From Oscillospiraceae bacterium (GTDB lineage Bacteria; Bacillota; Clostridia; Oscillospirales; Acutalibacteraceae): a DNA stretch of 64,000 bases. A program made the position numbers and the translations under genes. The notes under the pieces were generated by a model. That model had not been told where the DNA came from. It did not search any database and saw only the letters and a program-made list of their open reading frames with translations. Positions 1 through 64,000 of this stretch are shown piece by piece. Where the stretch lies: the NCBI GenBank assembly GCA_902762875.1, contig CACWPS010000005.1:62001-126000 (forward strand), written 5' to 3'. The stretch's first letter is position 1. Every line of letters starts with the position of its first letter.

Positions 1-777
1 ATTGCGGAACAATTTCTCGGATTGTTTAAAGACGGAAAAACACAGCGAATTGTCAGCATTATCGGCGGACAATATCATTTATGGTTTCTCCCGATGATTG
101 TGGGCATTTATCTGTGCCTTCCTATAATCAAAAAAATAGTTGAAGACAAGCGCATCGTCAAATATTTTTTGATTTTGTCATTTATATTCGGCTTTCTTAT
201 ACCTCAGGTTGTAAATCTGACGAATGATTTTGCAACGGATAATATTAAAGCAGTTGTTAATGCAATAAACGACGAAATCGGCTTGATGGATATGCGTATG
301 GTTCTTGGATACGCTTTTTACTTTATTTTGGGCTATTACTTATCCGTGACCGATTTTAATAAGAAAACACGGGCAATTATATATGCTTTGGGGTTATTTG
401 GGTTTGCATTCACAATAATCGCAGATTCAGCAGTCTCAATTAAAGCACAGACACCGACAGCTACTTATTATGGGAACTTTTGCGTGAATATTTTATTTGA
501 AGCGGTTGCAGTCTTTACACTATACAAAAATCTGTCCTTTAAAAACGAAAGATTTAATCGTTTAATAAAGGTGATGTCTAAATGGAGCTTTGGCGCTTAT
601 TTAGTGCATGTTTTATTTATAGATAAACTGAATACTGTTTTTGCAATAAACACATTGTCGCTGCCTGTGCCGTCTTATATAGCGGTGATAATTATTTCCC
701 TTACGGTATTTGTTTTATCTTTTTTGGTTTCGGCTATACTAAATTGCATACCTGTTATTCGTGAATATATTGTATAA
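1..777 (+). CDS. acyltransferase 3 family membrane protein, 5' end outside window
   Basis: Integral membrane O-acyltransferase of the OafA/WecH/YrhL type, which moves acyl groups onto cell-surface sugars or polymers. The frame is open back to base 1 (the codon at 22 is an internal TTG), so the N-terminal part, including the family's early catalytic histidine, lies outside the window. Visible are a HLWFLP segment typical of the family near the start and about seven hydrophobic helices to the C-terminus. The family assignment rests on this segment and the helix pattern; the substrate cannot be inferred. It is convergent with the M50 protease gene, 11 bases away. Confidence 0.75.
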   Translation: MAEQFLGLFKDGKTQRIVSIIGGQYHLWFLPMIVGIYLCLPIIKKIVEDKRIVKYFLILSFIFGFLIPQVVNLTNDFATDNIKAVVNAINDEIGLMDMRMVLGYAFYFILGYYLSVTDFNKKTRAIIYALGLFGFAFTIIADSAVSIKAQTPTATYYGNFCVNILFEAVAVFTLYKNLSFKNERFNRLIKVMSKWSFGAYLVHVLFIDKLNTVFAINTLSLPVPSYIAVIIISLTVFVLSFLVSAILNCIPVIREYIV

Positions 778-788
778 AAGTATGCCTT

Positions 789-1382
789 TCATATTTTAAT
801 GATACTCATCACGGCAAGATAAAGGGCGAGGATAAAAAAGGAGAGATTAAACTGCCCCTTAAAGCAGAGAGTAACCGCTATAACAAGGGCGGATAAGGCG
901 ACGGAAAAATTAATTATCCGCATAATAAGCGCCGCCTTTGAGGGCTCGGTTTTGCGGCACAAAATATTAAAGAGCACCGTTCCCCCGTCAAGCCCCGTTA
1001 CGGGCAGGAGATTAAAAAGCCCTATAAGCAGATTTATAAGCCCTACCGTCAAATAACCCTCATTACCAAAGGCAAGGTAGTTTACAAAAAGGGTTGCAAA
1101 TAGCAAAAGATTTATTGCGGGACCGCAAAGGGCTATGAAAATTTCATATTTCCCGCTGTTTCCGAATTTTGCCGTAATCTCCACAGCGGCGGGGACAAGG
1201 CGTATGCGTTTCGGTGCGCAGTCTAAAACCCACATTGCGGTAAGATGGCCCAATTCGTGTACTAAAACCGCAAAAAACATCGGCAGAATAAAGCCCGTCC
1301 TATCAAAGACAAGCATAGCGGTAATAACCGCCGCAAACAGGAATGAAATGTAAAATTCCGTGCCGAAAAGCTTAAACCTCAT
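789..1382 (-). CDS. M50 family (site-2 type) intramembrane metalloprotease, SpoIVFB-like
   Basis: Multi-pass membrane zinc protease of 197 aa. The zinc-binding HELGH motif lies at residues 42-46 inside a hydrophobic helix, and a second conserved motif, NLLPVTGLDGG, supplies the third metal ligand (Asp). The length and absence of a PDZ domain fit the SpoIVFB group rather than RseP, which is encoded separately at 52103. SpoIVFB relatives cleave membrane-bound sigma-K precursor or other transmembrane substrates; a sporulation role here is inference. Its start overlaps the end of the 67-residue gene at 1372-1575, so the two are translationally coupled. Position next to radical SAM and DUF2344 genes is a known clostridial arrangement. 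Confidence 0.85.
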   Translation of the reverse strand: MRFKLFGTEFYISFLFAAVITAMLVFDRTGFILPMFFAVLVHELGHLTAMWVLDCAPKRIRLVPAAVEITAKFGNSGKYEIFIALCGPAINLLLFATLFVNYLAFGNEGYLTVGLINLLIGLFNLLPVTGLDGGTVLFNILCRKTEPSKAALIMRIINFSVALSALVIAVTLCFKGQFNLSFFILALYLAVMSIIKI

Positions 1383-1575
1383 TTTCTAAAACCTCGTTTA
1401 TATCGGTCTCGGCGCAGATGTTCACACTATACCACTCCTTAAGGGAAGGGTATGTATTTTTAAAAAAATATTTTACGGTGATGACCGATAAAAGTATTAT
1501 AAGGGTGACGGTCATTTGGGTAATTATTATCCCGAAAAAGCCGCCCTTAGGTTTTAAATTTTCCTGTTCGTCCAT
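1372..1575 (-). CDS. 67-aa single-pass membrane protein coupled to the M50 protease
   Basis: Small protein with a hydrophilic N-terminus, one transmembrane helix at about residues 14-35 and a short exported tail. It overlaps the start of the M50 protease by 11 bases. In spore formers the SpoIVFB protease is preceded by SpoIVFA, a single-pass protein with an extracytoplasmic M23 domain. This gene sits in the same place but has only the membrane segment and a stub. It may be a reduced SpoIVFA-like partner; that is inference from position and topology, since no sequence motif proves it. Confidence 0.65.
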   Translation of the reverse strand: MDEQENLKPKGGFFGIIITQMTVTLIILLSVITVKYFFKNTYPSLKEWYSVNICAETDINEVLENEV

Positions 1576-1644
1576 TGCGCTTACTCCTTGTAGAATTCAA
1601 TCAGATGTGTTATACTAAAATATATTTCGCAAACGGAGGATATT

Positions 1645-3516
1645 ATGCCTTTTTTACCTATAACTGTCGAAGAAATGCGGCAGTACGGCTGGGAACAGCC
1701 CGATTTTGTAATTGTTACGGGGGACGCTTATGTAGACCACCCAAGCTTCGGCACGGCGATAATCTCCCGTGTGCTCCACAATGCGGGTTATAAGGTCTGC
1801 ATTGTGCCCCAACCCCAAAACGATAAGGATTATAACCGCTTCGGCAGACCGAAATATGCTTTTTTGGTAAACAGCGGTAATATAGATTCAATGGTTGCCC
1901 ACTACACCGCCGCCAAAAAGAAAAGAAGCGACGACGCTTATACTGCGGGCGGAAAATCGGGAGCCAGACCCGACAGGGCGGTTATTGTTTATACCAAGAA
2001 GCTTAAAAGCCTTTATCCCGATGTGCCCGTGTGCATAGGCGGGCTTGAGGCTTCCCTCAGGCGTTTTGCCCATTACGATTATTGGGAGGATAGGGTGCGC
2101 CCCTCGGTGCTTATAGATTCGGGAGCGGATCTGCTTATGTACGGTATGGGGGAAAAGCATATTGTGGAAATAGCCGATAGGCTGGCAAAGGGGGAGGATA
2201 TTTCCTCGCTTACCGATATTTTGGGCACCTGCTATGCGGTAAACACCGCAGATTATACACCTATTTCGGGTGCACAGGAGTGCGGAGCGTATGAGCTTGT
2301 AAGCGTTCCGGACGAAAAGGGCAAACGGCTTTATGCCAAGGCCTGTAAAATACAGCAAGCCGAGCACGATGCGGTGCGTGGCAGAAGGGTAATTCAGCGC
2401 CACGGGGACAAGATAGTGGTACAAAATCCCCCTATGCCGCCCCTTACCACAGAGGAAATGGACGAGGTTTACGGACTGCCCTTTATGCGGGACTACCACC
2501 CAAGCTATGAGGCCTTAGGGGGCGTGCCAGGCATAAAAGAGGTTAAGTTTTCCCTTATTCATAATAGAGGGTGCTTCGGCGCCTGCAATTTCTGCTCTAT
2601 TGCCTTTCATCAGGGCAGGCAGGTTTCGGTCAGGAGCCACGAATCGGTTATAAACGAGGCAAAATTATTAACCGAAATGCCCGACTTTAAGGGATATATC
2701 CACGATGTAGGCGGGCCTACCGCAAACTTCCGCCGTCCCTCCTGTGACGGTCAGCTTAAAAAGGGCCTTTGCCCCGATAAAAAGTGCTTGGCACCCTCGG
2801 TTTGCCCCGCAGTTAAGGTCACCCACGAAGACTACCTGAAGCTTTTGCGGGAGCTGAGGGCTCTACCTAAGATTAAAAAGGTGTTTATCCGTTCGGGAAT
2901 CAGGTTTGATTACCTTATTGCCGACCAAAACGAGGAGTTCTTCAAGGAGCTTGTAAACCACCACATAAGCGGTCAGCTTAAGGTTGCCCCCGAGCATTGC
3001 TCAAACCGAGTGCTTAAAAGAATGGGCAAGCCACCTATCGAGGTCTACAACAGGTTTGAAAAGCGGTTTTACGAGCTTACCGAAAGCGTGGGCAAAAAGC
3101 AGTACTTAGTGCCCTACCTTATGTCTTCCCACCCGGGTAGCACCAAAAAGGACGCAATCGAGCTTGCGGTCTTCCTTAAAAAGCACGGGCTTCACCCCGA
3201 GCAGGTGCAGGACTTTTACCCCACACCGGGCACCGTCTCAACCTGTATGTTTTACACGGGGCTTGACCCTGATACTATGGAGCCCGTTTATGTTCCCCGC
3301 ACCGAGCGGGAAAAGGCGGAGCAAAGGGCGCTTTTGCAGTACTTCAAGCCCGAAAATAAGGCGCTTGTGCTTTCCGCCCTTAAAAAAGAGGGGAGACTCG
3401 ACCTTATCGGCACAGGGCCTAACTGCCTTGTAGCCCCCGATAAGCGAGAGGGTTACACCAAGCCCCAAAAACCCAAGAAAACCATAAGAAATATCCATAA
3501 ACCAAAAAAGAAATAG
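1645..3516 (+). CDS. YgiQ family radical SAM protein
   Basis: Cytoplasmic radical SAM protein of 623 aa, near the usual length of the YgiQ/UPF0313 family, whose reaction is unknown. The start ATG at 1645 follows an AACGGAGGAT ribosome site. The N-terminal half (about residues 15-290) resembles a cobalamin-binding-like fold. The 4Fe-4S ligands are C310, C314 and C317 in a GCFGACNFC motif, followed by the radical SAM barrel with further conserved cysteine clusters at about 370-395. The C-terminus is a basic Lys/Pro-rich tail, common in the family. Divergent from the M50 pair; followed by two further genes on the same strand. Confidence 0.92.
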   Translation: MPFLPITVEEMRQYGWEQPDFVIVTGDAYVDHPSFGTAIISRVLHNAGYKVCIVPQPQNDKDYNRFGRPKYAFLVNSGNIDSMVAHYTAAKKKRSDDAYTAGGKSGARPDRAVIVYTKKLKSLYPDVPVCIGGLEASLRRFAHYDYWEDRVRPSVLIDSGADLLMYGMGEKHIVEIADRLAKGEDISSLTDILGTCYAVNTADYTPISGAQECGAYELVSVPDEKGKRLYAKACKIQQAEHDAVRGRRVIQRHGDKIVVQNPPMPPLTTEEMDEVYGLPFMRDYHPSYEALGGVPGIKEVKFSLIHNRGCFGACNFCSIAFHQGRQVSVRSHESVINEAKLLTEMPDFKGYIHDVGGPTANFRRPSCDGQLKKGLCPDKKCLAPSVCPAVKVTHEDYLKLLRELRALPKIKKVFIRSGIRFDYLIADQNEEFFKELVNHHISGQLKVAPEHCSNRVLKRMGKPPIEVYNRFEKRFYELTESVGKKQYLVPYLMSSHPGSTKKDAIELAVFLKKHGLHPEQVQDFYPTPGTVSTCMFYTGLDPDTMEPVYVPRTEREKAEQRALLQYFKPENKALVLSALKKEGRLDLIGTGPNCLVAPDKREGYTKPQKPKKTIRNIHKPKKK

Positions 3517-3530
3517 ATTTAATGAAACAT

Positions 3531-3564
3531 TGTAGGGGGCGATGCCCACATCGCCCCGTTTGAA
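3531..3564. repeat. dispersed palindromic GTAGGG repeat
   Basis: A GGGGCGATG / CATCGCCCC inverted repeat (3536-3544 and 3549-3557) preceded by TGTAG and followed by CGTTTGAA. The same design recurs at 61258-61345 with GATGATG/CATCATCC arms. It lies just before the gene at 3578 and creates a spurious upstream start codon at 3542. It could also act as a weak hairpin between the two radical SAM genes. Confidence 0.6.
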
Positions 3565-3577
3565 TTGCGAGGTTAAA

Positions 3578-5422
3578 ATGAACGAAAAGGAATTTGAAAG
3601 ATTGCTGTTATCCGTCCAGAAACCCGGACGCTACTCGGGGGGCGAGATAAACAGCGTAATTAAGGATAAGGAAAAGGTAGATGTTCGGTTCGCCTTCTGC
3701 TTTCCCGATACATACGAAATAGGTATGTCCCACCTTGGGATGAAGATACTCTATTCACAGTTCAACAGCCGTGAGGATATATGGTGCGAGCGGGTTTTCG
3801 CCCCTTGGGTGGACTTTGAGGAAAAAATGCGGGAGCATAATATCCCCCTATTCGCCCTGGAGAGCAGGGACAGTATAAGGGACTTCGATTTTATCGGCTT
3901 TACCTTGCAGTATGAGCTGTCATACACAAATGTCCTTAATATGCTGGACCTTGCGGGAGTGCCGCTAAGGAGCGAGGACCGAAAGGATTTGTCTCCCCTT
4001 GTTGTGGCGGGGGGACCCTGCGTCTGCAATGCCGAGCCCCTTGCCGACTTTGTGGACCTCTTCTTCTTAGGCGAGGGCGAAGAGGTTGATTTAGAGGTTA
4101 TCGACCTTTATAAGGAGTTTAAGAAAAAGGGCGGCAGTAAGGCTGATTTCCTAAAAGAAGCCGCTAAAATAGAGGGGGTCTATGTCCCCTCGCTTTATGA
4201 TGTAAGCTATAATGAGGACGGCACCGTAAGCGCCGTAACCCCTAAGGACGGTGCGCCGAAAACGGTGAAAAAGCGCATTATAAAGGATATGGATAACTGC
4301 TTTTATCCCGATAAATTTGTTGTGCCCTTTATAGAAATTGTCCACGACAGAGCGGTGCAGGAGGTTTTCAGGGGCTGCATCAGGGGTTGCCGTTTCTGTC
4401 AGGCGGGCTTTATCTACCGCCCCGTAAGGGAAAAGAGCGCCGATACTGTAGACCGTCAGGCAAGGGCGCTGTGTGAAAGCACGGGGTATGACGAGATTTC
4501 GCTGTCTTCCCTTAGCACCAGTGACTACACAGAGCTTGAACCGCTCCTTAATCAAATGCTTTGTTGGACAGAGCCAAATGAAATAAGCCTTGCCCTGCCG
4601 TCTTTGCGTGTAGACAACTTCTCAAAGGAGCTTTTAGATAAAATCAACCATGTGAGAAAAAGCGGGCTTACCTTTGCCCCCGAGGCGGGGACACAGAGGC
4701 TCCGTGATGTTATAAATAAAAATGTCACCGAGGAGGAGATTTTCCGCACCTGTAAAACCGCATTCGAGGGGGGCTACACCGCAGTAAAGCTCTACTTTAT
4801 GTTGGGGCTTCCCACCGAGACCGACGAGGATTTAGCGGGTATTGCCGACTTAGGGCAGAGGATAATCGACCTTTTCTACAGCCTGCCCGAAAGACCTAAG
4901 GGCAAGTCCCCCTCGGTGTCCATAAGTGTTTCCACCTTTGTGCCAAAGCCCTTTACACCCTTCCAGTTCGAGCCCCAGATAGAAAGAGACGAGATCGAGC
5001 GCAGGCAGACGGTGCTTAAGTATTCCAACAAAAACCGCAGGGTTAATATCAGCTGGCACGATTCCTCAACCAGCCTTTTAGAGGGCGCCTTTGCCAGGGG
5101 CGACCGACGGCTTGGCAGAGTGATTGAGTCGGCATTTAAAAAGGGCTGTAAATTCGACAGCTGGAACGAGTGCTTTAAGCCCGAGCTTTGGGAAGAAGCC
5201 TTTAAAGAGAACGGTCTGTCCCCTGAGTTCTATGCGGGAAGAAAGCGGGAATACAGCGAAATTAACCCTTGGGACCACCTTGATTACGGGGTTACCAAGA
5301 GGTTCTTGATTTGCGAGAACCAGCGTGCCCACAGGGCGGAAACTACCCCAAACTGCCGTGAAAAATGTGCGGGCTGTGGGGCCAACTGCTACGGGGAGGG
5401 TGTCTGCTATGAAAAGCGTTAG
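3578..5422 (+). CDS. TIGR03960-type B12-binding-domain radical SAM protein
   Basis: Radical SAM protein of 614 aa from the family encoded next to DUF2344 proteins and, in many clostridia, next to ribonuclease G and rplU; a role in RNA or ribosome modification is suspected but not proven. The N-terminal 210 residues form the B12-binding-like domain (VDVRFAFCFPDTYEIGMSHL region). The iron-sulfur ligands are C267, C271 and C274 in GCIRGCRFC. The C-terminus has a cysteine cluster (CREKCAGCGANC) near residues 595-606. The ATG at 3578 was chosen because it follows GCGAGGTT; an in-frame ATG at 3542 falls inside a dispersed repeat. It overlaps the next gene by 14 bases. Confidence 0.9.
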   Translation: MNEKEFERLLLSVQKPGRYSGGEINSVIKDKEKVDVRFAFCFPDTYEIGMSHLGMKILYSQFNSREDIWCERVFAPWVDFEEKMREHNIPLFALESRDSIRDFDFIGFTLQYELSYTNVLNMLDLAGVPLRSEDRKDLSPLVVAGGPCVCNAEPLADFVDLFFLGEGEEVDLEVIDLYKEFKKKGGSKADFLKEAAKIEGVYVPSLYDVSYNEDGTVSAVTPKDGAPKTVKKRIIKDMDNCFYPDKFVVPFIEIVHDRAVQEVFRGCIRGCRFCQAGFIYRPVREKSADTVDRQARALCESTGYDEISLSSLSTSDYTELEPLLNQMLCWTEPNEISLALPSLRVDNFSKELLDKINHVRKSGLTFAPEAGTQRLRDVINKNVTEEEIFRTCKTAFEGGYTAVKLYFMLGLPTETDEDLAGIADLGQRIIDLFYSLPERPKGKSPSVSISVSTFVPKPFTPFQFEPQIERDEIERRQTVLKYSNKNRRVNISWHDSSTSLLEGAFARGDRRLGRVIESAFKKGCKFDSWNECFKPELWEEAFKENGLSPEFYAGRKREYSEINPWDHLDYGVTKRFLICENQRAHRAETTPNCREKCAGCGANCYGEGVCYEKR

Positions 5423-6053
5423 AATTTTTTACACGAAATTAGGCAGAATGAAGTTTGTATCCCACCTTGATATGAACCGCCTTATGATTAGGGTTATCAG
5501 GAAATCGGGCATACCCGTTTGGTACACCGAGGGCTTTAACCGTCATATCTATATAAATTACGCCGTGCCCCTTTCCTTAGGGTTTGAGGGGGTTTATGAG
5601 GTTATGGATATCCGCCTTACCGAGGATAATTTTTCCTTTGAGGAGACCGTAAAAAGGCTTAACGCCGCCGCCCCCGAGGGTATTGAGTTTTTAAGCGCCG
5701 AGGAGCCCGTTTTGCCCACGGTGGATATAGCCTTTGCCGAGTACGAGCTTATTTTCGACCCCGAAAACGCTCACCTTTATGAAAAATTAAAGGAGTTTTT
5801 GTCGAGGGAGTCGGTAATTTGTCAAAAAAAGGATAAAAAGGGCAGAATTAAGGAGTTTGACATCATACCCAAAATTAAAAGTGCTGAATTTGCGGGGGAT
5901 AAGGCTTTGCTTACCCTCTCCGCAGGAAACGAGGGGAATCTTAATCCCTCGCTGGTGCTTAGTGCCTTTTTTGAGGAAATGAACATTTCTCCCGTATTCT
6001 GCTCGGTCAAACGGCTTATGCTTTTTGACAAGGATTTAAAGCCCTTTAAATAA
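5409..6053 (+). CDS. TIGR03936 family radical SAM-associated protein (DUF2344)
   Basis: Protein of 214 aa from the DUF2344 family, the constant partner of the preceding TIGR03960 radical SAM protein; in some genomes the two are fused. The N-terminus RIFYTKLGRMKFVSHLDMNRL carries the family's conserved SHLD motif. The start ATG at 5409 overlaps the last 14 bases of the upstream gene, which implies translational coupling and a joint function. No catalytic residues are known for this family. The downstream ribonuclease G and rplU genes often seen in this cluster are absent; a 5S rRNA follows instead. Confidence 0.88.
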   Translation: MKSVRIFYTKLGRMKFVSHLDMNRLMIRVIRKSGIPVWYTEGFNRHIYINYAVPLSLGFEGVYEVMDIRLTEDNFSFEETVKRLNAAAPEGIEFLSAEEPVLPTVDIAFAEYELIFDPENAHLYEKLKEFLSRESVICQKKDKKGRIKEFDIIPKIKSAEFAGDKALLTLSAGNEGNLNPSLVLSAFFEEMNISPVFCSVKRLMLFDKDLKPFK

Positions 6054-6077
6054 TTTTAAAAAAACTCAAAAAAATGC

Positions 6078-6106
6078 TTGACAAACCTATATAGGGGTGT
6101 TATAAT
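6078..6106 (+). promoter_or_regulatory. sigma-A promoter of the 5S rRNA gene
   Basis: TTGACA at 6078-6083, a 17-base spacer and TATAAT at 6101-6106: a perfect consensus promoter 30 bases before the 5S rRNA. Confidence 0.85.
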
Positions 6107-6135
6107 AACAAAGCTGTCGGTAAGATAGCTTTAAA

Positions 6136-6252
6136 GTTGGTGTTGATTGCGGCGAGGGTCCACCCGTTCCCATACCGAACACGGAAGTTAAGCTCGCTTG
6201 CGCTGAAAATACTTGGCGGGAAGCTGCCCGGGAAAATAAGTAGATGCCAACA
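6136..6252 (+). rRNA. rrf: 5S ribosomal RNA, solitary copy
   Basis: About 116 bases with the conserved 5S core CCACCCGTTCCCATACCGAA followed by CACGGAAGTTAAGC. The 5' end GTTGG pairs with the 3' end CCAAC. It has its own consensus promoter and terminator and no 16S, 23S or tRNA neighbours, so it is transcribed as a free-standing 5S gene. Ends are set by the helix I pairing and may be off by one or two bases. Confidence 0.93.
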
Positions 6253-6255
6253 TTC

Positions 6256-6286
6256 AAACCTGTACTTAGTGTACAGGTTTTTTTAT
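6256..6286 (+). terminator. intrinsic terminator of 5S rRNA
   Basis: AACCTGTAC / GTACAGGTT hairpin with a four-base loop, followed by a run of T. Confidence 0.85.
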
Positions 6287-6312
6287 TGCAAATGTCAAGG
6301 CGGTGATATTAA

Positions 6313-6636
6313 TTGTTCGGCTTTTTTAAAAAGAAAAATCCCAACGAAGATGTTCTGCATCAAATGGACGGCAGGGAAATTAAGTATGTAACACAGCGAA
6401 TCCGCACCCCACAGGGGGAGGTAAAGGAGCAAATTCTCGGCAAATCGGGGCGAATTATCCTTATTGGGGATGAAATTCGTGTGATGTGCGGGGAAACCGA
6501 TGTTTTCCGTTGCAATGCGCAGGACTGCAATTATTATATGCTTTTAAGCGGTGACGGAATTACCGTTTCGGGCGTAAATGCAATAAACGGTATTAAAATG
6601 GACATTATTGTGTATTATAAATATCACAGAAAATAG
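6313..6636 (+). CDS. hypothetical protein, 107 aa
   Basis: Not recognised. The reading frame begins at a TTG placed six bases after GGCGGTGA; an internal ATG at 6364 (MDGREIKYV) is the alternative start. The N-terminus is very basic (FGFFKKKNP) and the rest is a compact, beta-rich sequence with three cysteines and no membrane segment or signal peptide. It lies between the 5S rRNA terminator and the tRNA-Leu region. Codon use resembles its neighbours, which supports a real gene. Confidence 0.6.
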   Translation: MFGFFKKKNPNEDVLHQMDGREIKYVTQRIRTPQGEVKEQILGKSGRIILIGDEIRVMCGETDVFRCNAQDCNYYMLLSGDGITVSGVNAINGIKMDIIVYYKYHRK

Positions 6637-6810
6637 CTTTTGTTTCTTGACTTTTCCCGCAGATTATGATAATATAATCAAGCATAAAAATGCTGTAATG
6701 CGTTTTTGTGCCTGCGGATTAAGCCGAAAAGTAAGATTTTATCTGAAAGGAAGTAAGCTCCGCCTCGGACACCCTCGCCGTGTAAAATTTAGAGGGCAAA
6801 AATTTAATAT

Positions 6811-6849
6811 GCGGGTATGGCGGAATAGGCAGACGCGCTAGATTCAGGT
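6811..6849 (+). pseudogene. 5' half of a tRNA-Leu, broken copy
   Basis: These 39 bases match the first 39 bases of the intact tRNA-Leu(CAG) at 7059 with two mismatches (third base G for A, seventeenth A for T). Identity stops exactly after the anticodon loop; the following sequence cannot form the 3' half, and the TACCCGC needed to close the acceptor stem is missing. It may be an old attachment-site scar. The 209 bases between it and the real tRNA hold no gene that can be supported. Confidence 0.75.
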
Positions 6850-7058
6850 AATAACGCGCGGAAGGCACCCTTCCTTTGTTGCCACTATCCCCACAACACC
6901 GCATAAAATCAGGACTTTTTGAGATTTTCGGTCTTGATTTTCACACTTGAGAAAATCTTTAAAAACGATTTTTTCTAACGCTTTTCTAACAAACTTGCTC
7001 GGCTTCTGTTAGAACAACAACGAGTTTTGATGAAAAAGCAGACGAAAAATCCATATTT

Positions 7059-7145
7059 GCAGGTATGGCGGAATTGGCAGACGCGCTAGATTCAGGTTCT
7101 AGTGAGGGCAACTTCATGCAGGTTCAAGTCCTGTTACCTGCACCA
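7059..7145 (+). tRNA. tRNA-Leu (anticodon CAG)
   Basis: An 87-base class II tRNA with encoded CCA. The acceptor strands GCAGGTA and TACCTGC pair. The anticodon stem CTAGA/TCTAG holds the loop TTCAGGT, giving anticodon CAG for CUG codons. A long variable arm (TGAGGGCAACTTCA) and a normal T-arm (GGTTCAAGTCC) follow. An integrase gene starts about 200 bases downstream, so this tRNA is the likely target site of the lost element. Confidence 0.95.
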
Positions 7146-7146
7146 T

Positions 7147-7187
7147 CGTCCGAAAACCCTTATTTTAAGCGGTTTTCGGACGTTTTC
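7147..7187 (+). terminator. intrinsic terminator of tRNA-Leu
   Basis: CGTCCGAAAACC / GGTTTTCGGACG hairpin directly after the CCA end, followed by TTTTCTTTT. Confidence 0.85.
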
Positions 7188-7318
7188 TTTTACAATTTCC
7201 TCTCAAAAAACTAACGCGTGAGGCGAAATTTTAGGGCAAAAAACACCCCAAAAACGCCCAAAATCTGTTAGAAAACTGTTAGAAAAAATTTCTGCAACAT
7301 ATGTGCAAATTATGTATT

Positions 7319-7344
7319 AGGACGGTTTTTAGCCGTCCTTTTTC
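7319..7344 (-). terminator. terminator at the 3' end of the integrase gene
   Basis: AGGACGG / CCGTCCT hairpin with a seven-base loop. It sits two bases beyond the integrase stop codon. The T run is on the plus strand, so it may work best against rightward transcription; the AAAAGGACGG side faces the integrase. Confidence 0.55.
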
Positions 7345-7346
7345 AC

Positions 7347-8486
7347 TTACTTCAGCTTCAACTTTTCGGCGATTTTGTTTGCCGAGTTAACCTTAGCGCT
7401 GTACTCCAAATGGCTGTAAATGTTGGCTGTTGTCCCATAATCCGAATGACCTAACCATTCCTGAATTTCTTTTAAGGACACACCATTTGCAATAAGTAAA
7501 CTGGCACAGGAATGCCTTAAATCGTGATACCGAATATGCTTTAGATTATTCTTTTTCAAAATTATTTGCAGATGACGGGATAAAAAGTCAGGTTTAAGAA
7601 GAACCCCTAAATCGTCAACACAAATATAATCGGTATATTCCTTGCTGTAAGCATTCTTGCATTTTCGTCTGTTTTCAGCCTGCTTTTTCTTGGTTTGAAG
7701 CAGTAGGTTTTCAATATCGGGTATTAGAGGTAATGTTCTAAGACTCGACTTGTTTTTGGTCGTATCCTTTTGAACAATTACTTCCTTACCGTCAATTCTT
7801 GTCCTACAGACAGTGTGCTTAATACAAATAGTCTTTTCCTTGAAGTCCACAGCACTCCATTTAAGTCCTAACGCTTCACTTCGGCGTAAGCCGTAAAACG
7901 CTGACAAAATGACCGGAACTTCAATCAAATCACCTTTTACTGCCTCAAACAAGGCCTGTAATTCATCTCGGTCATAATGCTCCGCAACATATTTTTGCCT
8001 TTTCGGAATTTCGATTTTAATTGCCGGATTATATTCTATGTAATCCATCTTAACCGCATAATCCAAGGCTTTACGAATTACCGCATGGTGCTTTGATGCA
8101 GTGTTCCACTTACTACCCGATGACAGTATCGTATTGTAGTATTCTTGCAAATCCCTCGTTGTAATCGACCGCAAAGTCTTTTTCTTTTCATCAAAATAGG
8201 GATTTATACGCTTTTCAATAAAATACTGATAGCCACCGTAGGTTGTGATTAAAATGGAACTTTTAATCATCGCAAGCCAGCTTGACATAAACTCGGAGAA
8301 CATCATATCCTTGACTTTTTCCTTTTCGGTTGTCAGGCTGATTTCCATTTCGGCAATCCGTTGTTTCAGCAGTTCATCGGCTTTACGCTTGTTTCCGCGA
8401 ATACTAAGACCTGTGTTTTGCCATTTCTGTTTGCGTTTGCCTTGACTGTCATACGACCCTTGCAAGCAGTTTAAAATAAGAAGCAA
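7347..8486 (-). CDS. tyrosine recombinase (integrase), N-terminally truncated
   Basis: Site-specific integrase of the phage/ICE type. The catalytic domain is complete: Arg in YGLRRSEALGLKW, the HDLRHSC box, the LGHSDYGTT histidine and the nucleophile Tyr in NIYSHL. The core-binding domain is also present. The arm-binding N-terminus begins abruptly at YDSQGKRKQKW, whereas relatives have about 17 residues before this point. The first available start is a TTG at 8486, inside sequence that belongs to the fbp remnant on the other strand. Homology therefore ends near 8455 and the gene has lost its true start. It faces tRNA-Leu, as expected for an element integrated there, but no other element genes remain. 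Confidence 0.85.
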   Translation of the reverse strand: MLLILNCLQGSYDSQGKRKQKWQNTGLSIRGNKRKADELLKQRIAEMEISLTTEKEKVKDMMFSEFMSSWLAMIKSSILITTYGGYQYFIEKRINPYFDEKKKTLRSITTRDLQEYYNTILSSGSKWNTASKHHAVIRKALDYAVKMDYIEYNPAIKIEIPKRQKYVAEHYDRDELQALFEAVKGDLIEVPVILSAFYGLRRSEALGLKWSAVDFKEKTICIKHTVCRTRIDGKEVIVQKDTTKNKSSLRTLPLIPDIENLLLQTKKKQAENRRKCKNAYSKEYTDYICVDDLGVLLKPDFLSRHLQIILKKNNLKHIRYHDLRHSCASLLIANGVSLKEIQEWLGHSDYGTTANIYSHLEYSAKVNSANKIAEKLKLK

Positions 8487-9579
8487 AAACAGTAACGACT
8501 CCGAAATAAGCCTTAAAATGAAGGCGCATAAGGCGATTTCGGTTATCCAGTTTAAGCTTGAGGGTCAGCTTATAAGCGAGCATCCCGAACACAATATGGG
8601 GCATAGAAGACTGTTGCACAAAATCGATTTTGCGAAGGGCACTGTTGAGCTTTACGGCAAAAGCTATAAGCTTTGCGACAGCAATTTCCCCACGGTAAAC
8701 CCCGATTGCCCTTATGAGCTTACCGAGGAGGAAAAAGAGGTCGTAAGAAAGCTCCGCTATGCCTTTGTAAGCTGTGAAAAGCTGAAAAAGCATATAGGTC
8801 TTCTGCTCAGCAAGGGCGGTCTTTATAAGGTGACCAACGGCAACATACTCTTTCACGGCTGTATTCCGATGACCGAAAACGGCGATTTCAGAGAAATTAA
8901 TGTTTTCGGAAAACCGCTTTGCGGAAAGGCTTTGTATGACAGTCTTGAAAGCTGTGCGCGCAAGGCGTTTTTATCGGTAAACGAGGCGGAACGAAAAAAG
9001 GGCAGGGATATACTCTGGTTTTTGTGGAACGGAGCGGATTCCCCCCTCTACGGCAGGGATAAGATGACCACCTTTGAAAGGTATTTCATATCGGACGAAA
9101 GCACCCATACCGAGACAAAGGATATTTATTATAAGCTTATAAACAGGGAGGAGACAGCCGAAAAAATATTTGCCGAGTTCGGCGTTAAGGGCGAAAACCG
9201 ACATATTATTAACGGTCATGTCCCGATACATCACACAGAGGGCGAAACCCCCGTAAAATGCGGCGGAAAGGTCATTATTATAGACGGCGGCTTTGCGAGC
9301 CCCTACCATAAGGTGACGGGGATAGCGGGGTATACCCTTATCTTTAACTCCTACGGGCTTATGCTCACCGCCCACGAGCCGTTTAAAACTGTCAGCGAAG
9401 CAATAAAGAACGGCACGGATATGCAGACCCACAGGGTAGCTTCCCAAATGTGTAAAAAAAGAATCCTTGTGGGCGATACCGATAACGGCGCCAAAATCAA
9501 GGAAACAATAAATGACCTAAAGGAGCTGATAAACGCCTACCGCTCGGGCGAGGTGCGTCAGGATAAGCATAAAATGTAG
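8452..9579 (+). pseudogene. fbp: fructose-1,6-bisphosphatase class III, 5' half deleted
   Basis: The protein matches the C-terminal part of the Firmicutes class III FBPase, which makes fructose 6-phosphate in gluconeogenesis: YDPC, HKAISVIQFKLEGQ, FPTVNPDCPYELTEEE, HGCIPMTENG, GADSPLYGRDKMTTFERYF and INGHVPIHHTEGE. The usual length is about 640-670 aa; only about 375 codons remain. Family-like sequence continues upstream of the first ATG (8518) to about 8452, then stops abruptly where the integrase remnant begins on the other strand. The lost half holds the metal-binding phosphoesterase motifs (DIHGE, GDIYDRGP, GNHD type), so the product cannot be an active FBPase. Either a deletion or an assembly join explains this. 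Confidence 0.82.
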
Positions 9580-9619
9580 TTAATTTTAATACACCGAGGG
9601 GACATTTATTACAGAGCAA

Positions 9620-10066
9620 TTATTCCGTTGTATCGTTTTCCCCGTACCGTTCGCTAAGGGTCAGGAAGACCGCCCGCATTGTATAGGCGACAAGGGCTAA
9701 AAATACGAATGTGCCGCCGACAATGTAAAAGGGAAGATAAAATCTTCCGGCTATAAGGGTTATAACGGAGATTGCAAGGCAGCAGGCGGATATTATTTTA
9801 AAGCCCATGGAATTGTCTGCACAAAAAATATTGTCTGCACAAATTCTTTTAATAATTTTTCTTAGCTGAATCAGTGCTATGCCGAGAATCGGTGCGCAGG
9901 GATAGCAGGTTACCATAATGGTGGCGGGCAGGCTTTGGGAGCGGTGCATAACCTCCACATACCATGAAACTCCGAAGGGCAATAATATTGCCGCAATAAC
10001 CAGCGCACATATAAAAACATCGGCAAGAATAAGGCAAAGGCGCAGGGCCTTTTGAGCTTTCGGCAT
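9620..10066 (-). CDS. DUF2975-like four-helix membrane protein
   Basis: Membrane protein of 148 aa with four hydrophobic helices (about residues 10-32, 48-68, 88-107 and 113-135). The pattern and length resemble DUF2975 proteins, which are usually followed by a small Xre-type regulator; none follows here. Function unknown. It is divergent from the sortase operon and convergent with the fbp remnant. Confidence 0.6.
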   Translation of the reverse strand: MPKAQKALRLCLILADVFICALVIAAILLPFGVSWYVEVMHRSQSLPATIMVTCYPCAPILGIALIQLRKIIKRICADNIFCADNSMGFKIISACCLAISVITLIAGRFYLPFYIVGGTFVFLALVAYTMRAVFLTLSERYGENDTTE

Positions 10067-10174
10067 AAGCGGTTTCCTCCTAAGAAGCAGAATGTTACCT
10101 AATAATTATATAACCTTTTGGCATTAAAAGCAAGTGCACAAAAAAATTATTGCAAAAATGTTGCTTTTTTCGTA

Positions 10175-10203
10175 TTGACTTTTTAATGTGTGAATAGTAT
10201 AAT
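10175..10203 (+). promoter_or_regulatory. promoter of the sortase operon
   Basis: TTGACT at 10175-10180, 17-base spacer, TATAAT at 10198-10203, about 40 bases before the ribosome site CGGAG at 10233. Confidence 0.75.
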
Positions 10204-10279
10204 TTGTTCATAATGGTATATTATAGAATGAACGGAGAATGCGGTAACGGAAAAGTCACATAAAAAACTATGGATAGTT

Positions 10280-11005
10280 TTGCTTGTTGCTTCGGTTATC
10301 TGCCTTATCGGCTGTGCTGTGTTTTTTGTCGGTATGAAGCTTCAGTCCGACAGAATGGAAAGCCTGCGTTCGCAGGTGGCAGTAAGCGATGACAGCGTTT
10401 CTCAAGGGGTTAATTTTGTAGAAACTCCTGTTGATTTTGATGAGCTTAAAAAGCAGAATTCCGATATATACGCCTGGATAAATGTTCCGGGAACTTCGAT
10501 TGATTATCCTGTTTTAAGACGTGAAGACGACAATTCATATTATCTTAACCACACGGTGGATAAAAAGAAATCCATATACGGCAGTATTTATACCGAGAAT
10601 TATAACGGTGATGATTTTGCCGATTTTAATACCGTAATTTACGGTCATAATATGAAGAACGGCACAATGTTCGGAACCCTCAAAAAATATAGGGATAAAA
10701 CCTTTTTTGAGCAAAACCGATATATAAATGTGTATATGCCGGGGCGTATTATGAAATATCAGATTTTTGCGGCGTATGTTTGGGATAGCAGGCATATTCT
10801 TTTGAGCCTTGATTTCAACAATGAGGACATACGAGAGGCTTATATAGATATGATTTTTTCCACCAGAAAGATGAACGCTAATATCGACAGCGATTTACCT
10901 GTTACTAAGGACGACAGAATTATAACCCTGTCAACCTGTACGGGTAATGATGATGAACGGTATCTGGTTCAGGGAGTTTTAATATATGACAGCAGAGAAC
11001 AGTAG
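10280..11005 (+). CDS. class B sortase
   Basis: Membrane-anchored transpeptidase that joins surface proteins to the cell wall. One N-terminal transmembrane helix is followed by the sortase beta barrel. Catalytic residues, counted from the TTG at 10280, are H123 (VIYGHNM), C220 (TLSTCTG) and R227 (DERYLV). The helical insertion before the cysteine (residues about 180-205) marks class B. The start is uncertain: the only well-placed ribosome site (CGGAG, 10233-10237) is six bases before a GTA codon at 10244, which would give V/M-TEKSHKKLW; no ATG, GTG or TTG lies there, so either GTA is used, one base differs from GTG, or the TTG start applies. It overlaps the LCP gene by 20 bases. Confidence 0.92.
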   Translation: MLVASVICLIGCAVFFVGMKLQSDRMESLRSQVAVSDDSVSQGVNFVETPVDFDELKKQNSDIYAWINVPGTSIDYPVLRREDDNSYYLNHTVDKKKSIYGSIYTENYNGDDFADFNTVIYGHNMKNGTMFGTLKKYRDKTFFEQNRYINVYMPGRIMKYQIFAAYVWDSRHILLSLDFNNEDIREAYIDMIFSTRKMNANIDSDLPVTKDDRIITLSTCTGNDDERYLVQGVLIYDSREQ

Positions 11006-12017
11006 CGAAACAAAAACTCCGAAGCATAAAGCACCTCAAAAGCATAAAAAGCTTATCATTGCCTTATCGGTTATTTTGGCGGTAATATTAGGTTTGGTTT
11101 CGGCATTCTTCATTGTTCGCAAGGTCGGCGAGAACGCCTTGAGAAAAAGACAGGAAGAAATGCAGGTGGGCTTCCCGTCGGGAAGCGCAGATGTTCCTGA
11201 TGATGCGGACGCTTATTATAACGGAGTGGCTTATGATTATAACGACAGGCTTATAAATATTCTTCTTTTGGGGGTGGATAGGAATAACCCCAATGTGTCC
11301 GAGTCGCATCAGGCGGACGCAATTTACCTCATATCCTTGGATACGGATGCAAAGTCGGTCAAGGTTATAGCGGTGTCACGCAATACGGTTACGGCAGTTG
11401 ATACTTACGATATAAACGGCAGTTATTTTTCCACGGCAGAGCAACAGATATGCCTTGCCTACACATACGGAAGTGACGATAAGGCCTCTTCGGAAAATAC
11501 TCTCAAGGCGGTTTCAAATCTTCTTTACGGCGTGCCGATAAGCGGATATTACACCGTATTTATGAATTCCATTGCGGATATCGTGGATGCGGTGGGCGGT
11601 GTGCCGGTCACCGTTACAGAGGATTTAACAGGCATTGACCCGAGAATGAAACAGGGCGCAGAGGTTACGGTCACGGGTAAAAACGCCGTGAGCTATCTGC
11701 AATACAGGGGGGATAGCAACGCCCCCAGGCTTGAGAGGCAAAAGGACTTTATCTCAAGCTTTATTGGCAGAGCTAAGTCGGCAATGCTTAAGGATTTATC
11801 TCTCCCGCTTAAAATGTATAATAAATTAGCGGAAAACACGGTTACCAATGTAACCTCCGCAAGCGCAGTATACCTTGCATCTGAAGCGCTTAGTGCTGAT
11901 TTTCAAATTATCGGAATTGAGGGTGAATCAGGATACGACGGTACCTATGAAACCTTCGTCCCTTACGAGAAACAGCTTTATGAAACAGTTTTAGATGTAT
12001 TTTATAAAAAGCAATAA
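10986..12017 (+). CDS. LytR-CpsA-Psr (LCP) family phosphotransferase
   Basis: LCP enzymes transfer undecaprenyl-linked polymers (teichoic acid, capsule) to peptidoglycan. The protein has a Lys-rich cytoplasmic N-terminus, a transmembrane helix at about residues 24-45 and an extracellular LCP domain with LLGVDRN, the QADAIYLISLD strand, VSRNT and YLQYRGDSNAPRLERQKDF, which carries the arginines that grip the pyrophosphate. At 343 aa it is of normal length. Located between a sortase and its likely substrate, it suggests a small cell-wall decoration operon. Start ATG overlaps the sortase stop. Confidence 0.88.
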   Translation: MTAENSSETKTPKHKAPQKHKKLIIALSVILAVILGLVSAFFIVRKVGENALRKRQEEMQVGFPSGSADVPDDADAYYNGVAYDYNDRLINILLLGVDRNNPNVSESHQADAIYLISLDTDAKSVKVIAVSRNTVTAVDTYDINGSYFSTAEQQICLAYTYGSDDKASSENTLKAVSNLLYGVPISGYYTVFMNSIADIVDAVGGVPVTVTEDLTGIDPRMKQGAEVTVTGKNAVSYLQYRGDSNAPRLERQKDFISSFIGRAKSAMLKDLSLPLKMYNKLAENTVTNVTSASAVYLASEALSADFQIIGIEGESGYDGTYETFVPYEKQLYETVLDVFYKKQ

Positions 12018-12037
12018 ATTTTGAAAGGAAAATTGAT

Positions 12038-12742
12038 ATGAAAAAGGTATTAGCAGTTCTTTTGACAGCAATTTTGGCATTTACAGCCCTGACGGCTGTA
12101 GCCGAAACCCCGTCGCCCGAGAAGTCGAGCGGTGTAATCGTATCCGTTTCGGGTAAAGACGCAGACGGAAATGCACTCAAGCTCGCAGTAGAGCCTACTA
12201 AAATCGGGCAGAGCACCTATACTAAGGCGCTTGACAACCTCAAAAAAGAAGTTGGCGACGATAATCTTAAGATTGTTGACCAGAAGCAGCTTGTTTTTAA
12301 GGAAGGTAAGGATCCTAAATTCCCGCTTACCGTTGACTTGAGTGTTCCCGGCGTAAAGCCCACATCAAAGGTATATGTTCTCTTCAAGGCCGGTGAAAAT
12401 CAGGCTGAGGGACTTTCCAATAAGGCTGCTGACGGCGAGGTTATAGGACTCTCCGCTGCGACAAGCTTTAAAATTATTAATCTTGCCGAAACCGATTTAG
12501 GCGGCGTAGAAAAGCTTGATGCAAAAGCAGGTACAGATAAGGTAACCGTTACATTTAATGCCCTCGGTGAGTTCGTTCTCGTAACCGATGCACAGACTGT
12601 AGCAAGTATTGCCGAGGCGGCTAAGGATGATACAAAATCACCCCAGACCTCCGATAAGGCGACTCCCGTTATGGTTGCTTTATTTGCTGTAGTAGCAGTT
12701 GCGGCAGTTGTTTCTGTAAAGAAGCTCAGAACTAACGCATAA
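12038..12742 (+). CDS. secreted sortase B substrate with SPQTSD sorting signal
   Basis: Surface protein of 234 aa. A signal peptide (MKKVLAVLLTAILAFTALTAVAE) ends near residue 23. The middle is a Lys/Asp-rich beta domain that I do not recognise. The C-terminus is a classic sorting signal: SPQTSD at about residue 201, a hydrophobic helix and a KKLRTNA tail. SPQTxD/NPQTx motifs are read by class B sortases, and the sortase is encoded two genes upstream, so this is its probable cognate substrate. Ribosome site GAAAGGAAA precedes the ATG; a terminator follows. Confidence 0.85.
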   Translation: MKKVLAVLLTAILAFTALTAVAETPSPEKSSGVIVSVSGKDADGNALKLAVEPTKIGQSTYTKALDNLKKEVGDDNLKIVDQKQLVFKEGKDPKFPLTVDLSVPGVKPTSKVYVLFKAGENQAEGLSNKAADGEVIGLSAATSFKIINLAETDLGGVEKLDAKAGTDKVTVTFNALGEFVLVTDAQTVASIAEAAKDDTKSPQTSDKATPVMVALFAVVAVAAVVSVKKLRTNA

Positions 12743-12780
12743 TAGTTGGGGCAAACGGTCAGAATAAATCTATTTTTACA

Positions 12781-12818
12781 GGCAGCAGCGTAACCGCTGC
12801 TGCCTGGTTCTTTATTTT
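12781..12818 (+). terminator. terminator of the sortase operon
   Basis: Perfect ten-base stem GGCAGCAGCG / CGCTGCTGCC with loop TAAC, then a T-rich tail. Confidence 0.8.
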
Positions 12819-12824
12819 AGGGCT

Positions 12825-13583
12825 TTAAATTTTATAAATTCGGTTTTGTTTGGCATACTCTGTTGGAGTAAGCCCTGTTTTTTCCTTAAAAAGCCGACAA
12901 AAATGATATTGGTTTGAAAAGCCGCAAAGCCCTGCGACTGCGCCCACCTTTATAAAGCCGTCAGATAAAAGCTGTTTTGCCTTATTTATGCGTATGTCCA
13001 CTATAAACTGCTTAGGTGTGGTTTTATATGTTTCGGTGAAGATTTTTCTGAAATAAACCTCGCTTATACTGCATTTTTCAGCCAGCTCGGCATTTGAAAG
13101 CTTAGGATTCTGATAATTGCGTTCGATATACTTTATCGCAGGCAAAATCACATTCTGCACCGAGCTTTCGGTTGAGAGTCGGTGCAGAATACCGTAAAAT
13201 ACGCTCATCATTTTAGCTCTGTTCTCCTCAAAAAGGGACAGAGCTTTCATTTTTTCAAAATCCTTTATATATGTATCGGAGCTTTGGATAGGTAATGAGA
13301 TTACTTCATCACACAAAAAATCTTTGCAATCAAAGTTTATAACGGGAAATATTCCGCTTTTATTGCCGTAAAGGGAATAGCTCCTGCCTTTAGGAAGAAT
13401 AACCGCATGCTTTTCGTCGGAGACCGCCTGTTTTCCGCCCATTTCATAGGTAATTTTCCCCTCAGCACAAAAGGAAAGACCGTAGCTTTTTCTGTTTCGT
13501 ATTTCTTCTTTTCTGCCCCTGGGAGAAGAGACAGTAAACAGCTCTTTAATATCCGTGACGGTGATTTTATTAAGCGTATTCAT
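12825..13583 (-). CDS. AraC family transcriptional regulator
   Basis: Regulator of 252 aa. The C-terminal 100 residues hold two helix-turn-helix motifs (LAEKCSISEVYFRKIF and VGAVAGLCGFSNQYHFCRLFKEKTG, the latter an AraC signature), ending in LTPTEYAKQ. The N-terminal part is a cupin-like effector domain. It is divergently transcribed from the SDR operon starting at 13756 and probably controls it; repeated GTATC-type sequences at 13662-13688 between the two genes could be operators, though this is inference. Confidence 0.9.
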   Translation of the reverse strand: MNTLNKITVTDIKELFTVSSPRGRKEEIRNRKSYGLSFCAEGKITYEMGGKQAVSDEKHAVILPKGRSYSLYGNKSGIFPVINFDCKDFLCDEVISLPIQSSDTYIKDFEKMKALSLFEENRAKMMSVFYGILHRLSTESSVQNVILPAIKYIERNYQNPKLSNAELAEKCSISEVYFRKIFTETYKTTPKQFIVDIRINKAKQLLSDGFIKVGAVAGLCGFSNQYHFCRLFKEKTGLTPTEYAKQNRIYKI

Positions 13584-13696
13584 AATGTATCCGCTCCAAA
13601 TGCTTGTTTTTATTTATTATAAATTCTTTACTTAAAAAAAGCAATTAAAATATCCAAAAGAGTATCAAAAACATCAAAACGGTATCGTTTTACGCA

Positions 13697-13725
13697 TTGC
13701 TTTCGGAAAGAGATTTATTTATAAT
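13697..13725 (+). promoter_or_regulatory. promoter of the SDR/AroD-like operon
   Basis: TTGCTT at 13697-13702, 17-base spacer, TATAAT at 13720-13725. Two GTATC-containing half sites lie just upstream, a usual place for an AraC activator. Confidence 0.65.
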
Positions 13726-13755
13726 TAAATAAAAAAACCAAAGGGAGTTGGCAAT

Positions 13756-14508
13756 ATGGAATTTAAAGGGAAAACGGCAATATCCACAGGTGCGGCATCC
13801 GGTATGGGACTTTTGTTCGCAGAAAACTGGGCGGATTTAGGCGGCAATGTTGTTATGTGTGATGTGAATGAAGAGGTACTTAACCAAAAGGTTGCCGAAA
13901 TCAATGCTAAAAACAAGGGTAAAGCAATCGGGGTGATCTGTGATGTGAGAGATTATAAGCAGGTTTGCAACGCAAGGGATAAGGCAGTTGAAGTCTTCGG
14001 CAGTATTGATGTTATGTGCAACTTCGCAGGGGGAGCCGAAACAAGAATGCTGAGAGCAAGCGGTGAATTTCCCGATGTTCCGATTGAGGTTTATGACTGG
14101 GGAATAGATGTAAATCTTAAGGGTCAGTTCTATTTCGACCACGCTGTTATGAAGCAAATGCGGGAACAAAAGAGCGGGCTGATAATCAATATCGGTTCTA
14201 TAACCGGTGCAGAGGGCTGTGCAACAAATGTTGCATACTCAACCTCAAAAAGCGGCGCTATGGGCGGACTTACAAAATCATTAGCCCAGTACGGAGCAAA
14301 ATACGGTATTCGCTGTGTATGTGTCTCCCCCGGTCCCGTGCTTACAAGGGCCGCTATGGCGAATATGCCCACCCTTATGGGCAGAGCCGCCGAGCCCCAG
14401 GAAATAATAGATTTGGTTTTGTTTCTTGCATCGGATAAGGGTCAGTTTATAAACGGTGAAAACATATTAATAGACGGCGGCAGAAACGCCGCAAGCAGAA
14501 GGTGTTAA
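13756..14508 (+). CDS. short-chain dehydrogenase/reductase (SDR)
   Basis: Cytoplasmic NAD(P)-dependent oxidoreductase of 250 aa. The cofactor motif is STGAASGMG (a TGxxxGxG variant) near residues 11-19, followed by CDVRD, the CNFAGG version of the NNAG strand, the catalytic serine in NIGSITGAEG and YSTSKSG for Tyr-x-x-x-Lys. The C-terminus ENILIDGG is typical of classical SDRs. Substrate unknown. First gene of a three-gene unit with an AroD-like protein and a second SDR, so a cyclic polyol or quinate-like compound is possible but unproven. Confidence 0.9.
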   Translation: MEFKGKTAISTGAASGMGLLFAENWADLGGNVVMCDVNEEVLNQKVAEINAKNKGKAIGVICDVRDYKQVCNARDKAVEVFGSIDVMCNFAGGAETRMLRASGEFPDVPIEVYDWGIDVNLKGQFYFDHAVMKQMREQKSGLIINIGSITGAEGCATNVAYSTSKSGAMGGLTKSLAQYGAKYGIRCVCVSPGPVLTRAAMANMPTLMGRAAEPQEIIDLVLFLASDKGQFINGENILIDGGRNAASRRC

Positions 14509-14510
14509 TT

Positions 14511-15269
14511 ATGGAATACGATTTTTTTAATCACGAAAAGGCAACCCTTACCGTTATGGTGCAGGCGGATAATCCCGCAAGAATTAAACAGCTTATGGAT
14601 AAGGCTATCCCTGCGGGGGCAGAAGCCTTTGGAATACAGTTTGAGCAGATGCTCCCCGAGCACAGAAAGCCCGAGGTTTACCGTGATTTATTCAGCTACG
14701 CTAAGGGCAGACCCTCGTATGTTACAAATTACCGAGACAGGCAAAATGCGGGAAAAAGCGACGAGGAACTTTCTGACGAGCTTGTGGAGCTTGCCGAATG
14801 CGGTGCGGATTTATGCGATGTTATGGGTGACTATTTTGATAGACAGCCTGACGAGGTGGCGGTAGACGAAAATGCGATAAATAAGCAAATGGAGCTTATA
14901 AACAGGATTCACGAAAAGGGCGCAAAGGTGCTTATGTCCTCCCATATTATGAAATTCACCCCCGCCGAGAGGGTGCTTGAAATCGCACTTGAGCATCAGC
15001 GCAGGGGAGCGGATATTTGTAAAATAGTTGTTGGTGCCGACAATATGGAGCAACAGCTTGAAAACCTTAAAATAATAAATATGCTCAAGGAAAAATTAGA
15101 TATTCCCTTCCTTTTCTTATCCGGTGGGGAGTGCAAAATGCTTAGAAGAGTGGGCGGAGAGGTAGGCGCTTGTATGTATCTTTGCGTGTACGAGCACGAC
15201 TCCTTTTCAACCCTCACTCAACCGCTTTTAAGCGATGTAAAGCTTATAAGGTATTTATTAAACAAATGA
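14511..15269 (+). CDS. type I 3-dehydroquinate dehydratase family protein
   Basis: TIM-barrel enzyme of 252 aa resembling AroD, which dehydrates 3-dehydroquinate through a lysine Schiff base. The key residues are visible: Arg in VTNYRDRQ, the ADLCDV strand, catalytic His in MSSHIMKFTP, Schiff-base Lys in ADICKIVVGAD and an Arg in KMLRRVGGE. The segment FGIQFEQ replaces the usual E-x-R signature and the C-terminal loop is divergent, so the substrate may differ. Located between two SDR genes and controlled with them, it suggests a catabolic, not biosynthetic, dehydratase. The ATG at 14511 is two bases after the upstream stop; a GTG at 14502 is an alternative. Confidence 0.8.
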   Translation: MEYDFFNHEKATLTVMVQADNPARIKQLMDKAIPAGAEAFGIQFEQMLPEHRKPEVYRDLFSYAKGRPSYVTNYRDRQNAGKSDEELSDELVELAECGADLCDVMGDYFDRQPDEVAVDENAINKQMELINRIHEKGAKVLMSSHIMKFTPAERVLEIALEHQRRGADICKIVVGADNMEQQLENLKIINMLKEKLDIPFLFLSGGECKMLRRVGGEVGACMYLCVYEHDSFSTLTQPLLSDVKLIRYLLNK

Positions 15270-15291
15270 TTTATAAAGTAGGCTGATTATT

Positions 15292-16023
15292 ATGAAATTC
15301 GATTTCACAGGAAAAACAGCCCTTGTTACAGGTGCAGGGGCGGGAATCGGCAAAGCCGTAGCAATTATGCTTGCTGAGTTTGGTGCTAAGGTTGTGCTTG
15401 TTGATGTTGATACCGAAAAGATGGAAAGCGTCAAAAAGGAGATACAAGAATACACTAAGGATGTTATCGCCGTAAAATGCGATATAGGCAACGAAGCCGA
15501 AATTTACGAAGCGGTTAAAAAGGCGGAAGAGGCCTTCGGCGGTGTTGACATTCTTATAAATAACGCCGCAATCTGGAGATGCTGGTCCACCGTTTTGGAT
15601 ACACCAATCGAAGAATGGCGCAGGTATTTTGATATAAATGTTTTCGGAACGGTTAATTTTATTAAGGCTGTGCTGCCTAAAATGATTGAAAAAGGCCACG
15701 GAAAAATCGTAAATGTTTCCTCTGTAGCGGGCGTTTACGGCAACGCAAATATGGCGCATTATTCCGCCACAAAGGGAGCGGTAATTTCCCTTACAAAGGC
15801 GCTTGCGAAAGAGGTAATCGGCAAGGGTATATATGTAAACTGCGTATCCCCCGGCACCGTAAGCCCCGAGATGGATACCGCCTCACCTAATGAGCTTTCT
15901 TATCTCGGAAGACAGGGAACAAGCAACGAAAACGCCAGCCTTATATGCTTCCTTGCAAGTGATGACTCAGGCTATATCGTAGGTCAAAACATACAAATAG
16001 ACGGTGGCAGAAAGAAGATATAG
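15292..16023 (+). CDS. short-chain dehydrogenase/reductase (SDR)
   Basis: Classical SDR of 243 aa. TGAGAGIG near residue 12 binds NAD(P); LVDVD suggests preference for NAD. Catalytic residues are in NVSSVAGVYG (Ser) and YSATKGA (Tyr, Lys), with NNAAIW for the NNAG strand. The C-terminus is NIQIDGG. It is distinct from the SDR at 13756 and closer to the FabG-like mainstream. Probably catalyses another step of the same oxidation-dehydration pathway. Confidence 0.9.
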   Translation: MKFDFTGKTALVTGAGAGIGKAVAIMLAEFGAKVVLVDVDTEKMESVKKEIQEYTKDVIAVKCDIGNEAEIYEAVKKAEEAFGGVDILINNAAIWRCWSTVLDTPIEEWRRYFDINVFGTVNFIKAVLPKMIEKGHGKIVNVSSVAGVYGNANMAHYSATKGAVISLTKALAKEVIGKGIYVNCVSPGTVSPEMDTASPNELSYLGRQGTSNENASLICFLASDDSGYIVGQNIQIDGGRKKI

Positions 16024-16028
16024 CTGCC

Positions 16029-16796
16029 TTAAAAGCCGCTGTTTTTCCGCACCTCTTTGGGAGTAAGACCCGTATGGGATTTAAGTATCCTTCTGAAATG
16101 CGAGGCGGAGCTAAGCCCTATTAAGGCGCTTATTTCCTCGACGGTTTTGTCGGTGGTCAAAAGGTATTCAATACCCTTTTTGCACTTGGCCTTAAGCCGG
16201 TAGTCATTGGGAGTACAGCCCGCCTTTTCCTTAAACAGCATATAAAGATACGGCTCGCTGATAAATAAGCTTTGGGCTACCTCGGCTACAGAACAGTCGG
16301 TATGGCTTCTTATGTATTTCTTGGCACTTCTTACGATTTCGTCCTTTTTTGAGACGGGCTGGCTTTGCCTTAAATAAGGGATTATTTTTGCCAGAGCGCC
16401 GTAAAAAAGGCTGAGGGTTTCACAGCTTAAGGAATTGCCTTCGGTCGGGATTTTTAAAATCTGATTTTTAAGCTCTTTGTCACATTCGATAACCTGCAAA
16501 TTAAAATTCAGCTTTTCCTTAGCCTCGGTATTTGAAAAGCCGTAGGAAAGAAATTCTATCTCATCATCGCCGTACCAATAGGATTCATAGGGAAGATTTA
16601 CGGGTATAAAAAATATATCCCCCTCTTTAATTCGTAAGGTACGGTGATTTGATATAATTTCAGCCCTTCCCTTAAGCATACAGGCTATATAGTTCATAGG
16701 CGAGCCTTTTCGGTTATCTGTATAATGATACTTTTCAAAATGAATTCTGAGAAAATTAAAACTATCGGATGAAAAACTGATATTCATTGCATACAC
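16029..16796 (-). CDS. AraC family transcriptional regulator
   Basis: Regulator of 255 aa with an N-terminal cupin (IKEGDIFFIPVNLPYE strand pattern) and a C-terminal double helix-turn-helix (VAEVAQSLFISEPYLYMLFKE and ISALIGLSSASHFRRILKSHTG). It lies between two catabolic operons: its 3' end converges on the SDR operon and its 5' end diverges from the MDR/Gfo operon at 16906, which it most likely controls. Confidence 0.9.
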   Translation of the reverse strand: MYAMNISFSSDSFNFLRIHFEKYHYTDNRKGSPMNYIACMLKGRAEIISNHRTLRIKEGDIFFIPVNLPYESYWYGDDEIEFLSYGFSNTEAKEKLNFNLQVIECDKELKNQILKIPTEGNSLSCETLSLFYGALAKIIPYLRQSQPVSKKDEIVRSAKKYIRSHTDCSVAEVAQSLFISEPYLYMLFKEKAGCTPNDYRLKAKCKKGIEYLLTTDKTVEEISALIGLSSASHFRRILKSHTGLTPKEVRKNSGF

Positions 16797-16843
16797 CCCT
16801 CAAATTATTATAGAATCATACCCTTTTATTATATTATATTGTA

Positions 16844-16872
16844 TTGATTTAAAAAGTCAATTCAAATATAAT
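16844..16872 (+). promoter_or_regulatory. promoter of the MDR/Gfo-Idh-MocA operon
   Basis: TTGATT at 16844-16849, 17-base spacer, TATAAT at 16867-16872, 34 bases before the start codon, in an A/T-rich divergent region shared with the AraC gene. Confidence 0.7.
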
Positions 16873-16905
16873 AAAGATAAAAAATATTGTACGGAGGGTA
16901 TGTAA

Positions 16906-17916
16906 ATGAAGGTTAAGCAAATTGTATTCACAAAGCCCGGCATTGCTGAGCTTCTTGAAAAGGAGCTTGAGGCTCCTAAGGCAAACGAGGTGCAGGTAAG
17001 GCTTGCGGTTTCAACCATAAGCAGCGGAACGGAAAGGGCAAATCTGATAGGTGACCCTAATGTAAATACTAACAGCGGGGGCGCTGTGATATTCCCGAGA
17101 GTTTTAGGCTACAGCTCCTCAGGCGTGGTTGAGGCTGTGGGCGAAGGCGTGACCGATTTTAAGATCGGAGACAGGGTTGCAATGTCCTGGACTACCCATA
17201 CGCAGGTTTTAAATGTCAATCAGGGCTGTGTATATAAGCTGCCCGATAATGTATCCTTTAATGACGGCGCATTATTACATATCAGTATTTTCCCCCTTGC
17301 CGCTATAAGAAAATGCCGTCTTGAAATAGGCGAATCCGCAATAGTAATGGGTATGGGAGTATTGGGGCTTGTTGCGATACCGCTTTTGAAGGCGGCGGGA
17401 GCAGTTCCTGTTATTGCGGTTGACCCGGTTCCCGAAAAGAGAGAAAAGGCGCTCTCGGTCGGTGCGGATTATGCACTTGACCCGTTCGCAGAGGACTTTG
17501 CAAAGACAGTAAAGGAAATAACAGGCGGCGGCGCAAAGGTAGGTATTGAGGTAACAGGCATAGGCGCAGGCCTTGACGGCATACTTGACTGTATGGCGCG
17601 TTTCGGCAGAGTCGCCCTTTTAGGCTGTACCAGAAACAAGGATTTCACTATTGACTATTACAGAAAGGTTCACGGCCCCGGAATTACCCTTGTGGGCGCA
17701 CATACTCAGGCAAGACCGCAGTATGAATCTTCTAACGGCTGGTGGACTCAAAGGGACGATATAGCCACAACCCTTAAGCTTACCGAAATGGGCAGAATCA
17801 AGCTTTCGGATATGATTGACGAGATTCATTCACCTGTCGAAGCTACCGAAGTATATACCCGTCTTGCCAATGAAAAGTCCTTCCCGATGGTTCAGTTTGA
17901 TTGGAGGAAGCTATAA
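16906..17916 (+). CDS. medium-chain (zinc-type) alcohol dehydrogenase family protein
   Basis: MDR-superfamily oxidoreductase of 336 aa: GroES-like N-terminal domain (SSGTERANL, VLGYSSSGVVEAVGEGV), then a Rossmann domain with VMGMGVLGLVAIPLLKAAGA. The four structural-zinc cysteines are absent, so it belongs to the zinc-poor sorbitol/threonine-dehydrogenase-like branch often paired with Gfo/Idh/MocA proteins. The stop codon shares one base with the start of the Gfo gene (TAATG), a tight coupling that supports joint action on one substrate. Ribosome site ACGGAGGGT. Confidence 0.85.
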   Translation: MKVKQIVFTKPGIAELLEKELEAPKANEVQVRLAVSTISSGTERANLIGDPNVNTNSGGAVIFPRVLGYSSSGVVEAVGEGVTDFKIGDRVAMSWTTHTQVLNVNQGCVYKLPDNVSFNDGALLHISIFPLAAIRKCRLEIGESAIVMGMGVLGLVAIPLLKAAGAVPVIAVDPVPEKREKALSVGADYALDPFAEDFAKTVKEITGGGAKVGIEVTGIGAGLDGILDCMARFGRVALLGCTRNKDFTIDYYRKVHGPGITLVGAHTQARPQYESSNGWWTQRDDIATTLKLTEMGRIKLSDMIDEIHSPVEATEVYTRLANEKSFPMVQFDWRKL

Positions 17917-18950
17917 TGAAAAGAATTAAAATAGCCCAGATAGGCGCAGGTCACGACCATGCTCCGGCAGCAATTCAAACCCTAAAGCTTTTAGATAAAG
18001 CGGGAATTTACGAGCTAGTGGGCTATTGCGTAGTCCCCGAGGACAGCGGCAATATTCCTGCAAATTCGTATGAAGGGAATAAGGATTCTTATAAAGATGT
18101 TAAACAGATGTCTTTAGAGGAAATTTTAAATTACAAGGGTCTCCAAGCGGTTGCAATCGAAACCGAGGACAGGGCGCTTACAAAATACGCACTTATGGCG
18201 GCTGAAAAGGGCTTACATATTCAAATGGATAAGCCCGGCGGAATTGACGGCGATGAATTTGACAGGCTTATCGATGCAGTTGAATCAAAAAAGCTTGTTT
18301 TCCATACAGGATATATGTATCGGTACAATCCAGCTGTATTAAAGCTTAAACAGGATATAGCCGAGGGTAAGCTCGGCGACATTATATCCGTAGAAGCACA
18401 GATGAACTGCATACACGGCATTGAAAAGCGCAACTGGATGGGAAATTACCCCGGCGGAATGCTTTACTATTTGGGATGTCATATGATTGATTTGGTTTAT
18501 TCTATTATGGGTGAGCCTGAGGAGATAATACCCTTAAGCTGCTCATCGGGACTTGACGGAACTACCGCAAAGGATTTCGGTATGGCGGTATTCAAGTACA
18601 AAAACGGCGTATCCTTTGCCAAAAGCACCGCTGTGGAGATAGGCGGATTTGAGCGCAGACAGCTTGTGGTTGTAGGCACAAAGGGTACGGTTGAGCTTTG
18701 TCCGTTTGAATGGCTGTCTAACGGGCGAAAGGATGTATTTTCCCCGCAGATTACCGAAGTGAGAGAGGCTTTCTCAGGAAATTGGAGCCAAAAAGGAGAG
18801 CGTCACACCTCCCCCGAATACGGCAGATATGACGCTATGTTCCGTGCCTTTGCCGATTATATAAACGGCGTAAGGTCTAATCCTTACACCTATGAATACG
18901 AAAGAAAATTACATAAGGTGTTACTGAAGGCGTGCGGTGAAGAAATCTAA
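17916..18950 (+). CDS. Gfo/Idh/MocA family oxidoreductase
   Basis: NAD(P)-dependent sugar or cyclitol oxidoreductase of 344 aa. The N-terminal Rossmann fold starts with KIAQIGAGHDH; MDKPGG is the family's conserved substrate/cofactor motif (usually EKP), and GYMYRYNPAV plus GGMLYYLGCHMIDLV complete the signature with its catalytic His. The ATG at 17916 is fused to the upstream stop. With the preceding MDR enzyme it may carry out oxidation and re-reduction of a sugar-like compound. Confidence 0.9.
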   Translation: MKRIKIAQIGAGHDHAPAAIQTLKLLDKAGIYELVGYCVVPEDSGNIPANSYEGNKDSYKDVKQMSLEEILNYKGLQAVAIETEDRALTKYALMAAEKGLHIQMDKPGGIDGDEFDRLIDAVESKKLVFHTGYMYRYNPAVLKLKQDIAEGKLGDIISVEAQMNCIHGIEKRNWMGNYPGGMLYYLGCHMIDLVYSIMGEPEEIIPLSCSSGLDGTTAKDFGMAVFKYKNGVSFAKSTAVEIGGFERRQLVVVGTKGTVELCPFEWLSNGRKDVFSPQITEVREAFSGNWSQKGERHTSPEYGRYDAMFRAFADYINGVRSNPYTYEYERKLHKVLLKACGEEI

Positions 18951-18990
18951 TTTAATAATATAGGCTTTTAAAGCAGAAAGGGAAAAATAT

Positions 18991-19974
18991 ATGAAAGCAA
19001 TTTTAGTAAATGATGACAGATCCTTAAGATGGGACAATGTACCCGACCCCGTTTTAGGTAACGATGACTGCCTTGTAAAAATTGAGGCGGCGGCGCTGAA
19101 TAGAGCGGACTTAATGCAGAGAGAGGGAGATTATCCACCTCCTGCAGGCTGTCCTGAATGGATGGGGCTTGAAATTGCGGGTACTATAGTTGAGATCGCC
19201 GAGGGCGCAAAGGAAAAATCCGACTGGAAGGTTGGGGATAAGGTCTGCGCCTTGCTTGGCGGCGGCGGATATGCCCAGTACGCCAATGTTAAGTACGATA
19301 TGCTTATGCCCGTGCCGAAAAACTGCTCTATGGTAGAGGCGGCGGCAATACCCGAGGCATTTGCGACTGCATACCTTAACCTCTTTATTGAGGGCGGAAT
19401 TAAAGCGGGCAACACCCTTTTAATGAACGCAGGCGCAAGCGGTCTTGCAAGCGTTATTATTCCTATGGCAAAGGCGTTCGGAGTAAGGGTGATCACCACG
19501 GTTTTGACCGATGAAATCGCCGAGAACATAAAACATCTTAACGCCGACAGGGTTGTTGTTACAACAAAGGAAGATATTTCAGAAGTGCTTAAAGAGGAGC
19601 TGGAAAGCGGTCACGGCGTAGATGTTGCTATCGACTGCTTGGGCGGCGAAATAATGGGCAAATGTATCCATTATTTAACCCACGGCGCACGCTGGATTAT
19701 GATAGCGGCTTTGGCGGGGCAGAAAACCGAAATCGACCTTAAGAATATTTATGTAAGAAATGTGCGTATTGTGGGCAGTACATTGCGTTCAAGAACACCC
19801 GAAACTAAGGCGCAGATTTTGGCAAGCCTTGTGCGGGATGTATGGCCTAAGGTTGAAACGGGCGAGGTGAAGCCTACTATCTACAAGGTTCTGCCTATAA
19901 CCGAGGCAGAGGCGGCACAGGATATTCTCTATCGAGGCGAGAATGTAGGAAAGGTAGTATTGACGGTAGAATGA
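18991..19974 (+). CDS. quinone oxidoreductase-like MDR dehydrogenase
   Basis: NAD(P)H-dependent reductase of 327 aa, closest in pattern to the PIG3/QOR branch: RADLMQREGDYPPPAGCPEWMGLEIAG in the GroES-like domain, then LLMNAGASGLASVIIPMAKAFG in the Rossmann domain. These enzymes reduce quinones or activated double bonds and bind no zinc. It overlaps the next gene by four bases (ATGA). Confidence 0.87.
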   Translation: MKAILVNDDRSLRWDNVPDPVLGNDDCLVKIEAAALNRADLMQREGDYPPPAGCPEWMGLEIAGTIVEIAEGAKEKSDWKVGDKVCALLGGGGYAQYANVKYDMLMPVPKNCSMVEAAAIPEAFATAYLNLFIEGGIKAGNTLLMNAGASGLASVIIPMAKAFGVRVITTVLTDEIAENIKHLNADRVVVTTKEDISEVLKEELESGHGVDVAIDCLGGEIMGKCIHYLTHGARWIMIAALAGQKTEIDLKNIYVRNVRIVGSTLRSRTPETKAQILASLVRDVWPKVETGEVKPTIYKVLPITEAEAAQDILYRGENVGKVVLTVE

Positions 19975-20597
19975 TAGATATAATTCCCGTGGATTACGCA
20001 AAATCGGTTTTGCCCGAAAGCTGGGTATACGAAAACGGCTCCGAAGCAAAAAAGCTGCCGATTGTATTCAGAGTATATCTGCTTAAAACCGAAAACCGCA
20101 TTATATTGGTTGATGCGGGCTGTGAGACTATGCCCGGCTTTGATATGAGGGATTTTATAGGCCCTGTAAAGGCGCTCGGGAACAAGGGAATTTCACCCGA
20201 GGAAATAACCGATTTGATTATAACCCACGCCCACCACGACCATATTGAGTGTGCCAAATACTTTAAAAACGCCGCCCTTTATATCCAAAAGGATGAATAC
20301 GAGGCGGGAAAAGGCTATTTGGCTGATAGAATGAATATCCGCACCTTTGATGAGGAAATGCAGATTTGCGGCGGCGTAAAAGCCGTTAAAATCGGCGGTC
20401 ACTCAAAGGGCTCGTCGATTGTTGAAATAACGGGCGAAGACAAGCCGCAGATAATCGCAGGCGACGAGTGCTATATGAGGGACTGCCTTACAAGGCAGAT
20501 TCCCACAGGTATGGCATATAACAGGGAAAAAAGTCGGGCGTTTATCCAAAAATACGGCAGTGGAGAATATACGGTTTTGCTCTGCCACGATATTTAA
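19971..20597 (+). CDS. MBL-fold metallohydrolase, N-acyl homoserine lactonase-like
   Basis: Cytoplasmic zinc hydrolase of 208 aa. The metal motif is THAHHDHIE near residues 82-90, and GGHSKGS and AGDECY supply the further ligands. Layout matches AiiA-type lactonases. Within a sugar-oxidation operon, opening of a sugar lactone is a better guess than quorum quenching, since no acyl-homoserine lactone genes are present; that is inference. The ATG overlaps the previous stop. Confidence 0.83.
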   Translation: MIDIIPVDYAKSVLPESWVYENGSEAKKLPIVFRVYLLKTENRIILVDAGCETMPGFDMRDFIGPVKALGNKGISPEEITDLIITHAHHDHIECAKYFKNAALYIQKDEYEAGKGYLADRMNIRTFDEEMQICGGVKAVKIGGHSKGSSIVEITGEDKPQIIAGDECYMRDCLTRQIPTGMAYNREKSRAFIQKYGSGEYTVLLCHDI

Positions 20598-20608
20598 AAT
20601 ATTATTAG

Positions 20609-20643
20609 GCTCTTTACCGACATTTGCGGTAAAGAGCTTTTTT
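20609..20643 (+). terminator. terminator after the MBL gene
   Basis: GCTCTTTACCG / CGGTAAAGAGC hairpin followed by seven T. Confidence 0.88.
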
Positions 20644-20704
20644 GTATATTAATGAGCATAGTAAAAAAATACTGAATTTTCAAGGATAAAATACGCTGTT
20701 TTGC

Positions 20705-20733
20705 TTGAAAATTCCAATATAATAGGGTATAAT
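20705..20733 (+). promoter_or_regulatory. promoter of the alpha-galactosidase gene
   Basis: TTGAAA at 20705-20710, 17-base spacer, TATAAT at 20728-20733; a 100-base leader follows before the start codon. Confidence 0.7.
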
Positions 20734-20832
20734 GCGCTTGTAGTACAGTATTTTAGAGTGACCGTTTTTTTAGGCACAGTATAATGATACTGCGTGCTTA
20801 GGATTTAAACTAACTGTCAGAAAGGAAAACCT

Positions 20833-23016
20833 ATGATTAAGTTTGACAAAGAGAACGAAATTTTTTATCTTAACACCAAAAGCACAACCTATGCCATAGG
20901 GGTTTGGAATAACGAAAAGCTACTCCACCGCTACTGGGGCAAAAGGCTTGTAAACCCCCTTAATAAAACCGATTTGGGGGATTACAAACGAAGAGGCTTT
21001 GAGGCGGTAGACCTGCCGGGCGCTAATTCCGATATTATCCCCTTTGAATACTCCACCTTCGGCAATGCGGATATGCGTATCCCCTCTGCTGAATTTACCT
21101 TTTCGGACGGAAGCCGTGTATCCAACCTTACATATAAGGGCTATGAGATAATAGAGGGCAAGCCCGCCTTAGAGGGGCTACCCGCCACCTACTGCGAAGA
21201 GGGCGATAAGGTCGAGACCCTTACAATACACCTTGAGGACACCTACCAAAATGTAGATGTTTTCCTTTCCTACTCGGTATTTGAGGACTTCGACGCAATC
21301 ACCCGCAGTACAAGGATTGTAAACAGGGGCGAAAGACTGCTGCTTGACTCGGCAATGAGTGCTACGGTGGATTTTTACGGCAGCCCTGACCGTGAGCTGC
21401 TCCACCTTGACGGTGCGTGGATGCGTGAGCGCTCGATTGTAAGGCAACCGATTGTGGCGGGCAATCAGGGCATAAACAGCCGTTACGGCTGCAGTAATAT
21501 GTTCCACAATCCCTTTATTGCGCTGTGTGATAAAAACGCTGATGAAAATCACGGCAATGTATATGGCTTTAACCTTGTTTACAGCGGGAATTTTACGGCG
21601 GGAGCGGAGAAAAATCCCTTCAACGGCCTGCGTGCTTACATAGGCATTAATCCCACTAATTTTCAGTTTGTTTTAGAGAACGGCGACAGCTTTAGAACCC
21701 CTGAGGCGGTAATGGTTTACTCGTCGAAGGGCCTCGGCGAAATGTCCCGCATTTACCATAAGCTTTACCGCACCCGCCTTTGCAGGGGCAGGTTTAGAGA
21801 TACCGAGCGCTTTGTGCTTATAAATAACTGGGAAGCCACCTATTTTGATTTTAATGAGGATAAGATAGTTGCGATTGCCGAAAAGGCTTCAAAGGTCGGT
21901 ATAGATACAATGGTGCTGGACGACGGCTGGTTCAGCTCCCGTATTGACGATACAAACGGCCTCGGGGACTGGTACGAAAACCGTGACCGCCTGCCGAACG
22001 GCCTTGAGGGACTTGCAAAACGCATAAACGCTCTGGGTATGCGGTTCGGACTGTGGTTTGAGCCGGAAATGGTCAACCCCGGCACCGAGCTTTATAAAAA
22101 CCACCCCGACTGGATTTTGCATACCAAGGGCAGAAAGCCCTCTCAGGCGAGAAATCAGCTGACCCTCGACTATTCAAGGGACGATGTGTGTGATTATATT
22201 ATAGATACCCTAAGCGGAATCTTAAGCCGTGCGAATATAGAGTACATAAAGTGGGATATGAACCGCTGTATGTCTGAGCCCGGCTCGGCTTTTTGGGATG
22301 GCGACCGTCAGGGCGAGGTAATGCACCGCTATATTTTAGGGCTTTACAGGGTGCTTGAAACATTGACACAGCGTTTCCCCAATGTGCTTTTTGAAAGCTG
22401 TTCCAGCGGCGGCTCGAGGTTTGATGCGGGTATGCTTTACTATATGCCCCAAACCTGGACAAGTGATGACAGCGACGCAGTCGAACGCCTTAAAATTCAG
22501 TACGGAACAAGCGTAGTGTATCCCTTTAGCTCAATGGGTGCCCATGTTTCGGCGGTGCCTAATCATCAGGTGGGCAGAATTACAAGCTTTGATATGCGGT
22601 GCAAGGTGGCTTTGATGGGTCAGTTCGGCTTTGAGCTTGACCTTAACAAATGCACAGACGAAGAGCTTAAAACCGCAGAAAGGGCGGTAAAAACCTACCG
22701 TGAATTAGGCGAGGTTTTCCACAAGGGCGACTGCTACCGCTTAAAATCCCCCTTTGAGAGTGAGGTTTGCGCTATAGAATTTGTTTCAGAGGATAAAAAC
22801 ACCGTAATACTCACTATTAACAGCAGTAAGGCTATGCCCAACTCCCCCGATGAGTATATACTGCTTGACGGGCTTGACGAAAATGCGGTTTACACCCTCG
22901 ACGGCACGGATAAGTCTTTCGGCGGCGATTACCTTATGAATATCGGCTGGCATTTTATAAATAACCGTGAAAATCAGTCGGAATTAATATTATTTAAAAA
23001 GGGGCGACCGGATTGA
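20833..23016 (+). CDS. GH36 alpha-galactosidase
   Basis: Cytoplasmic enzyme of 727 aa that releases alpha-1,6-galactose from melibiose and raffinose-type sugars or galactomannan pieces. The order is an N-terminal beta-supersandwich, a central TIM barrel from about residue 330 and a C-terminal beta domain. The nucleophile is the Asp of YIKWDMNR near residue 475; the acid/base Asp is in TSDDSDAVERLKIQYG; WFEPEMVNP is also conserved. No signal peptide, so oligosaccharides must be imported first. Ribosome site AGAAAGGAAA. It stands alone under its own promoter, upstream of GH16 and GH130 genes. Confidence 0.93.
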   Translation: MIKFDKENEIFYLNTKSTTYAIGVWNNEKLLHRYWGKRLVNPLNKTDLGDYKRRGFEAVDLPGANSDIIPFEYSTFGNADMRIPSAEFTFSDGSRVSNLTYKGYEIIEGKPALEGLPATYCEEGDKVETLTIHLEDTYQNVDVFLSYSVFEDFDAITRSTRIVNRGERLLLDSAMSATVDFYGSPDRELLHLDGAWMRERSIVRQPIVAGNQGINSRYGCSNMFHNPFIALCDKNADENHGNVYGFNLVYSGNFTAGAEKNPFNGLRAYIGINPTNFQFVLENGDSFRTPEAVMVYSSKGLGEMSRIYHKLYRTRLCRGRFRDTERFVLINNWEATYFDFNEDKIVAIAEKASKVGIDTMVLDDGWFSSRIDDTNGLGDWYENRDRLPNGLEGLAKRINALGMRFGLWFEPEMVNPGTELYKNHPDWILHTKGRKPSQARNQLTLDYSRDDVCDYIIDTLSGILSRANIEYIKWDMNRCMSEPGSAFWDGDRQGEVMHRYILGLYRVLETLTQRFPNVLFESCSSGGSRFDAGMLYYMPQTWTSDDSDAVERLKIQYGTSVVYPFSSMGAHVSAVPNHQVGRITSFDMRCKVALMGQFGFELDLNKCTDEELKTAERAVKTYRELGEVFHKGDCYRLKSPFESEVCAIEFVSEDKNTVILTINSSKAMPNSPDEYILLDGLDENAVYTLDGTDKSFGGDYLMNIGWHFINNRENQSELILFKKGRPD

Positions 23017-23149
23017 ACGGGAGAGGCCGACCGTTAGGTTGGCGAGGGGATTCCCGTAACCGGGGGATACAATCTAACATCTAAATATACCATTAAAATA
23101 TAAAATTCCTCAACTGATTTTATGCAAAATAACAAAAACGGCGTTTTTA

Positions 23150-23203
23150 TTCTAATTATACGACTCTTTTTTTCTTGAAAATAGATTATAAAAAATATAT
23201 AAT
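23150..23203 (+). promoter_or_regulatory. promoter of the GH16 gene with upstream TTCTAATTATA element
   Basis: TTGAAA at 23175-23180, 17-base spacer, TATAAT at 23198-23203. The element TTCTAATTATACGA begins at 23150, exactly 25 bases before the -35 box. The promoter at 26365 has the near-identical TTCTGATTATATGA at the same distance, suggesting a shared regulator. Bases 23017-23110 before it hold only a small CCCGTAACCGGGG palindrome. Confidence 0.65.
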
Positions 23204-23274
23204 TATTGTGCAAGAATGCACAATATTAGTTGCGTAAAATTCTTAAAAAGAAGAGAGGTTAAGGAGCAAATTTA

Positions 23275-24126
23275 ATGAATTTAGAAAGTAACGGTTATAA
23301 GCTTGTCTGGAATGACGAGTTTGACGGTGATAAGCTTGACCCTGCTAAATGGACGCTGAGAGCGGATATGGCAGGTAATCCCGGCCTCGCCCTCTGCGGC
23401 GAGGAAAATCCTGCGGTTATGCGTTTAGACGACGGAAAGCTTAAGCTTAGCGTGGTAGAAAACCCGGACGGAGAGGAAAAGAAATATTCAACCTGCTATT
23501 CGGTTACCACATTTAACAAAATGAGGTTCAGGTACGGATATCTCGAAATATCTGCAAAAGTTCCCTATATGCAGGGCGCTTGGCCCTCTTTTTGGCTTAA
23601 ATCCCTTGCTGATGATATTTGTCCTACTCCAAAGGCCGATTATATGGCAGAGATTGATGTTTTCGAGGTGTTTTCAACTACTGATACCGCTGTTCCAAAC
23701 CTTCATAAATGGTATGAGCGTATGGTTAAACTGCCTAACGGATATGAAGTGAACCATACACAGGGCGGCGATATGCTTGATAAATCCCTTGAAAAGAAGC
23801 CGTATGTATTTAAGGACATAGCCAACCTTAATAATGAGTATCATACATATGGTTTTGAATGGACACCTGAATATATGGCTATGTCGATTGACGGTGAGGT
23901 ATATTGCACATACGATATTAACAGCAACTATGACGGTTACAGCGATATGAGCGGTTTCCACGATGCGCTGTATATCCTGTTCAATAACCATATTTTCACC
24001 GAGCATAACAACTCCTGGATTACCCGTGCAAAGGTCGATGAGAACACGACCTTTCCGATAGATTACTGGATTGATTATATTCGCCTTTACCAAAAGGAAG
24101 AATACGGCGATTTGTATTTAGGTTAA
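23275..24126 (+). CDS. GH16 family glycoside hydrolase
   Basis: Beta-jelly-roll glycanase of 283 aa, of the laminarinase/lichenase type that cuts beta-1,3 or mixed-linked beta-glucans. The signature E-x-D-x-x-E is present as AEIDVFEVF, with both catalytic glutamates. WNDEFDGDKLDPAKW at the N-terminus and PIDYWIDYIRLYQ at the C-terminus are typical. There is no signal peptide, which is unusual for a polymer-degrading GH16 enzyme and suggests action on imported oligosaccharides. Ribosome site AAGGAG nine bases before the ATG. Confidence 0.9.
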   Translation: MNLESNGYKLVWNDEFDGDKLDPAKWTLRADMAGNPGLALCGEENPAVMRLDDGKLKLSVVENPDGEEKKYSTCYSVTTFNKMRFRYGYLEISAKVPYMQGAWPSFWLKSLADDICPTPKADYMAEIDVFEVFSTTDTAVPNLHKWYERMVKLPNGYEVNHTQGGDMLDKSLEKKPYVFKDIANLNNEYHTYGFEWTPEYMAMSIDGEVYCTYDINSNYDGYSDMSGFHDALYILFNNHIFTEHNNSWITRAKVDENTTFPIDYWIDYIRLYQKEEYGDLYLG

Positions 24127-24142
24127 GCCAAAAGATATAACA

Positions 24143-24228
24143 CAGCCGCATTAAGGCGTTAATAACTTCCGAATTTTACATTGCGGAAAAATCGGTAACA
24201 GGTTAAATAACGCCTTAAATGCGGCTGG
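24143..24228 (+). terminator. long inverted repeat after the GH16 gene
   Basis: CAGCCGCATTAAGGCGTT (24143-24160) pairs with AACGCCTTAAATGCGGCTG (24210-24228) around a 49-base loop; a T-rich stretch follows to 24242. Probable terminator. Confidence 0.5.
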
Positions 24229-24266
24229 TTTATTAGCTTTTTAAATTAAACATACTGTGAGGTCAT

Positions 24267-24380
24267 AGCGTGAAAAATCACGCTAAAAAATATAAAGACG
24301 CCTGTTTCTCGCCTTTGTTACCAAAGGCAACCGAAACAGATGCGATATAATAATCACCATTTCGGTGATTTTGCATCGCA
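24267..24380 (+). promoter_or_regulatory. three consecutive hairpins in the leader of the first GH130 gene
   Basis: Stem 1: AGCGTGA/TCACGCT (24267-24284). Stem 2: CTGTTTC..GCCTTTG/CAAAGGC..GAAACAG (24302-24339). Stem 3: nested TGCGAT..AATCACC/GGTGATT..ATCGCA (24340-24380). They end about 30 bases before the start codon. I know no riboswitch with this form; a structured leader or element remnant is possible. Confidence 0.5.
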
Positions 24381-24411
24381 TTTTGTGTCTTGGAAAGAAA
24401 TGGTGATTATT

Positions 24412-25353
24412 ATGAACGAATTTATTATGCACAGACATCCTGCAAATCCCCTTATTAAGCCCGAGGATTTCCCCGTGCCGGCAGACAGCGTAATGAACTG
24501 CGGCCAGGCAATGTATAAGGGTAAAACCGTACTGCTTGTAGCCGCTATTTACCGCGGACTTGTAAACGGCAAGAAAACGGGCATCCATGTAGCTATGAGC
24601 GACGACGGCATTAACTTTGAAATTGACCCGAACCCGCTTTGCAGTGGAACAGACTTCGGCAGAGATTATATGTTTTATGACTGCTGGGTTATCGACCCGC
24701 GCCTTACCCAGATTGGGGACGAGTATTACATCTGCCGCCCCGGTCAGGGTGCAGTAGGTCCTTGCGCTCTGCTTGAAAAAACAACCGATTTCAAAACAAC
24801 CGAATTTTTAGGCTGTATAGCTTTGCCGCCTAACCGTGTTCCATGCCTTTTCCCAGAGAAAATCGACGGTAAATATGTCCGTCTTGACCGCCCGATGTTC
24901 GGAAGCGGAAAGGGCTGCGGCGAAATTTGGATTTCTTATTCTCCCGACCTGAAGTTCTGGGGCGATTATAAGCCGCTTTTAAAGCCCGGCTTTGCACCGC
25001 AGTTTGATTTTAAGATAGGTCCTACAGTTCCCGCCAAAACAAGCAAGGGTTGGCTGGAGATAATCCACGGCACATGGGATACCTGTGCAGACACCCGCTA
25101 TTCTGTAGGTGCTGTGCTTCTTGACCTTAATGACCCGTCAAAGATAATCGGTCGCTGCAACAGCTGGATTTTAACTCCTCAGGCTGATTACGAGCTTACA
25201 GGCCATGTCAGGGACGTTTGCTTCCCCTGCGGTTGTCTTGTAGACGAGGAAAAGGACGAGATAAGGATTTATTACGGTGCTTCCGATGAGTTCGTTTGCC
25301 TTGCGACAGGCTCTGTTTCTGAGCTTATTGACGCTTGCATTAAGGGCCTTTAA
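24412..25353 (+). CDS. GH130-family protein (beta-mannoside phosphorylase/hydrolase type)
   Basis: Five-bladed beta-propeller enzyme of 313 aa. The blade motifs are visible: GIHVAMSDDGINF, CWVIDPRLTQI, GEIWISYSPDLKFWG, KIGPTVPAKTSKGWLEIIHG and IRIYYGASDE. GH130 members phosphorolyse or hydrolyse beta-mannosides; which reaction applies here cannot be read from the sequence. No signal peptide, so it is cytoplasmic. The ATG at 24412 was chosen since the upstream in-frame codons fall in a hairpin leader. About half the residues match the second GH130 protein at 26659. Confidence 0.82.
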   Translation: MNEFIMHRHPANPLIKPEDFPVPADSVMNCGQAMYKGKTVLLVAAIYRGLVNGKKTGIHVAMSDDGINFEIDPNPLCSGTDFGRDYMFYDCWVIDPRLTQIGDEYYICRPGQGAVGPCALLEKTTDFKTTEFLGCIALPPNRVPCLFPEKIDGKYVRLDRPMFGSGKGCGEIWISYSPDLKFWGDYKPLLKPGFAPQFDFKIGPTVPAKTSKGWLEIIHGTWDTCADTRYSVGAVLLDLNDPSKIIGRCNSWILTPQADYELTGHVRDVCFPCGCLVDEEKDEIRIYYGASDEFVCLATGSVSELIDACIKGL

Positions 25354-25385
25354 GCGGGAATTTTTAGGCGTGTTTTTTTAGATTG

Positions 25386-25414
25386 TTTACAAATCCGAGA
25401 AAATCGGTTATAAT
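25386..25414 (+). promoter_or_regulatory. promoter of the third AraC-family gene
   Basis: TTTACA at 25386-25391, 17-base spacer, TATAAT at 25409-25414; the spacer contains a TCCGAGAAAATCGG palindrome. Confidence 0.65.
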
Positions 25415-25447
25415 GAATATGGGAAGCAGAAACGCTTAGGAGTGATG

Positions 25448-26272
25448 ATGTTGGATAAATTGCTCTACGAAAAAAGAAAAACAAAATTATCCTGTGCTTT
25501 CGTGTCAAACCTTAGGGAGCTACCTCATATTCACGCCGAATGCGAGATTGTTGTTTGCTATTCGGGCAAGGCAAGCTGTTTTTTGGGCGGCAACACCTCC
25601 GAGATAGGCGAGGGCGATATTGTCTTTGTTTTCCCCAATCAGGTGCATGATTATACGATGTATGAGAACGGTAAATTTTTGGTTATGAATTTCAGTTCAG
25701 ATTTAATGCCTAATATGGGAAACTATTTTAAGGTCAATTTGCCCAAGCATCCGATAATAAATTTCAGCGAATCCGATGCGCTTAAAAGGCTTATGCTTGA
25801 ATTTGAAACGGCATACGACAGTCGGAGCGAGGATGCCGATCTGCTTTTGCTTGGATATTTAAGCCTCGCTATGTTTCTTATGAAGCCCTTGATTGACGCT
25901 AAGCCCGCTGACGGATTAAATTCCAGCAACTTTGAAAAAATTTGCAACTACTGTATTCGCAACTACCGCAGTAAAATATCACTTGATATACTCTCTCAGG
26001 AACTTCATCTGAGCAAACAGCGGATTTCACATATTTTTAATCAGCATATGGGAATGACCCTTCCTCAGTATATTAATTTCCTGAGAATAGGGGATGCCTG
26101 CCATCTGCTGACCGAAACCTCGGACACCATAACCAAAATATCCGAGGATGTGGGGTTTGAATGTCTGCGCAACTTCAACAAGGTTTTTTATGATATAAAT
26201 AAAATGACCCCGAGTGAATTCCGCACACGCCAAATTAAAGGATTGCGGGATAAAAAGGCTGTTTTGGTATGA
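25448..26272 (+). CDS. AraC family regulator with N-terminal cupin
   Basis: Regulator of 274 aa. The first 100 residues form a cupin (PHIHAECEIVVCYSGKASCFLGG, GDIVFVFPNQVHDY), a sugar-sensing domain in many gut Firmicutes. The C-terminal domain has two helix-turn-helix motifs (LSQELHLSKQRISHIFNQHMG and ISEDVGFECLRNFNKVFYD). It lies between two GH130 genes and probably governs the promoters at 23150 and 26340. AGGAG at 25438-25442 best suits the ATG at 25448; GTG 25442 and ATG 25445 are too close to it. Confidence 0.88.
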   Translation: MLDKLLYEKRKTKLSCAFVSNLRELPHIHAECEIVVCYSGKASCFLGGNTSEIGEGDIVFVFPNQVHDYTMYENGKFLVMNFSSDLMPNMGNYFKVNLPKHPIINFSESDALKRLMLEFETAYDSRSEDADLLLLGYLSLAMFLMKPLIDAKPADGLNSSNFEKICNYCIRNYRSKISLDILSQELHLSKQRISHIFNQHMGMTLPQYINFLRIGDACHLLTETSDTITKISEDVGFECLRNFNKVFYDINKMTPSEFRTRQIKGLRDKKAVLV

Positions 26273-26286
26273 ATACATAATTTTAA

Positions 26287-26316
26287 AGCGCCCGAGCGTG
26301 CTCGGGCGCTTTTAAT
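26287..26316 (+). terminator. terminator of the AraC gene
   Basis: AGCGCCCGAG / CTCGGGCGCT stem followed by TTTTAAT. Confidence 0.85.
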
Positions 26317-26339
26317 ACTCAAGTTTAAAGGACATTTTG

Positions 26340-26392
26340 TTCTGATTATATGATTAAAATTTTCTTGCTTTTTTTATATAAAAATATATAAT
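26340..26392 (+). promoter_or_regulatory. promoter of the second GH130 gene with TTCTGATTATA element
   Basis: TTGCTT at 26365-26370, 16-base spacer, TATAAT at 26387-26392. TTCTGATTATATGA starts at 26340, 25 bases before the -35 box, as at the GH16 promoter. Confidence 0.62.
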
Positions 26393-26432
26393 TAATGTGT
26401 AAAGACACTTGAGTGGGTGGGTGAAAAAGGGT

Positions 26433-26617
26433 ATGAATAAAGAAATTGAAAAGCTGCAGGAAAATATTGTTCCCGCAAAGAATCAAACTGTTTTGGGATT
26501 TTATTCCTATAACCACGGTAAAAAAATACTCTTTATCGCAAATTCAATCACCCCGGAGACCTCGGTATGAAGGAAATTGCCGAGCTTATGTGGAACACAA
26601 TTAAGACCGATTTTTAA
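26433..26617 (+). pseudogene. two tiny overlapping reading frames, likely gene remnant
   Basis: A 45-codon frame (26433-26570, starting MNKEIEKLQENIVPAKN) ends in ATGA, from which a second frame of 16 codons runs to 26617. Together they look like the start and end of a former longer protein, joined by a frameshift or deletion, in the leader of the second GH130 transcript. I do not recognise the family. A short translated leader is the alternative. Confidence 0.35.
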
Positions 26618-26658
26618 ACGCAGTCTGCGTTTTTGAAAAATAAGGAGCTGGTTAAAAA

Positions 26659-27666
26659 ATGATAGAAAAATTCAGAGGACCCGAAAACATTATGCACCGC
26701 TGTGAGCAAAATCCTATAATTACAGTAGAGGATTTTCCGATACCTTCGCATGCGGTATACAACTGCGGGCAGACAATGTATAACGGAAAAACCGTTTTGC
26801 TTATAGCGGCGTTTTATTTGCAGCCAAATGCAAATGGAAGTAAAACAGGCATACATGTTGCAACGAGCGACGACGGCATACATTTTGAAATTAATCCCGA
26901 GCCCCTTTGCGATAAGCGTGACTGGGCGGGTGAGTGCCCCGGAAATTATGATTGTTGGGTTATAGACCCCAGAGTAACAAAAATTGATGATACATATTAT
27001 ATTGTCCGTCCTGCACAAGTTTCTAAAGGCGGCCCTGCGGCGGTTCTTGAAAAGACAAAGGATTTCAAGACGGTAGAGTTTGTTGAGTGTATTGCGCTCC
27101 CCTCAAACCGTGTTCCCTGCCTTTTCCCCGAAAAAATAAATGGTCAGTATGTACGCCTTGACAGACCTTACAATCTCGTAGAGCTTGAGAATAAAGGCGG
27201 TCATAGTCTGGACGATAAGCTGGTCAGCGGAATTTGGATTTCCTATTCACCCGATTTGATTTATTGGGGTAAGCACCGCCCGCTTCTCTACCCGCCCCTT
27301 TCCTATGCAAATTATAAGGTAGGGCCTACACCCCCGATAAAGACAAAGGACGGCTGGCTTGAAATAATCCACGGCGTTTACAAGGAAAACCGTGAATTCT
27401 GTTATTCAATCGGCGCTATGCTCCTTGATTTAGAAGACCCGTCAAAGATAATCGGTGTTGCCGAGGATTGCATTTTAACCCCCAATGAGCCCTATGAGGT
27501 TAAGGGCAAGGTTGACAATGTCGTATTCCCCTGCGGTGCGATAGCCGATGAGGAAACCGATACTATACGCATTTATTACGGCGGTGCAGATACCTGCATA
27601 GGTCTTGCAACAGGCTCCCTTTCCGAGCTTATTGAGGCTTGCAAAAAAGGAAAAAAACCATATTAA
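26659..27666 (+). CDS. GH130-family protein, second paralogue
   Basis: Cytoplasmic beta-propeller enzyme of 335 aa, paralogous to the protein at 24412 over its whole length: GIHVATSDDGIHF, CWVIDPRVTKI, ALPSNRVPCLFPEK, GIWISYSPDLIYWG, KVGPTPPIKTKDGWLEIIHG and IRIYYGGADT. An insertion of about 15 residues after the RLDRP motif separates the two. Two non-identical GH130 copies around one regulator suggest that one handles disaccharides and the other longer beta-mannosides, as in mannan-using Firmicutes; this is inference. AAGGAG lies nine bases before the ATG. Confidence 0.82.
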   Translation: MIEKFRGPENIMHRCEQNPIITVEDFPIPSHAVYNCGQTMYNGKTVLLIAAFYLQPNANGSKTGIHVATSDDGIHFEINPEPLCDKRDWAGECPGNYDCWVIDPRVTKIDDTYYIVRPAQVSKGGPAAVLEKTKDFKTVEFVECIALPSNRVPCLFPEKINGQYVRLDRPYNLVELENKGGHSLDDKLVSGIWISYSPDLIYWGKHRPLLYPPLSYANYKVGPTPPIKTKDGWLEIIHGVYKENREFCYSIGAMLLDLEDPSKIIGVAEDCILTPNEPYEVKGKVDNVVFPCGAIADEETDTIRIYYGGADTCIGLATGSLSELIEACKKGKKPY

Positions 27667-27674
27667 AACCAAAT

Positions 27675-27711
27675 AAGCTTGAGTAAGGTAAAAACTTACT
27701 CAAGCTTTTTT
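27675..27711. terminator. bidirectional terminator between GH130 and carB-dapF
   Basis: Perfect AAGCTTGAGTAAG / CTTACTCAAGCTT stem followed by T on the plus strand and A-rich sequence on the other side; serves both convergent genes. Confidence 0.85.
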
Positions 27712-27713
27712 CA

Positions 27714-30700
27714 TTAATATTCTGTAACACCGTCAAATACCAATACCGCATCCCCCGTAAGGGTTATTTTTTCGTCGGTGTAGTTTACAATAAGGTCGCC
27801 GCCCTTTACCTTTACGGTGATGTCCTCCCCCTTGTTGCACTTGCCCGTCTCACAGGCGGCGGCAACAGCGGCGCAGGCGCCCGTACCGCAGGCGAAGGTT
27901 TCCCCGTTTCCACGCTCCCACACCCTCATTTTAAGGGTGTTTTTATTTACAAAGCGTACAAACTCGGTGTTAATCCTTTCGGGGAAAATCGGTGCGTTTT
28001 CAAACTTAGGGCCTACCGTTTCAAGGTTTATATCCTCAATACTGTCGCAGAAAAGCACACAGTGGGGATTGCCCACATTTACACAGGTTATGTTGTAAAT
28101 CTTATCCCCTATCATAGCGGGGTAGTCCACAAGCTTATCGGCATTTATTGTAGAGGGCAGCTTACTTGTTTCAAAAACAGCTCTACCCATATCCACCGAG
28201 GCAAGGGTTACCTTATTGCCTGATGTGTAAAGCTCTAAGCTTTTTACACCGCTTGCGGTCTCAACAGTCACGGTATCCTTCGTTACAAATCCGTTATCGT
28301 AAAGGTATTTTGCGGCACAGCGTATGCAGTTGCCCGCCATTTTACCTTCAGAGCCGTCACGGTTGAATATACGCATCTTAGCGTCGGCAATTTCCGATTT
28401 TTCAATAAGCACTATCCCAAAGCCGCCCACACCTGTATGTCGGTCGCAAAGGCTTATACAAAGGGATTCGGGGCAGGTTATGGAATTATCAAAGTTTTCG
28501 ATAAATATGTAATCGTCCCCGGTCGCCTGCATTTTTGAGAATTTTAAGCTCTGCCTTTCGGTTCGCATATCGTTGATATTTACAAGCTCGGTGTTTTGCT
28601 GATTGTAGCGGGCGGCGGTGATATCAGCAAGGGCATTCGCCGTGTCAAGAGAAGTAAGGCAGGGGATTGATAACTGCAAAGCCCGCCTGTGTAGTGCAAT
28701 ATAATCCTCAACCGTAGAGTCCATAAGGGCACCCGTGTAGATAATGTAGCTTATATCGCCCCTTTCAAGGAGTTTAAAGGCGTTGTCGCTCTCCTTAATT
28801 CCCGCAATTTCGGTGACATCTATACCGAGGGTACGGATAGTCTCGGCGGTTTCGGCGGTGGCGTAAAGCTTGAACCTCAAATCGTGGAACTTTTTAGCAA
28901 GTGACACAACCTCGTGTTGGTCGTGGGTATCCACGCTCAAAAGCACGCCCACATCACTTTGCAAAACCGAGGATTTAAGGGTCATTCCCGCCGCAGTAAG
29001 CCCCTTAAACAAAGCCTCGGTAAGGGTTTTTCCTATACCCAGTACCTCGCCTGTGGACTTCATTTCGGGCCCTAAGTAGGAATTTACATCATTAAGCTTT
29101 TCAAAGGAGAATACGGGCACTTTTACCGCAAAATAGGGCGGAATTTTTTGCAGTCCCGTGCCGTAGCCTAATTCTTTAAGGGTAGCCCCCGTCATAACAC
29201 GGGAAGCTATATCCACCATAGGCACATTTGTAACCTTGCTTATATAAGGTACCGTGCGGGAGGCTCGGGGGTTTACCTCGATTACATAAAGCTCGTTGTT
29301 ATATATAAGGTACTGAATGTTTACAAGTCCCTTAGTGCCAAGAGCCAGCGCCAGCTTTTCGGAGCAATCCACTATGCGGCGCATCATTTTATCGTTAATG
29401 CTGTAGGGCGGGTAAACGGCTATTGAGTCGCCGCTGTGTACCCCCGCACGCTCGATATGCTGCATAACACCGGGAATCAGCACATCCTTACCGTCCGAGA
29501 TTACATCAACCTCTAACTCCTTGCCCGCCATATATTTATCCACAAGGACGGGGTTATCTATGCCCTGCGCCAAAATGCGGTCCATATAAACCTTAACCTC
29601 ATCCTCGTTGTGGACGATTTTCATATTTTGACCGCCGATAACATAAGAGGGTCTCAAAAGTACAGGGAAACCTAAGGTGTTGGCGGCATTTATTGCCTCC
29701 TCTAAGGTGTTTACGCCTACACCCTTGGGGCGTTTGATAGAGAATTTTTCAAGTAGCTCGTCAAACCTCTCTCTGTCTTCCGCAAGGTCGATGCCCTCTG
29801 CCGAGGTGCCGAGAATGGGTATCCCGCTTTGGTCTAAAAATTTTGTAAGCTTAATAGCGGTCTGCCCGCCGAAAGCCACAACCACACCCACAGGCTTTTC
29901 AACCTTAATGATGTTCATTACATCCTCGTCGGTAAGCGGCTCGAAATAAAGCCTGTCCGCCGTGTCGTAATCTGTGGAAACGGTTTCGGGGTTGTTGTTT
30001 ACAATTACAACATCGAAGCCCGCTTGCTTTAGTGTCCAAACGCAATGAACCGAGGAATAGTCAAACTCTATACCCTGACCGATTCTAATTGGTCCCGAGC
30101 CTAAAACCATAATAACCGGCTTGCCCGAGCGCTTAAAGGAGCGTGCCTCGCACTCGCCGCCGAAGGTAGAGTAGAAATATGGGGTTACCGCATCAAACTC
30201 CGCACCGCAGGTATCAACCATTTTATATGCGGCATTAATTTCGGGCAAATTTTCTCTTCCCGAAATGCGCTTTAACGCCCTATCGGTATAGCCTAATTTT
30301 TTACCCTTTAAATATAATTCTTCATCAATGCCGTTTTCAATTTTCTTCTCAAAATTAACAAGGTTTAAAAGCTTGTATAGGAAAAAACGGTCAATGCGGG
30401 TGATTTCAAATATCTCGTCCACCGAAATTCCGCTTTTAAGGGCTTCAAACACCGTAAATAAACGGCGGTCGTCCGCTATGGCGAGGCGTTCTTTAATATC
30501 AAGCTCCGAAACGGGAGCGGCATTAAGGGTATCAAGGGAGATTTCCGCACCTCTTACCGCCTTCATTATGCCCTCTTCAAAGCTTTGGCCTATGGCCATA
30601 ACCTCGCCCGTTGCCTTCATCTGTGTGCCAAGCTTGCGGGATGCCCCCACAAATTTATCAAAGGGCCATTTAGGTAACTTTACCACAACATAGTCAAGGG

Positions 30701-31745
30701 CCGGCTCAAAGCAGGCACAGGTTTTGCCCGTAATATCGTTGGTGATTTCGTCTAATGTGTAGCCGAGGGCGATTTTGGTGGTGATTTTGGCAATGGGATA
30801 GCCCGTCGCCTTAGAGGCTAATGCGGAAGAGCGGGAAACTCTGGGGTTCACCTCAATTACCGCATATTCAAAGCTATCGGGATTAAGGGCAAACTGGCAG
30901 TTACAGCCCCCCACAATGCCTAAAGCCGAGATAATATTAAGGGCGGCGCTTCTAAGCATCTGGTATTCCTTATCCGAAAGGGTAAGGGCGGGGGCGACAA
31001 CAATACTGTCCCCCGTGTGAACCCCTACGGGGTCGAAGTTTTCCATACTGCAAACGGCGATAACATTACCTGCATAGTCCCGCATAGTTTCAAACTCAAT
31101 TTCTTTCCACCCGAAGATGTACTTTTCCACAAGTATTTGGGTAATGGGGGATAAGTCAAGGCCTGTTTTAGCTATAATTTTAAGCTCGTCGGAATTATTC
31201 GCAACACCGCCGCCCGCACCACCTAAGGTAAATGCGGGGCGCACTATTACAGGGTAGCCTATCTTTTCGGCAATACTAAGAGCAGTATCAATATTGTTAG
31301 CAATATCCGAGGGAATGGTGGGCTCGCCTATCTCTGCCATAGTGTCCTTAAACAGCTGGCGGTCCTCGGCCTTGTCGATAGCTTCAGCATTGGTGCCTAT
31401 AAGACGGACCCCGTTTTCGGCTAAAAATCCGTCCTTATCAAGCTGCATTGCAATGGTAAGTCCCGTTTGACCGCCAAGCCCCGCTAAAAGACTATCGGGC
31501 TTTTCCTTTAAAATAATGCGCTTTACGGTTTCCTCTGTAAGGGGCTCTAAGTATATTTCATCGGCTAAAGCCTTATCGGTCATAATGGTGGCGGGGTTGG
31601 AGTTTACAAGCACCACATTTACCCCCGCATCCCTTAAAACACGGCATGCCTGCGCACCCGCATAGTCAAACTCCGCCGCCTGACCTATAACAATAGGGCC
31701 CGAGCCTATAACCAAAACCTTTTTAATTTTTTTATCAAAAGGCAT
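27714..31745 (-). CDS. carB: carbamoyl-phosphate synthase large chain fused to a DapF-like domain
   Basis: Protein of 1343 aa. Residues 1-1066 are a normal CarB: two ATP-grasp synthetase halves (KKVLVIGSGPIVIGQAAEFDYAG and VIMVLGSGPIRIGQGIEFDYSS), allosteric MGS-like domain at about 935-1060. CarB makes carbamoyl phosphate for arginine and pyrimidines. From residue 1067 (base 28547) the frame continues without a break into diaminopimelate epimerase: LKFSKMQATGDDY, DRHTGVGGFG, VNVGNPHCV and ACGTGACAAVAA. The second catalytic Cys is C1286, but the first, normally in MCGNGIRC, is Ala1137 (KMAGNCIRC), with a Cys three residues on (C1140). The GADG motif is also altered. Whether the epimerase half works is open. 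Last gene of the arginine operon. Confidence 0.93.
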   Translation of the reverse strand: MPFDKKIKKVLVIGSGPIVIGQAAEFDYAGAQACRVLRDAGVNVVLVNSNPATIMTDKALADEIYLEPLTEETVKRIILKEKPDSLLAGLGGQTGLTIAMQLDKDGFLAENGVRLIGTNAEAIDKAEDRQLFKDTMAEIGEPTIPSDIANNIDTALSIAEKIGYPVIVRPAFTLGGAGGGVANNSDELKIIAKTGLDLSPITQILVEKYIFGWKEIEFETMRDYAGNVIAVCSMENFDPVGVHTGDSIVVAPALTLSDKEYQMLRSAALNIISALGIVGGCNCQFALNPDSFEYAVIEVNPRVSRSSALASKATGYPIAKITTKIALGYTLDEITNDITGKTCACFEPALDYVVVKLPKWPFDKFVGASRKLGTQMKATGEVMAIGQSFEEGIMKAVRGAEISLDTLNAAPVSELDIKERLAIADDRRLFTVFEALKSGISVDEIFEITRIDRFFLYKLLNLVNFEKKIENGIDEELYLKGKKLGYTDRALKRISGRENLPEINAAYKMVDTCGAEFDAVTPYFYSTFGGECEARSFKRSGKPVIMVLGSGPIRIGQGIEFDYSSVHCVWTLKQAGFDVVIVNNNPETVSTDYDTADRLYFEPLTDEDVMNIIKVEKPVGVVVAFGGQTAIKLTKFLDQSGIPILGTSAEGIDLAEDRERFDELLEKFSIKRPKGVGVNTLEEAINAANTLGFPVLLRPSYVIGGQNMKIVHNEDEVKVYMDRILAQGIDNPVLVDKYMAGKELEVDVISDGKDVLIPGVMQHIERAGVHSGDSIAVYPPYSINDKMMRRIVDCSEKLALALGTKGLVNIQYLIYNNELYVIEVNPRASRTVPYISKVTNVPMVDIASRVMTGATLKELGYGTGLQKIPPYFAVKVPVFSFEKLNDVNSYLGPEMKSTGEVLGIGKTLTEALFKGLTAAGMTLKSSVLQSDVGVLLSVDTHDQHEVVSLAKKFHDLRFKLYATAETAETIRTLGIDVTEIAGIKESDNAFKLLERGDISYIIYTGALMDSTVEDYIALHRRALQLSIPCLTSLDTANALADITAARYNQQNTELVNINDMRTERQSLKFSKMQATGDDYIFIENFDNSITCPESLCISLCDRHTGVGGFGIVLIEKSEIADAKMRIFNRDGSEGKMAGNCIRCAAKYLYDNGFVTKDTVTVETASGVKSLELYTSGNKVTLASVDMGRAVFETSKLPSTINADKLVDYPAMIGDKIYNITCVNVGNPHCVLFCDSIEDINLETVGPKFENAPIFPERINTEFVRFVNKNTLKMRVWERGNGETFACGTGACAAVAAACETGKCNKGEDITVKVKGGDLIVNYTDEKITLTGDAVLVFDGVTEY

Positions 31746-32804
31746 CTATTTTTCCTCCATAAGCTTTAAAAAGCGGTCGAACAAAAAGGCGGTATCGTGG
31801 GGTCCTGATGCCGCCTCGGGGTGGAACTGCACCGAAAAAGCATTCAAATCTTCATAATCTATACCCTCGCAGGTGCCGTCATTAGCGTTTATAAAGCTGA
31901 TTTTGCCCTTTTTAACGCTCTGCGGCACTACCGCATAGCCGTGATTTTGGCTTGTGATGTAGGTGCGGGTGCCCGCTACTTCCTTTACAGGCTGATTAAC
32001 GCCCCTGTGACCGTACTTAAGCTTCTCGGTCTCAGCACCTAAAGACAGGGCTAACAGCTGGTGGCCAAGGCAAATACCGAAAATAGGCTTTTTGCCCACA
32101 AGCTTCTTTATAACCTCAATCTGAAAAAGGTTTTCGGCGGGGTCGCCGGGACCGTTTGAAAGCATAATCCCGTCGGGGTTTGTTTTTAAAATTTCCTCTG
32201 CGGTCGCATTTGCGGGTACCGCTGTTACGCTACAGCCCCGTTTATTTAATTCCCTTATAATGTTGCGCTTTGCGCCGTAGTCTATAAGGGTTACCTTGTA
32301 TTTTTCATTTTCGGCGGGGTAAACCGCTGTGTTTTCAGCCGTTACGCTCTCAACCGCACCGATAATTTTATAATTCTTGACCTCGCTTAAATCAGAGGGG
32401 ATTTTACTGCAAATTGCGGCGTTCATAACCCCTTGTTCACGGATAATTTTGGTTATTGCCCTTGTGTCCACTCCGTAAATTGCGGGGATACCCTTTTCCT
32501 TTAAAAAGCTGTCAAGGGTGGTTTTACACCTGAAATTTGAGGGATTATCGCACTTTTCCCGCACAACATACCCTTTAACCGAGCACACCCCCTCAAAATC
32601 CTGGGGGATTATGCCGTAATTCCCTATCATGGGGAAGGTTTGCAGTACAATCTGCCCAAAGTAGCTCTCGTCTGTAAGGGTCTCTATATATCCGCACATA
32701 CCTGTTGTAAAAACAAGCTCGCCTATAGTGTCCTTTTGAGCTCCAAATGAGTACCCCTCAAAAACCGTTCCGTCCTCTAATACCAAATATGCCTTTTTAT
32801 CCAT
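31746..32804 (-). CDS. carA: carbamoyl-phosphate synthase small chain
   Basis: Glutamine amidotransferase subunit of 352 aa that delivers ammonia to CarB. The N-terminal half is the CarA-specific domain (LVLEDGTVFEGYSFGA, TGMCGYIETLTDESYFGQ). The C-terminal class I amidotransferase has the nucleophile Cys in FGICLGHQ and the His/Glu pair in VQFHPEA. Its stop codon abuts the carB start without any gap, as expected for subunits made in equal amounts. Confidence 0.95.
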   Translation of the reverse strand: MDKKAYLVLEDGTVFEGYSFGAQKDTIGELVFTTGMCGYIETLTDESYFGQIVLQTFPMIGNYGIIPQDFEGVCSVKGYVVREKCDNPSNFRCKTTLDSFLKEKGIPAIYGVDTRAITKIIREQGVMNAAICSKIPSDLSEVKNYKIIGAVESVTAENTAVYPAENEKYKVTLIDYGAKRNIIRELNKRGCSVTAVPANATAEEILKTNPDGIMLSNGPGDPAENLFQIEVIKKLVGKKPIFGICLGHQLLALSLGAETEKLKYGHRGVNQPVKEVAGTRTYITSQNHGYAVVPQSVKKGKISFINANDGTCEGIDYEDLNAFSVQFHPEAASGPHDTAFLFDRFLKLMEEK

Positions 32805-32808
32805 ACTC

Positions 32809-33795
32809 TCAACCTAATGTTGCGGCCATTACCGCCTTAATTGTGTGCATACGGTTTTCCGCCTCGTCAAATACTATTGACTGTTTTGACTCAAACACGC
32901 CGTCGGTCACTTCAAAGCAGTCTCTCAAAAATTTTTCGCCCATTTCCTTACCAACAGTTGTTTTAAGGTCGTGGAAAGCGGGGAGACAGTGCATAAACAC
33001 CGCATTTTCGCCTGCGTTCGCCATAAGCTTTTCATTGACCTGATAGGGAGAAAGCTCCTTAACCCTCTCTTCCCAAACCTCAATAGGCTCCCCCATTGAA
33101 ACCCAAACATCGGTGTAAATAACATCGGCGTTTTTGGTGGCCTTCATAGGGTCGGTCTCAAAGGTGAGGGTAGCTCCGCTTGTCTCCGCAATTTCCTTGC
33201 AGGTATTTACCAATTCCTTATCGGGGAAGTACTTTTCGGGGGCGCAGGCGGTGAAGTTAAGCCCCATTTTAGCACAGCCCACCATAAGGGAATTGCCCAT
33301 ATTGTAGCGGGCGTCCCCCATATAAACAAGGTTGATACCCTGTAATTTACCGAAATGCTCCTTTATTGTAAGGAAATCGGCTAAAATCTGGGTGGGGTGG
33401 AACTCGTTTGTAAGTCCGTTCCATACAGGAACACCTGCATATTTTGCCAAATCCTCAACTATTTCCTGACCGTAGCCACGGTACTCAATACCGTCAAACA
33501 TTCTGCCCAAAACACGGGCGGTGTCGGCAATGCTCTCTTTCTTGCCTATCTGTGAGCCCGTAGGGTCAAGGTAGGTTACCCCCATACCAAGGTCGTGAGC
33601 CGCAACCTCAAAGCTGCAACGGGTTCTGGTGCTGGTTTTTTCAAATATAAGGGCGATATTTTTGCCCGCACAGATATTGTGGGGAATACCGCTTTTCTTT
33701 TTGTATTTAAGCTCCGCCGCAAGGTCTATAAGGCAGTTTATTTCCTCAGCCGAGAAATCCAAGAGCTTTAAAAAGCTTTTTCCTTTAAAATCCAT
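32809..33795 (-). CDS. argF: ornithine carbamoyltransferase
   Basis: Converts ornithine and carbamoyl phosphate to citrulline. The carbamoyl-phosphate motif is STRTRCSFE, the ornithine-side motif is HCLPAFHD, and the linker FHPTQ is conserved. The length is 328 aa from the ATG at 33795, which follows GGAGAAT; an upstream in-frame ATG at 33816 lies inside argD. Four bases separate it from carA, which makes its co-substrate. Confidence 0.95.
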
Positions 33796-33806
33796 TGTTA
33801 ATTCTC

Positions 33807-34967
33807 CTATTCGCAAGCTTCTTTTAATATTTGAATTGCAGTTTTAAGCTGTTCCCACGGGATATTAAGGGCGGGCAGTAGGCGCACCTTGGTTTTTGCC
33901 TTTATTACAAGCACGCCATTTTCTCGGCAATAATCTATTACCTCATTTGCGCCCTTTTCGGTCTCGATACCAAGCATTAAGCCCATACCCGTAACCGATT
34001 TTACACCCTTTGCGGTGGATAGTTCGCTTACGATATACTCAGATTTTTCCCTAACCTCGGCTAAGAGAGTATCGTCAATACGGCTTAAAATGTTAAGCGC
34101 CCCCGCACAGCATACGGGGTTGCCCCCGAAGGTAGAGCCGTGGGACCCCGCTGTTAGCACATCTTTAACCTTTTCACCCAAGAGGGTCGCCCCTATAGGC
34201 AGTCCGCCCCCTAAGCCCTTAGCGGTGGAGACAATATCGGGAAGTATATCATAATTCATATAGCCGTAAAGCTTGCCCGTTCTGCCGTTGCCTGTCTGCA
34301 CCTCGTCGGCTATCATTAAAATATCTTGATTTTCGGCTATCTCGGCTATGGCAGAGACAAATTCTTTTGTTAAGGGCATAACCCCGCCCTCGCCCTGAAC
34401 AGGCTCAAACATTATTGCGGCAACCTTGTTTTCACTAACCTTTTGTTTCAAGTCGGCTGTGTTGTTCGCCTCGGCATAGACAAAGCCCTCGGTAAGGGGT
34501 AAAAAGTCCTTGTGGAAAATCTCTTGCCCTGTTGCGGCAAGGGTGGTTACCGTTCTGCCGTGAAAGCTGTTTTTAAGGGTTATTATAGTGTTGTATTCCG
34601 CACCCTTTTTCTCTGCGGCGTATTTGCGGGCAACCTTTATGGCGCACTCGTTAGCCTCCGCCCCCGAGTTTGAAAAGAAAACCTTTTTCATTCCTGTGCG
34701 TGTGCAGAGCATTTCGGCAAGCTCGGTATCGGGCTTTGTATAATACAAATTAGAGGTGTGCTGAATTTTATTTAACTGTGCGGTTACTGCGTTTATCCAC
34801 TCGCCGTCCGCCGCACCGAAGGTGTTTACGGCAATGCCAGTGCCTAAATCTATGTACTCTTTGCCGTCCTCGTCCTTTAAAAGCGAGCCTTTGCCCTCGG
34901 TTATAACAAGTGGGAAACGGCCGTAGGTTGCGGCGATAAATTCATTGTCCTTTTGCTTAACGCTCAT
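33807..34967 (-). CDS. argD: acetylornithine aminotransferase
   Basis: PLP enzyme of 386 aa, class III aminotransferase, that converts N-acetylglutamate semialdehyde to N-acetylornithine. The conserved [29 protein letters not shown] and Schiff-base Lys in [14 protein letters not shown] are present. The ATG at 34967 with GGGAG before it is preferred over the longer frame. It overlaps argB by 11 bases. Confidence 0.95.
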
Positions 34968-35835
34968 TATTTTTGTCTCCCGTAACCATTGTGCCCGCAC
35001 CCTCGTTTGTAAGGGTCTCAATAAGCAGTGCGTGGGGCACTCTGCCGTCTAAAATAATCACCTTTTTAACCCCACGGTGAATAGCCTCAATACAGCACTC
35101 AACCTTGGGTATCATACCGCCCGAGATTGTGCCGTCACGGAAAAGCTCCATAGCTTCTTCAATATCAACGCAGGGAATAAGGGAATCGGGGTCGTTCTTA
35201 TCCCGTAAAATACCCTCAATATCGGTCATTGTAATAAGTCTTTCGGCATTCATCGCCCCCGCTATATATGCGGCGGCGGTGTCTGCATTAATATTGTAAA
35301 CATTGCCGTCCCCGTCACAGCCTACGGTTGACACAACGGGGATATAGTCGTGCTCAAGCAGGTCTATAATCGGCTCAACATTTACCTTCGTTATCTTGCC
35401 AACATAGCCCAACCTTTCGTCCTTGGACACAGCCTCAATCATATGGCCGTCCATACCCGAAATGCCCATAGCCTTGCCACCCTTTATTTCAAGAAGGTTG
35501 ACAAGGCTTTTGTTAATCTTACCCGCAAGCACCATTTGCACAATGTCGGCGGTTTCCTTATCGGTGACCCTCAGTCCGTCCACAAAAACCGATTCCTTGC
35601 CGATTTTCTTAAGCATATCGGTAATCTCGGGCCCGCCGCCATGCACTAAAACAACCTTTACCCCTATAAGGGAAAGGAGCACAATGTCCTCCATTACCTG
35701 CTGTTTTAGCTCCTCGTTTATCATGGCGTTGCCACCGTACTTGATAACCACTATTTTTTTGTAGTATTTTTGAATATAAGGCAGTGCCTGAGTTAAAACC
35801 TCGGCACGCTGTGCGTTTGAAAGCTCAATAGCCAT
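34957..35835 (-). CDS. argB: acetylglutamate kinase
   Basis: Phosphorylates N-acetylglutamate, the usual feedback point of the pathway. The amino-acid kinase fold shows VVIKYGGNAM, LVHGGGPEI, INADTAAAYIAGAM and the C-terminal GTMVTGD. Start ATG at 35835 follows AGAGGTG by eight bases; a GTG at 35844 is an alternative. Length 292 aa, normal. An N-terminal helix before the kinase core is present (LSNAQRAEVLTQALPYIQKY), which in arginine-sensitive forms builds the hexamer; inhibition by arginine is thus plausible. Confidence 0.95.
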   Translation of the reverse strand: MAIELSNAQRAEVLTQALPYIQKYYKKIVVIKYGGNAMINEELKQQVMEDIVLLSLIGVKVVLVHGGGPEITDMLKKIGKESVFVDGLRVTDKETADIVQMVLAGKINKSLVNLLEIKGGKAMGISGMDGHMIEAVSKDERLGYVGKITKVNVEPIIDLLEHDYIPVVSTVGCDGDGNVYNINADTAAAYIAGAMNAERLITMTDIEGILRDKNDPDSLIPCVDIEEAMELFRDGTISGGMIPKVECCIEAIHRGVKKVIILDGRVPHALLIETLTNEGAGTMVTGDKNNER

Positions 35836-35876
35836 TTTTATCACCTCTCTAGGCTGACGAAAGTTGAACCGTCAGC

Positions 35877-37091
35877 CTATGTCCTGTAATCTCCGTTAAT
35901 TTTAACATAATCGTAGGTAAGGTCACAGCCCCACGCAGTAGAGGAATACTCACCCGAATTAAGGGAAACCAAGATTTCAATTTCATCTTCTAATAAAATT
36001 TCCTTTGCCTTTTCCTCGCTAAAGGGTATTCCCGCTCCGTTCTTACAAACAGGGATTTCGCCCTTTTGTGATTTAAAGGAAACATCTATTTTATTTACAT
36101 CTACATCTGCTCCCGAGTAGCCGATTGCGCAAAGCACACGGCCCCAGTTAGCGTCCGCACCGAACATAGCCGCCTTTGTCAGCGAAGAGCAGATAACTGA
36201 TTTTGCCACGGTTTTAGCGATTTCTTCACTTTCAGCGCCTGTAGCCTTGCACTCAATAAGCTTGGTTGCGCCCTCGCCGTCCCCCGCAATTCTGCGGCAG
36301 AGATATACCGTCACGGTGTTAAGGGCCTTCATAAAGTTATTGAAGTCCTCGCCCTCGGCGGTAATTTCCTCGTTTTCCGCCATACCGTTTGCAAGCAGGG
36401 TTACCATATCGTTAGTGGAAGTGTCCCCGTCAACGCTTACCATATTAAAGGTGGTCTGAATGTCGGTTGAGAGGGCTTTTTTAAGCATTTCGGAGCTTAT
36501 CTTACAGTCGGTGGTGATAAACACAAGCATTGTCGCCATATTCGGGTGAATCATACCCGAGCCCTTTGCGATACCGCCTATCTTACACTCCTTACCGCCG
36601 ATATTAAAGGACACCGCCACCTCTTTAACCTTGGTGTCGGTGGTCATAATACCCTCCGCCGCCTGAATACTGCCGTCACCGTTAAGCGCACTTACAAGCT
36701 CAGGGATACCGTTCTTTATGGGCTCAATATCAAGGGGCTGACCTATAACACCCGTAGAGGCTACTACTACATCCTCGGCGGGAATATTAAGCTCCTTGCC
36801 TAATAATTCGCAGGTCTCTTTCGCAATCTCTATGCCGTTTGCGTTGCAGGTGTTGGCGTTACCGCTGTTGCAGATTATAGCCTGTGCGAAGCCGTCTTTA
36901 ATATGCTCCTTTGTAACCGTAAGGGGAGCGCCCTTTACAAGGTTTGTTGTGTAAACTGCGGCGGCGGTTGCCCTTTTTTCGCTGTAAATAAGGGACAGAT
37001 CCCGCTTCAAGCGGTTTTTCCTTATGCCGCAGTGTACCCCTGCCGCCTTAAAGCCCTTTGCGGCACAAACGCCGCCTGAAATTATTTCCAT
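35877..37091 (-). CDS. argJ: bifunctional ornithine acetyltransferase/N-acetylglutamate synthase
   Basis: Recycles the acetyl group from acetylornithine to glutamate, which makes the pathway cyclic and replaces argA/argE. The precursor of 404 aa cuts itself before the Thr in HPNMATMLVF, giving alpha and beta chains with Thr as the nucleophile. CNSGNANTCNA and ADANWGR are conserved family motifs. No argE or argA is in the window, consistent with the recycling route. Confidence 0.95.
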   Translation of the reverse strand: MEIISGGVCAAKGFKAAGVHCGIRKNRLKRDLSLIYSEKRATAAAVYTTNLVKGAPLTVTKEHIKDGFAQAIICNSGNANTCNANGIEIAKETCELLGKELNIPAEDVVVASTGVIGQPLDIEPIKNGIPELVSALNGDGSIQAAEGIMTTDTKVKEVAVSFNIGGKECKIGGIAKGSGMIHPNMATMLVFITTDCKISSEMLKKALSTDIQTTFNMVSVDGDTSTNDMVTLLANGMAENEEITAEGEDFNNFMKALNTVTVYLCRRIAGDGEGATKLIECKATGAESEEIAKTVAKSVICSSLTKAAMFGADANWGRVLCAIGYSGADVDVNKIDVSFKSQKGEIPVCKNGAGIPFSEEKAKEILLEDEIEILVSLNSGEYSSTAWGCDLTYDYVKINGDYRT

Positions 37092-37093
37092 TT

Positions 37094-37258
37094 TTAGTCT
37101 TCCTTTTCTATGAGTCCAAATATTGAAAAACCTATACCAGTAATTGGGAGGATAATGTAGAGGAATTCAACGATTCCGGGCAGATCATATCCTCTATCTA
37201 ATACTGCAATAAATATTGCAGTTAGTATTAATGCAATACCAAATAATATTTTTTTCAT
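37094..37258 (-). CDS. 54-aa two-helix membrane protein inside the arginine operon
   Basis: A short frame between argC and argJ: MKKILFGIALILTAIFIAVL, then DRGYDLPG, a second hydrophobic helix and the tail GLIEKED. GGAGTT stands six bases before the ATG. Two transmembrane segments with a tight loop fill almost the whole protein. It ends two bases before the argJ start and begins ten bases after the argC stop, so it is transcribed with them. Function unknown; not part of the known arginine pathway. Confidence 0.6.
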   Translation of the reverse strand: MKKILFGIALILTAIFIAVLDRGYDLPGIVEFLYIILPITGIGFSIFGLIEKED

Positions 37259-37268
37259 TTTCTAACTC

Positions 37269-38195
37269 CTACAAAATAAGTCCTTTTGTCTTATCTGTAC
37301 CCATTACTATATTCATACACTCAACCGCCGCTCCCGAAGCGCCCTTGCCGAGGTTGTCATAGCGGGAGACAAGCAAAATTCTATCCTCGTTGCCCGAGAC
37401 CGAAATTTCCATACTGTCCTTTCCCGTGAGCCTGTTTGCCGAGACAAATCCGCCCTCGTCAAAGTCCTCTTTATACCTCACAACAGAACTGTTGTATTTA
37501 TCCTTGTATAGCTTTTTTATGTCCTCCGCCGTGCCGTTGATTTGGCTTTTAAATAGGGGAACGGTCACTTCCATACCGCTGTAAAAATCGGCAACTATGG
37601 GGGAGAACATAGGCGGGTTTTCAAGTCCGCAAACTGCCGTCATTTCGGGCAGGTGCTTGTGCGTCTGCGCTATTCCGTACTGTCTGGGAGCGGATAACAG
37701 CGGGTCTCTGTCCTCGCTTTCGTATTCGGCAATCATCTTTTTGCCGCCGCCCGAATAGCCTGTTACCGAAAAGCAGGTGAGAAGTGCGTCCTTATCCAAA
37801 ATTCCCGCCTTAATAAGGGGGAAAACAAGGGAGATAAAGCCGCTTGCGTGACAGCCCGGGACGGCTATGCGCTTTGAGTCTGCGATTTTTTGCTCCATAT
37901 CCTTAGATAATTCAGGAAAGCCGTACGCCCATTCGGGGTTAGTGCGGTGGGCGGTTGAGGTATCGATTATAACCGTATTATCATTTTCAGCAAGGGATAC
38001 TGCCTCTACAGCCGCCGAGTCGGGCAGGCAAAGAAAGGCAATATCAGCCGAATTTATCGCCGATTTTCTGGCGTTTATATCTTTTCTTAATTCCTCTGAA
38101 AGACGGATAAGCTCTATATCCTTGCGGCTTTCAAGCCTTTCGTAAATTCTAAGGCCCGTAGTGCCTGCGCTTCCGTCAATAAATATCTTAGTCAT
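37269..38195 (-). CDS. argC: N-acetyl-gamma-glutamyl-phosphate reductase, short type
   Basis: NADPH-dependent reductase of 308 aa. It starts with FIDGSAGTTGLRI, the signature of the shorter type-2 ArgC, and has the catalytic Cys in VPGCHASGF. YAHSG-like PEWAYGFPEL and KHLPEM are also conserved. Type 1 enzymes are about 345 aa, so this is the compact form. It overlaps argH by eight bases. Confidence 0.93.
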   Translation of the reverse strand: MTKIFIDGSAGTTGLRIYERLESRKDIELIRLSEELRKDINARKSAINSADIAFLCLPDSAAVEAVSLAENDNTVIIDTSTAHRTNPEWAYGFPELSKDMEQKIADSKRIAVPGCHASGFISLVFPLIKAGILDKDALLTCFSVTGYSGGGKKMIAEYESEDRDPLLSAPRQYGIAQTHKHLPEMTAVCGLENPPMFSPIVADFYSGMEVTVPLFKSQINGTAEDIKKLYKDKYNSSVVRYKEDFDEGGFVSANRLTGKDSMEISVSGNEDRILLVSRYDNLGKGASGAAVECMNIVMGTDKTKGLIL

Positions 38196-39567
38196 TTAAA
38201 AACTCCGTTATGTATTTAAGCTGTTCTTCTACCGATTGAGGACCCGTGCCACCTGCCGAAATACGCTTTTCTACGCAGGTATCAAGGGAGATTTCGCCGA
38301 ATAAATCCTCGCCAAAGGTCGGGTCAAATTCCTTGTACTTTTCCAAAGGCATAGTTTCCAAAATAAGGCCGTTATCAATGCAAAAAGCGACGATTTCCCC
38401 CACCTTTTTGTATGCCGTTCTAAAGGGCATACCCTTTTTTACAAGATAGTCCGCAAGGTCGGTGGCGTTGATAAAGCCCTTGCCCGCCGCTTTACGCATA
38501 TTATCGGGCAGTACCCGCATTGTGGCAAGCATAGGGGTGAACACCTTAATACACTTTTTGACGGTATCCACAGCGTCAAAGATAGCCTCTTTGTCCTCCT
38601 GCATATCCTTATTGTAAGCAAGGGGAAGACCCTTTAGGGTAGTGAGTAAGCTCATTAAATCACCGTAAACCCGTCCCGTTTTGCCCCTGACAAGCTCCGC
38701 CATATCGGGGTTTTTCTTCTGGGGCATTATGCTTGAACCTGTAGTGTAGCTGTCGTCAAGCTCGACAAACTTAAACTCCCAGGAAGACCAAAGGATAATT
38801 TCCTCGGAAAAACGGGATAAGTGCATCATAATAATTGCAAAGCAGGATAAGAGTTCAACACAAAAATCTCTGTCCGAAACACCGTCAATACTGTTTAAAG
38901 AAATTCCGCTGAAGCCTAAATGCTCTGCCTCCCACTCACGGTCGGTATTGTAGGTTGTGCCCGCTAAAGCACAGGAGCCTATGGGGCAGTTTTCATACAT
39001 TCTGTCTGTTGCGTCAACCAACCGCTTAAAATCACGGGTGAACATCATAGCGTAGGCTAAAATGTGGTGCGCAAAGGTTATGGGCTGGGCACGCTGTAAA
39101 TGAGTATAACCCGGCATAATATCGTTTTTATGCTCTGCCGCTAAATCACGGATAGCCTTTATAAGCTCCTTTAAAAGACCGATAATTTCGTCACATTCAG
39201 CCATTAAGTACATACGGATGTCAAGCGCTACCTGATCGTTACGGCTTCTTGCGGTGTGAAGCTTTTTGCCTGCGTCGCCGATTCTTTTGGTAAGCTCCGA
39301 CTCAACAAACATATGAATATCCTCGGCGTTCATATCAAAGGAAAGAATACCGTTTTTAAGGTCTTCAAGAATAGAAGAAAGCCCGTTTACTATCTGCAGC
39401 TTTTCCTTGGCTGTGATTATTCCCTGTCGACAAAGCATTTCGGCGTGAACAATAGAGCCTGTTATATCCTGCTTGAACATACGGCAGTCAAAGTGAATTG
39501 ACGAGTTGAAATCGTCCGCTTCTTTATCGAGGGCCTTTTGAAACCTGCCCGCCCACATTTTATCCAT
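38188..39567 (-). CDS. argH: argininosuccinate lyase
   Basis: Splits argininosuccinate into arginine and fumarate. Length is 459 aa. The fumarase/aspartase signature GSSIMPQKKNPD with its catalytic Ser is present, as are WAGRFQ at the N-terminus, HTARSRNDQ and GYTHLQRAQP. First gene of the arginine operon running to 27714. ACGGAG precedes the ATG. Confidence 0.95.
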   Translation of the reverse strand: MDKMWAGRFQKALDKEADDFNSSIHFDCRMFKQDITGSIVHAEMLCRQGIITAKEKLQIVNGLSSILEDLKNGILSFDMNAEDIHMFVESELTKRIGDAGKKLHTARSRNDQVALDIRMYLMAECDEIIGLLKELIKAIRDLAAEHKNDIMPGYTHLQRAQPITFAHHILAYAMMFTRDFKRLVDATDRMYENCPIGSCALAGTTYNTDREWEAEHLGFSGISLNSIDGVSDRDFCVELLSCFAIIMMHLSRFSEEIILWSSWEFKFVELDDSYTTGSSIMPQKKNPDMAELVRGKTGRVYGDLMSLLTTLKGLPLAYNKDMQEDKEAIFDAVDTVKKCIKVFTPMLATMRVLPDNMRKAAGKGFINATDLADYLVKKGMPFRTAYKKVGEIVAFCIDNGLILETMPLEKYKEFDPTFGEDLFGEISLDTCVEKRISAGGTGPQSVEEQLKYITEFLND

Positions 39568-39642
39568 TAATTTTACTCCGTTCTTTTAAGGTGGTGTTAT
39601 TATAGGTCTTTAGGGTAATTGTAATAATGCTACAAGGCCCCG

Positions 39643-40135
39643 CAAGCCTCACGGGGGCTGGCGCGGCGAAGCCGTGACTGGGGGATATTGGGTTTTGCGT
39701 AAAGCTCTAATGAATCCCTCCACCGCCGTTCGGCGGTCCCCCTCCCTTTAGGCAAGGGAGGCTTTTAAAGGAAAGCGATTTGAATCCCTCCGCCTCGTTC
39801 CTCGGCACCTCCCTTTAGGCAAGGGAGGCTCAGTCTATCGAAAAAGCCTATTTTTGGCTCCCCTTGTCAGGGGAGCTGTCACCGTAGGTGACTGAGGGGT
39901 AGTCAAAAAAGGCTTTATTGAAGCATTTTCTCTCCCTCCGTCACGGCGAAGCCGTGCCACCTCTCAACTGCCGTTTCGGTCGGTGCTGTTGCTTCGCAAC
40001 GGTGTCCACCGGACACCCGCACCCTCGTTAGAGGGAGGCAAAAGAGAGTTTATCGACACTCTCAGCCCCCTTTAGGCAAGGGGGCCTTTTATTTGTGCAT
40101 TTTTACCTTAATGCGACAGCCCTCTTTTATCAGCA
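39643..40135. repeat. block of dispersed palindromic repeats between argH and argG
   Basis: The 577-base gap holds no gene. It is built from CTCCCTTTAGGCAAGGGAGGC, CCGCCGTTCGGCGG, GGCGAAGCCGTGAC and GGGGAGCTGTCACCGTAGGTGACTGAGGGG type pieces, each palindromic and in several orientations. The same pieces recur at 41594-41775, 47041-47190 and 63181-63295. They are likely non-autonomous repeats; the last one, next to argG, could also end its transcription. Confidence 0.7.
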
Positions 40136-40144
40136 AGTATTATA

Positions 40145-41374
40145 TTACTTAATCCCGTTTTTAGCCTTCATCTTGGCGTAAACCTTGGTGGGCAGGCCGT
40201 AAAGGTTGATAAAGCCTGCGGAATCTGCCTGATTGTAAACCTCGTCCTCATCAAAGGTTGCGATTTCGGGGTCATAGAGGGAATAGGGGGAAGAAACAGA
40301 AGCGTTAATCATATTGCCCTTGTAAAGCTTTAGGGTTACATCGCCGGTAACGGTCTTCTGGGTGGTCTTAACGAAAGAAAGTATAGCCTCGGTAAGTGGG
40401 GTGAACCACTGTGCATTGTAAACAAGCTCGGCTAATTTCTGGGCTACAAGGGACTTGTAGTGGGCGGTCTCCTTATCAAGGCAGATGCTCTCAAGCACGC
40501 TGTGGGCCTTGTAAAGGATAGCGCCTCCCGGGGTTTCATAAACACCGCGGCATTTCATACCTACAAGACGGTTTTCTACAATGTCGAGAAGTCCTATACC
40601 GTTCTCGCCGCCAAGTTTATTAAGGGTAGAAACAAGCTCTACAGCTCCCATTTCCTTGCCGTCAACCGCTGTGGGAACACCCTTTTCAAAGTGAAGGGTT
40701 ACATAGGTGGGCTTATCGGGCGCCATTTCGGGGGAAACGCCCATCTCAAGGAAGCCTTCCTTATTATATTGGGGCTCGTTCTTGGGGTCCTCAAGGTCAA
40801 GACCCTCGTGGGACAGGTGCCAGATGTTCTTATCCTTTGAATAGTTGGTCTCACGGCTAATCTTCAGCGGAATATTGTGGGCCTCGGCATAGTCAATTTC
40901 CTCTTCACGGGACTTAATATCCCACTCACGCCAAGGGGCGATAATCGGCATATCGGGGGCGAATGCCTTAATAGCAAGCTCAAAACGCACCTGATCGTTG
41001 CCCTTACCCGTACAGCCGTGGCAGATAGCGTCCGCACCCTCGGCGATAGCAATTTCGGCTATGCGCTTAGCAATGGGGGGACGGGCAAAAGCCGTACCTA
41101 ACATATATTCCTCATATAATGCGCCCGCCTGAACGCAGGGGAAAACATAATCCTCAAGAAATTCCTTTGTAAGGTCTTCTATATATATTTTGGAAGCACC
41201 TGTCTTAATGGCCTTTTCCTCAAGTCCCTCAAGCTCGCTTGCCTGACCAACATTGCCCGAAACTGCAATAATTTCGGGGTTATTGTAGTTTTCCTTAAGC
41301 CAAGGGATAATGATAGATGTATCAAGACCGCCAGAATATGCAAGAACAACCTTCTTTATTTCCTTTTTATTCAT
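40145..41374 (-). CDS. argG: argininosuccinate synthase
   Basis: ATP-dependent ligation of citrulline and aspartate. The N-type pyrophosphatase motif AYSGGLDTS is at residues 10-18, [12 protein letters not shown] follows, and length is 409 aa. The ATG at 41374 is preceded by CGGAGGAAT. Unlike the other arg genes it stands alone, under a promoter covered by ArgR-like boxes. Confidence 0.96.
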
Positions 41375-41390
41375 TTTTATTCCTCCGATT

Positions 41391-41446
41391 TGCATATTTA
41401 TTAATTTCTATGCATAAATTATATCATACTTTGAATAAATATGCAA
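41391..41446 (-). promoter_or_regulatory. argG promoter with two ArgR-like boxes
   Basis: On the minus strand TTGCAT (41446-41441), 17-base spacer, TATAAT (41423-41418). TGCATATTTATTCA (41445-41432) overlaps the -35 box and a second copy lies downstream at 41391-41404 (TGCATATTTATTAA on the plus strand). Both resemble the Firmicutes ARG box TGAATATTTATTCA, so repression by ArgR/AhrC with arginine is expected. Confidence 0.7.
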
Positions 41447-41537
41447 TAGATTTTTGAATTTTTTTTATATTTTACCCCATATACATATATAACGGCGCGG
41501 ATTGTTTGAATTTTGTATATTATTTACTAAAGCCGGA

Positions 41538-41826
41538 CGGGACTGTAAAAAAACAAATCGGGGTTTGTAGAGATAAAATGATATTAAAAATAGCCTCCCT
41601 TGCCTAAAGGGAGGTGGCAGCCGTAGGCTGACGGAGGGATACAATTTGGCTTCTTCAAACCTAAGTATCCCCCAGTCTCGCTACGCTCGACAGCCGCTGA
41701 CGGCGGCGGTCCCCTCTGTCACTTCGTGACATCTCCCCACACTGTGGGGAGTCACCCTTTAGGCAAGGGGGCCTTATTATAAGCTAATCAAAGACCCCCA
41801 CAAACCCCGATTTTTTTACAGCCCGG
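41538..41826. repeat. MITE-like element with terminal inverted repeats
   Basis: Left end CTGTAAAAAAACAAATCGGGG plus TTTGT (within 41538-41568) is the inverse of the right end ACAAACCCCGATTTTTTTAC plus AGCCCGG (41800-41826), with a three-base gap. The 230 bases inside carry dispersed palindromes but no reading frame. It fills most of the gap between argG and the liv leader. Confidence 0.6.
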
Positions 41827-41954
41827 GTAAATTCATATTTTACTGCTATTATATAATGTGTATGCCGGACAAAGCAATATATACAAAAATTAATATGTAT
41901 TTTAGTGCGTATTTATTAAAAATCGGAAATTTGCTTTAATATCCTAAAGTTGTC

Positions 41955-41983
41955 TTGACAAGTTTTTTTTATTGTGATAGAAT
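41955..41983 (+). promoter_or_regulatory. promoter of the Cys-rich leader and liv operon
   Basis: TTGACA at 41955-41960, 17-base spacer, TAGAAT at 41978-41983. Transcription should begin near 41990, only about 19 bases before the leader start codon. Confidence 0.8.
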
Positions 41984-42008
41984 TATCGGTATTAAGGAAG
42001 TGTGAACA

Positions 42009-42101
42009 ATGTGTAAAGTTTTAGCCAAAGCTTCATATTGCTGCTGTTCGGATGCTTCATACGCACCCTGTTATTGTTGCGCTTCCGAAATATGCTTTTA
42101 A
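42009..42101 (+). CDS. 30-aa cysteine-rich leader peptide
   Basis: Short frame MCKVLAKASYCCCSDASYAP followed by ten residues ending EICF. Eight of thirty residues are Cys (positions 2, 11-13, 21, 23, 24, 29). AAGGAAG stands eight bases before the ATG and a strong promoter just upstream. The stop codon touches the 5' arm of a terminator, and the liv operon follows. This is the layout of a leader peptide in transcription attenuation, with Cys-codon runs as the sensor. A free Cys-rich metal-binding or modified peptide is the alternative. The length is too short for certainty. Confidence 0.55.
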   Translation: MCKVLAKASYCCCSDASYAPCYCCASEICF

Positions 42102-42134
42102 GGGGACACTGTGGTGATACAGTGTCCTTTTTAT
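42102..42134 (+). terminator. terminator/attenuator between leader peptide and liv operon
   Basis: Perfect GGACACTGT / ACAGTGTCC stem (42104-42112, 42119-42127) with loop GGTGAT, followed by TTTTT. It lies 73 bases before the livK start. No consensus promoter is evident after it, so the operon may depend on read-through. Confidence 0.85.
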
Positions 42135-42206
42135 GAATTTTTCGTTTGTTTTCGGTGTGTTACTGCGCCGTGAATATAATTTTCTTTTAGAAAGAAGTTG
42201 TTTGAA

Positions 42207-43400
42207 ATGAAGAAATTTGTAAGAATCATGAGCGTCTTAACGGCGGCTTGTCTCATTCTTACCGCTCTCGCAGGCTGCGGCTCTAAAGACGGCAGCTCGG
42301 CAAAAATCAAAATCGGCTGTATAGGCCCGATCACAGGCGGCGCCGCTATTTACGGCAATGCGGTTAAGAATGCGGCTGAAATCGCCGTTGAGGAAATCAA
42401 TGCAAAGGGCGAGGACATTCAGTTTGAGTTCAAGTTCGAGGATGACGAGCATGACGCAGAGAAATCCGTCAATGCTTACAACACCCTTAAGGACTGGGGT
42501 ATGCAGATACTTATGGGTACTGTTACCACCAACCCCTGCATCGCAGTTTCCAGCGAAACCAATGCGGACAACATTTTTGAGCTTACCCCTTCGGCTTCCT
42601 CCACCGATGTAATCGGCGGTCAGCCCGATAAGGACGGCAATGTTACCATTCAGCGTAAGTCCAATGTTTTCCAGATGTGCTTTACCGACCCGAACCAGGG
42701 TACAGCTTCTGCCGACTATATTAAGGAAAAGAACCTCGGCGCAAAGATTGCTGTAATTTACAATAACGGTGACGCTTATTCCACCGGTATCTACCAGAAG
42801 TTTGACGCCCGAGCTAAGGAGCTTGGCCTTGAGATTGTAAGTGTTACAACCTTCCCGTCGGATGATAATACCGACTTCACCGTACAGCTTAACGATGCTA
42901 AGAATAAGGGCGCTGACCTTCTCTTCCTCCCGATTTACTACACTCCTGCTTCTCTTATCTTAAAGCAGGCAAAGGATATGCAGTATTCACCCAAGGTATT
43001 CGGCGTTGACGGTATGGACGGCATACTCACCGTTGAAAACTTTGATACCTCTCTCGCAGAGGGCGTAATGCTCCTTACTCCCTTTACCGCAGACGCAAAA
43101 GATGAGAAGACACAGAACTTCGTCAGCAAGTATAAGGAAAAATACGGCGATACCCCCAACCAGTTCGCCGCCGACGCTTATGACTGCATCTATGCAATCT
43201 ATGAGGCTTGCAAGGCAGCAGGCGTTACCGCTGATATGTCTAAAGAGGACATCTGCGAAAAGCTTACCGCTCAGTTTACAAGCTCCGACTTCACCTTTGA
43301 CGGTCTTACCGGCGAAGGTATGACATGGTCTGATTCAGGCGAGGTTTCCAAGTCTCCTAAGGGCATGGTTATTAACAACGGCGCATACGCAGGTATGTAA
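42207..43400 (+). CDS. livK: ABC transporter substrate-binding lipoprotein, LivK type
   Basis: Periplasmic-binding-fold lipoprotein of 397 aa. The signal peptide ends in the lipobox LAGC, whose Cys is lipidated; a short Gly/Ser linker follows. KIGCIGPITGGAAIYG and the two-lobed type I fold match branched-chain amino-acid receptors (Peripla_BP_6). The real ligand may differ from leucine; the Cys-rich leader upstream hints at a sulfur compound, which is speculative. The ATG at 42207 was chosen over a TTG at 42198 for its signal peptide. Confidence 0.9.
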   Translation: MKKFVRIMSVLTAACLILTALAGCGSKDGSSAKIKIGCIGPITGGAAIYGNAVKNAAEIAVEEINAKGEDIQFEFKFEDDEHDAEKSVNAYNTLKDWGMQILMGTVTTNPCIAVSSETNADNIFELTPSASSTDVIGGQPDKDGNVTIQRKSNVFQMCFTDPNQGTASADYIKEKNLGAKIAVIYNNGDAYSTGIYQKFDARAKELGLEIVSVTTFPSDDNTDFTVQLNDAKNKGADLLFLPIYYTPASLILKQAKDMQYSPKVFGVDGMDGILTVENFDTSLAEGVMLLTPFTADAKDEKTQNFVSKYKEKYGDTPNQFAADAYDCIYAIYEACKAAGVTADMSKEDICEKLTAQFTSSDFTFDGLTGEGMTWSDSGEVSKSPKGMVINNGAYAGM

Positions 43401-43440
43401 TTATAAGCTGACGGGTTTAGTATTTATCAGCTTGATTGAG

Positions 43441-43473
43441 AAAAAGGGGGTTGGGCTCCAACCTCCTTTTTCG
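43441..43473 (+). terminator. hairpin between livK and livH
   Basis: GGGGGTTGG / CCAACCTCC stem then TTTTTC. A partial terminator here would leave more binding protein than permease, as is usual in such operons. Confidence 0.7.
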
Positions 43474-43521
43474 GTTTTATTAAATACACCGACAATGTCG
43501 GTTTGAATTTGAGGTGTAAGC

Positions 43522-44373
43522 ATGACTTTCATTTCTAACTTAATAAACGGAATAAGCCTTGGGAGCATCTACGCCATAATCGCACTGATGTTAAACTTTG
43601 CGCACGGCGATGTTATTATGATAGGCGCATATGTTTCGTATATCTGTACGACTTCGGCGGGTATTCCCCCGATACTTTCGGTTGTGATTGCTATGGCGGT
43701 GTGTACGGTTTTAGGCATACTTATTGAAGGGCTTGCTTACCGTCCACTTAGAAAAGCGACCTCACTTGCGGTGCTTATTACCGCAATAGGCGTAAGTTAC
43801 TTTTTACAAAACTCTGCCCTGCTTATTTGGGGCAGCAACCCCAAGACCTTCAGCTCTATAGTACCCTTCGATTCTATCGCATTATTTGAGGGAAAGCTCA
43901 TTATAACCGCAGAATCCATCGTAACGGTTGCGGTATGCATAGTAATTATGATAGGTCTTACACTCTTTACCAAAAACGGTAAAATGGGTAAAGCCATGCG
44001 TGCGGTTTCCGAGGATAAGGACGCCGCTCAGTTGATGGGAATAAACACAAATTCCACAATTTCTTTGACCTTTGCTATAGGCAGCGCCTTAGCCGCAGTT
44101 GCAGGTGTGCTTTTATGCTCGGCATACCCTGTTTTAATACCGACTACCGGCTCAATGCCCGGTATCAAGGCGTTTACCGCCGCAGTTTTCGGCGGAATAG
44201 GCTCAATCCCCGGTGCGATGCTGGGCGGAATACTTTTGGGCATTATCGAAATTTTCGGAAAATCCTATATTTCAACCGAATTGTCGGATGCGATTGTTTT
44301 TGCCGTGCTTATTATCGTGCTGTTGGTTAAACCCACGGGACTTTTAGGCAAAAAGATTAATGAAAAGGTGTGA
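43522..44373 (+). CDS. livH: branched-chain amino-acid ABC transporter permease, LivH type
   Basis: Membrane permease of 283 aa with about eight helices. Family hallmarks are NGISLGSIYAIIALMLNFAHGDVIMIGAY at the start, MRAVSEDKDAAQLMGIN (the coupling loop for the ATPases) and AVFGGIGSIPGAMLGG near the end. Forms the channel with LivM. Confidence 0.92.
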   Translation: MTFISNLINGISLGSIYAIIALMLNFAHGDVIMIGAYVSYICTTSAGIPPILSVVIAMAVCTVLGILIEGLAYRPLRKATSLAVLITAIGVSYFLQNSALLIWGSNPKTFSSIVPFDSIALFEGKLIITAESIVTVAVCIVIMIGLTLFTKNGKMGKAMRAVSEDKDAAQLMGINTNSTISLTFAIGSALAAVAGVLLCSAYPVLIPTTGSMPGIKAFTAAVFGGIGSIPGAMLGGILLGIIEIFGKSYISTELSDAIVFAVLIIVLLVKPTGLLGKKINEKV

Positions 44374-44383
44374 GGTGTGAATT

Positions 44384-45490
44384 ATGAGTATTGCTTCTAA
44401 ATATAAAGCCTTAAGCAAATATGCCCGCACCAATATAAAGACCTACGGTCTTGTAATTATTGCTTTTGCAATTATGTTTCCCCTTCAATCGACGGGAACA
44501 ATCAATAACTCAATAAGCGGTCAGTTAGTTCCCATCTGCACCTACATAGTTTTGGCTATCTCACTTAACCTTACCGTAGGCATTTTGGGTGAGCTTTCAT
44601 TAGGTCATGCCGGCTTTATGAGCGTTGGCGCCTTTTCGGGCGTAATTGCCGCCGCCGCTTTTCGGGACTCGGTGGCATCGGATCCTTTAAGACTGCTTAT
44701 CGTCATTATAATCGGCGGTATATTCGCAGGAATTGCGGGACTGCTAATCGGTATACCCGTTCTCCGTCTCAGGGGAGACTATCTTGCGATTGTAACCCTT
44801 GCTTTCGGCGAAATAATCAAGAATATTATCAACTGTCTGTATGTAGGTATAGATTCAAAGGGGCTTCATTTTAGTATGAAGGACACTGCGTCCCTTGGTA
44901 TGACCAACGGCAAAATTGTGCTTAACGGTCCCCAGGGTGCTGTGGGCATTACCAAAATCGCTACCTTCACAGCAGGTTTTATACTTATACTTATTACGCT
45001 TTTTATAGTGCTTAATATGATTTACAGCAAAACGGGACGCGCTATTACCGCAATACGCGATAACCGTATCGCCGCAGAATCCGTAGGCATAAGCGTTACG
45101 AAGTACAAGCTTACCGCATTTATCACCTCTGCCGCCCTTGCAGGTATGGCGGGTGCGCTTTATGCTATGAATTTCTCCACCGTAGCACCGAAGAAATTTG
45201 ATTTCAATACATCAATCCTCATTCTCGTATTCGTTGTGTTAGGCGGTATGGGCAACATTATGGGCTCTATAATCGCCACCACGGTTCTCTATATGTTACC
45301 CGAGCTGTTAAGAGAATTTGCCGATTACAGAATGTTAATCTATGCTATCGTACTTATCTTGGTAATGCTTGCAACCAACAGTACCAAGGCAAAGCTTATA
45401 ACCGAATCGGTTAAGTTTAAAATTAAAGGCGTCTTTGTTCGTAAAAATAAGGATGACAGCGACAAAGGGGAGGTGACGGACAATGGATAA
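44384..45490 (+). CDS. livM: branched-chain amino-acid ABC transporter permease, LivM type
   Basis: Second permease, 368 aa. Typical elements are LNLTVGILGELSLGHAGFMSVGAF, the LRLRGDYLAIVTLAFGEI motif and the AIRDNRIAAESVGI coupling loop. It has an N-terminal cytoplasmic extension and a charged C-terminal tail. Its end overlaps livG by eight bases. Confidence 0.92.
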   Translation: MSIASKYKALSKYARTNIKTYGLVIIAFAIMFPLQSTGTINNSISGQLVPICTYIVLAISLNLTVGILGELSLGHAGFMSVGAFSGVIAAAAFRDSVASDPLRLLIVIIIGGIFAGIAGLLIGIPVLRLRGDYLAIVTLAFGEIIKNIINCLYVGIDSKGLHFSMKDTASLGMTNGKIVLNGPQGAVGITKIATFTAGFILILITLFIVLNMIYSKTGRAITAIRDNRIAAESVGISVTKYKLTAFITSAALAGMAGALYAMNFSTVAPKKFDFNTSILILVFVVLGGMGNIMGSIIATTVLYMLPELLREFADYRMLIYAIVLILVMLATNSTKAKLITESVKFKIKGVFVRKNKDDSDKGEVTDNG

Positions 45491-46331
45491 AATGGTACCT
45501 TATCCTTCGGGGGCTATAGTACCCGAGCGTGATGTTGAAAAGACTCCCATTCTCGAAACCCATCATTTGGGTATTGATTTCGGGGGACTTACCGCCGTTG
45601 ACGAGTTTTCAATAACTGTGGGCAGAACCGAGATTTCGGGACTTATCGGCCCTAACGGCGCAGGCAAAACCACAGTTTTCAACCTGCTCACAAATGTTTA
45701 CCAGCCAACCAGAGGCACAATTATGCTTGACGGCAAACCGACTGCGGGCAAAACCACAGCGCAGGTTAACCGTATGGGCATTGCCCGTACCTTCCAGAAT
45801 ATCCGTCTTTTCTCAAATATGAGCGTGCTTGACAATGTCAAGGTAGGTCTTCATAATTCGGTTAAGGAGGGCTTTTTCGCCTCCGTCACACATAGCTTAG
45901 GCTACGGCAAGGCAGAGAAAAAGGCTAACGAGCGAGCGCTCCGGTTGCTTGATTTCTTCTCTATGGCGGATATGGCAAATGCCGACGCCGGCTCCCTTCC
46001 TTACGGCGCACAACGGAGACTTGAAATAGTAAGAGCGCTTGCTACAAACCCGGGTATCATACTTCTTGACGAGCCTGCCGCAGGTATGAACCCGTCGGAG
46101 ACTGCCGAGCTCATGGAAAATATCCGCCGTATACGGGATACATTCAATATTGCGGTAATGCTTATCGAACACGATATGAGCCTTGTTATGAACATCTGTG
46201 AGGGCATATGTGTTCTCGACCACGGCAAGATAATTGCAAAGGGCACGCCTGATGAAATCAAGTCTAACCCTGCGGTTATCGAGGCTTATCTCGGAAAGAA
46301 AAAGGAGGCGGACGGCAATGCTCAAGGTTGA
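45483..46331 (+). CDS. livG: branched-chain amino-acid ABC transporter ATPase, LivG type
   Basis: ATP-binding subunit of 282 aa. Walker A is GPNGAGKTT near residue 58; the signature loop has the LivG-specific form SLPYGAQRRLEI; Walker B is GIILLDEPAAGMN. The long insertion after the Q-loop (TFQNIRLF onward) is also typical of LivG. Overlaps livF by 14 bases. Confidence 0.92.
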   Translation: MDKMVPYPSGAIVPERDVEKTPILETHHLGIDFGGLTAVDEFSITVGRTEISGLIGPNGAGKTTVFNLLTNVYQPTRGTIMLDGKPTAGKTTAQVNRMGIARTFQNIRLFSNMSVLDNVKVGLHNSVKEGFFASVTHSLGYGKAEKKANERALRLLDFFSMADMANADAGSLPYGAQRRLEIVRALATNPGIILLDEPAAGMNPSETAELMENIRRIRDTFNIAVMLIEHDMSLVMNICEGICVLDHGKIIAKGTPDEIKSNPAVIEAYLGKKKEADGNAQG

Positions 46332-47016
46332 TGATATAAACGTATATTACGGAAACATTCACGCACTTAAGGGCATTTCCCTTGAGGTTCACCCCGATGA
46401 AATCGTTGCGCTTATAGGTGCTAACGGTGCGGGCAAGTCCACCACCCTTAAAACAATTTCGGGGCTTATGCGCACAAAAACGGGCAGTATAACCCTTATG
46501 GATGAGGATATTTCCCATACCGACGCTCACAAGCTTGTGGCTAAGGGATTGGCACATGTTCCCGAGGGCAGACGGGTATTTTTGCAGATGACCGTTCAGG
46601 AAAATCTCGAAATGGGTGCGTACACACAGCCCGGCTATGTCAAGGAAGGCATCAACGATGTTTTTGAGCGTTTTCCCCGTCTTAAGCACCGCAGAAACCA
46701 GATTGCGGGCACCCTTTCGGGCGGGGAACAGCAGATGCTTGCTATGGGTCGCGCGCTTATGAGTAAGCCTAAGCTTTTAATGCTTGACGAGCCCTCAATG
46801 GGCTTAGCGCCTATTCTGGTTCAACAGATTTTTGATATTATTAAGGAGCTGCACGATGCGGGCACAACCATTCTTTTGGTTGAGCAGAATGCCGAAATGG
46901 CTCTGCAAATAGCAGACCGAGCCTATGTTCTTGAATCGGGAAGAATCACCGTTTCGGGCACAGGTAAAGAATTAGCTCAAAGCGACTCTATTAAAAAAGC
47001 CTACTTGGGCGGTTAA
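46318..47016 (+). CDS. livF: branched-chain amino-acid ABC transporter ATPase, LivF type
   Basis: Second ATPase, 232 aa. Walker A GANGAGKST, signature LSGGEQQMLAMGRAL and Walker B LLMLDEPSMGLAP. The ATG at 46318 was chosen because the sequence MLKVDDINVYYG begins like other LivF proteins and AAAGGAGGCGG precedes it; the frame is open further upstream inside livG. Confidence 0.92.
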   Translation: MLKVDDINVYYGNIHALKGISLEVHPDEIVALIGANGAGKSTTLKTISGLMRTKTGSITLMDEDISHTDAHKLVAKGLAHVPEGRRVFLQMTVQENLEMGAYTQPGYVKEGINDVFERFPRLKHRRNQIAGTLSGGEQQMLAMGRALMSKPKLLMLDEPSMGLAPILVQQIFDIIKELHDAGTTILLVEQNAEMALQIADRAYVLESGRITVSGTGKELAQSDSIKKAYLGG

Positions 47017-47040
47017 TTCACATTACAACCCGTATAAAAA

Positions 47041-47190
47041 AAGCCTCCCTTGTGTAAAGGGAGGGGGACCGCCGAACGGCGGTGGAGGGATTGTTTATAA
47101 TTCGAAAATTGCAACGGCTAAGTTATAATTTCGATACAATCCCCCAGTCACGGCAAGCCATGACAGCCCCCTTTACACAAGGGGGCCTTT
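47041..47190. repeat. dispersed repeat pair closing the liv operon
   Basis: CCTCCCTTGTGTAAAGGGAGG and CCGCCGAACGGCGG at 47043-47090, and CCCCCTTTACACAAGGGGGCC at 47166-47187, each palindromic and related to the block at 39643. The last one with TTTG may act as the terminator between the convergent livF and polC. Confidence 0.65.
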
Positions 47191-47203
47191 GTTTTTTATG
47201 CCT

Positions 47204-50200
47204 TTAGAACATCGAAATCTGGTTTGTGTCGGGCAGGTCGTTCATAGCGCCTAAGTCGGCTAAATTTTGAATAATGGTTTTGGAAACCCCCGCCTCTAAC
47301 TGGAAGTCCTCAATAGAAACGAAGTCACCTTTCTGTGCCGCCTCATAAATGGAGTATGCCGCCTTTTCGCCAACACCTGAAAGGGCGCCGAAGGGAAGGC
47401 GCATTTTGCCCTCCTCGGGAACATATTTCATAGCGTGGGATTTGGTAATATCAATGGGCAGAACCTCAATTCCTCGGGACATCATCTCGTTGAATATCAG
47501 CATATTATTGTAAACATCAAGCTCCTTTTTGGTGGCTTCCTTGCCCTTTGCCTTGATGCTCTGAAGATACCGCCTTACCGCCTCTTTACCCTGAATTACC
47601 GTGGGCACATCCACATCCTCGGGACGGGCGGTAAAATAGGCGCAGTAGAACTCAAGGGGCTTATAAACCTTGTACCACGCAAGCCGCAGAGCCGAAATTA
47701 CATATGCCGCCGCATGAGCCTTAGGGAACATATACTTAATTTTGTGACAGCTTTCAATATACCATTCGGGAACGCCGTGGGAGCGCATTTCCTCTTCCAT
47801 AGCGCCCCATTCCTCGGCGGAAACCTTGCCCTTTGCCACAAGTCCCTTACGCACCGTCTCGGTAATCTTGAACGCCTTGCCCTCTTCAAGCCCCTTATGA
47901 ATAAGGTAAACCATTATGTTATCACGGGTTCCGATAACCTCGGAAATCGTGCAGGTGCCGCTGTCAATAAGGTCCTTGGCGTTGCCGAGCCACACATCCG
48001 TACCGTGGGAAAGACCCGAAATCTGCAACAGGTCGGAAAAGTTTTTGGGCTGACAGTCCATAAGCATTTCACGCACAAAGGGGGTTCCGAACTCGGGCAG
48101 ACAGTATGTACCTGTGCGGGACTCTATTTCATCGGGAGTAACGCCCAAAGCCTCGGTCGAAGTAAAGAGGCTGTAAACCTCGGGGTCGCTCATTGAAACA
48201 TCGTTTACCGGAATGCCCGTGTACTCCTCGAGATATTTGTATGTAGTCGGCACAACGTGCCCCAATTCGTCAAGCTTTAGAATCGTATCGTGAATAGAGT
48301 GGAAGTCGAAATGGGTGGTTATTATGTCGGAATTAACATCATCCGCCGGGTGCTGAACGGGGCAGAAATCGTAAATCGTCTTGTCCCTCGGCACAATAAT
48401 CATTCCCGCGGGGTGCTGACCTGTGGTCTGCTTAATCTGCGCCTTCTCAACAAGGGAAGCCAAGCGGTTTAATTCTGCGTTGCTTAAGGTTACGCCCTTT
48501 TTCTCGGCATACGCCTTTGCAAAGCCGAAGGCGGTCTTTTCCGCAACCGTTGAGATTGTACCCGCTTTAAATACATTTTCTCTGCCGAAAAGGGTTTCGG
48601 TGTACTTCTGTACCGAATTTTGGAACTCGTCCGAGAAGTTAAGGTCTATATCAGGGACTTTATCCCCCTTAAAGCCTAAGAAGGTCTCAAAGGGAATATC
48701 GTGACCGTTGCGGTTGAAGGTGGTTCCGCAATTAGGGCAGTTCTTTTCGGGCAAATCGAAGCCCGAGCCCACCTCGCCCTTTAGGAAAAACTCGCTGTGC
48801 TGACAGTGGGGGCAGACATAGTGGGGAGGAAGCGGATTAACCTCTGAAATACCCGCCATTGTGGCAACAAAGGAAGAACCTACCGAGCCACGGGAGCCTA
48901 CCAGATAGCCGTTTTCCTCGCTGTAGGCAACCAACTTCTGCGCCGAAATATACATTATGGAAAAGCCGTTGTTAATAATGGAGTTAAGCTCCTTATCAAG
49001 GCGCTTTTCCACCACCTCGGGCAGGGGGTCGCCGTAAAGCCTGTGGGCATTGTCCTGACAGATATTACGGAGCAAATCATCCGAACCCTCAATCACGGGG
49101 GGATAGTTTCCGTCGGGCACAGGGATAACATCGCTGTCTACCATATCGGCGATTTTATTGGGATTATCAATAACAAATTCCTTTGCCCGCTCCCCGAAAT
49201 AGTCGAAATCCTTAAGCATTTCATCGGTGGTTTTAAGATAGAGGGGGGCTTGATTGTCGAAATCGTCAAAGCCTTGACCCGCCATTAAAATTTTGCGGAT
49301 AATATCGTCACTCTTTTTAAGGAAGTGAACATCCCCCGTTGCAACAACAGGTTTGCCCAGCTTATCGGCAAGCTCCACAACCTTGCGGTTAAAGTCCTTT
49401 ATAACCTCGTCGCTTGTGACCTTGCGGAAGCGGTTGGGTATAACAGCCCCCGTCTTCTTGTCCTTCTTATCAGGGGACATAGACTCCCGCACCATAAAGG
49501 CGTTGTTGCCGAGGGGCTGAATTTCAAGGTAATCGTAGTATTCGGCAATCCTTAAAAGCTCCTCCTCGGGTCTTTCGTCCACAATCGCCTTATAAAGCTC
49601 CCCCTGTTCGCAGGCACTGCCTATAATCAGCCCCTCACGGAGAGTATCAAGCTTGCTTCTAAGGGTGATAGGTCTGCCCTTAAAATTATTAAGGTGAGCG
49701 TCCGACACTAACTGATAAAGGTTTTTAAGCCCCGTAAGATTTTTTACAAGTATAATCTGGTGACAGCGGTATTTTGCCATCTGCTTTGCGTTAAGTCCCG
49801 TAATATCGTTGTTAATATCGTCAACAAAGTAAGCCTCAACGCCGTAGATAACCTTAAACTCACCGCCGCTCTTTCTTATGGCCTTTACGGCACCTGCGGC
49901 GGCGGGGTAAGCCTGAACAACCCCGTGGTCGGTGATGGCAACCGCTTTGTGACCCCATTTATAGGCACGGTTTACAATATCGGCGGCTGAGGAAACTGCA
50001 TCCTTTGCGGACATATTGGTGTGGCAGTGAAGCTCCACCCGCTTTTCGCCCTCGTGTTCGTCGGTTTCCTCATATTTCTGTAAAAGGGCCATAGCCTTTG
50101 GCTTTACCCTAAATTCACTCTTATAGTTATCAAACTCGTATGTACCGTTTACAAGTACAAAGGCGCCGTCCTTTATGGGGGCAACCTCGCCCATACGCTT

Positions 50201-51028
50201 TGGGTCGATAAACATATTAGCGGTAAGGGAGTTTGTGTAGTCGCTGAAGGAAAAGGTTAGAATATTCGATTCGCCCCGCTTGGTGTTAATGGTGCGAACC
50301 TCTGTGCCGAAAACCTCTCCCCAACAGCAGATTTCGGTGTCGTCCGGGGTGACCTCAATCATTTTTTTTGTATTGGTATTTATACCTCTGCCGTAAAAGG
50401 TTTGGGGATTATCAAGGTAAACAATGCCGTTTTCGGGCTTTTCCTTCCTTTTTTCAAACTTTATTTCCTTTTTGGGAGCAGAGTGCTTGTCCGATTTAGG
50501 GGTAGGTCTGCGCTCGGTATGCTCGGGAGCGGTTATCTTTGGCATTTCCATTTCTACCGCATCAAGCTGACCCCCAAAGGAAACCGTAATTTCTTTACCG
50601 AAACGCTCCCTTATAATCAGGCGAAAGGCATTTTCAAAGCCGCTCTCTTTAATTTTTTCGTAACCGCCGTATTTTAAGGTTATGCCCACATTATTATCCG
50701 TAAGGTTGAATTCCGCACCGTTAAAATAGCCGTTTAAAGCCGCATTTTTAAGCCGCAATTCGGCTACAATGTCGGCACAGGCGGTGCTGTCAAGGGCGTT
50801 TTCGCCGTAGATAAAGGAAATATCGCAGTTGTTAAGCCTTAATGCACCTGAAAGCGCACTCAACAGTGCGTTTCGCTCGTTCAATGTTATGTAATTTTCG
50901 GATTTAAGGGTTATATCAAGTGTTCTTTCCTCTATGTCGAGTCCGCAATGCTCTACTATGCAGTTTTGCACCCCGTCCGATGTGGGGATATTATCACCGA
51001 ATATTTCCGAAAATAAAGCCTTAGCCAC
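47204..51028 (-). CDS. polC: DNA polymerase III PolC lacking the exonuclease domain
   Basis: Replicative polymerase of 1274 aa; PolC is usually about 1430. From the N-terminus: PolC-specific N domain, OB fold at about 230-320, PHP domain from about 333 (VELHCHTNMSAKDA), polymerase with a zinc ribbon (CPHCQ near 738 and CPNCG near 765) and the active-site PDIDLNFS near 790, then a C-terminal helix-hairpin-helix/tail. In other PolC proteins a DnaQ-like 3'-5' exonuclease of about 170 residues interrupts PHP right after VIYGVEA; here that point runs directly into INNDITGLNAKQMAKYRCHQ and the second PHP part. Start is a GTG at 51028 with GGAG ten bases before. Proofreading must come from elsewhere. 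Confidence 0.93.
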   Translation of the reverse strand: MAKALFSEIFGDNIPTSDGVQNCIVEHCGLDIEERTLDITLKSENYITLNERNALLSALSGALRLNNCDISFIYGENALDSTACADIVAELRLKNAALNGYFNGAEFNLTDNNVGITLKYGGYEKIKESGFENAFRLIIRERFGKEITVSFGGQLDAVEMEMPKITAPEHTERRPTPKSDKHSAPKKEIKFEKRKEKPENGIVYLDNPQTFYGRGINTNTKKMIEVTPDDTEICCWGEVFGTEVRTINTKRGESNILTFSFSDYTNSLTANMFIDPKRMGEVAPIKDGAFVLVNGTYEFDNYKSEFRVKPKAMALLQKYEETDEHEGEKRVELHCHTNMSAKDAVSSAADIVNRAYKWGHKAVAITDHGVVQAYPAAAGAVKAIRKSGGEFKVIYGVEAYFVDDINNDITGLNAKQMAKYRCHQIILVKNLTGLKNLYQLVSDAHLNNFKGRPITLRSKLDTLREGLIIGSACEQGELYKAIVDERPEEELLRIAEYYDYLEIQPLGNNAFMVRESMSPDKKDKKTGAVIPNRFRKVTSDEVIKDFNRKVVELADKLGKPVVATGDVHFLKKSDDIIRKILMAGQGFDDFDNQAPLYLKTTDEMLKDFDYFGERAKEFVIDNPNKIADMVDSDVIPVPDGNYPPVIEGSDDLLRNICQDNAHRLYGDPLPEVVEKRLDKELNSIINNGFSIMYISAQKLVAYSEENGYLVGSRGSVGSSFVATMAGISEVNPLPPHYVCPHCQHSEFFLKGEVGSGFDLPEKNCPNCGTTFNRNGHDIPFETFLGFKGDKVPDIDLNFSDEFQNSVQKYTETLFGRENVFKAGTISTVAEKTAFGFAKAYAEKKGVTLSNAELNRLASLVEKAQIKQTTGQHPAGMIIVPRDKTIYDFCPVQHPADDVNSDIITTHFDFHSIHDTILKLDELGHVVPTTYKYLEEYTGIPVNDVSMSDPEVYSLFTSTEALGVTPDEIESRTGTYCLPEFGTPFVREMLMDCQPKNFSDLLQISGLSHGTDVWLGNAKDLIDSGTCTISEVIGTRDNIMVYLIHKGLEEGKAFKITETVRKGLVAKGKVSAEEWGAMEEEMRSHGVPEWYIESCHKIKYMFPKAHAAAYVISALRLAWYKVYKPLEFYCAYFTARPEDVDVPTVIQGKEAVRRYLQSIKAKGKEATKKELDVYNNMLIFNEMMSRGIEVLPIDITKSHAMKYVPEEGKMRLPFGALSGVGEKAAYSIYEAAQKGDFVSIEDFQLEAGVSKTIIQNLADLGAMNDLPDTNQISMF

Positions 51029-51044
51029 TTTTTACACTCCGTTT

Positions 51045-52097
51045 TTACATTTTTTCAATCTCTTTGAGCAACTCGTCAAGCAGTTTTTCCTCGGGAATTT
51101 TGCGGATAATCTCACCCTGCTTAAAAAGCAGTCCGCAGCCGTCCCCGCCGGCTATTCCTATGTCGGCTTCCTTAGCTTCCCCGGGGCCGTTTACAACACA
51201 GCCCATAACCGCAACTGTTATATCCTTATTAACTCCTGAAAGCCTTTTTTCAACCTCGCTTGCAAGGCCAATAAGGTCAATCTTTGTTCTTCCGCAGGTG
51301 GGGCAGGAGACGAATTTAATTCCGCCGCCCCGAAGTCCCAAGGCGCGGAGTAGCTTAATACCCGACTCCACCTCTTTCACGGGGTCGTCGGTAAGGGAAA
51401 TTCTAATCGTCGCTCCTATATTACGCAAAAGCAGTCCGCCTATTCCGGCGGCTGATTTTATAGTGCCCATTTGTTCGGTTCCCGCCTCGGTCACACCTAA
51501 GTGCAGGGGATAGGGGCACCTTTCGGCGGCAAGCTCGTAGGCCTTATACATCTTCCCCACATCCGAGCTTTTAAGGGAAAGCACAATATCGTTAAAATCG
51601 AATTTTTGGAGTAAGGAAATATGGTAAAGCCCGCTTTCCACCATAGCTTCGGGGGTGGGGGAACCGTATTTTTCCAGTATGCTTTTTTCAAGGGAGCCCG
51701 AATTAACACCTATTCTAATAGGCACTCCCGCTGTTTTACAGGCGTTGGCGACTGCTTTTACTCTGTCCTCCGAGCCGATATTACCCGGGTTAATGCGGAT
51801 TTTATCCACACCCGCACTGACGCTCTCAAGGGCTAATTTATAGTCAAAGTGTATATCGGCAACAACGGGGATTGAGATGCTTTCCTTTACCGCCGCAAGG
51901 GTTTTTACCGCCTCTTTATCGGGGACCGAAATCCTTACAATATCGCACCCCGCCGCTTCTAAAGCCTTTGCCTGAGCCACATTACCCTTGATATTATGGG
52001 CGGGAACGCAGAGCATCGACTGCACCGAAATAGGCGCACCCCCGCCGATTGCCACATTACCCGCAAAAACTTTTTTCGTTTTATTGTTAGTAAACAA
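51045..52097 (-). CDS. ispG: 4-hydroxy-3-methylbut-2-en-1-yl diphosphate synthase
   Basis: Iron-sulfur enzyme of the MEP isoprenoid pathway, 350 aa, the compact bacterial form. Cluster ligands are the two Cys of SCPTCGRT and the Cys of GCVVNGPGEA. The start codon is TTG at 52097. Member of the pyrH-to-polC cluster with dxr of the same pathway. Confidence 0.95.
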   Translation of the reverse strand: MFTNNKTKKVFAGNVAIGGGAPISVQSMLCVPAHNIKGNVAQAKALEAAGCDIVRISVPDKEAVKTLAAVKESISIPVVADIHFDYKLALESVSAGVDKIRINPGNIGSEDRVKAVANACKTAGVPIRIGVNSGSLEKSILEKYGSPTPEAMVESGLYHISLLQKFDFNDIVLSLKSSDVGKMYKAYELAAERCPYPLHLGVTEAGTEQMGTIKSAAGIGGLLLRNIGATIRISLTDDPVKEVESGIKLLRALGLRGGGIKFVSCPTCGRTKIDLIGLASEVEKRLSGVNKDITVAVMGCVVNGPGEAKEADIGIAGGDGCGLLFKQGEIIRKIPEEKLLDELLKEIEKM

Positions 52098-52102
52098 TTA
52101 AA

Positions 52103-53164
52103 TCACCCTGCAATTAAAGTCCATATATCCTTAGCGGTTATAAGCAGCATAAAGCCGATTAAAATGGCAAAGCCTGCCGCATGCACCGCCGCCTCGTACT
52201 TTTGCGGTACAGGCTTTCTGAAAATCATTTCTATTAAAATAAATAACAGTCTTCCCCCGTCAAGGGCGGGGATAGGCAATAGATTGAAAATACCCAAATT
52301 AATGCTGATAAGCGCCATAATAGGCAGTATATTTTTAAGGCTTTGCTTTGCCGCAGAGCCTATAACCGCCGTAACCCCCACGGGGCCCGAAACCGCACTT
52401 ATTCCGTATTTGCCGGTTATAAGGTCTATTAGGGAGCGCCATACTACAGCGCAGTAAGAGGCGGCGGTGGAGAAGGTCTGCTTAATAAAGGAGCCCGCTG
52501 TCTTTTTTATGCCGTAGACCTTAAAATCCACATTAAGATAGCTTATGCCGTCTTCTTCTGCGGTTTCAAAGGCGACATTACGAAGTTCAACCTTTTTCCC
52601 GTCCCGCTTTACGGTGATATCGATTTTCCCGTCCTCCACATTGGTAAAGGCATAGCTTAAATCGTAGGTGGAGAAAATTTTTCTTCCGTCAACCGCTATT
52701 ATTTTATCATCAACCTGAAGCCCGCTTTGTTCGCTTAATGCGTTTTCGGCAAACTCGGCGACTACGGTTGAAGTGAAACGGCTTTCGGGGGCAAGGGAAA
52801 CCCCTACTATTATAAGCCCCAAAAGGAGATTGAATATAGCCCCCATTGCGACTATAATAAACCGTCTCCAAGGTTTTTTGTTGCAGAAAGCACGATTGTC
52901 TGTACTGGTTTCGTCCTCACCCTCCATAGCGCAGTAACCGCCCAAGGGAATAAGATTAACCTTATATTCGGTCTCCTTGCCCTTTTTTGAAAAGAGCTTG
53001 GGGCCAAAGCCCACCGCAAACTCGTTTACCCTAACGCCTAAAAGCTTTGCGGCGATGAAGTGCCCGAATTCGTGGATTATAATAAGCAAAAGAAATAGAA
53101 GCACCGCAACAAGATATGGCCACACATTACCCCATACATTTAAAATAGCCGAAATAGTAATCAC
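52103..53164 (-). CDS. rseP: RIP metalloprotease RseP
   Basis: Site-2 protease of 353 aa that cleaves membrane-bound regulators and leftover signal peptides. The zinc motif HEFGH is in the first transmembrane helix near residue 32. A PDZ domain covers about residues 125-190 (SGLQVDDKIIAVDG), and NLLPIPALDGG supplies the third ligand. Usual place between dxr and ispG. Start is a GTG. Confidence 0.93.
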   Translation of the reverse strand: MITISAILNVWGNVWPYLVAVLLFLLLIIIHEFGHFIAAKLLGVRVNEFAVGFGPKLFSKKGKETEYKVNLIPLGGYCAMEGEDETSTDNRAFCNKKPWRRFIIVAMGAIFNLLLGLIIVGVSLAPESRFTSTVVAEFAENALSEQSGLQVDDKIIAVDGRKIFSTYDLSYAFTNVEDGKIDITVKRDGKKVELRNVAFETAEEDGISYLNVDFKVYGIKKTAGSFIKQTFSTAASYCAVVWRSLIDLITGKYGISAVSGPVGVTAVIGSAAKQSLKNILPIMALISINLGIFNLLPIPALDGGRLLFILIEMIFRKPVPQKYEAAVHAAGFAILIGFMLLITAKDIWTLIAG

Positions 53165-53181
53165 CTGCTGTAATAATAATT

Positions 53182-54333
53182 TTAATTCCGAATTCCGAAT
53201 TCCGAATTTCGAATTAACTCTCTCGCCGCTTTGTCCGCCTCAAAAACATCCTCGATAGTGTATTCCCTTTTATTATTAACCAAATCGAGGGCTTTTTGTG
53301 CCATTTCGGCAATTTGTAAAAATTTAATTTTGCCCGCAAGGAATAGGGCGACCGCCTCCTCATTGGCTCCGTTTACCGCCGCAGGGGCAAGACCGCCCCG
53401 CTTTACCGCCTCTATACATATGGGCAGACAGCGGAATGTGTCGGTATCGGGTCTTGCGAATGTGAGTGTTCCTATATCCGCAAGGCTTAAATGCTCGAAG
53501 GCAAAGTCCGCACGCTCAGGGTAGGTTAGGGCGTACTGAATGGGAAGTCTCATATCAGGTGTGCCCAACTGGGCGATAACCGCTCCATCGGACAGCTCTA
53601 TCCCTGAATGAACTATACTCTGCCTGTGTACTAATACCTCGATATCGGCAGGTGCAACATCAAAAAGCCGCACCGCCTCTATAACCTCGAGCCCCTTGTT
53701 CATAAGGGTGGCGGAATCCACTGTGATTTTCGCTCCCATAGACCAATTAGGGTGGTTTAATGCGTCCTTAACGGTAACGCTTTCAAGGTCTTTTTTGGTT
53801 TTTCCGTAAAAGGGACCGCCTGATGCGGTAAGGAGTATCTTTTTAACCGAGCCGTGAGGAGCACCCTGTAAAGACTGGAAGATAGCCGAATGCTCGCTGT
53901 CAACAGGTAAAAGCTTTACGCCCGTTTCTTTAAGCTTTCGGTTTACGATTTCGCCCCCCGCCACAAGGGTTTCCTTGTTTGCAAGGGCTATGGTTTTGCC
54001 GGCGTCAATGGCCGCAAGGGTGGGCCTTAGTCCCGCTATTCCCACAATGGCGTTAAGTACAATGTCCCCCTCATACTGTGCGGCGGCGCATACTCCGTCC
54101 TGACCTACAAGCACCTTAATATCGGTATCTTGAAGTCTGATTTTAAGGTCTTGTGCCGCTGATTCGTCCGAAACAGCCACAATATCGGGCTTAAATTTCC
54201 TCGCCTGTTTTTCGAGAAGCCGGGTATTTTTCCCCGCCGCTAAAGCGGTTACCCTATAGCCGTTTCTTTCTGCAACCTCTAAGGCCTGAACGCCTATTGA
54301 GCCTGTAGAGCCTAAAATTATAAGCCTTTTCAT
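53182..54333 (-). CDS. dxr: 1-deoxy-D-xylulose-5-phosphate reductoisomerase
   Basis: First committed enzyme of the MEP pathway, 383 aa. NADPH site LGSTGSIGVQAL, metal and substrate site DSEHSAIFQ, GGPF and MNKGLEVIEA are all present. The last residues, NSEFGIRN, are encoded by a dispersed AATTCGGAATTCGG repeat and do not belong to the family, so the gene's 3' end has been extended by repeat sequence. Confidence 0.95.
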   Translation of the reverse strand: MKRLIILGSTGSIGVQALEVAERNGYRVTALAAGKNTRLLEKQARKFKPDIVAVSDESAAQDLKIRLQDTDIKVLVGQDGVCAAAQYEGDIVLNAIVGIAGLRPTLAAIDAGKTIALANKETLVAGGEIVNRKLKETGVKLLPVDSEHSAIFQSLQGAPHGSVKKILLTASGGPFYGKTKKDLESVTVKDALNHPNWSMGAKITVDSATLMNKGLEVIEAVRLFDVAPADIEVLVHRQSIVHSGIELSDGAVIAQLGTPDMRLPIQYALTYPERADFAFEHLSLADIGTLTFARPDTDTFRCLPICIEAVKRGGLAPAAVNGANEEAVALFLAGKIKFLQIAEMAQKALDLVNNKREYTIEDVFEADKAARELIRNSEFGIRN

Positions 54334-55211
54334 CAGATTGCCCCCAATGATACAAAGAGTGAAAATAGGGGTGCTATCATAATTATACTGTCAAATCTGT
54401 CAAGTATTCCGCCGTGACCCGGAATTAAATTACCGTAATCCTTAATTCCCGCCGTGCGCTTGATAGCCGAGGCGAAAAGGTCGCCTATCATACCTAAGAT
54501 GCAGAAAGGAACGGTCAGAATAAGTGCGGCTAAAAGCTTTTCGGTTACAGAAAAGGCGAAAACCAAAATAAGGGAAACGACAATACTTGACAAAATTCCC
54601 CCAACAGCCCCCTCAACCGTCTTTTTAGGGCTTATCTCGGGGCAGAGCTTGTGCTTGCCCAAAGTACTTCCCACAAAGTAAGCACCCATATCGCAAACGC
54701 TTGAGAAATTAAGGAGCATTAAAAGATAAAAAATTCCGTTGTTATGGGATATTATGCCGCCCAAACAGCTAAAAGCATATGCATACGGTAGCGGAAAGCC
54801 GAAAAGCACGGCAATCTGCGGCAATCCGAAGTCCTTATGATTTTTGAGAATTATTACCGCCGCAAAAATGAAATAGAGTATAATAAGCCCCACAAACCCG
54901 TAAGACCAATAATTATAAAACTTCGTCGATTGCGATATAATTGTATCTGCGGAATAGGGAATAGAGGAATATATTTTGTCCTGCAAATATCTGTCCGCTC
55001 CCACAATGAAAAGCGCCGAAAAAGCGCACGCCCCTATAAGCGCCGCCTTGGGTTTAATCCCTGCCGCATTGTGCAGGAGTTCATAAATCGCAACCGCCGT
55101 AATTGCGGCGATAAAAAGGGTTATAAAAAGGGGGCTTACAAGTATTCCCAAACTCAAAAACGCCGCTACTATAAGCGCCATAACAATGCCGGATATTATT
55201 CTTGTTTTCAT
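54333..55211 (-). CDS. cdsA: phosphatidate cytidylyltransferase
   Basis: Membrane enzyme of 292 aa with about eight helices; makes CDP-diacylglycerol from phosphatidate and CTP. The C-terminal signature is GHGGILDRFDSII, and KKTVEGAVGG is the conserved inner motif. Its stop shares one base with the dxr start. GAGGAAAAG precedes the ATG. Confidence 0.93.
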   Translation of the reverse strand: MKTRIISGIVMALIVAAFLSLGILVSPLFITLFIAAITAVAIYELLHNAAGIKPKAALIGACAFSALFIVGADRYLQDKIYSSIPYSADTIISQSTKFYNYWSYGFVGLIILYFIFAAVIILKNHKDFGLPQIAVLFGFPLPYAYAFSCLGGIISHNNGIFYLLMLLNFSSVCDMGAYFVGSTLGKHKLCPEISPKKTVEGAVGGILSSIVVSLILVFAFSVTEKLLAALILTVPFCILGMIGDLFASAIKRTAGIKDYGNLIPGHGGILDRFDSIIMIAPLFSLFVSLGAI

Positions 55212-55305
55212 ATCTTTTCCTCACCTTAGGCAGGCAAGAATAATCCAAACCTGATTTTGGAGGATTATTTTGCACCCAAATATTGTTAAAATACTCGTTA
55301 ATCTT

Positions 55306-56022
55306 TTAAACTCCGCCGAAGCGGCGGTTACGGCGGTTGTAGTCCTCAATAGCCTTTTCTAAATGCTTTGGGGTAAAGTCGGGCCACAAAATATCCGAAA
55401 ACCAGTACTCGGAATATGCCGACTGCCACAAAAGATAATTAGAGGTGCGGTATTCGCCGCTGGGTCTTATAATAAAATCGGGGTCGGGCATACCTGCGGT
55501 GTAAAGCCTGTTGGATATAACTTGCTCGGTGATTTCCGTTTCGGGCACGCCCTCGGCAATGATTTTTTTGACTGCGTGTACCAGCTCGTCTCTTCCGCCG
55601 TAGTTTATGGCAATATTAAGCTTAAGCCCTGTAGCGTTACGGGAGCCCTCTTCGTTCTTTTTCATAAGCGCCTTTATGTCCTCCGCAAGGGGAGCGGGGT
55701 CGCCGATAAACTTAACCTTAATGTTTTCGTCCTTAAAGTTTTCTGCGTCCTTTAGGTAGTCACGAAGCAGGTTCATAATGCCCTCTACCTCCTCGGGCGG
55801 GCGCTTCCAGTTCTCTGTGGAGAATGCGTAGACAGTAAGATATTCGAGCCCTATTTTGTTGCAGTACCTGGCAATCGTTTTAAAGGTTTTAGCCCCCGAA
55901 ATATGACCCGCAGAGCGGGGGAGCCCCCTTTTCTTCGCCCAACGGCCGTTACCGTCCATAACTATGGCGATATGGCGGGGCAGGGGTCTTTCGGCGGCGG
56001 TTTTCTTTTTAAATAACGGCAA
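55306..56022 (-). CDS. uppS: isoprenyl transferase (undecaprenyl diphosphate synthase)
   Basis: Cis-prenyltransferase of 238 aa that builds the lipid carrier for cell-wall synthesis. Motifs: MDGNGRWAKKRGLPRSAGH, YAFSTENWKRP, NIAINYGGRDE and IRPSGEYRTSNYLLWQ. The start is a TTG at 56022. A 94-base gap separates it from cdsA. Confidence 0.95.
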   Translation of the reverse strand: MPLFKKKTAAERPLPRHIAIVMDGNGRWAKKRGLPRSAGHISGAKTFKTIARYCNKIGLEYLTVYAFSTENWKRPPEEVEGIMNLLRDYLKDAENFKDENIKVKFIGDPAPLAEDIKALMKKNEEGSRNATGLKLNIAINYGGRDELVHAVKKIIAEGVPETEITEQVISNRLYTAGMPDPDFIIRPSGEYRTSNYLLWQSAYSEYWFSDILWPDFTPKHLEKAIEDYNRRNRRFGGV

Positions 56023-56040
56023 AAAATCACCAACCTTTTT

Positions 56041-56336
56041 TAATTCGGAATGCGGAATTCGGAATTAAAAAAATTTATTACACATTGCAAAGAAGGATTA
56101 AATTTTATTTTAATAGAGTAGAAAAGCCGGTAAAATTCCAAAATGCAAGGAATAACTGAAATACAATAATTCCGCATTCCGAATTCCTAATTCCGAAGTT
56201 AAAAAATTTATTACACATTTCAAAGAAGGATTAAATTTTATTTTAATAAAGTAGAAAAGCCGGTAAAATTCCGAAATGTAAGGAATAACTGAAATACAAT
56301 AATTCCGCATTCCGAATTCCTAATTCCGAATTAAAT
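56041..56336. repeat. tandem pair of a 133-bp element with inverted AATTCCG ends
   Basis: Two copies (about 56071-56203 and 56204-56336) in direct repeat, about 95% alike, each ending in AATTCCGCATTCCGAATTCC. The inverse, AATTCGGAATGCGGAATTCGG, lies at 56042-56062, so the outer ends form a long hairpin. Related AATTCCG runs occur at 53190-53217 in the dxr tail. No reading frame of note inside. Confidence 0.75.
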
Positions 56337-56885
56337 TTCCATTATTTCCTTTTCCTTTAGCACTGCAAGGGAGTCTATCTCCTTGCAGTATTTATCGGTA
56401 AGGTTTTGAATCTTCTTTTCACCGTCGGCTACATCGTCCTCGGTTATGGTATTGTTCTTCTTAAGCGCCTTTAGCTTTTCAATAGCGTCTCTTCTGGTGT
56501 TGCGTACCGCCACCTTGCTGTCTTCTGCGGTCTTGTGAACATCCTTTACGATTTCCTTACGGCGCTCCTCGGTAAGGGGCGGGAAGGAAAGGCGGATAAC
56601 CCTGCCGTCATTCTGGGGGTTAATGCCAATGTCCGAGGTTAAAATCGCTTTTTCAATTTCCTTAAGGGTAGAAGCGTCCCAAGGCTGAATCATAAGCACA
56701 CGGGGCTCGGGTATGGAAACCGCCGCCATCTGCTGAATAGGTGTGGGAGCGCCGTAATAATCTACGGTGATGCGGTCAAGCACAGAGGCATTGGCTCTGC
56801 CCGCTCTTATGGACTTATAGTCACGCTCTAACACGCCAACTGTTTTATTCATCTTTTCCTCGGTATTCTTTAAAAGCTCTTTCAT
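56331..56885 (-). CDS. frr: ribosome recycling factor
   Basis: Splits ribosomes after termination. It has 184 aa, the standard length, with GRANASVLDRITVDYYGAPTPIQQ and the C-terminal coiled part. The stop codon comes from the edge of the adjacent AATTCCG repeat. AAGGAG precedes the ATG; 12 bases follow pyrH. Confidence 0.96.
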   Translation of the reverse strand: MKELLKNTEEKMNKTVGVLERDYKSIRAGRANASVLDRITVDYYGAPTPIQQMAAVSIPEPRVLMIQPWDASTLKEIEKAILTSDIGINPQNDGRVIRLSFPPLTEERRKEIVKDVHKTAEDSKVAVRNTRRDAIEKLKALKKNNTITEDDVADGEKKIQNLTDKYCKEIDSLAVLKEKEIMEI

Positions 56886-56897
56886 AAAAATGTCTCC

Positions 56898-57602
56898 TTA
56901 CTTTACTATTGTACCTATCTGTGCGCCTGTTGCCGCCTCTACAATATTGCGGGGATTGTTAAGGTTGAATACAAGAATTTCAATCCCGTTATCCATACAA
57001 AGGGATGCGGCGGTACTGTCCATAACATGGAGTCCCTTTTGGAGCACATCAAGGTGGGAAAGTGTATCAAACTTCTTGGCATCGGGATTGGTTTTCGGGT
57101 CGCTGTCATAAACGCCGTCAACATTGGTTGCCTTGAATATAACATCTGCACCGATTTCTGCCGCACGCAGAGCCGCCGCAGTATCGGTTGAGAAGAAGGG
57201 GTTGCCCGTTCCGCAGCCGAAGATTACTACCCTGCTTTTTTCTAAATGGCGAACCGCCTTGTTTCTTATATAAGGCTCGGCAATCTGCCGCATTTCAATA
57301 GCGGTCTGAACACGGGCTGTAACGCCTAACTGCTCCAGTGCATCTGCAAGGGCTAGGGAGTTAATGGTGGTTGCCAACATTCCCATATGGTCGGCTCTTG
57401 TGCGGTCCATTTTACCGCTTGAGCGACCCCGCCAGAAGTTGCCGCCGCCCACTACAATGGCTACTTCTATACCTAAATCACAACACTCCTTAACGCTTTC
57501 GCAAACCTCCAAAACCTTGTCAAAATCGATTCCCGTGCCTTTTTCGCCTGCGAGAACCTCACCGCTTAATTTAAGTAGTATACGCTTATAAACAGGTTTC
57601 AT
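56898..57602 (-). CDS. pyrH: UMP kinase
   Basis: Amino-acid-kinase-fold enzyme of 234 aa that phosphorylates UMP. Motifs: [37 protein letters not shown] and [12 protein letters not shown]. First gene of the frr-uppS-cdsA-dxr-rseP-ispG-polC run, all on the minus strand. GGAGAAATC precedes the ATG. Confidence 0.96.
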
Positions 57603-57629
57603 CTGATTTCTCCAATCCGCCGCAGGTTT

Positions 57630-57672
57630 TAGAGATTTGACTCCGTGACGGGTTCGAATCTCGTCAGCCTAC
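57630..57672 (+). other. 3' part of a tRNA-like sequence
   Basis: TTTGACTCCGTG resembles the 3' half of a tRNA-Gln anticodon arm, followed by a T-arm ACGGG-TTCGAAT-CTCGT and a CAGCCTA acceptor-like strand ending in CA. No 5' half that could pair lies upstream, so it is a fragment, possibly an old attachment site, between pyrH and relQ. Confidence 0.45.
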
Positions 57673-57855
57673 AGCTTAAATATTATCATACATATTTTAC
57701 AATATACAGCCCTTAAAGTCAATTCAAAATACCGCCTTTTTTAAAAAGAAAGGAAAGGGGATTATAATTTTCAAAAAATTCAAAAAGATTAGGGAAATTT
57801 GTGGTAATATATCTATATGTGTGCTTGAAACTTTTATTTAAACGGAGTGAAAAAT

Positions 57856-58536
57856 ATGGTGGAAAAGATTGATATAACCGCAAGGGAATTTATCAACCGT
57901 AAAAGCGAAATTATAGAGCAGACCCGCCCCTTTGCCGAGCTTATGATGCGCTACAACTGCGCTATGCTTGAGGTTAAAACTAAGCTTGATGTGCTTAATA
58001 AACAGCTTTCCCTCGAAAATGACCGCAACCCCTTTGAGTCCATATCCTGCCGAATTAAATCGGTGCCCAGCATTATAGAAAAGCTTACCCGTAAGGGCTA
58101 CGAGCTGACCGCAACGAGTATAGAGGAAAATCTCAATGATGTTGCGGGAATAAGGGTAATTTGCTCATTTCCCGAGGATATTTATTTGCTGTCGGACAGG
58201 CTCTGCTCACAGGACGATATTCGCCTTATCGAGCGCAAGGACTACATAAAAAATCCCAAGCCCAACGGCTACAGAAGCCTTCATCTTATAGTGGAAATCC
58301 CCATATTTTTAATGGACGAGAAAAAGTTTATGCGGGTTGAGGTGCAGTTCCGCACCATAGCTATGGACTTCTGGGCAAGCCTTGAGCACAAGCTTAAATA
58401 CAAGAAGGATATCGAAACAGATATTGAGGAAATCTCCGCCGAGCTTAAGGCCTGTGCCGACGAGATTAGCCGACTTGACAATAAAATGCAGCAGATACAT
58501 AATAAAATCAATGCTTCAAAGCAAAATAGTGATTGA
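57856..58536 (+). CDS. relQ: small alarmone synthetase, RelQ/YjbM type
   Basis: GTP pyrophosphokinase of 226 aa with only the synthetase domain and no hydrolase or TGS/ACT parts. SRIKSVPSIIEKL-like CRIKSVPSIIEKLTRKG, DVAGIRVICSF, the KNPKPNGYRSLHLIV substrate loop and the VEVQFRTIAMDFWASLEHK segment are present. Makes (p)ppGpp in response to stress without ribosome contact. The ATG at 57856 follows ACGGAG by eight bases. Confidence 0.88.
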   Translation: MVEKIDITAREFINRKSEIIEQTRPFAELMMRYNCAMLEVKTKLDVLNKQLSLENDRNPFESISCRIKSVPSIIEKLTRKGYELTATSIEENLNDVAGIRVICSFPEDIYLLSDRLCSQDDIRLIERKDYIKNPKPNGYRSLHLIVEIPIFLMDEKKFMRVEVQFRTIAMDFWASLEHKLKYKKDIETDIEEISAELKACADEISRLDNKMQQIHNKINASKQNSD

Positions 58537-58596
58537 AAAAGGACACTTATTATAATATAATAAAATAAAATATTAAGGTTTAAAGGAGAGAAAGAT

Positions 58597-60402
58597 TTGT
58601 CCTTTCCGCTTGAAAATATAAGAAATTTCTGCATTGTTGCCCATATCGACCACGGCAAGTCCACCCTTGCGGACAGGCTTTTGGAGCTTACCCAGTCTGT
58701 CGCCGAACGGGATATGGAGGAACAGCTTTTAGACAGTATGGATTTAGAGCGTGAGCGGGGAATCACCATTAAGGCCCACGCCGTAACCCTTTATTATAAG
58801 GCAAAGAACGGCGAGGAATACGAGCTTAATTTAATCGACACCCCCGGTCATGTTGATTTTAATTACGAGGTTTCCCGTTCCCTTGCGGCCTGTGAGGGAG
58901 CGGTGCTTGTGGTGGATGCTTCTCAAGGAATTGAGGCGCAAACCCTTGCAAATACCTACTTGGCGGTTGACCACGGGCTTGAAATACTGCCGGTTATAAA
59001 CAAAATTGACCTGCCCTCTGCCGAGCCCGAGCGGGTAAAGGCTGAGATTGAGGATGTTATAGGCATACCTGCTGACACCGCCCCTATGATTTCGGCAAAA
59101 ACAGGGCTTAATGTTGAAGAGGTTTTGGAGCGCATTGTTACCGATATTCCCGCCCCTAAGGGGGATAAAAACGCTCCCCTTACCGCCCTTGTTTTTGATT
59201 CCTATTACGACCCCTACAAGGGTGTTGTGGTATATTTCCGAGTTATGAGCGGAAGACTTAAAACAGGTGACAAAATCCGTATGATGGCGACAGGTGCGGA
59301 TTTTGATACCGTTGAGATAGGCAGAAAGCGTGCCACCTCTATGGAGCCCTGCGATGTGCTTGAGGCGGGGGAGGTAGGCTACCTTACCGCTTCCATAAAA
59401 ACCGTAAACGAGGCTCGTGTGGGTGACACCGTGACCTTAGCGGATAGCCCTGCTAAAGAGCCCCTTGAGGGCTACCGCAAGGTAAATCCCGTGGTTTTCT
59501 GCGGAATATACCCCGCCGACGGCGCAAAATACCCCGACCTTAGAGATGCACTTGAAAAGCTTAGCCTTAACGATGCTTCCCTGCTCTTTGAGCCCGAAAG
59601 CTCAACTGCATTAGGCTTTGGCTTCCGTTGCGGATTTTTGGGGCTTCTTCATATGGAGATTATCGAGGAGCGGCTTGAGCGTGAATATAATTTAGACCTT
59701 GTCACCACCGCCCCCAGCGTAGAATATAAATTCACCCTTACAAACGGCGAGACCGTGACGGTGGACAACCCCACAAACTACCCCGACCCTGCCGTTATAG
59801 CCGAGGCGTTGGAGCCTGTTGCCGATGTGCATATCTACAGCCCCAGCGAATATGTGGGGGCGATTATGCAGCTTTGCGAGGAGCGCCGAGGGGTTTATAC
59901 CGATATGAAGTATATGGGCGACCGTGTGGACATTCACTATGTAATGCCCATGGGGGAAATTGTCTATGACTTTTTTGATGCCCTTAAGTCCCGCACAAAG
60001 GGCTATGCCAGCTACGATTATGAGGCAAATGGCTATGAAAAGTCAAAGCTTGTAAAGCTTGATGTAATGCTGGCGGGGGATGTTGTGGACGCACTTTCCT
60101 TTATAGTCCATTCCGACAACGCCTATACAAGAGCACGCAAAATTGCCGAAAAGCTTAAGGAATTTATCCCGAGACAGCTTTTCGAGGTGCCCATACAGGT
60201 TGCGGTTTCGGGTAAAATTATCGCCCGAGAAACCGTAAAGGCACTTCGCAAGGATGTGCTTGCAAAGTGCTACGGCGGCGATATAACCAGAAAGAAAAAG
60301 CTGCTTGAAAAGCAAAAAGAGGGTAAAAAGCGTATGCGCCGCTTAGGCTCTGTAGAGGTGCCGCAGGAGGCGTTTATGGCGGTGCTTAAATTAGACGAAT
60401 AG
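58597..60402 (+). CDS. lepA: elongation factor 4 (LepA)
   Basis: Ribosome-associated GTPase of 601 aa. The G motifs are [14 protein letters not shown] and NKIDLP; the LepA-specific C-terminal domain ends in the basic segment [28 protein letters not shown]. The start is a TTG at 58597 after AAAGGAGAG. Acts in ribosome assembly or back-translocation under stress. Confidence 0.96.
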
Positions 60403-60416
60403 CAAGGGGAAAAGGT

Positions 60417-61241
60417 ATGACTAAATCACAAAGGCACAAGGCAATAGTAAGGCGCAGGATTTTTGTCTCAATTTGCGCCGTAATATTGGCGGCTGTCATT
60501 CTGCTTATTGCCTTCGCAGTAAAGGCGATAGTGTCAGGGGGCGAAAAGGACAACACCCCGTCTGATGTAAGCAGTGCACAAAGCGAGGTTCTATCGGAGG
60601 TCTCTTCCGAAGAATCCTCTGTACCGAGCTACCCCGAAACAGGGCCTAACGGTCTTGACGCTAATTACAGCAAGCTTTTGCTTGTGAACGGCAAAAACCC
60701 GTTGCCCGGGGATTACGATTATGAGGGGAATTTAACCACTATTCCCGACGAGTATATTAACGGGTCGCTAAAACAGGTTGATAAAGATGTTTGGCCCTAT
60801 ATGAAGGCGATGATTGATGCGGCGTGGGCGGACGGTGTGAAATTATATGTATGGTCCCCCTACCGCTCCTATGCCACGCAGGAGATGCTCTTTAAGAACA
60901 AGGTAAACCGCTGTATACAAAACGGAACTCCTGAGGATAAAGCCGAGGCCGAGGCGGCAACGGTAGTTGCAAGGCCGGGCACAAGCGAGCATCACACAGG
61001 GCTTGCCGCCGACTTTAATATGGCAAACGATAAGTTTGAAAGCACCGAGATGTTTAAATGGATGCAGGAGCACGCTGAAGATTACGGCTTTATTATGCGG
61101 TACAGCGGCGAGAAGCAGGAAATTACAGGGGTTATTCACGAATCATGGCATTACCGTTTTGTGGGCATTAACTCGGCTAAGGAAATTAACAGGCTTGATA
61201 TGTGCCTTGAGGAATATGTGGAATACCTTTCTAGACATTAG
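60417..61241 (+). CDS. D-alanyl-D-alanine carboxypeptidase, M15B (VanY/LdcB type)
   Basis: Membrane-anchored peptidoglycan peptidase of 274 aa. N-terminal transmembrane helix (about 14-36), a Ser/Glu-rich linker and an M15 domain with the zinc motif SEHHTGLAADF and the catalytic ESWHYRF. WSPYRSYATQ is the family's substrate motif. Trims stem peptides outside the membrane. It starts 14 bases after lepA. Confidence 0.92.
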   Translation: MTKSQRHKAIVRRRIFVSICAVILAAVILLIAFAVKAIVSGGEKDNTPSDVSSAQSEVLSEVSSEESSVPSYPETGPNGLDANYSKLLLVNGKNPLPGDYDYEGNLTTIPDEYINGSLKQVDKDVWPYMKAMIDAAWADGVKLYVWSPYRSYATQEMLFKNKVNRCIQNGTPEDKAEAEAATVVARPGTSEHHTGLAADFNMANDKFESTEMFKWMQEHAEDYGFIMRYSGEKQEITGVIHESWHYRFVGINSAKEINRLDMCLEEYVEYLSRH

Positions 61242-61257
61242 ACGGTAGACATTAGAC

Positions 61258-61520
61258 ATTAGACGGGATGATGCCCACATCATCCCCTACGCATACTCAA
61301 TTAGATTATGTAGGGGTCGGCATCCTTGACGACCCGTTTGTGTTTATACGAAAAAAATCAATTCAACCGATATCTGCCAACTGCGGTCTGGGTTGTAGGG
61401 AATGACCTGCGTGTTGTTTTGAATTTCGCATTACGAATTGACGGAACGGCACACAGGCCGTTCCCTACAGCGGCAAATTGAATTTTCGTAGGGAATGACC
61501 TATGTGTCGTTCCGAATTCC
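61258..61520. repeat. cluster of GTAGGG-type dispersed palindromes
   Basis: The 460-base gap before tRNA-Ala begins with short TAGACATTAGAC direct repeats (61239-61264), then GGGATGATG/CATCATCCC (61265-61287), GTAGGGGTCGGCATCC (61310 on) and three GTAGGGAATGACC or GGCCGTTCCCTAC units (61396, 61452, 61489). Same family as 3531. No gene seen. Confidence 0.6.
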
Positions 61521-61582
61521 GCTCTCGTTGTGTAAAGTCGATTTGACTAGACAGCATTAATTTAAAAAAATTCAAAAAAATC

Positions 61583-61611
61583 TTGCAATTTTGCTTTATA
61601 TATGGTAATAT
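61583..61611 (+). promoter_or_regulatory. probable promoter of tRNA-Ala
   Basis: TTGCAA at 61583-61588, 17-base spacer, TAATAT at 61606-61611, about 90 bases before the tRNA. Confidence 0.55.
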
Positions 61612-61701
61612 AGTTTTTGTTCTGAGGGAAAAGCTTAATCGAGGGCATAAAACACTCGTCTTACTTCTTCACTATTACTTCTTACTTTTTACTTAATATA
61701 T

Positions 61702-61777
<76 letters not shown>

Positions 61778-61782
61778 AAAAT

Positions 61783-61811
61783 TCCGATTGCGCAAGCAAT
61801 CGGGATTTTTA
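61783..61811 (+). terminator. terminator of tRNA-Ala
   Basis: CCGATTGC / GCAATCGG hairpin followed by GATTTTTAC. Confidence 0.8.
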
Positions 61812-61864
61812 CTTTTTCACTCTTCCCTTTTCACTCTTCACTAAAGTGAAAGCTAAGACCTTCC

Positions 61865-61995
61865 GAGTGCCTCGGTACGCAGATGCGTGCTGAGGTGCTT
61901 CTTTTTTTATAGCCTTAATTCTCGCGAGGAAGACATTGCAGACCTAAGAATGTTCGAGTGCCTCGGTACGCAGATGCGTGCTTGAGGCGCTTTTT
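61865..61995 (+). repeat. two direct copies of a long hairpin before the recombinase gene
   Basis: GAGTGCCTCGGTACGCAGATG plus CGTGC(T)TGAGG(T/C)GCTT begins at 61865 and again at 61956, a 91-base period. In each, GTGCCTC pairs with GAGGTGC and GTACGCA with TGCGTGC, then a T run. They may be tandem terminators shielding the recombinase from tRNA transcription, or recombinase sites. Confidence 0.65.
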
Positions 61996-62053
61996 TGTTT
62001 ATGTTTTGCCTGATTTGGGTTAAAATAATAAGAAACACTGTTCGGAGGTAAGT

Positions 62054-62899
62054 ATGATGAAAGGAAGAATTTTAACCGAAGATTTTATATCAGGCTTTAA
62101 GGAGTATTTGATTTTAGAGGAAAGGAGCAGGGCTACGGTTGAGAAGTATATACGGGATGTAAAGGTTTTTTCAGCCTTTGTAAGCGGTGTGGAGATTACA
62201 AAAGAAGTAGTAATTGAATATAAAAAGCATTTACAGGAAAGCTATGCTGTGCGGAGCGTTAATTCTATGCTTGCAAGCATTAACAGTCTGTTTGCCTTTT
62301 TGGGTTGGCAGGAGCTTAGGGTGAAATCCATAAAGATTCAACAGCAAATTTACTGCCCCGAGGAAAGGGAGCTGACCAAAGCCGAATACACACGGCTTTG
62401 CGCAGCCGCTAAGCATAAGCGCAATGAGCGGCTAAACCTTATTTTGCAGACGATTTGCGGTACGGGAATAAGGGTAAGCGAACTGCAATTTATAACGGTC
62501 GAGGCGGCAAGACGGGGGGAAGCCTCCGTTTCCTGTAAGGCGAAAACCCGCTCGGTCTTTATTGTTAAAGAACTGCAAAAAAAATTGCTCCGTTATGCGG
62601 CAGAGCAGAACATTAAAAGCGGTATGATTTTTGTAACACGAAAAGGCAAGCCTTTAAGCCGTACAAATATCTGGCGGGAAATGAAAGCACTTTGCAATGA
62701 AGCGGGAGTTAATCCCCAAAAGGTCTTTCCGCACAATCTTCGCCACCTGTTCGCCCGTGTGTTTTACGGAATCGAAAAGGATATTGCAAAGCTTGCCGAT
62801 ATTTTAGGTCACAGCAGTATCAACACCACGCGAATTTATATTATTTCCACCGGCACAGAGCACCGCAAAAGAATGGAAAATATGCGGCTTGTAATTTAA
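62054..62899 (+). CDS. tyrosine recombinase, likely DNA invertase of the adjacent switch
   Basis: Site-specific recombinase of 281 aa. N-terminal SAM-like core-binding domain (about residues 8-90, FKEYLILEERSRATVEKYIRD) and catalytic domain with Arg in GTGIRVSELQF, Lys in the beta hairpin (CKAKTRSVFI), HNLRHLFAR, LGHSSINTTRIYI with the nucleophile Tyr. Compact XerC/D-like size without an arm-binding domain, as in invertases that act on short inverted repeats. The gene ends 27 bases before the left inverted repeat of the segment at 62927-63330. Ribosome site CGGAGGTAAG; start ATG at 62054 or 62057. Confidence 0.9.
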   Translation: MMKGRILTEDFISGFKEYLILEERSRATVEKYIRDVKVFSAFVSGVEITKEVVIEYKKHLQESYAVRSVNSMLASINSLFAFLGWQELRVKSIKIQQQIYCPEERELTKAEYTRLCAAAKHKRNERLNLILQTICGTGIRVSELQFITVEAARRGEASVSCKAKTRSVFIVKELQKKLLRYAAEQNIKSGMIFVTRKGKPLSRTNIWREMKALCNEAGVNPQKVFPHNLRHLFARVFYGIEKDIAKLADILGHSSINTTRIYIISTGTEHRKRMENMRLVI

Positions 62900-62926
62900 A
62901 AACCGCTGTCAAAGACAGCGGCTACA

Positions 62927-62951
62927 ACATAATATGCATTATGTAATTAAC
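62927..62951 (+). repeat. left inverted repeat of the switch
   Basis: 25 bases, identical to the reverse complement of 63306-63330. Its core is ACATAAT-ATGC-ATTATGT, two seven-base arms around a four-base non-symmetric centre, as in a recombinase crossover site. Confidence 0.9.
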
Positions 62952-62989
62952 ATAATTTTTAAAACAAGCACAGATTACATATATATTAA

Positions 62990-63018
62990 ATTTTATCACA
63001 GCCTTAAGCTTATTTCAA
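62990..63018 (-). promoter_or_regulatory. promoter inside the invertible segment, now pointing left
   Basis: On the minus strand TTGAAA (63018-63013), 17-base spacer, TAAAAT (62995-62990), with an A-rich tract upstream of the -35. After inversion its start site would map near 63274, about 87 bases before the start codon at 63361. Confidence 0.7.
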
Positions 63019-63074
63019 TATTTTTTTGAAAAAAAGTATAATTTTTGGGAATAAACAGAAAAAAAGACAAAGAT

Positions 63075-63119
63075 AGCTAAGCCTTTTTACTCAATTTTGT
63101 AAAAAAGGCTTAGCTTTTT
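63075..63119. terminator. terminator inside the invertible segment
   Basis: AGCTAAGCCTTTTTAC pairs with GTAAAAAAGGCTTAGCT across an eight-base loop, followed by TTTTT. It would block any rightward transcript that enters from the recombinase side, which fits an OFF state. Confidence 0.8.
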
Positions 63120-63305
63120 GCATTTTCAGCGCTTTCCTTTGGCACAGAGAGAATTGTCCGAGAGTAAAAATGCGGCTTTTTCTCTCCCTCAGTCTCGCTG
63201 TGCCATGCTCGACAGCCGCTGACGGCGGCGGTCTCCTTTGTCACTTCGTGACATCTCCTCACACTGTGAGGAGTCACCCTCGTCAGAGGGAGCCTTAAAC
63301 AGCAG

Positions 63306-63330
63306 TTAATTACATAATGCATATTATGTA
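63306..63330 (-). repeat. right inverted repeat of the switch
   Basis: Exact inverse of 62927-62951, with centre GCAT in the plus-strand reading. It lies 30 bases before the start codon of the surface-protein gene. Confidence 0.9.
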
Positions 63331-63360
63331 TTCAGTTTTTTAAAAAGGGGGCGGCTGTAT

Positions 63361-64000
63361 TGGAGGAAGGGAAAAAGAGAAAAACGGTAAAGGCGTTGAT
63401 AATTACACTTTCCGTTTTGCTTGCTATCAGTCTTGCTTCGCTTGTCGGTATACTGATGTTCAAGCGCTTTGCCGCTTCAAAGCCTGCCTCTGTTACGGTG
63501 TCGGACAATATTATTACGCACGAAAAAGAAAATTCGGATATTTCCTCTGCTCCCGAGAGCCCGCAAGGCGTAGGGGAGAGCTCCGCGTCCGCTTCTCAAG
63601 CTCCGTCCGATTTGAGTGAAAGGGGCGTAAAGGCGCTGTATTTACATAGCCGTAATACTGATGACAATACGGCGTTTAAGGTCACCGATATGTTCCCCGG
63701 CGACAGCGAAACCAAGTATTATTGCGTTCGGGTTTCCCACAAGGGTGATGTGGTTCTCCGTTTCCGTGCAGATGTCCGCCCCGGTTATGAAAAGCTTGCC
63801 GAGGTGCTCTGTTGCCGTATTACTTTGCCCGAAAACAGCGGGGTGCTTTATGACGGTCTTATGCGGGATATGCCCGAATCGCTGAATCACGCGCTTAACA
63901 CCGATAAAGGCACGGCAAGCGAGGTCTATTACGAGATTACCGCATATTTAGACACCAGCGTCGGTAACGAATATATGAACAAGGATTTGATTGCCGACTT
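63361..64000 (+). CDS. membrane-anchored surface protein, 3' end outside window
   Basis: The frame opens at a TTG preceded by AGGGGGCGG and stays open to the window end (213 codons). A basic start (MEEGKKRKTVKAL), a signal-anchor helix at about residues 11-33, a Ser/Glu/Pro-rich linker to about 85 and an extracellular domain (ALYLHSRNTDDNTAFKVTDM, FPGDSETKYYCVRVSHKG) are seen. The domain has the beta-sandwich look of TasA/pilin-like surface proteins, but I cannot name the family. Its position directly after the invertible segment implies phase-variable expression. Confidence 0.75.

Follow-up and report, generated by a model that had tools for sequence, protein, structure and literature searches.

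A probable promoter-inversion switch beside an Xer-like recombinase and ahead of a BsaA/SipW/TasA-like operon in an Oscillospiraceae bacterium

Invertible promoters beside recombinases are already well known. The passages on inverton group 139 in PMC11892184 describe 33 invertons, 32 of them from Clostridia (gut), which are tied to tyrosine invertase group 35; a tyrosine-type recombinase is located nearby, and orientation shifts in culture were detected from reads. The two examples given in these passages have start-to-start distances of 241 and 231 bp (by subtraction of coordinates), inside the range of 209-449 found here. In contrast to the present family, the same passages carry no spacer rule, flanking terminator or SipW operon, and the ACATAA motif is absent from the main text of the paper (PMC11892184). 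Group 139 and invertase group 35 may be the same family as the present switch, being likened by description and not by motif.

Other described systems share part of this arrangement. According to the relevant passages of PMC6083910, ipuS of E. coli, ahead of ipuR-upaE, is also a promoter-bearing element (260 bp) with an adjoining tyrosine recombinase gene and a surface protein, but its repeats are 7 bp long, one is situated within the recombinase gene and several recombinases act on it. In the parts of PMC2784873 on cwpV/RecV of C. difficile, the likeness consists of a surface protein from a clostridium, a site-specific recombinase and imperfect inverted repeats of 21 bp with 195 bp between them, whereas the promoter is upstream of the segment, OFF is proposed to arise via a terminator and recV is distant from cwpV. 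The biofilm matrix of C. perfringens combines SipW with a BsaA-type matrix protein and is heterogeneously expressed, but the regulation described in the corresponding passages is by temperature (PMC7395162). Among the titles and abstract openings listed by searches of open-licence PubMed Central papers, neither these sites nor an inversion switch of a SipW/TasA operon was found.

Layout of the locus and its recombinase

The following features were identified in the window, that is, the whole stretch of 64,000 bases analyzed.

62054-62899, plus strand: Xer-like tyrosine recombinase of 281 aa, the presumed invertase (PF00589, PF02899, conserved residues)
62901-62923, minus strand: leftward intrinsic-terminator-like hairpin between the recombinase stop and the left site (10-bp stem, then a T run)
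62927-62951, plus strand: left recombination site, a 25-bp repeat with core 62927-62944 (ACATAA-TATGCA-TTATGT) and spacer 62933-62938
62990-63018, minus strand: predicted promoter TTGAAA-17-TAAAAT facing the recombinase, OFF (motif match, 11.7 vs 7.8 bits)
63075-63115, no strand assigned: internal hairpin, followed rightward by a U run and weaker in the leftward direction, probably an insulating terminator (folding energy)
63167-63300, no strand assigned: dispersed repeat inside the segment (19 further matches in the own assembly)
63305-63329, minus strand: right recombination site, the inverted copy of the left, with core 63312-63329 and spacer 63318-63323
63360-64000, plus strand: target, a signal-anchored protein with SPQTG, 265 aa, continuing beyond the window end (TIGR01167)

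The two repeats are 25 nt long, inverted and 100% complementary, and the interior between them measures 353 nt. The sequence-only reading had located the left repeat correctly but the right one a single base off (63306-63330), and had given 354 nt for the interior. The gap of 27 bases between the recombinase end and the left repeat, the target start 30 bases past the right repeat, the minus-strand promoter motif running from 63018 to 62990 and the internal hairpin were all recovered as it had described them. It had also divided each repeat into seven-base arms around ATGC; this centre is indeed not self-complementary, but the relatives favour 6-bp arms with the 6-bp spacer TATGCA. Perfect inverted repeats surround a short intergenic segment, a promoter is predicted inside at the sequence level and both orientations occur among relatives (see below), which are features expected of invertons.

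The promoter motif matches 10 of the 12 consensus bases. Since 61900-64000 has 7 promoter-like hits and its shuffles average 3.0 (sd 1.5), the motif by itself is weak evidence; the excess of the leftward over the rightward score in the segment is modest. The internal hairpin reached -21.6 kcal/mol (z -6.45) on the plus strand and -20.5 kcal/mol (z -5.96) on the minus strand. The hairpin next to the recombinase stop, which had gone unmentioned in the earlier reading, reached -15.6 kcal/mol (z -5.70) with its U run facing left. Against shuffles that preserved single-base composition only, leftward terminator-like hairpins between the recombinase stop and the left site were present in 54 of 114 loci (own counted; 38/570 in shuffles) and rightward ones in 2/114, while internal terminator-like hairpins scoring at least 12 in either direction occurred in 61 of 97 segments, with no shuffled mean that high. 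By eye, two near-identical tandem hairpin terminators were also seen at 61862-61996, between a tRNA gene (61702-61774) and the recombinase.

In an RNA family scan of 61400-64000, the sole match at gathering score was the upstream tRNA, and none fell inside the segment. Among two batches of 20 loci, one returned tRNAs plus a single fragment of a group II intron and the other returned none. A riboswitch or known RNA inside the segment was therefore rejected.

The stretch at approximately 63167-63300 (about 130 bp) matched 19 places elsewhere in the own assembly, 11 of them over at least 70 bp, and all 19 lay between positions 214 and 351 of the 353-bp segment used as query. Insertion of this repeat would account for the unusual segment length, the median site-to-site distance of the relatives being 262.

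The recombinase matched PF00589 (E 1.3e-24) and PF02899 (E 1.8e-9) and has the residue set of the tyrosine recombinase superfamily (R, K, H/R, H, Y). R140, K164, H227, R230, H253 and Y262, which we take to be its catalytic residues, were invariant across an alignment of seven homologues. The closest solved structures were the XerC-like protein 4a8e (E 6.4e-23) and XerA 5hxy. Its scores with the NCBIfam models for XerA, XerC, XerD and XerS were all under cut-off, and a housekeeping XerC or XerD identity was rejected because the equivalog scores were not reached (XerD 115.4 of 329.6 bits, XerC 107.5 of 335.15). The system resembles XerC/XerD-dif in sequence family, in a TTATGT half-site that is probably like the XerD arm and in the 6-bp spacer; chromosomal XerC/XerD-dif differs in having one site, whereas an inverted pair is present here together with a recombinase below the XerC/XerD cut-offs. 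A dif-like pattern, with up to 3 mismatches, had no match in the own genome.

Of the 394 genomes sampled from the order, 111 (own genome counted) matched the recombinase at E 1e-60 or better. Across the phylum sample, matches were found in 9 of 398 genomes, which include the own genome and G054 of the same order. The gene is sporadic within the genus, since among 36 other same-genus genomes a full-length close relative was detected only in G021. Named genomes yielded 590 confirmed loci, and the titles of the best 80 of them point mostly to Clostridia or Oscillospiraceae MAGs. The relative with the highest identity (78%) was located on a contig filed as viral (L160:7172-12303), where it precedes a type IIG-like restriction-modification set that its promoter was scored as facing.

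Paired sites and segment orientation among relatives

The core ACATAA-N6-TTATGT occurred exactly twice in the window (0.00 expected, 100 shuffles), and at zero mismatch these were its only places in the 1,694,812-base assembly (97.55% complete). As the sequence-only reading had suggested, the repeats were searched for beside homologous recombinases. The survey took loci from L033 on, leaving out L001-L032 and the lower-identity viral loci L176-L239, and comprised 182 distinct recombinase genes with more than 200 aa aligned and at least 40% identity, 148 of which had at least 450 bp downstream. Allowing up to one arm mismatch, at least two sites were detected within 700 bp downstream in 102 of the 148 genes and within 700 bp upstream in none (0/148). 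All 101 usable pairs had identical, inverted spacers, and direct, different or palindromic spacers were not among them. Their left spacers comprised 68 distinct sequences, or 61 up to strand. With two arm mismatches allowed, at least two sites were present in 117/148 and 114 of 115 pairs were inverted and identical, the exception (L126) looking like chance hits.

When the arms were left free and spacer identity was required, in a set grown to 202 genes, a pair was found in 138 of 167 cases, and upstream in 0/167. The arms of these 138 pairs were ACATAA (106), ACAAAA (10), ACATTA (7), ACAGAA (5) and eight others (10 in total), the arm sequence shifting in more diverged recombinases. No pair was detectable by this search in 29 of the 167 related recombinases, four of them at 66-74% identity. 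Controls gave paired sites in 0/18 Xer-like homologues at about 30% identity and in 0/835 Markov-shuffled regions. The start-to-start site distance ranged from 209 to 449 (median 262). An arm variant of the site was also seen at L171. Extra sites were observed at four loci (tandem left sites at L034, a 65-bp doubled repeat at L123, a third site at L041 and, by eye, at L102), where deletions or more than two states would be possible.

In other tyrosine recombinase sites the spacer is the region of strand exchange. Spacers that vary between loci and are identical within each locus are the pattern expected if the same holds here, and they raise the question of how two distant spacers are kept identical yet change from locus to locus. 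Such an explicit anatomy, made up of arms, 6-bp spacer, promoter position and flanking terminator, could allow phase switches to be found in uncultured Clostridia by sequence alone.

Homologous segments aligning at E 1e-10 or better formed 68 pairs, which have common members and are thus non-independent; 50 were on the same strand and 18 on opposite strands. The promoter direction agreed with the alignment strand in 65/65 scorable pairs, and at E 1e-10 there were zero conflicts between strand and promoter calls. Looser alignments, in a signed-graph check, gave inconsistent edges at 5/111 in one component and 1/6 in another.

The cleanest case was L084 and L102, which are collinear loci with the inner segment alone reversed. 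On the same strand, their recombinases were 82% and the downstream DNA 73% identical, and the first target proteins were 75% identical, while 179 bp of the inner segment aligned at 76% on the opposite strand, with the common spacer CGAGAG. A shorter same-strand match of 67 bp between the two lies, by eye, over a near-palindromic hairpin. The matched spacers (101/101), the agreement of promoter direction (65/65) and the L084/L102 reversal make an invertible-promoter function very likely, in support of the recombinase-driven invertible promoter that the sequence-only reading had predicted.

Among the 114 segments, the two promoter scores differed by 3 bits or more in 71, with the predicted promoter pointing left in 53 and right in 18; first-pass calls were 62/86 leftward (duplicates and five loci set aside). 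This leftward excess could reflect a biased or rarely flipped switch. In both orientation classes, the -10 box lay a median 47 nt away from the core site that it faces. On the downstream side of the recombinase, the contig broke off within 450 bp at 12 of the 70 named loci (duplicates removed from the best 80 of 590) and at 9 of 27 order-scan loci; on the upstream side, it did so at 1/70 and 0/27. Mixed orientations could cause such breaks, as could other factors, and this observation is suggestive only.

Proposed mechanism and rival explanations

We consider it highly probable that the locus is a promoter-inversion phase switch worked by the adjoining Xer-like recombinase and governing the operon at 63360. 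The recombinase would bind both ACATAA-TATGCA-TTATGT sites, and strand exchange inside their common 6-bp spacer would invert the segment between them. The sequenced state had been read as OFF, which agrees with the promoter direction and with the leftward hairpin in front of the promoter. In this state, a leftward transcript of about 85 to 90 nt would terminate in the hairpin at 62901-62923, short of the recombinase gene. The target would be OFF since the promoter points left and the internal hairpin would stop read-through from the recombinase. Once inverted, the segment would direct the promoter rightward into the target gene at 63360 and the rest of its operon (ON), and the outcome would be a mixed population with and without fibre or biofilm-matrix proteins. 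The promoter may be constantly active and parked against the terminator when OFF.

The segment might once have been invertible and now be locked OFF, with the recombinase dead or silenced or the segment disabled by the inserted repeat. The OFF-type orientation, the dispersed repeat inside the segment and the leftward bias of the relatives are in accordance with such locking, and the two orientations were seen here between relatives. However, the recombinase gene has an unbroken frame and encodes the expected catalytic residues, and both 25-bp repeats are perfect, although decay would tend to break them, and we regard this explanation as improbable. It is less probable still that the sites are att sites for integration and excision of a small mobile element, with incidental promoter content. 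Tyrosine recombinases are commonly integrases, and the unrelated first genes beside homologous segments in 46 of 59 pairs indicate that the unit moves or recombines. Against this, the usable site pairs were all inverted and none direct, so that recombination would invert and not excise; moreover, the recombinase is situated outside the site pair, and the promoter and hairpin positions are fixed.

The palindromic sites might instead be operators or hairpins that serve autoregulation of the recombinase or transcription termination, without recombination. Each site is itself an inverted repeat and could bind a dimer, but autoregulation predicts neither spacers that vary between loci and are matched and inverted within them (101/101) nor segments in both orientations, and we give this reading the lowest probability of all.

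The target operon and other genes beside related cassettes

The target protein has an SPQTG sorting signal at its C-terminus, with 19.2 bits in the TIGR01167 LPXTG anchor model (cut-off 15.9), and a Pfam scan of it gave no match. Past the window end (locus L033), the operon continues with genes for a Peptidase_M73/BsaA-like protein, for a signal peptidase I and for two proteins whose signal peptides are of the SipW-dependent type. The second gene passed Peptidase_M73, with a BsaA model score of 17 of 60. The signal peptidase scored above the cut-off of TIGR02228 (signal peptidase I; 73.7 vs 51.85) but below that of the SipW equivalog NF046067 (72.9 vs 190). Two operon proteins scored as SipW-dependent substrates, passing TIGR04088 with 25.4 and 20.7 bits (cut-off 19). 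By these model matches, the target at 63360 heads a predicted BsaA/SipW/TasA-like operon. Its former description as a surface-protein gene was thus correct but narrow, and the switch would tie DNA inversion to SipW/TasA-type matrix operons.

Within 6 kb in the 114 loci, several of which are short, relatives of SipW were found at 15 and of the first TasA-like protein at 13; L035 also has anchor and BsaA-like genes. The same-genus genome G021 encodes operon orthologues on a contig without a site; its recombinase, 54% identical, is on a different contig and has sites of its own there, so the link between switch and operon is lineage-specific. Loss of the repeats in a relative keeping both genes had been named as an observation that would speak against inversion; G021 corresponds to it only in part, its operon being free of sites and its recombinase having them elsewhere.

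The cassette appears to be one of a widespread family of similar switches beside many different genes in related bacteria. First genes, taken in 107 of the 114 loci, fell into 55 clusters. Among the 25 listed of 86 Pfam families (scan limited to the first 420 aa of each protein) were SPFH (9), TetR regulators (7), BspA-type leucine-rich repeats (6), pilin-like proteins (5), camelysin (5), GGDEF (3) and helicases (3). Phage defence as the main target theme was rejected, as each defence model matched at most 3 of the 107 first genes (25 listed of 39 models). L120 heads a pair of a metallophosphoesterase and an LmuB/mad3-like ATPase.

Of 59 pairs of homologous segments, 46 precede unrelated first genes and 13 have a common target cluster, which is above the background of 3.7%. 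The idea that one cassette lineage keeps one target was rejected: target labels changed 28 times over the tree, in which 58 of the 107 rows carried a label. The labels still clustered above chance, since the shuffled mean was 39.3 changes, a value as low was reached in 0/200 shuffles and the minimum possible was 9. In the same genus, L265 and L269 have 92% identical recombinases and 87% identical segments in opposite orientation, with unrelated targets and with spacers that differ between the loci and match within each.

Inside 20 genomes or assemblies with multiple cassettes, with several cassettes unreadable and G042 excluded, spacers differed in 23 pairs and matched in 3. In G042, at least four cassette copies carried the same spacer. 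Private spacers are thus not absolute. We can propose only tentatively, as a rather doubtful possibility, that the cassette is a mobile, privately addressed module, in which recombinase, sites, promoter and terminators would move as one between unrelated operons, both spacers would change together and most cassettes with the same enzyme family and arms would not cross-react in a genome. The enzymes and sites could also be of use as a collection of orthogonal tools for DNA inversion.

In G042 and G072, the recombinase is present in many copies that go with the arm variant ACATTA (L042-L048, L051; L251-L255). Their readable targets were pilin-like (L045 and L051, both by eye; L251, L253-L255), and many G042 contigs stop at or close to sites.
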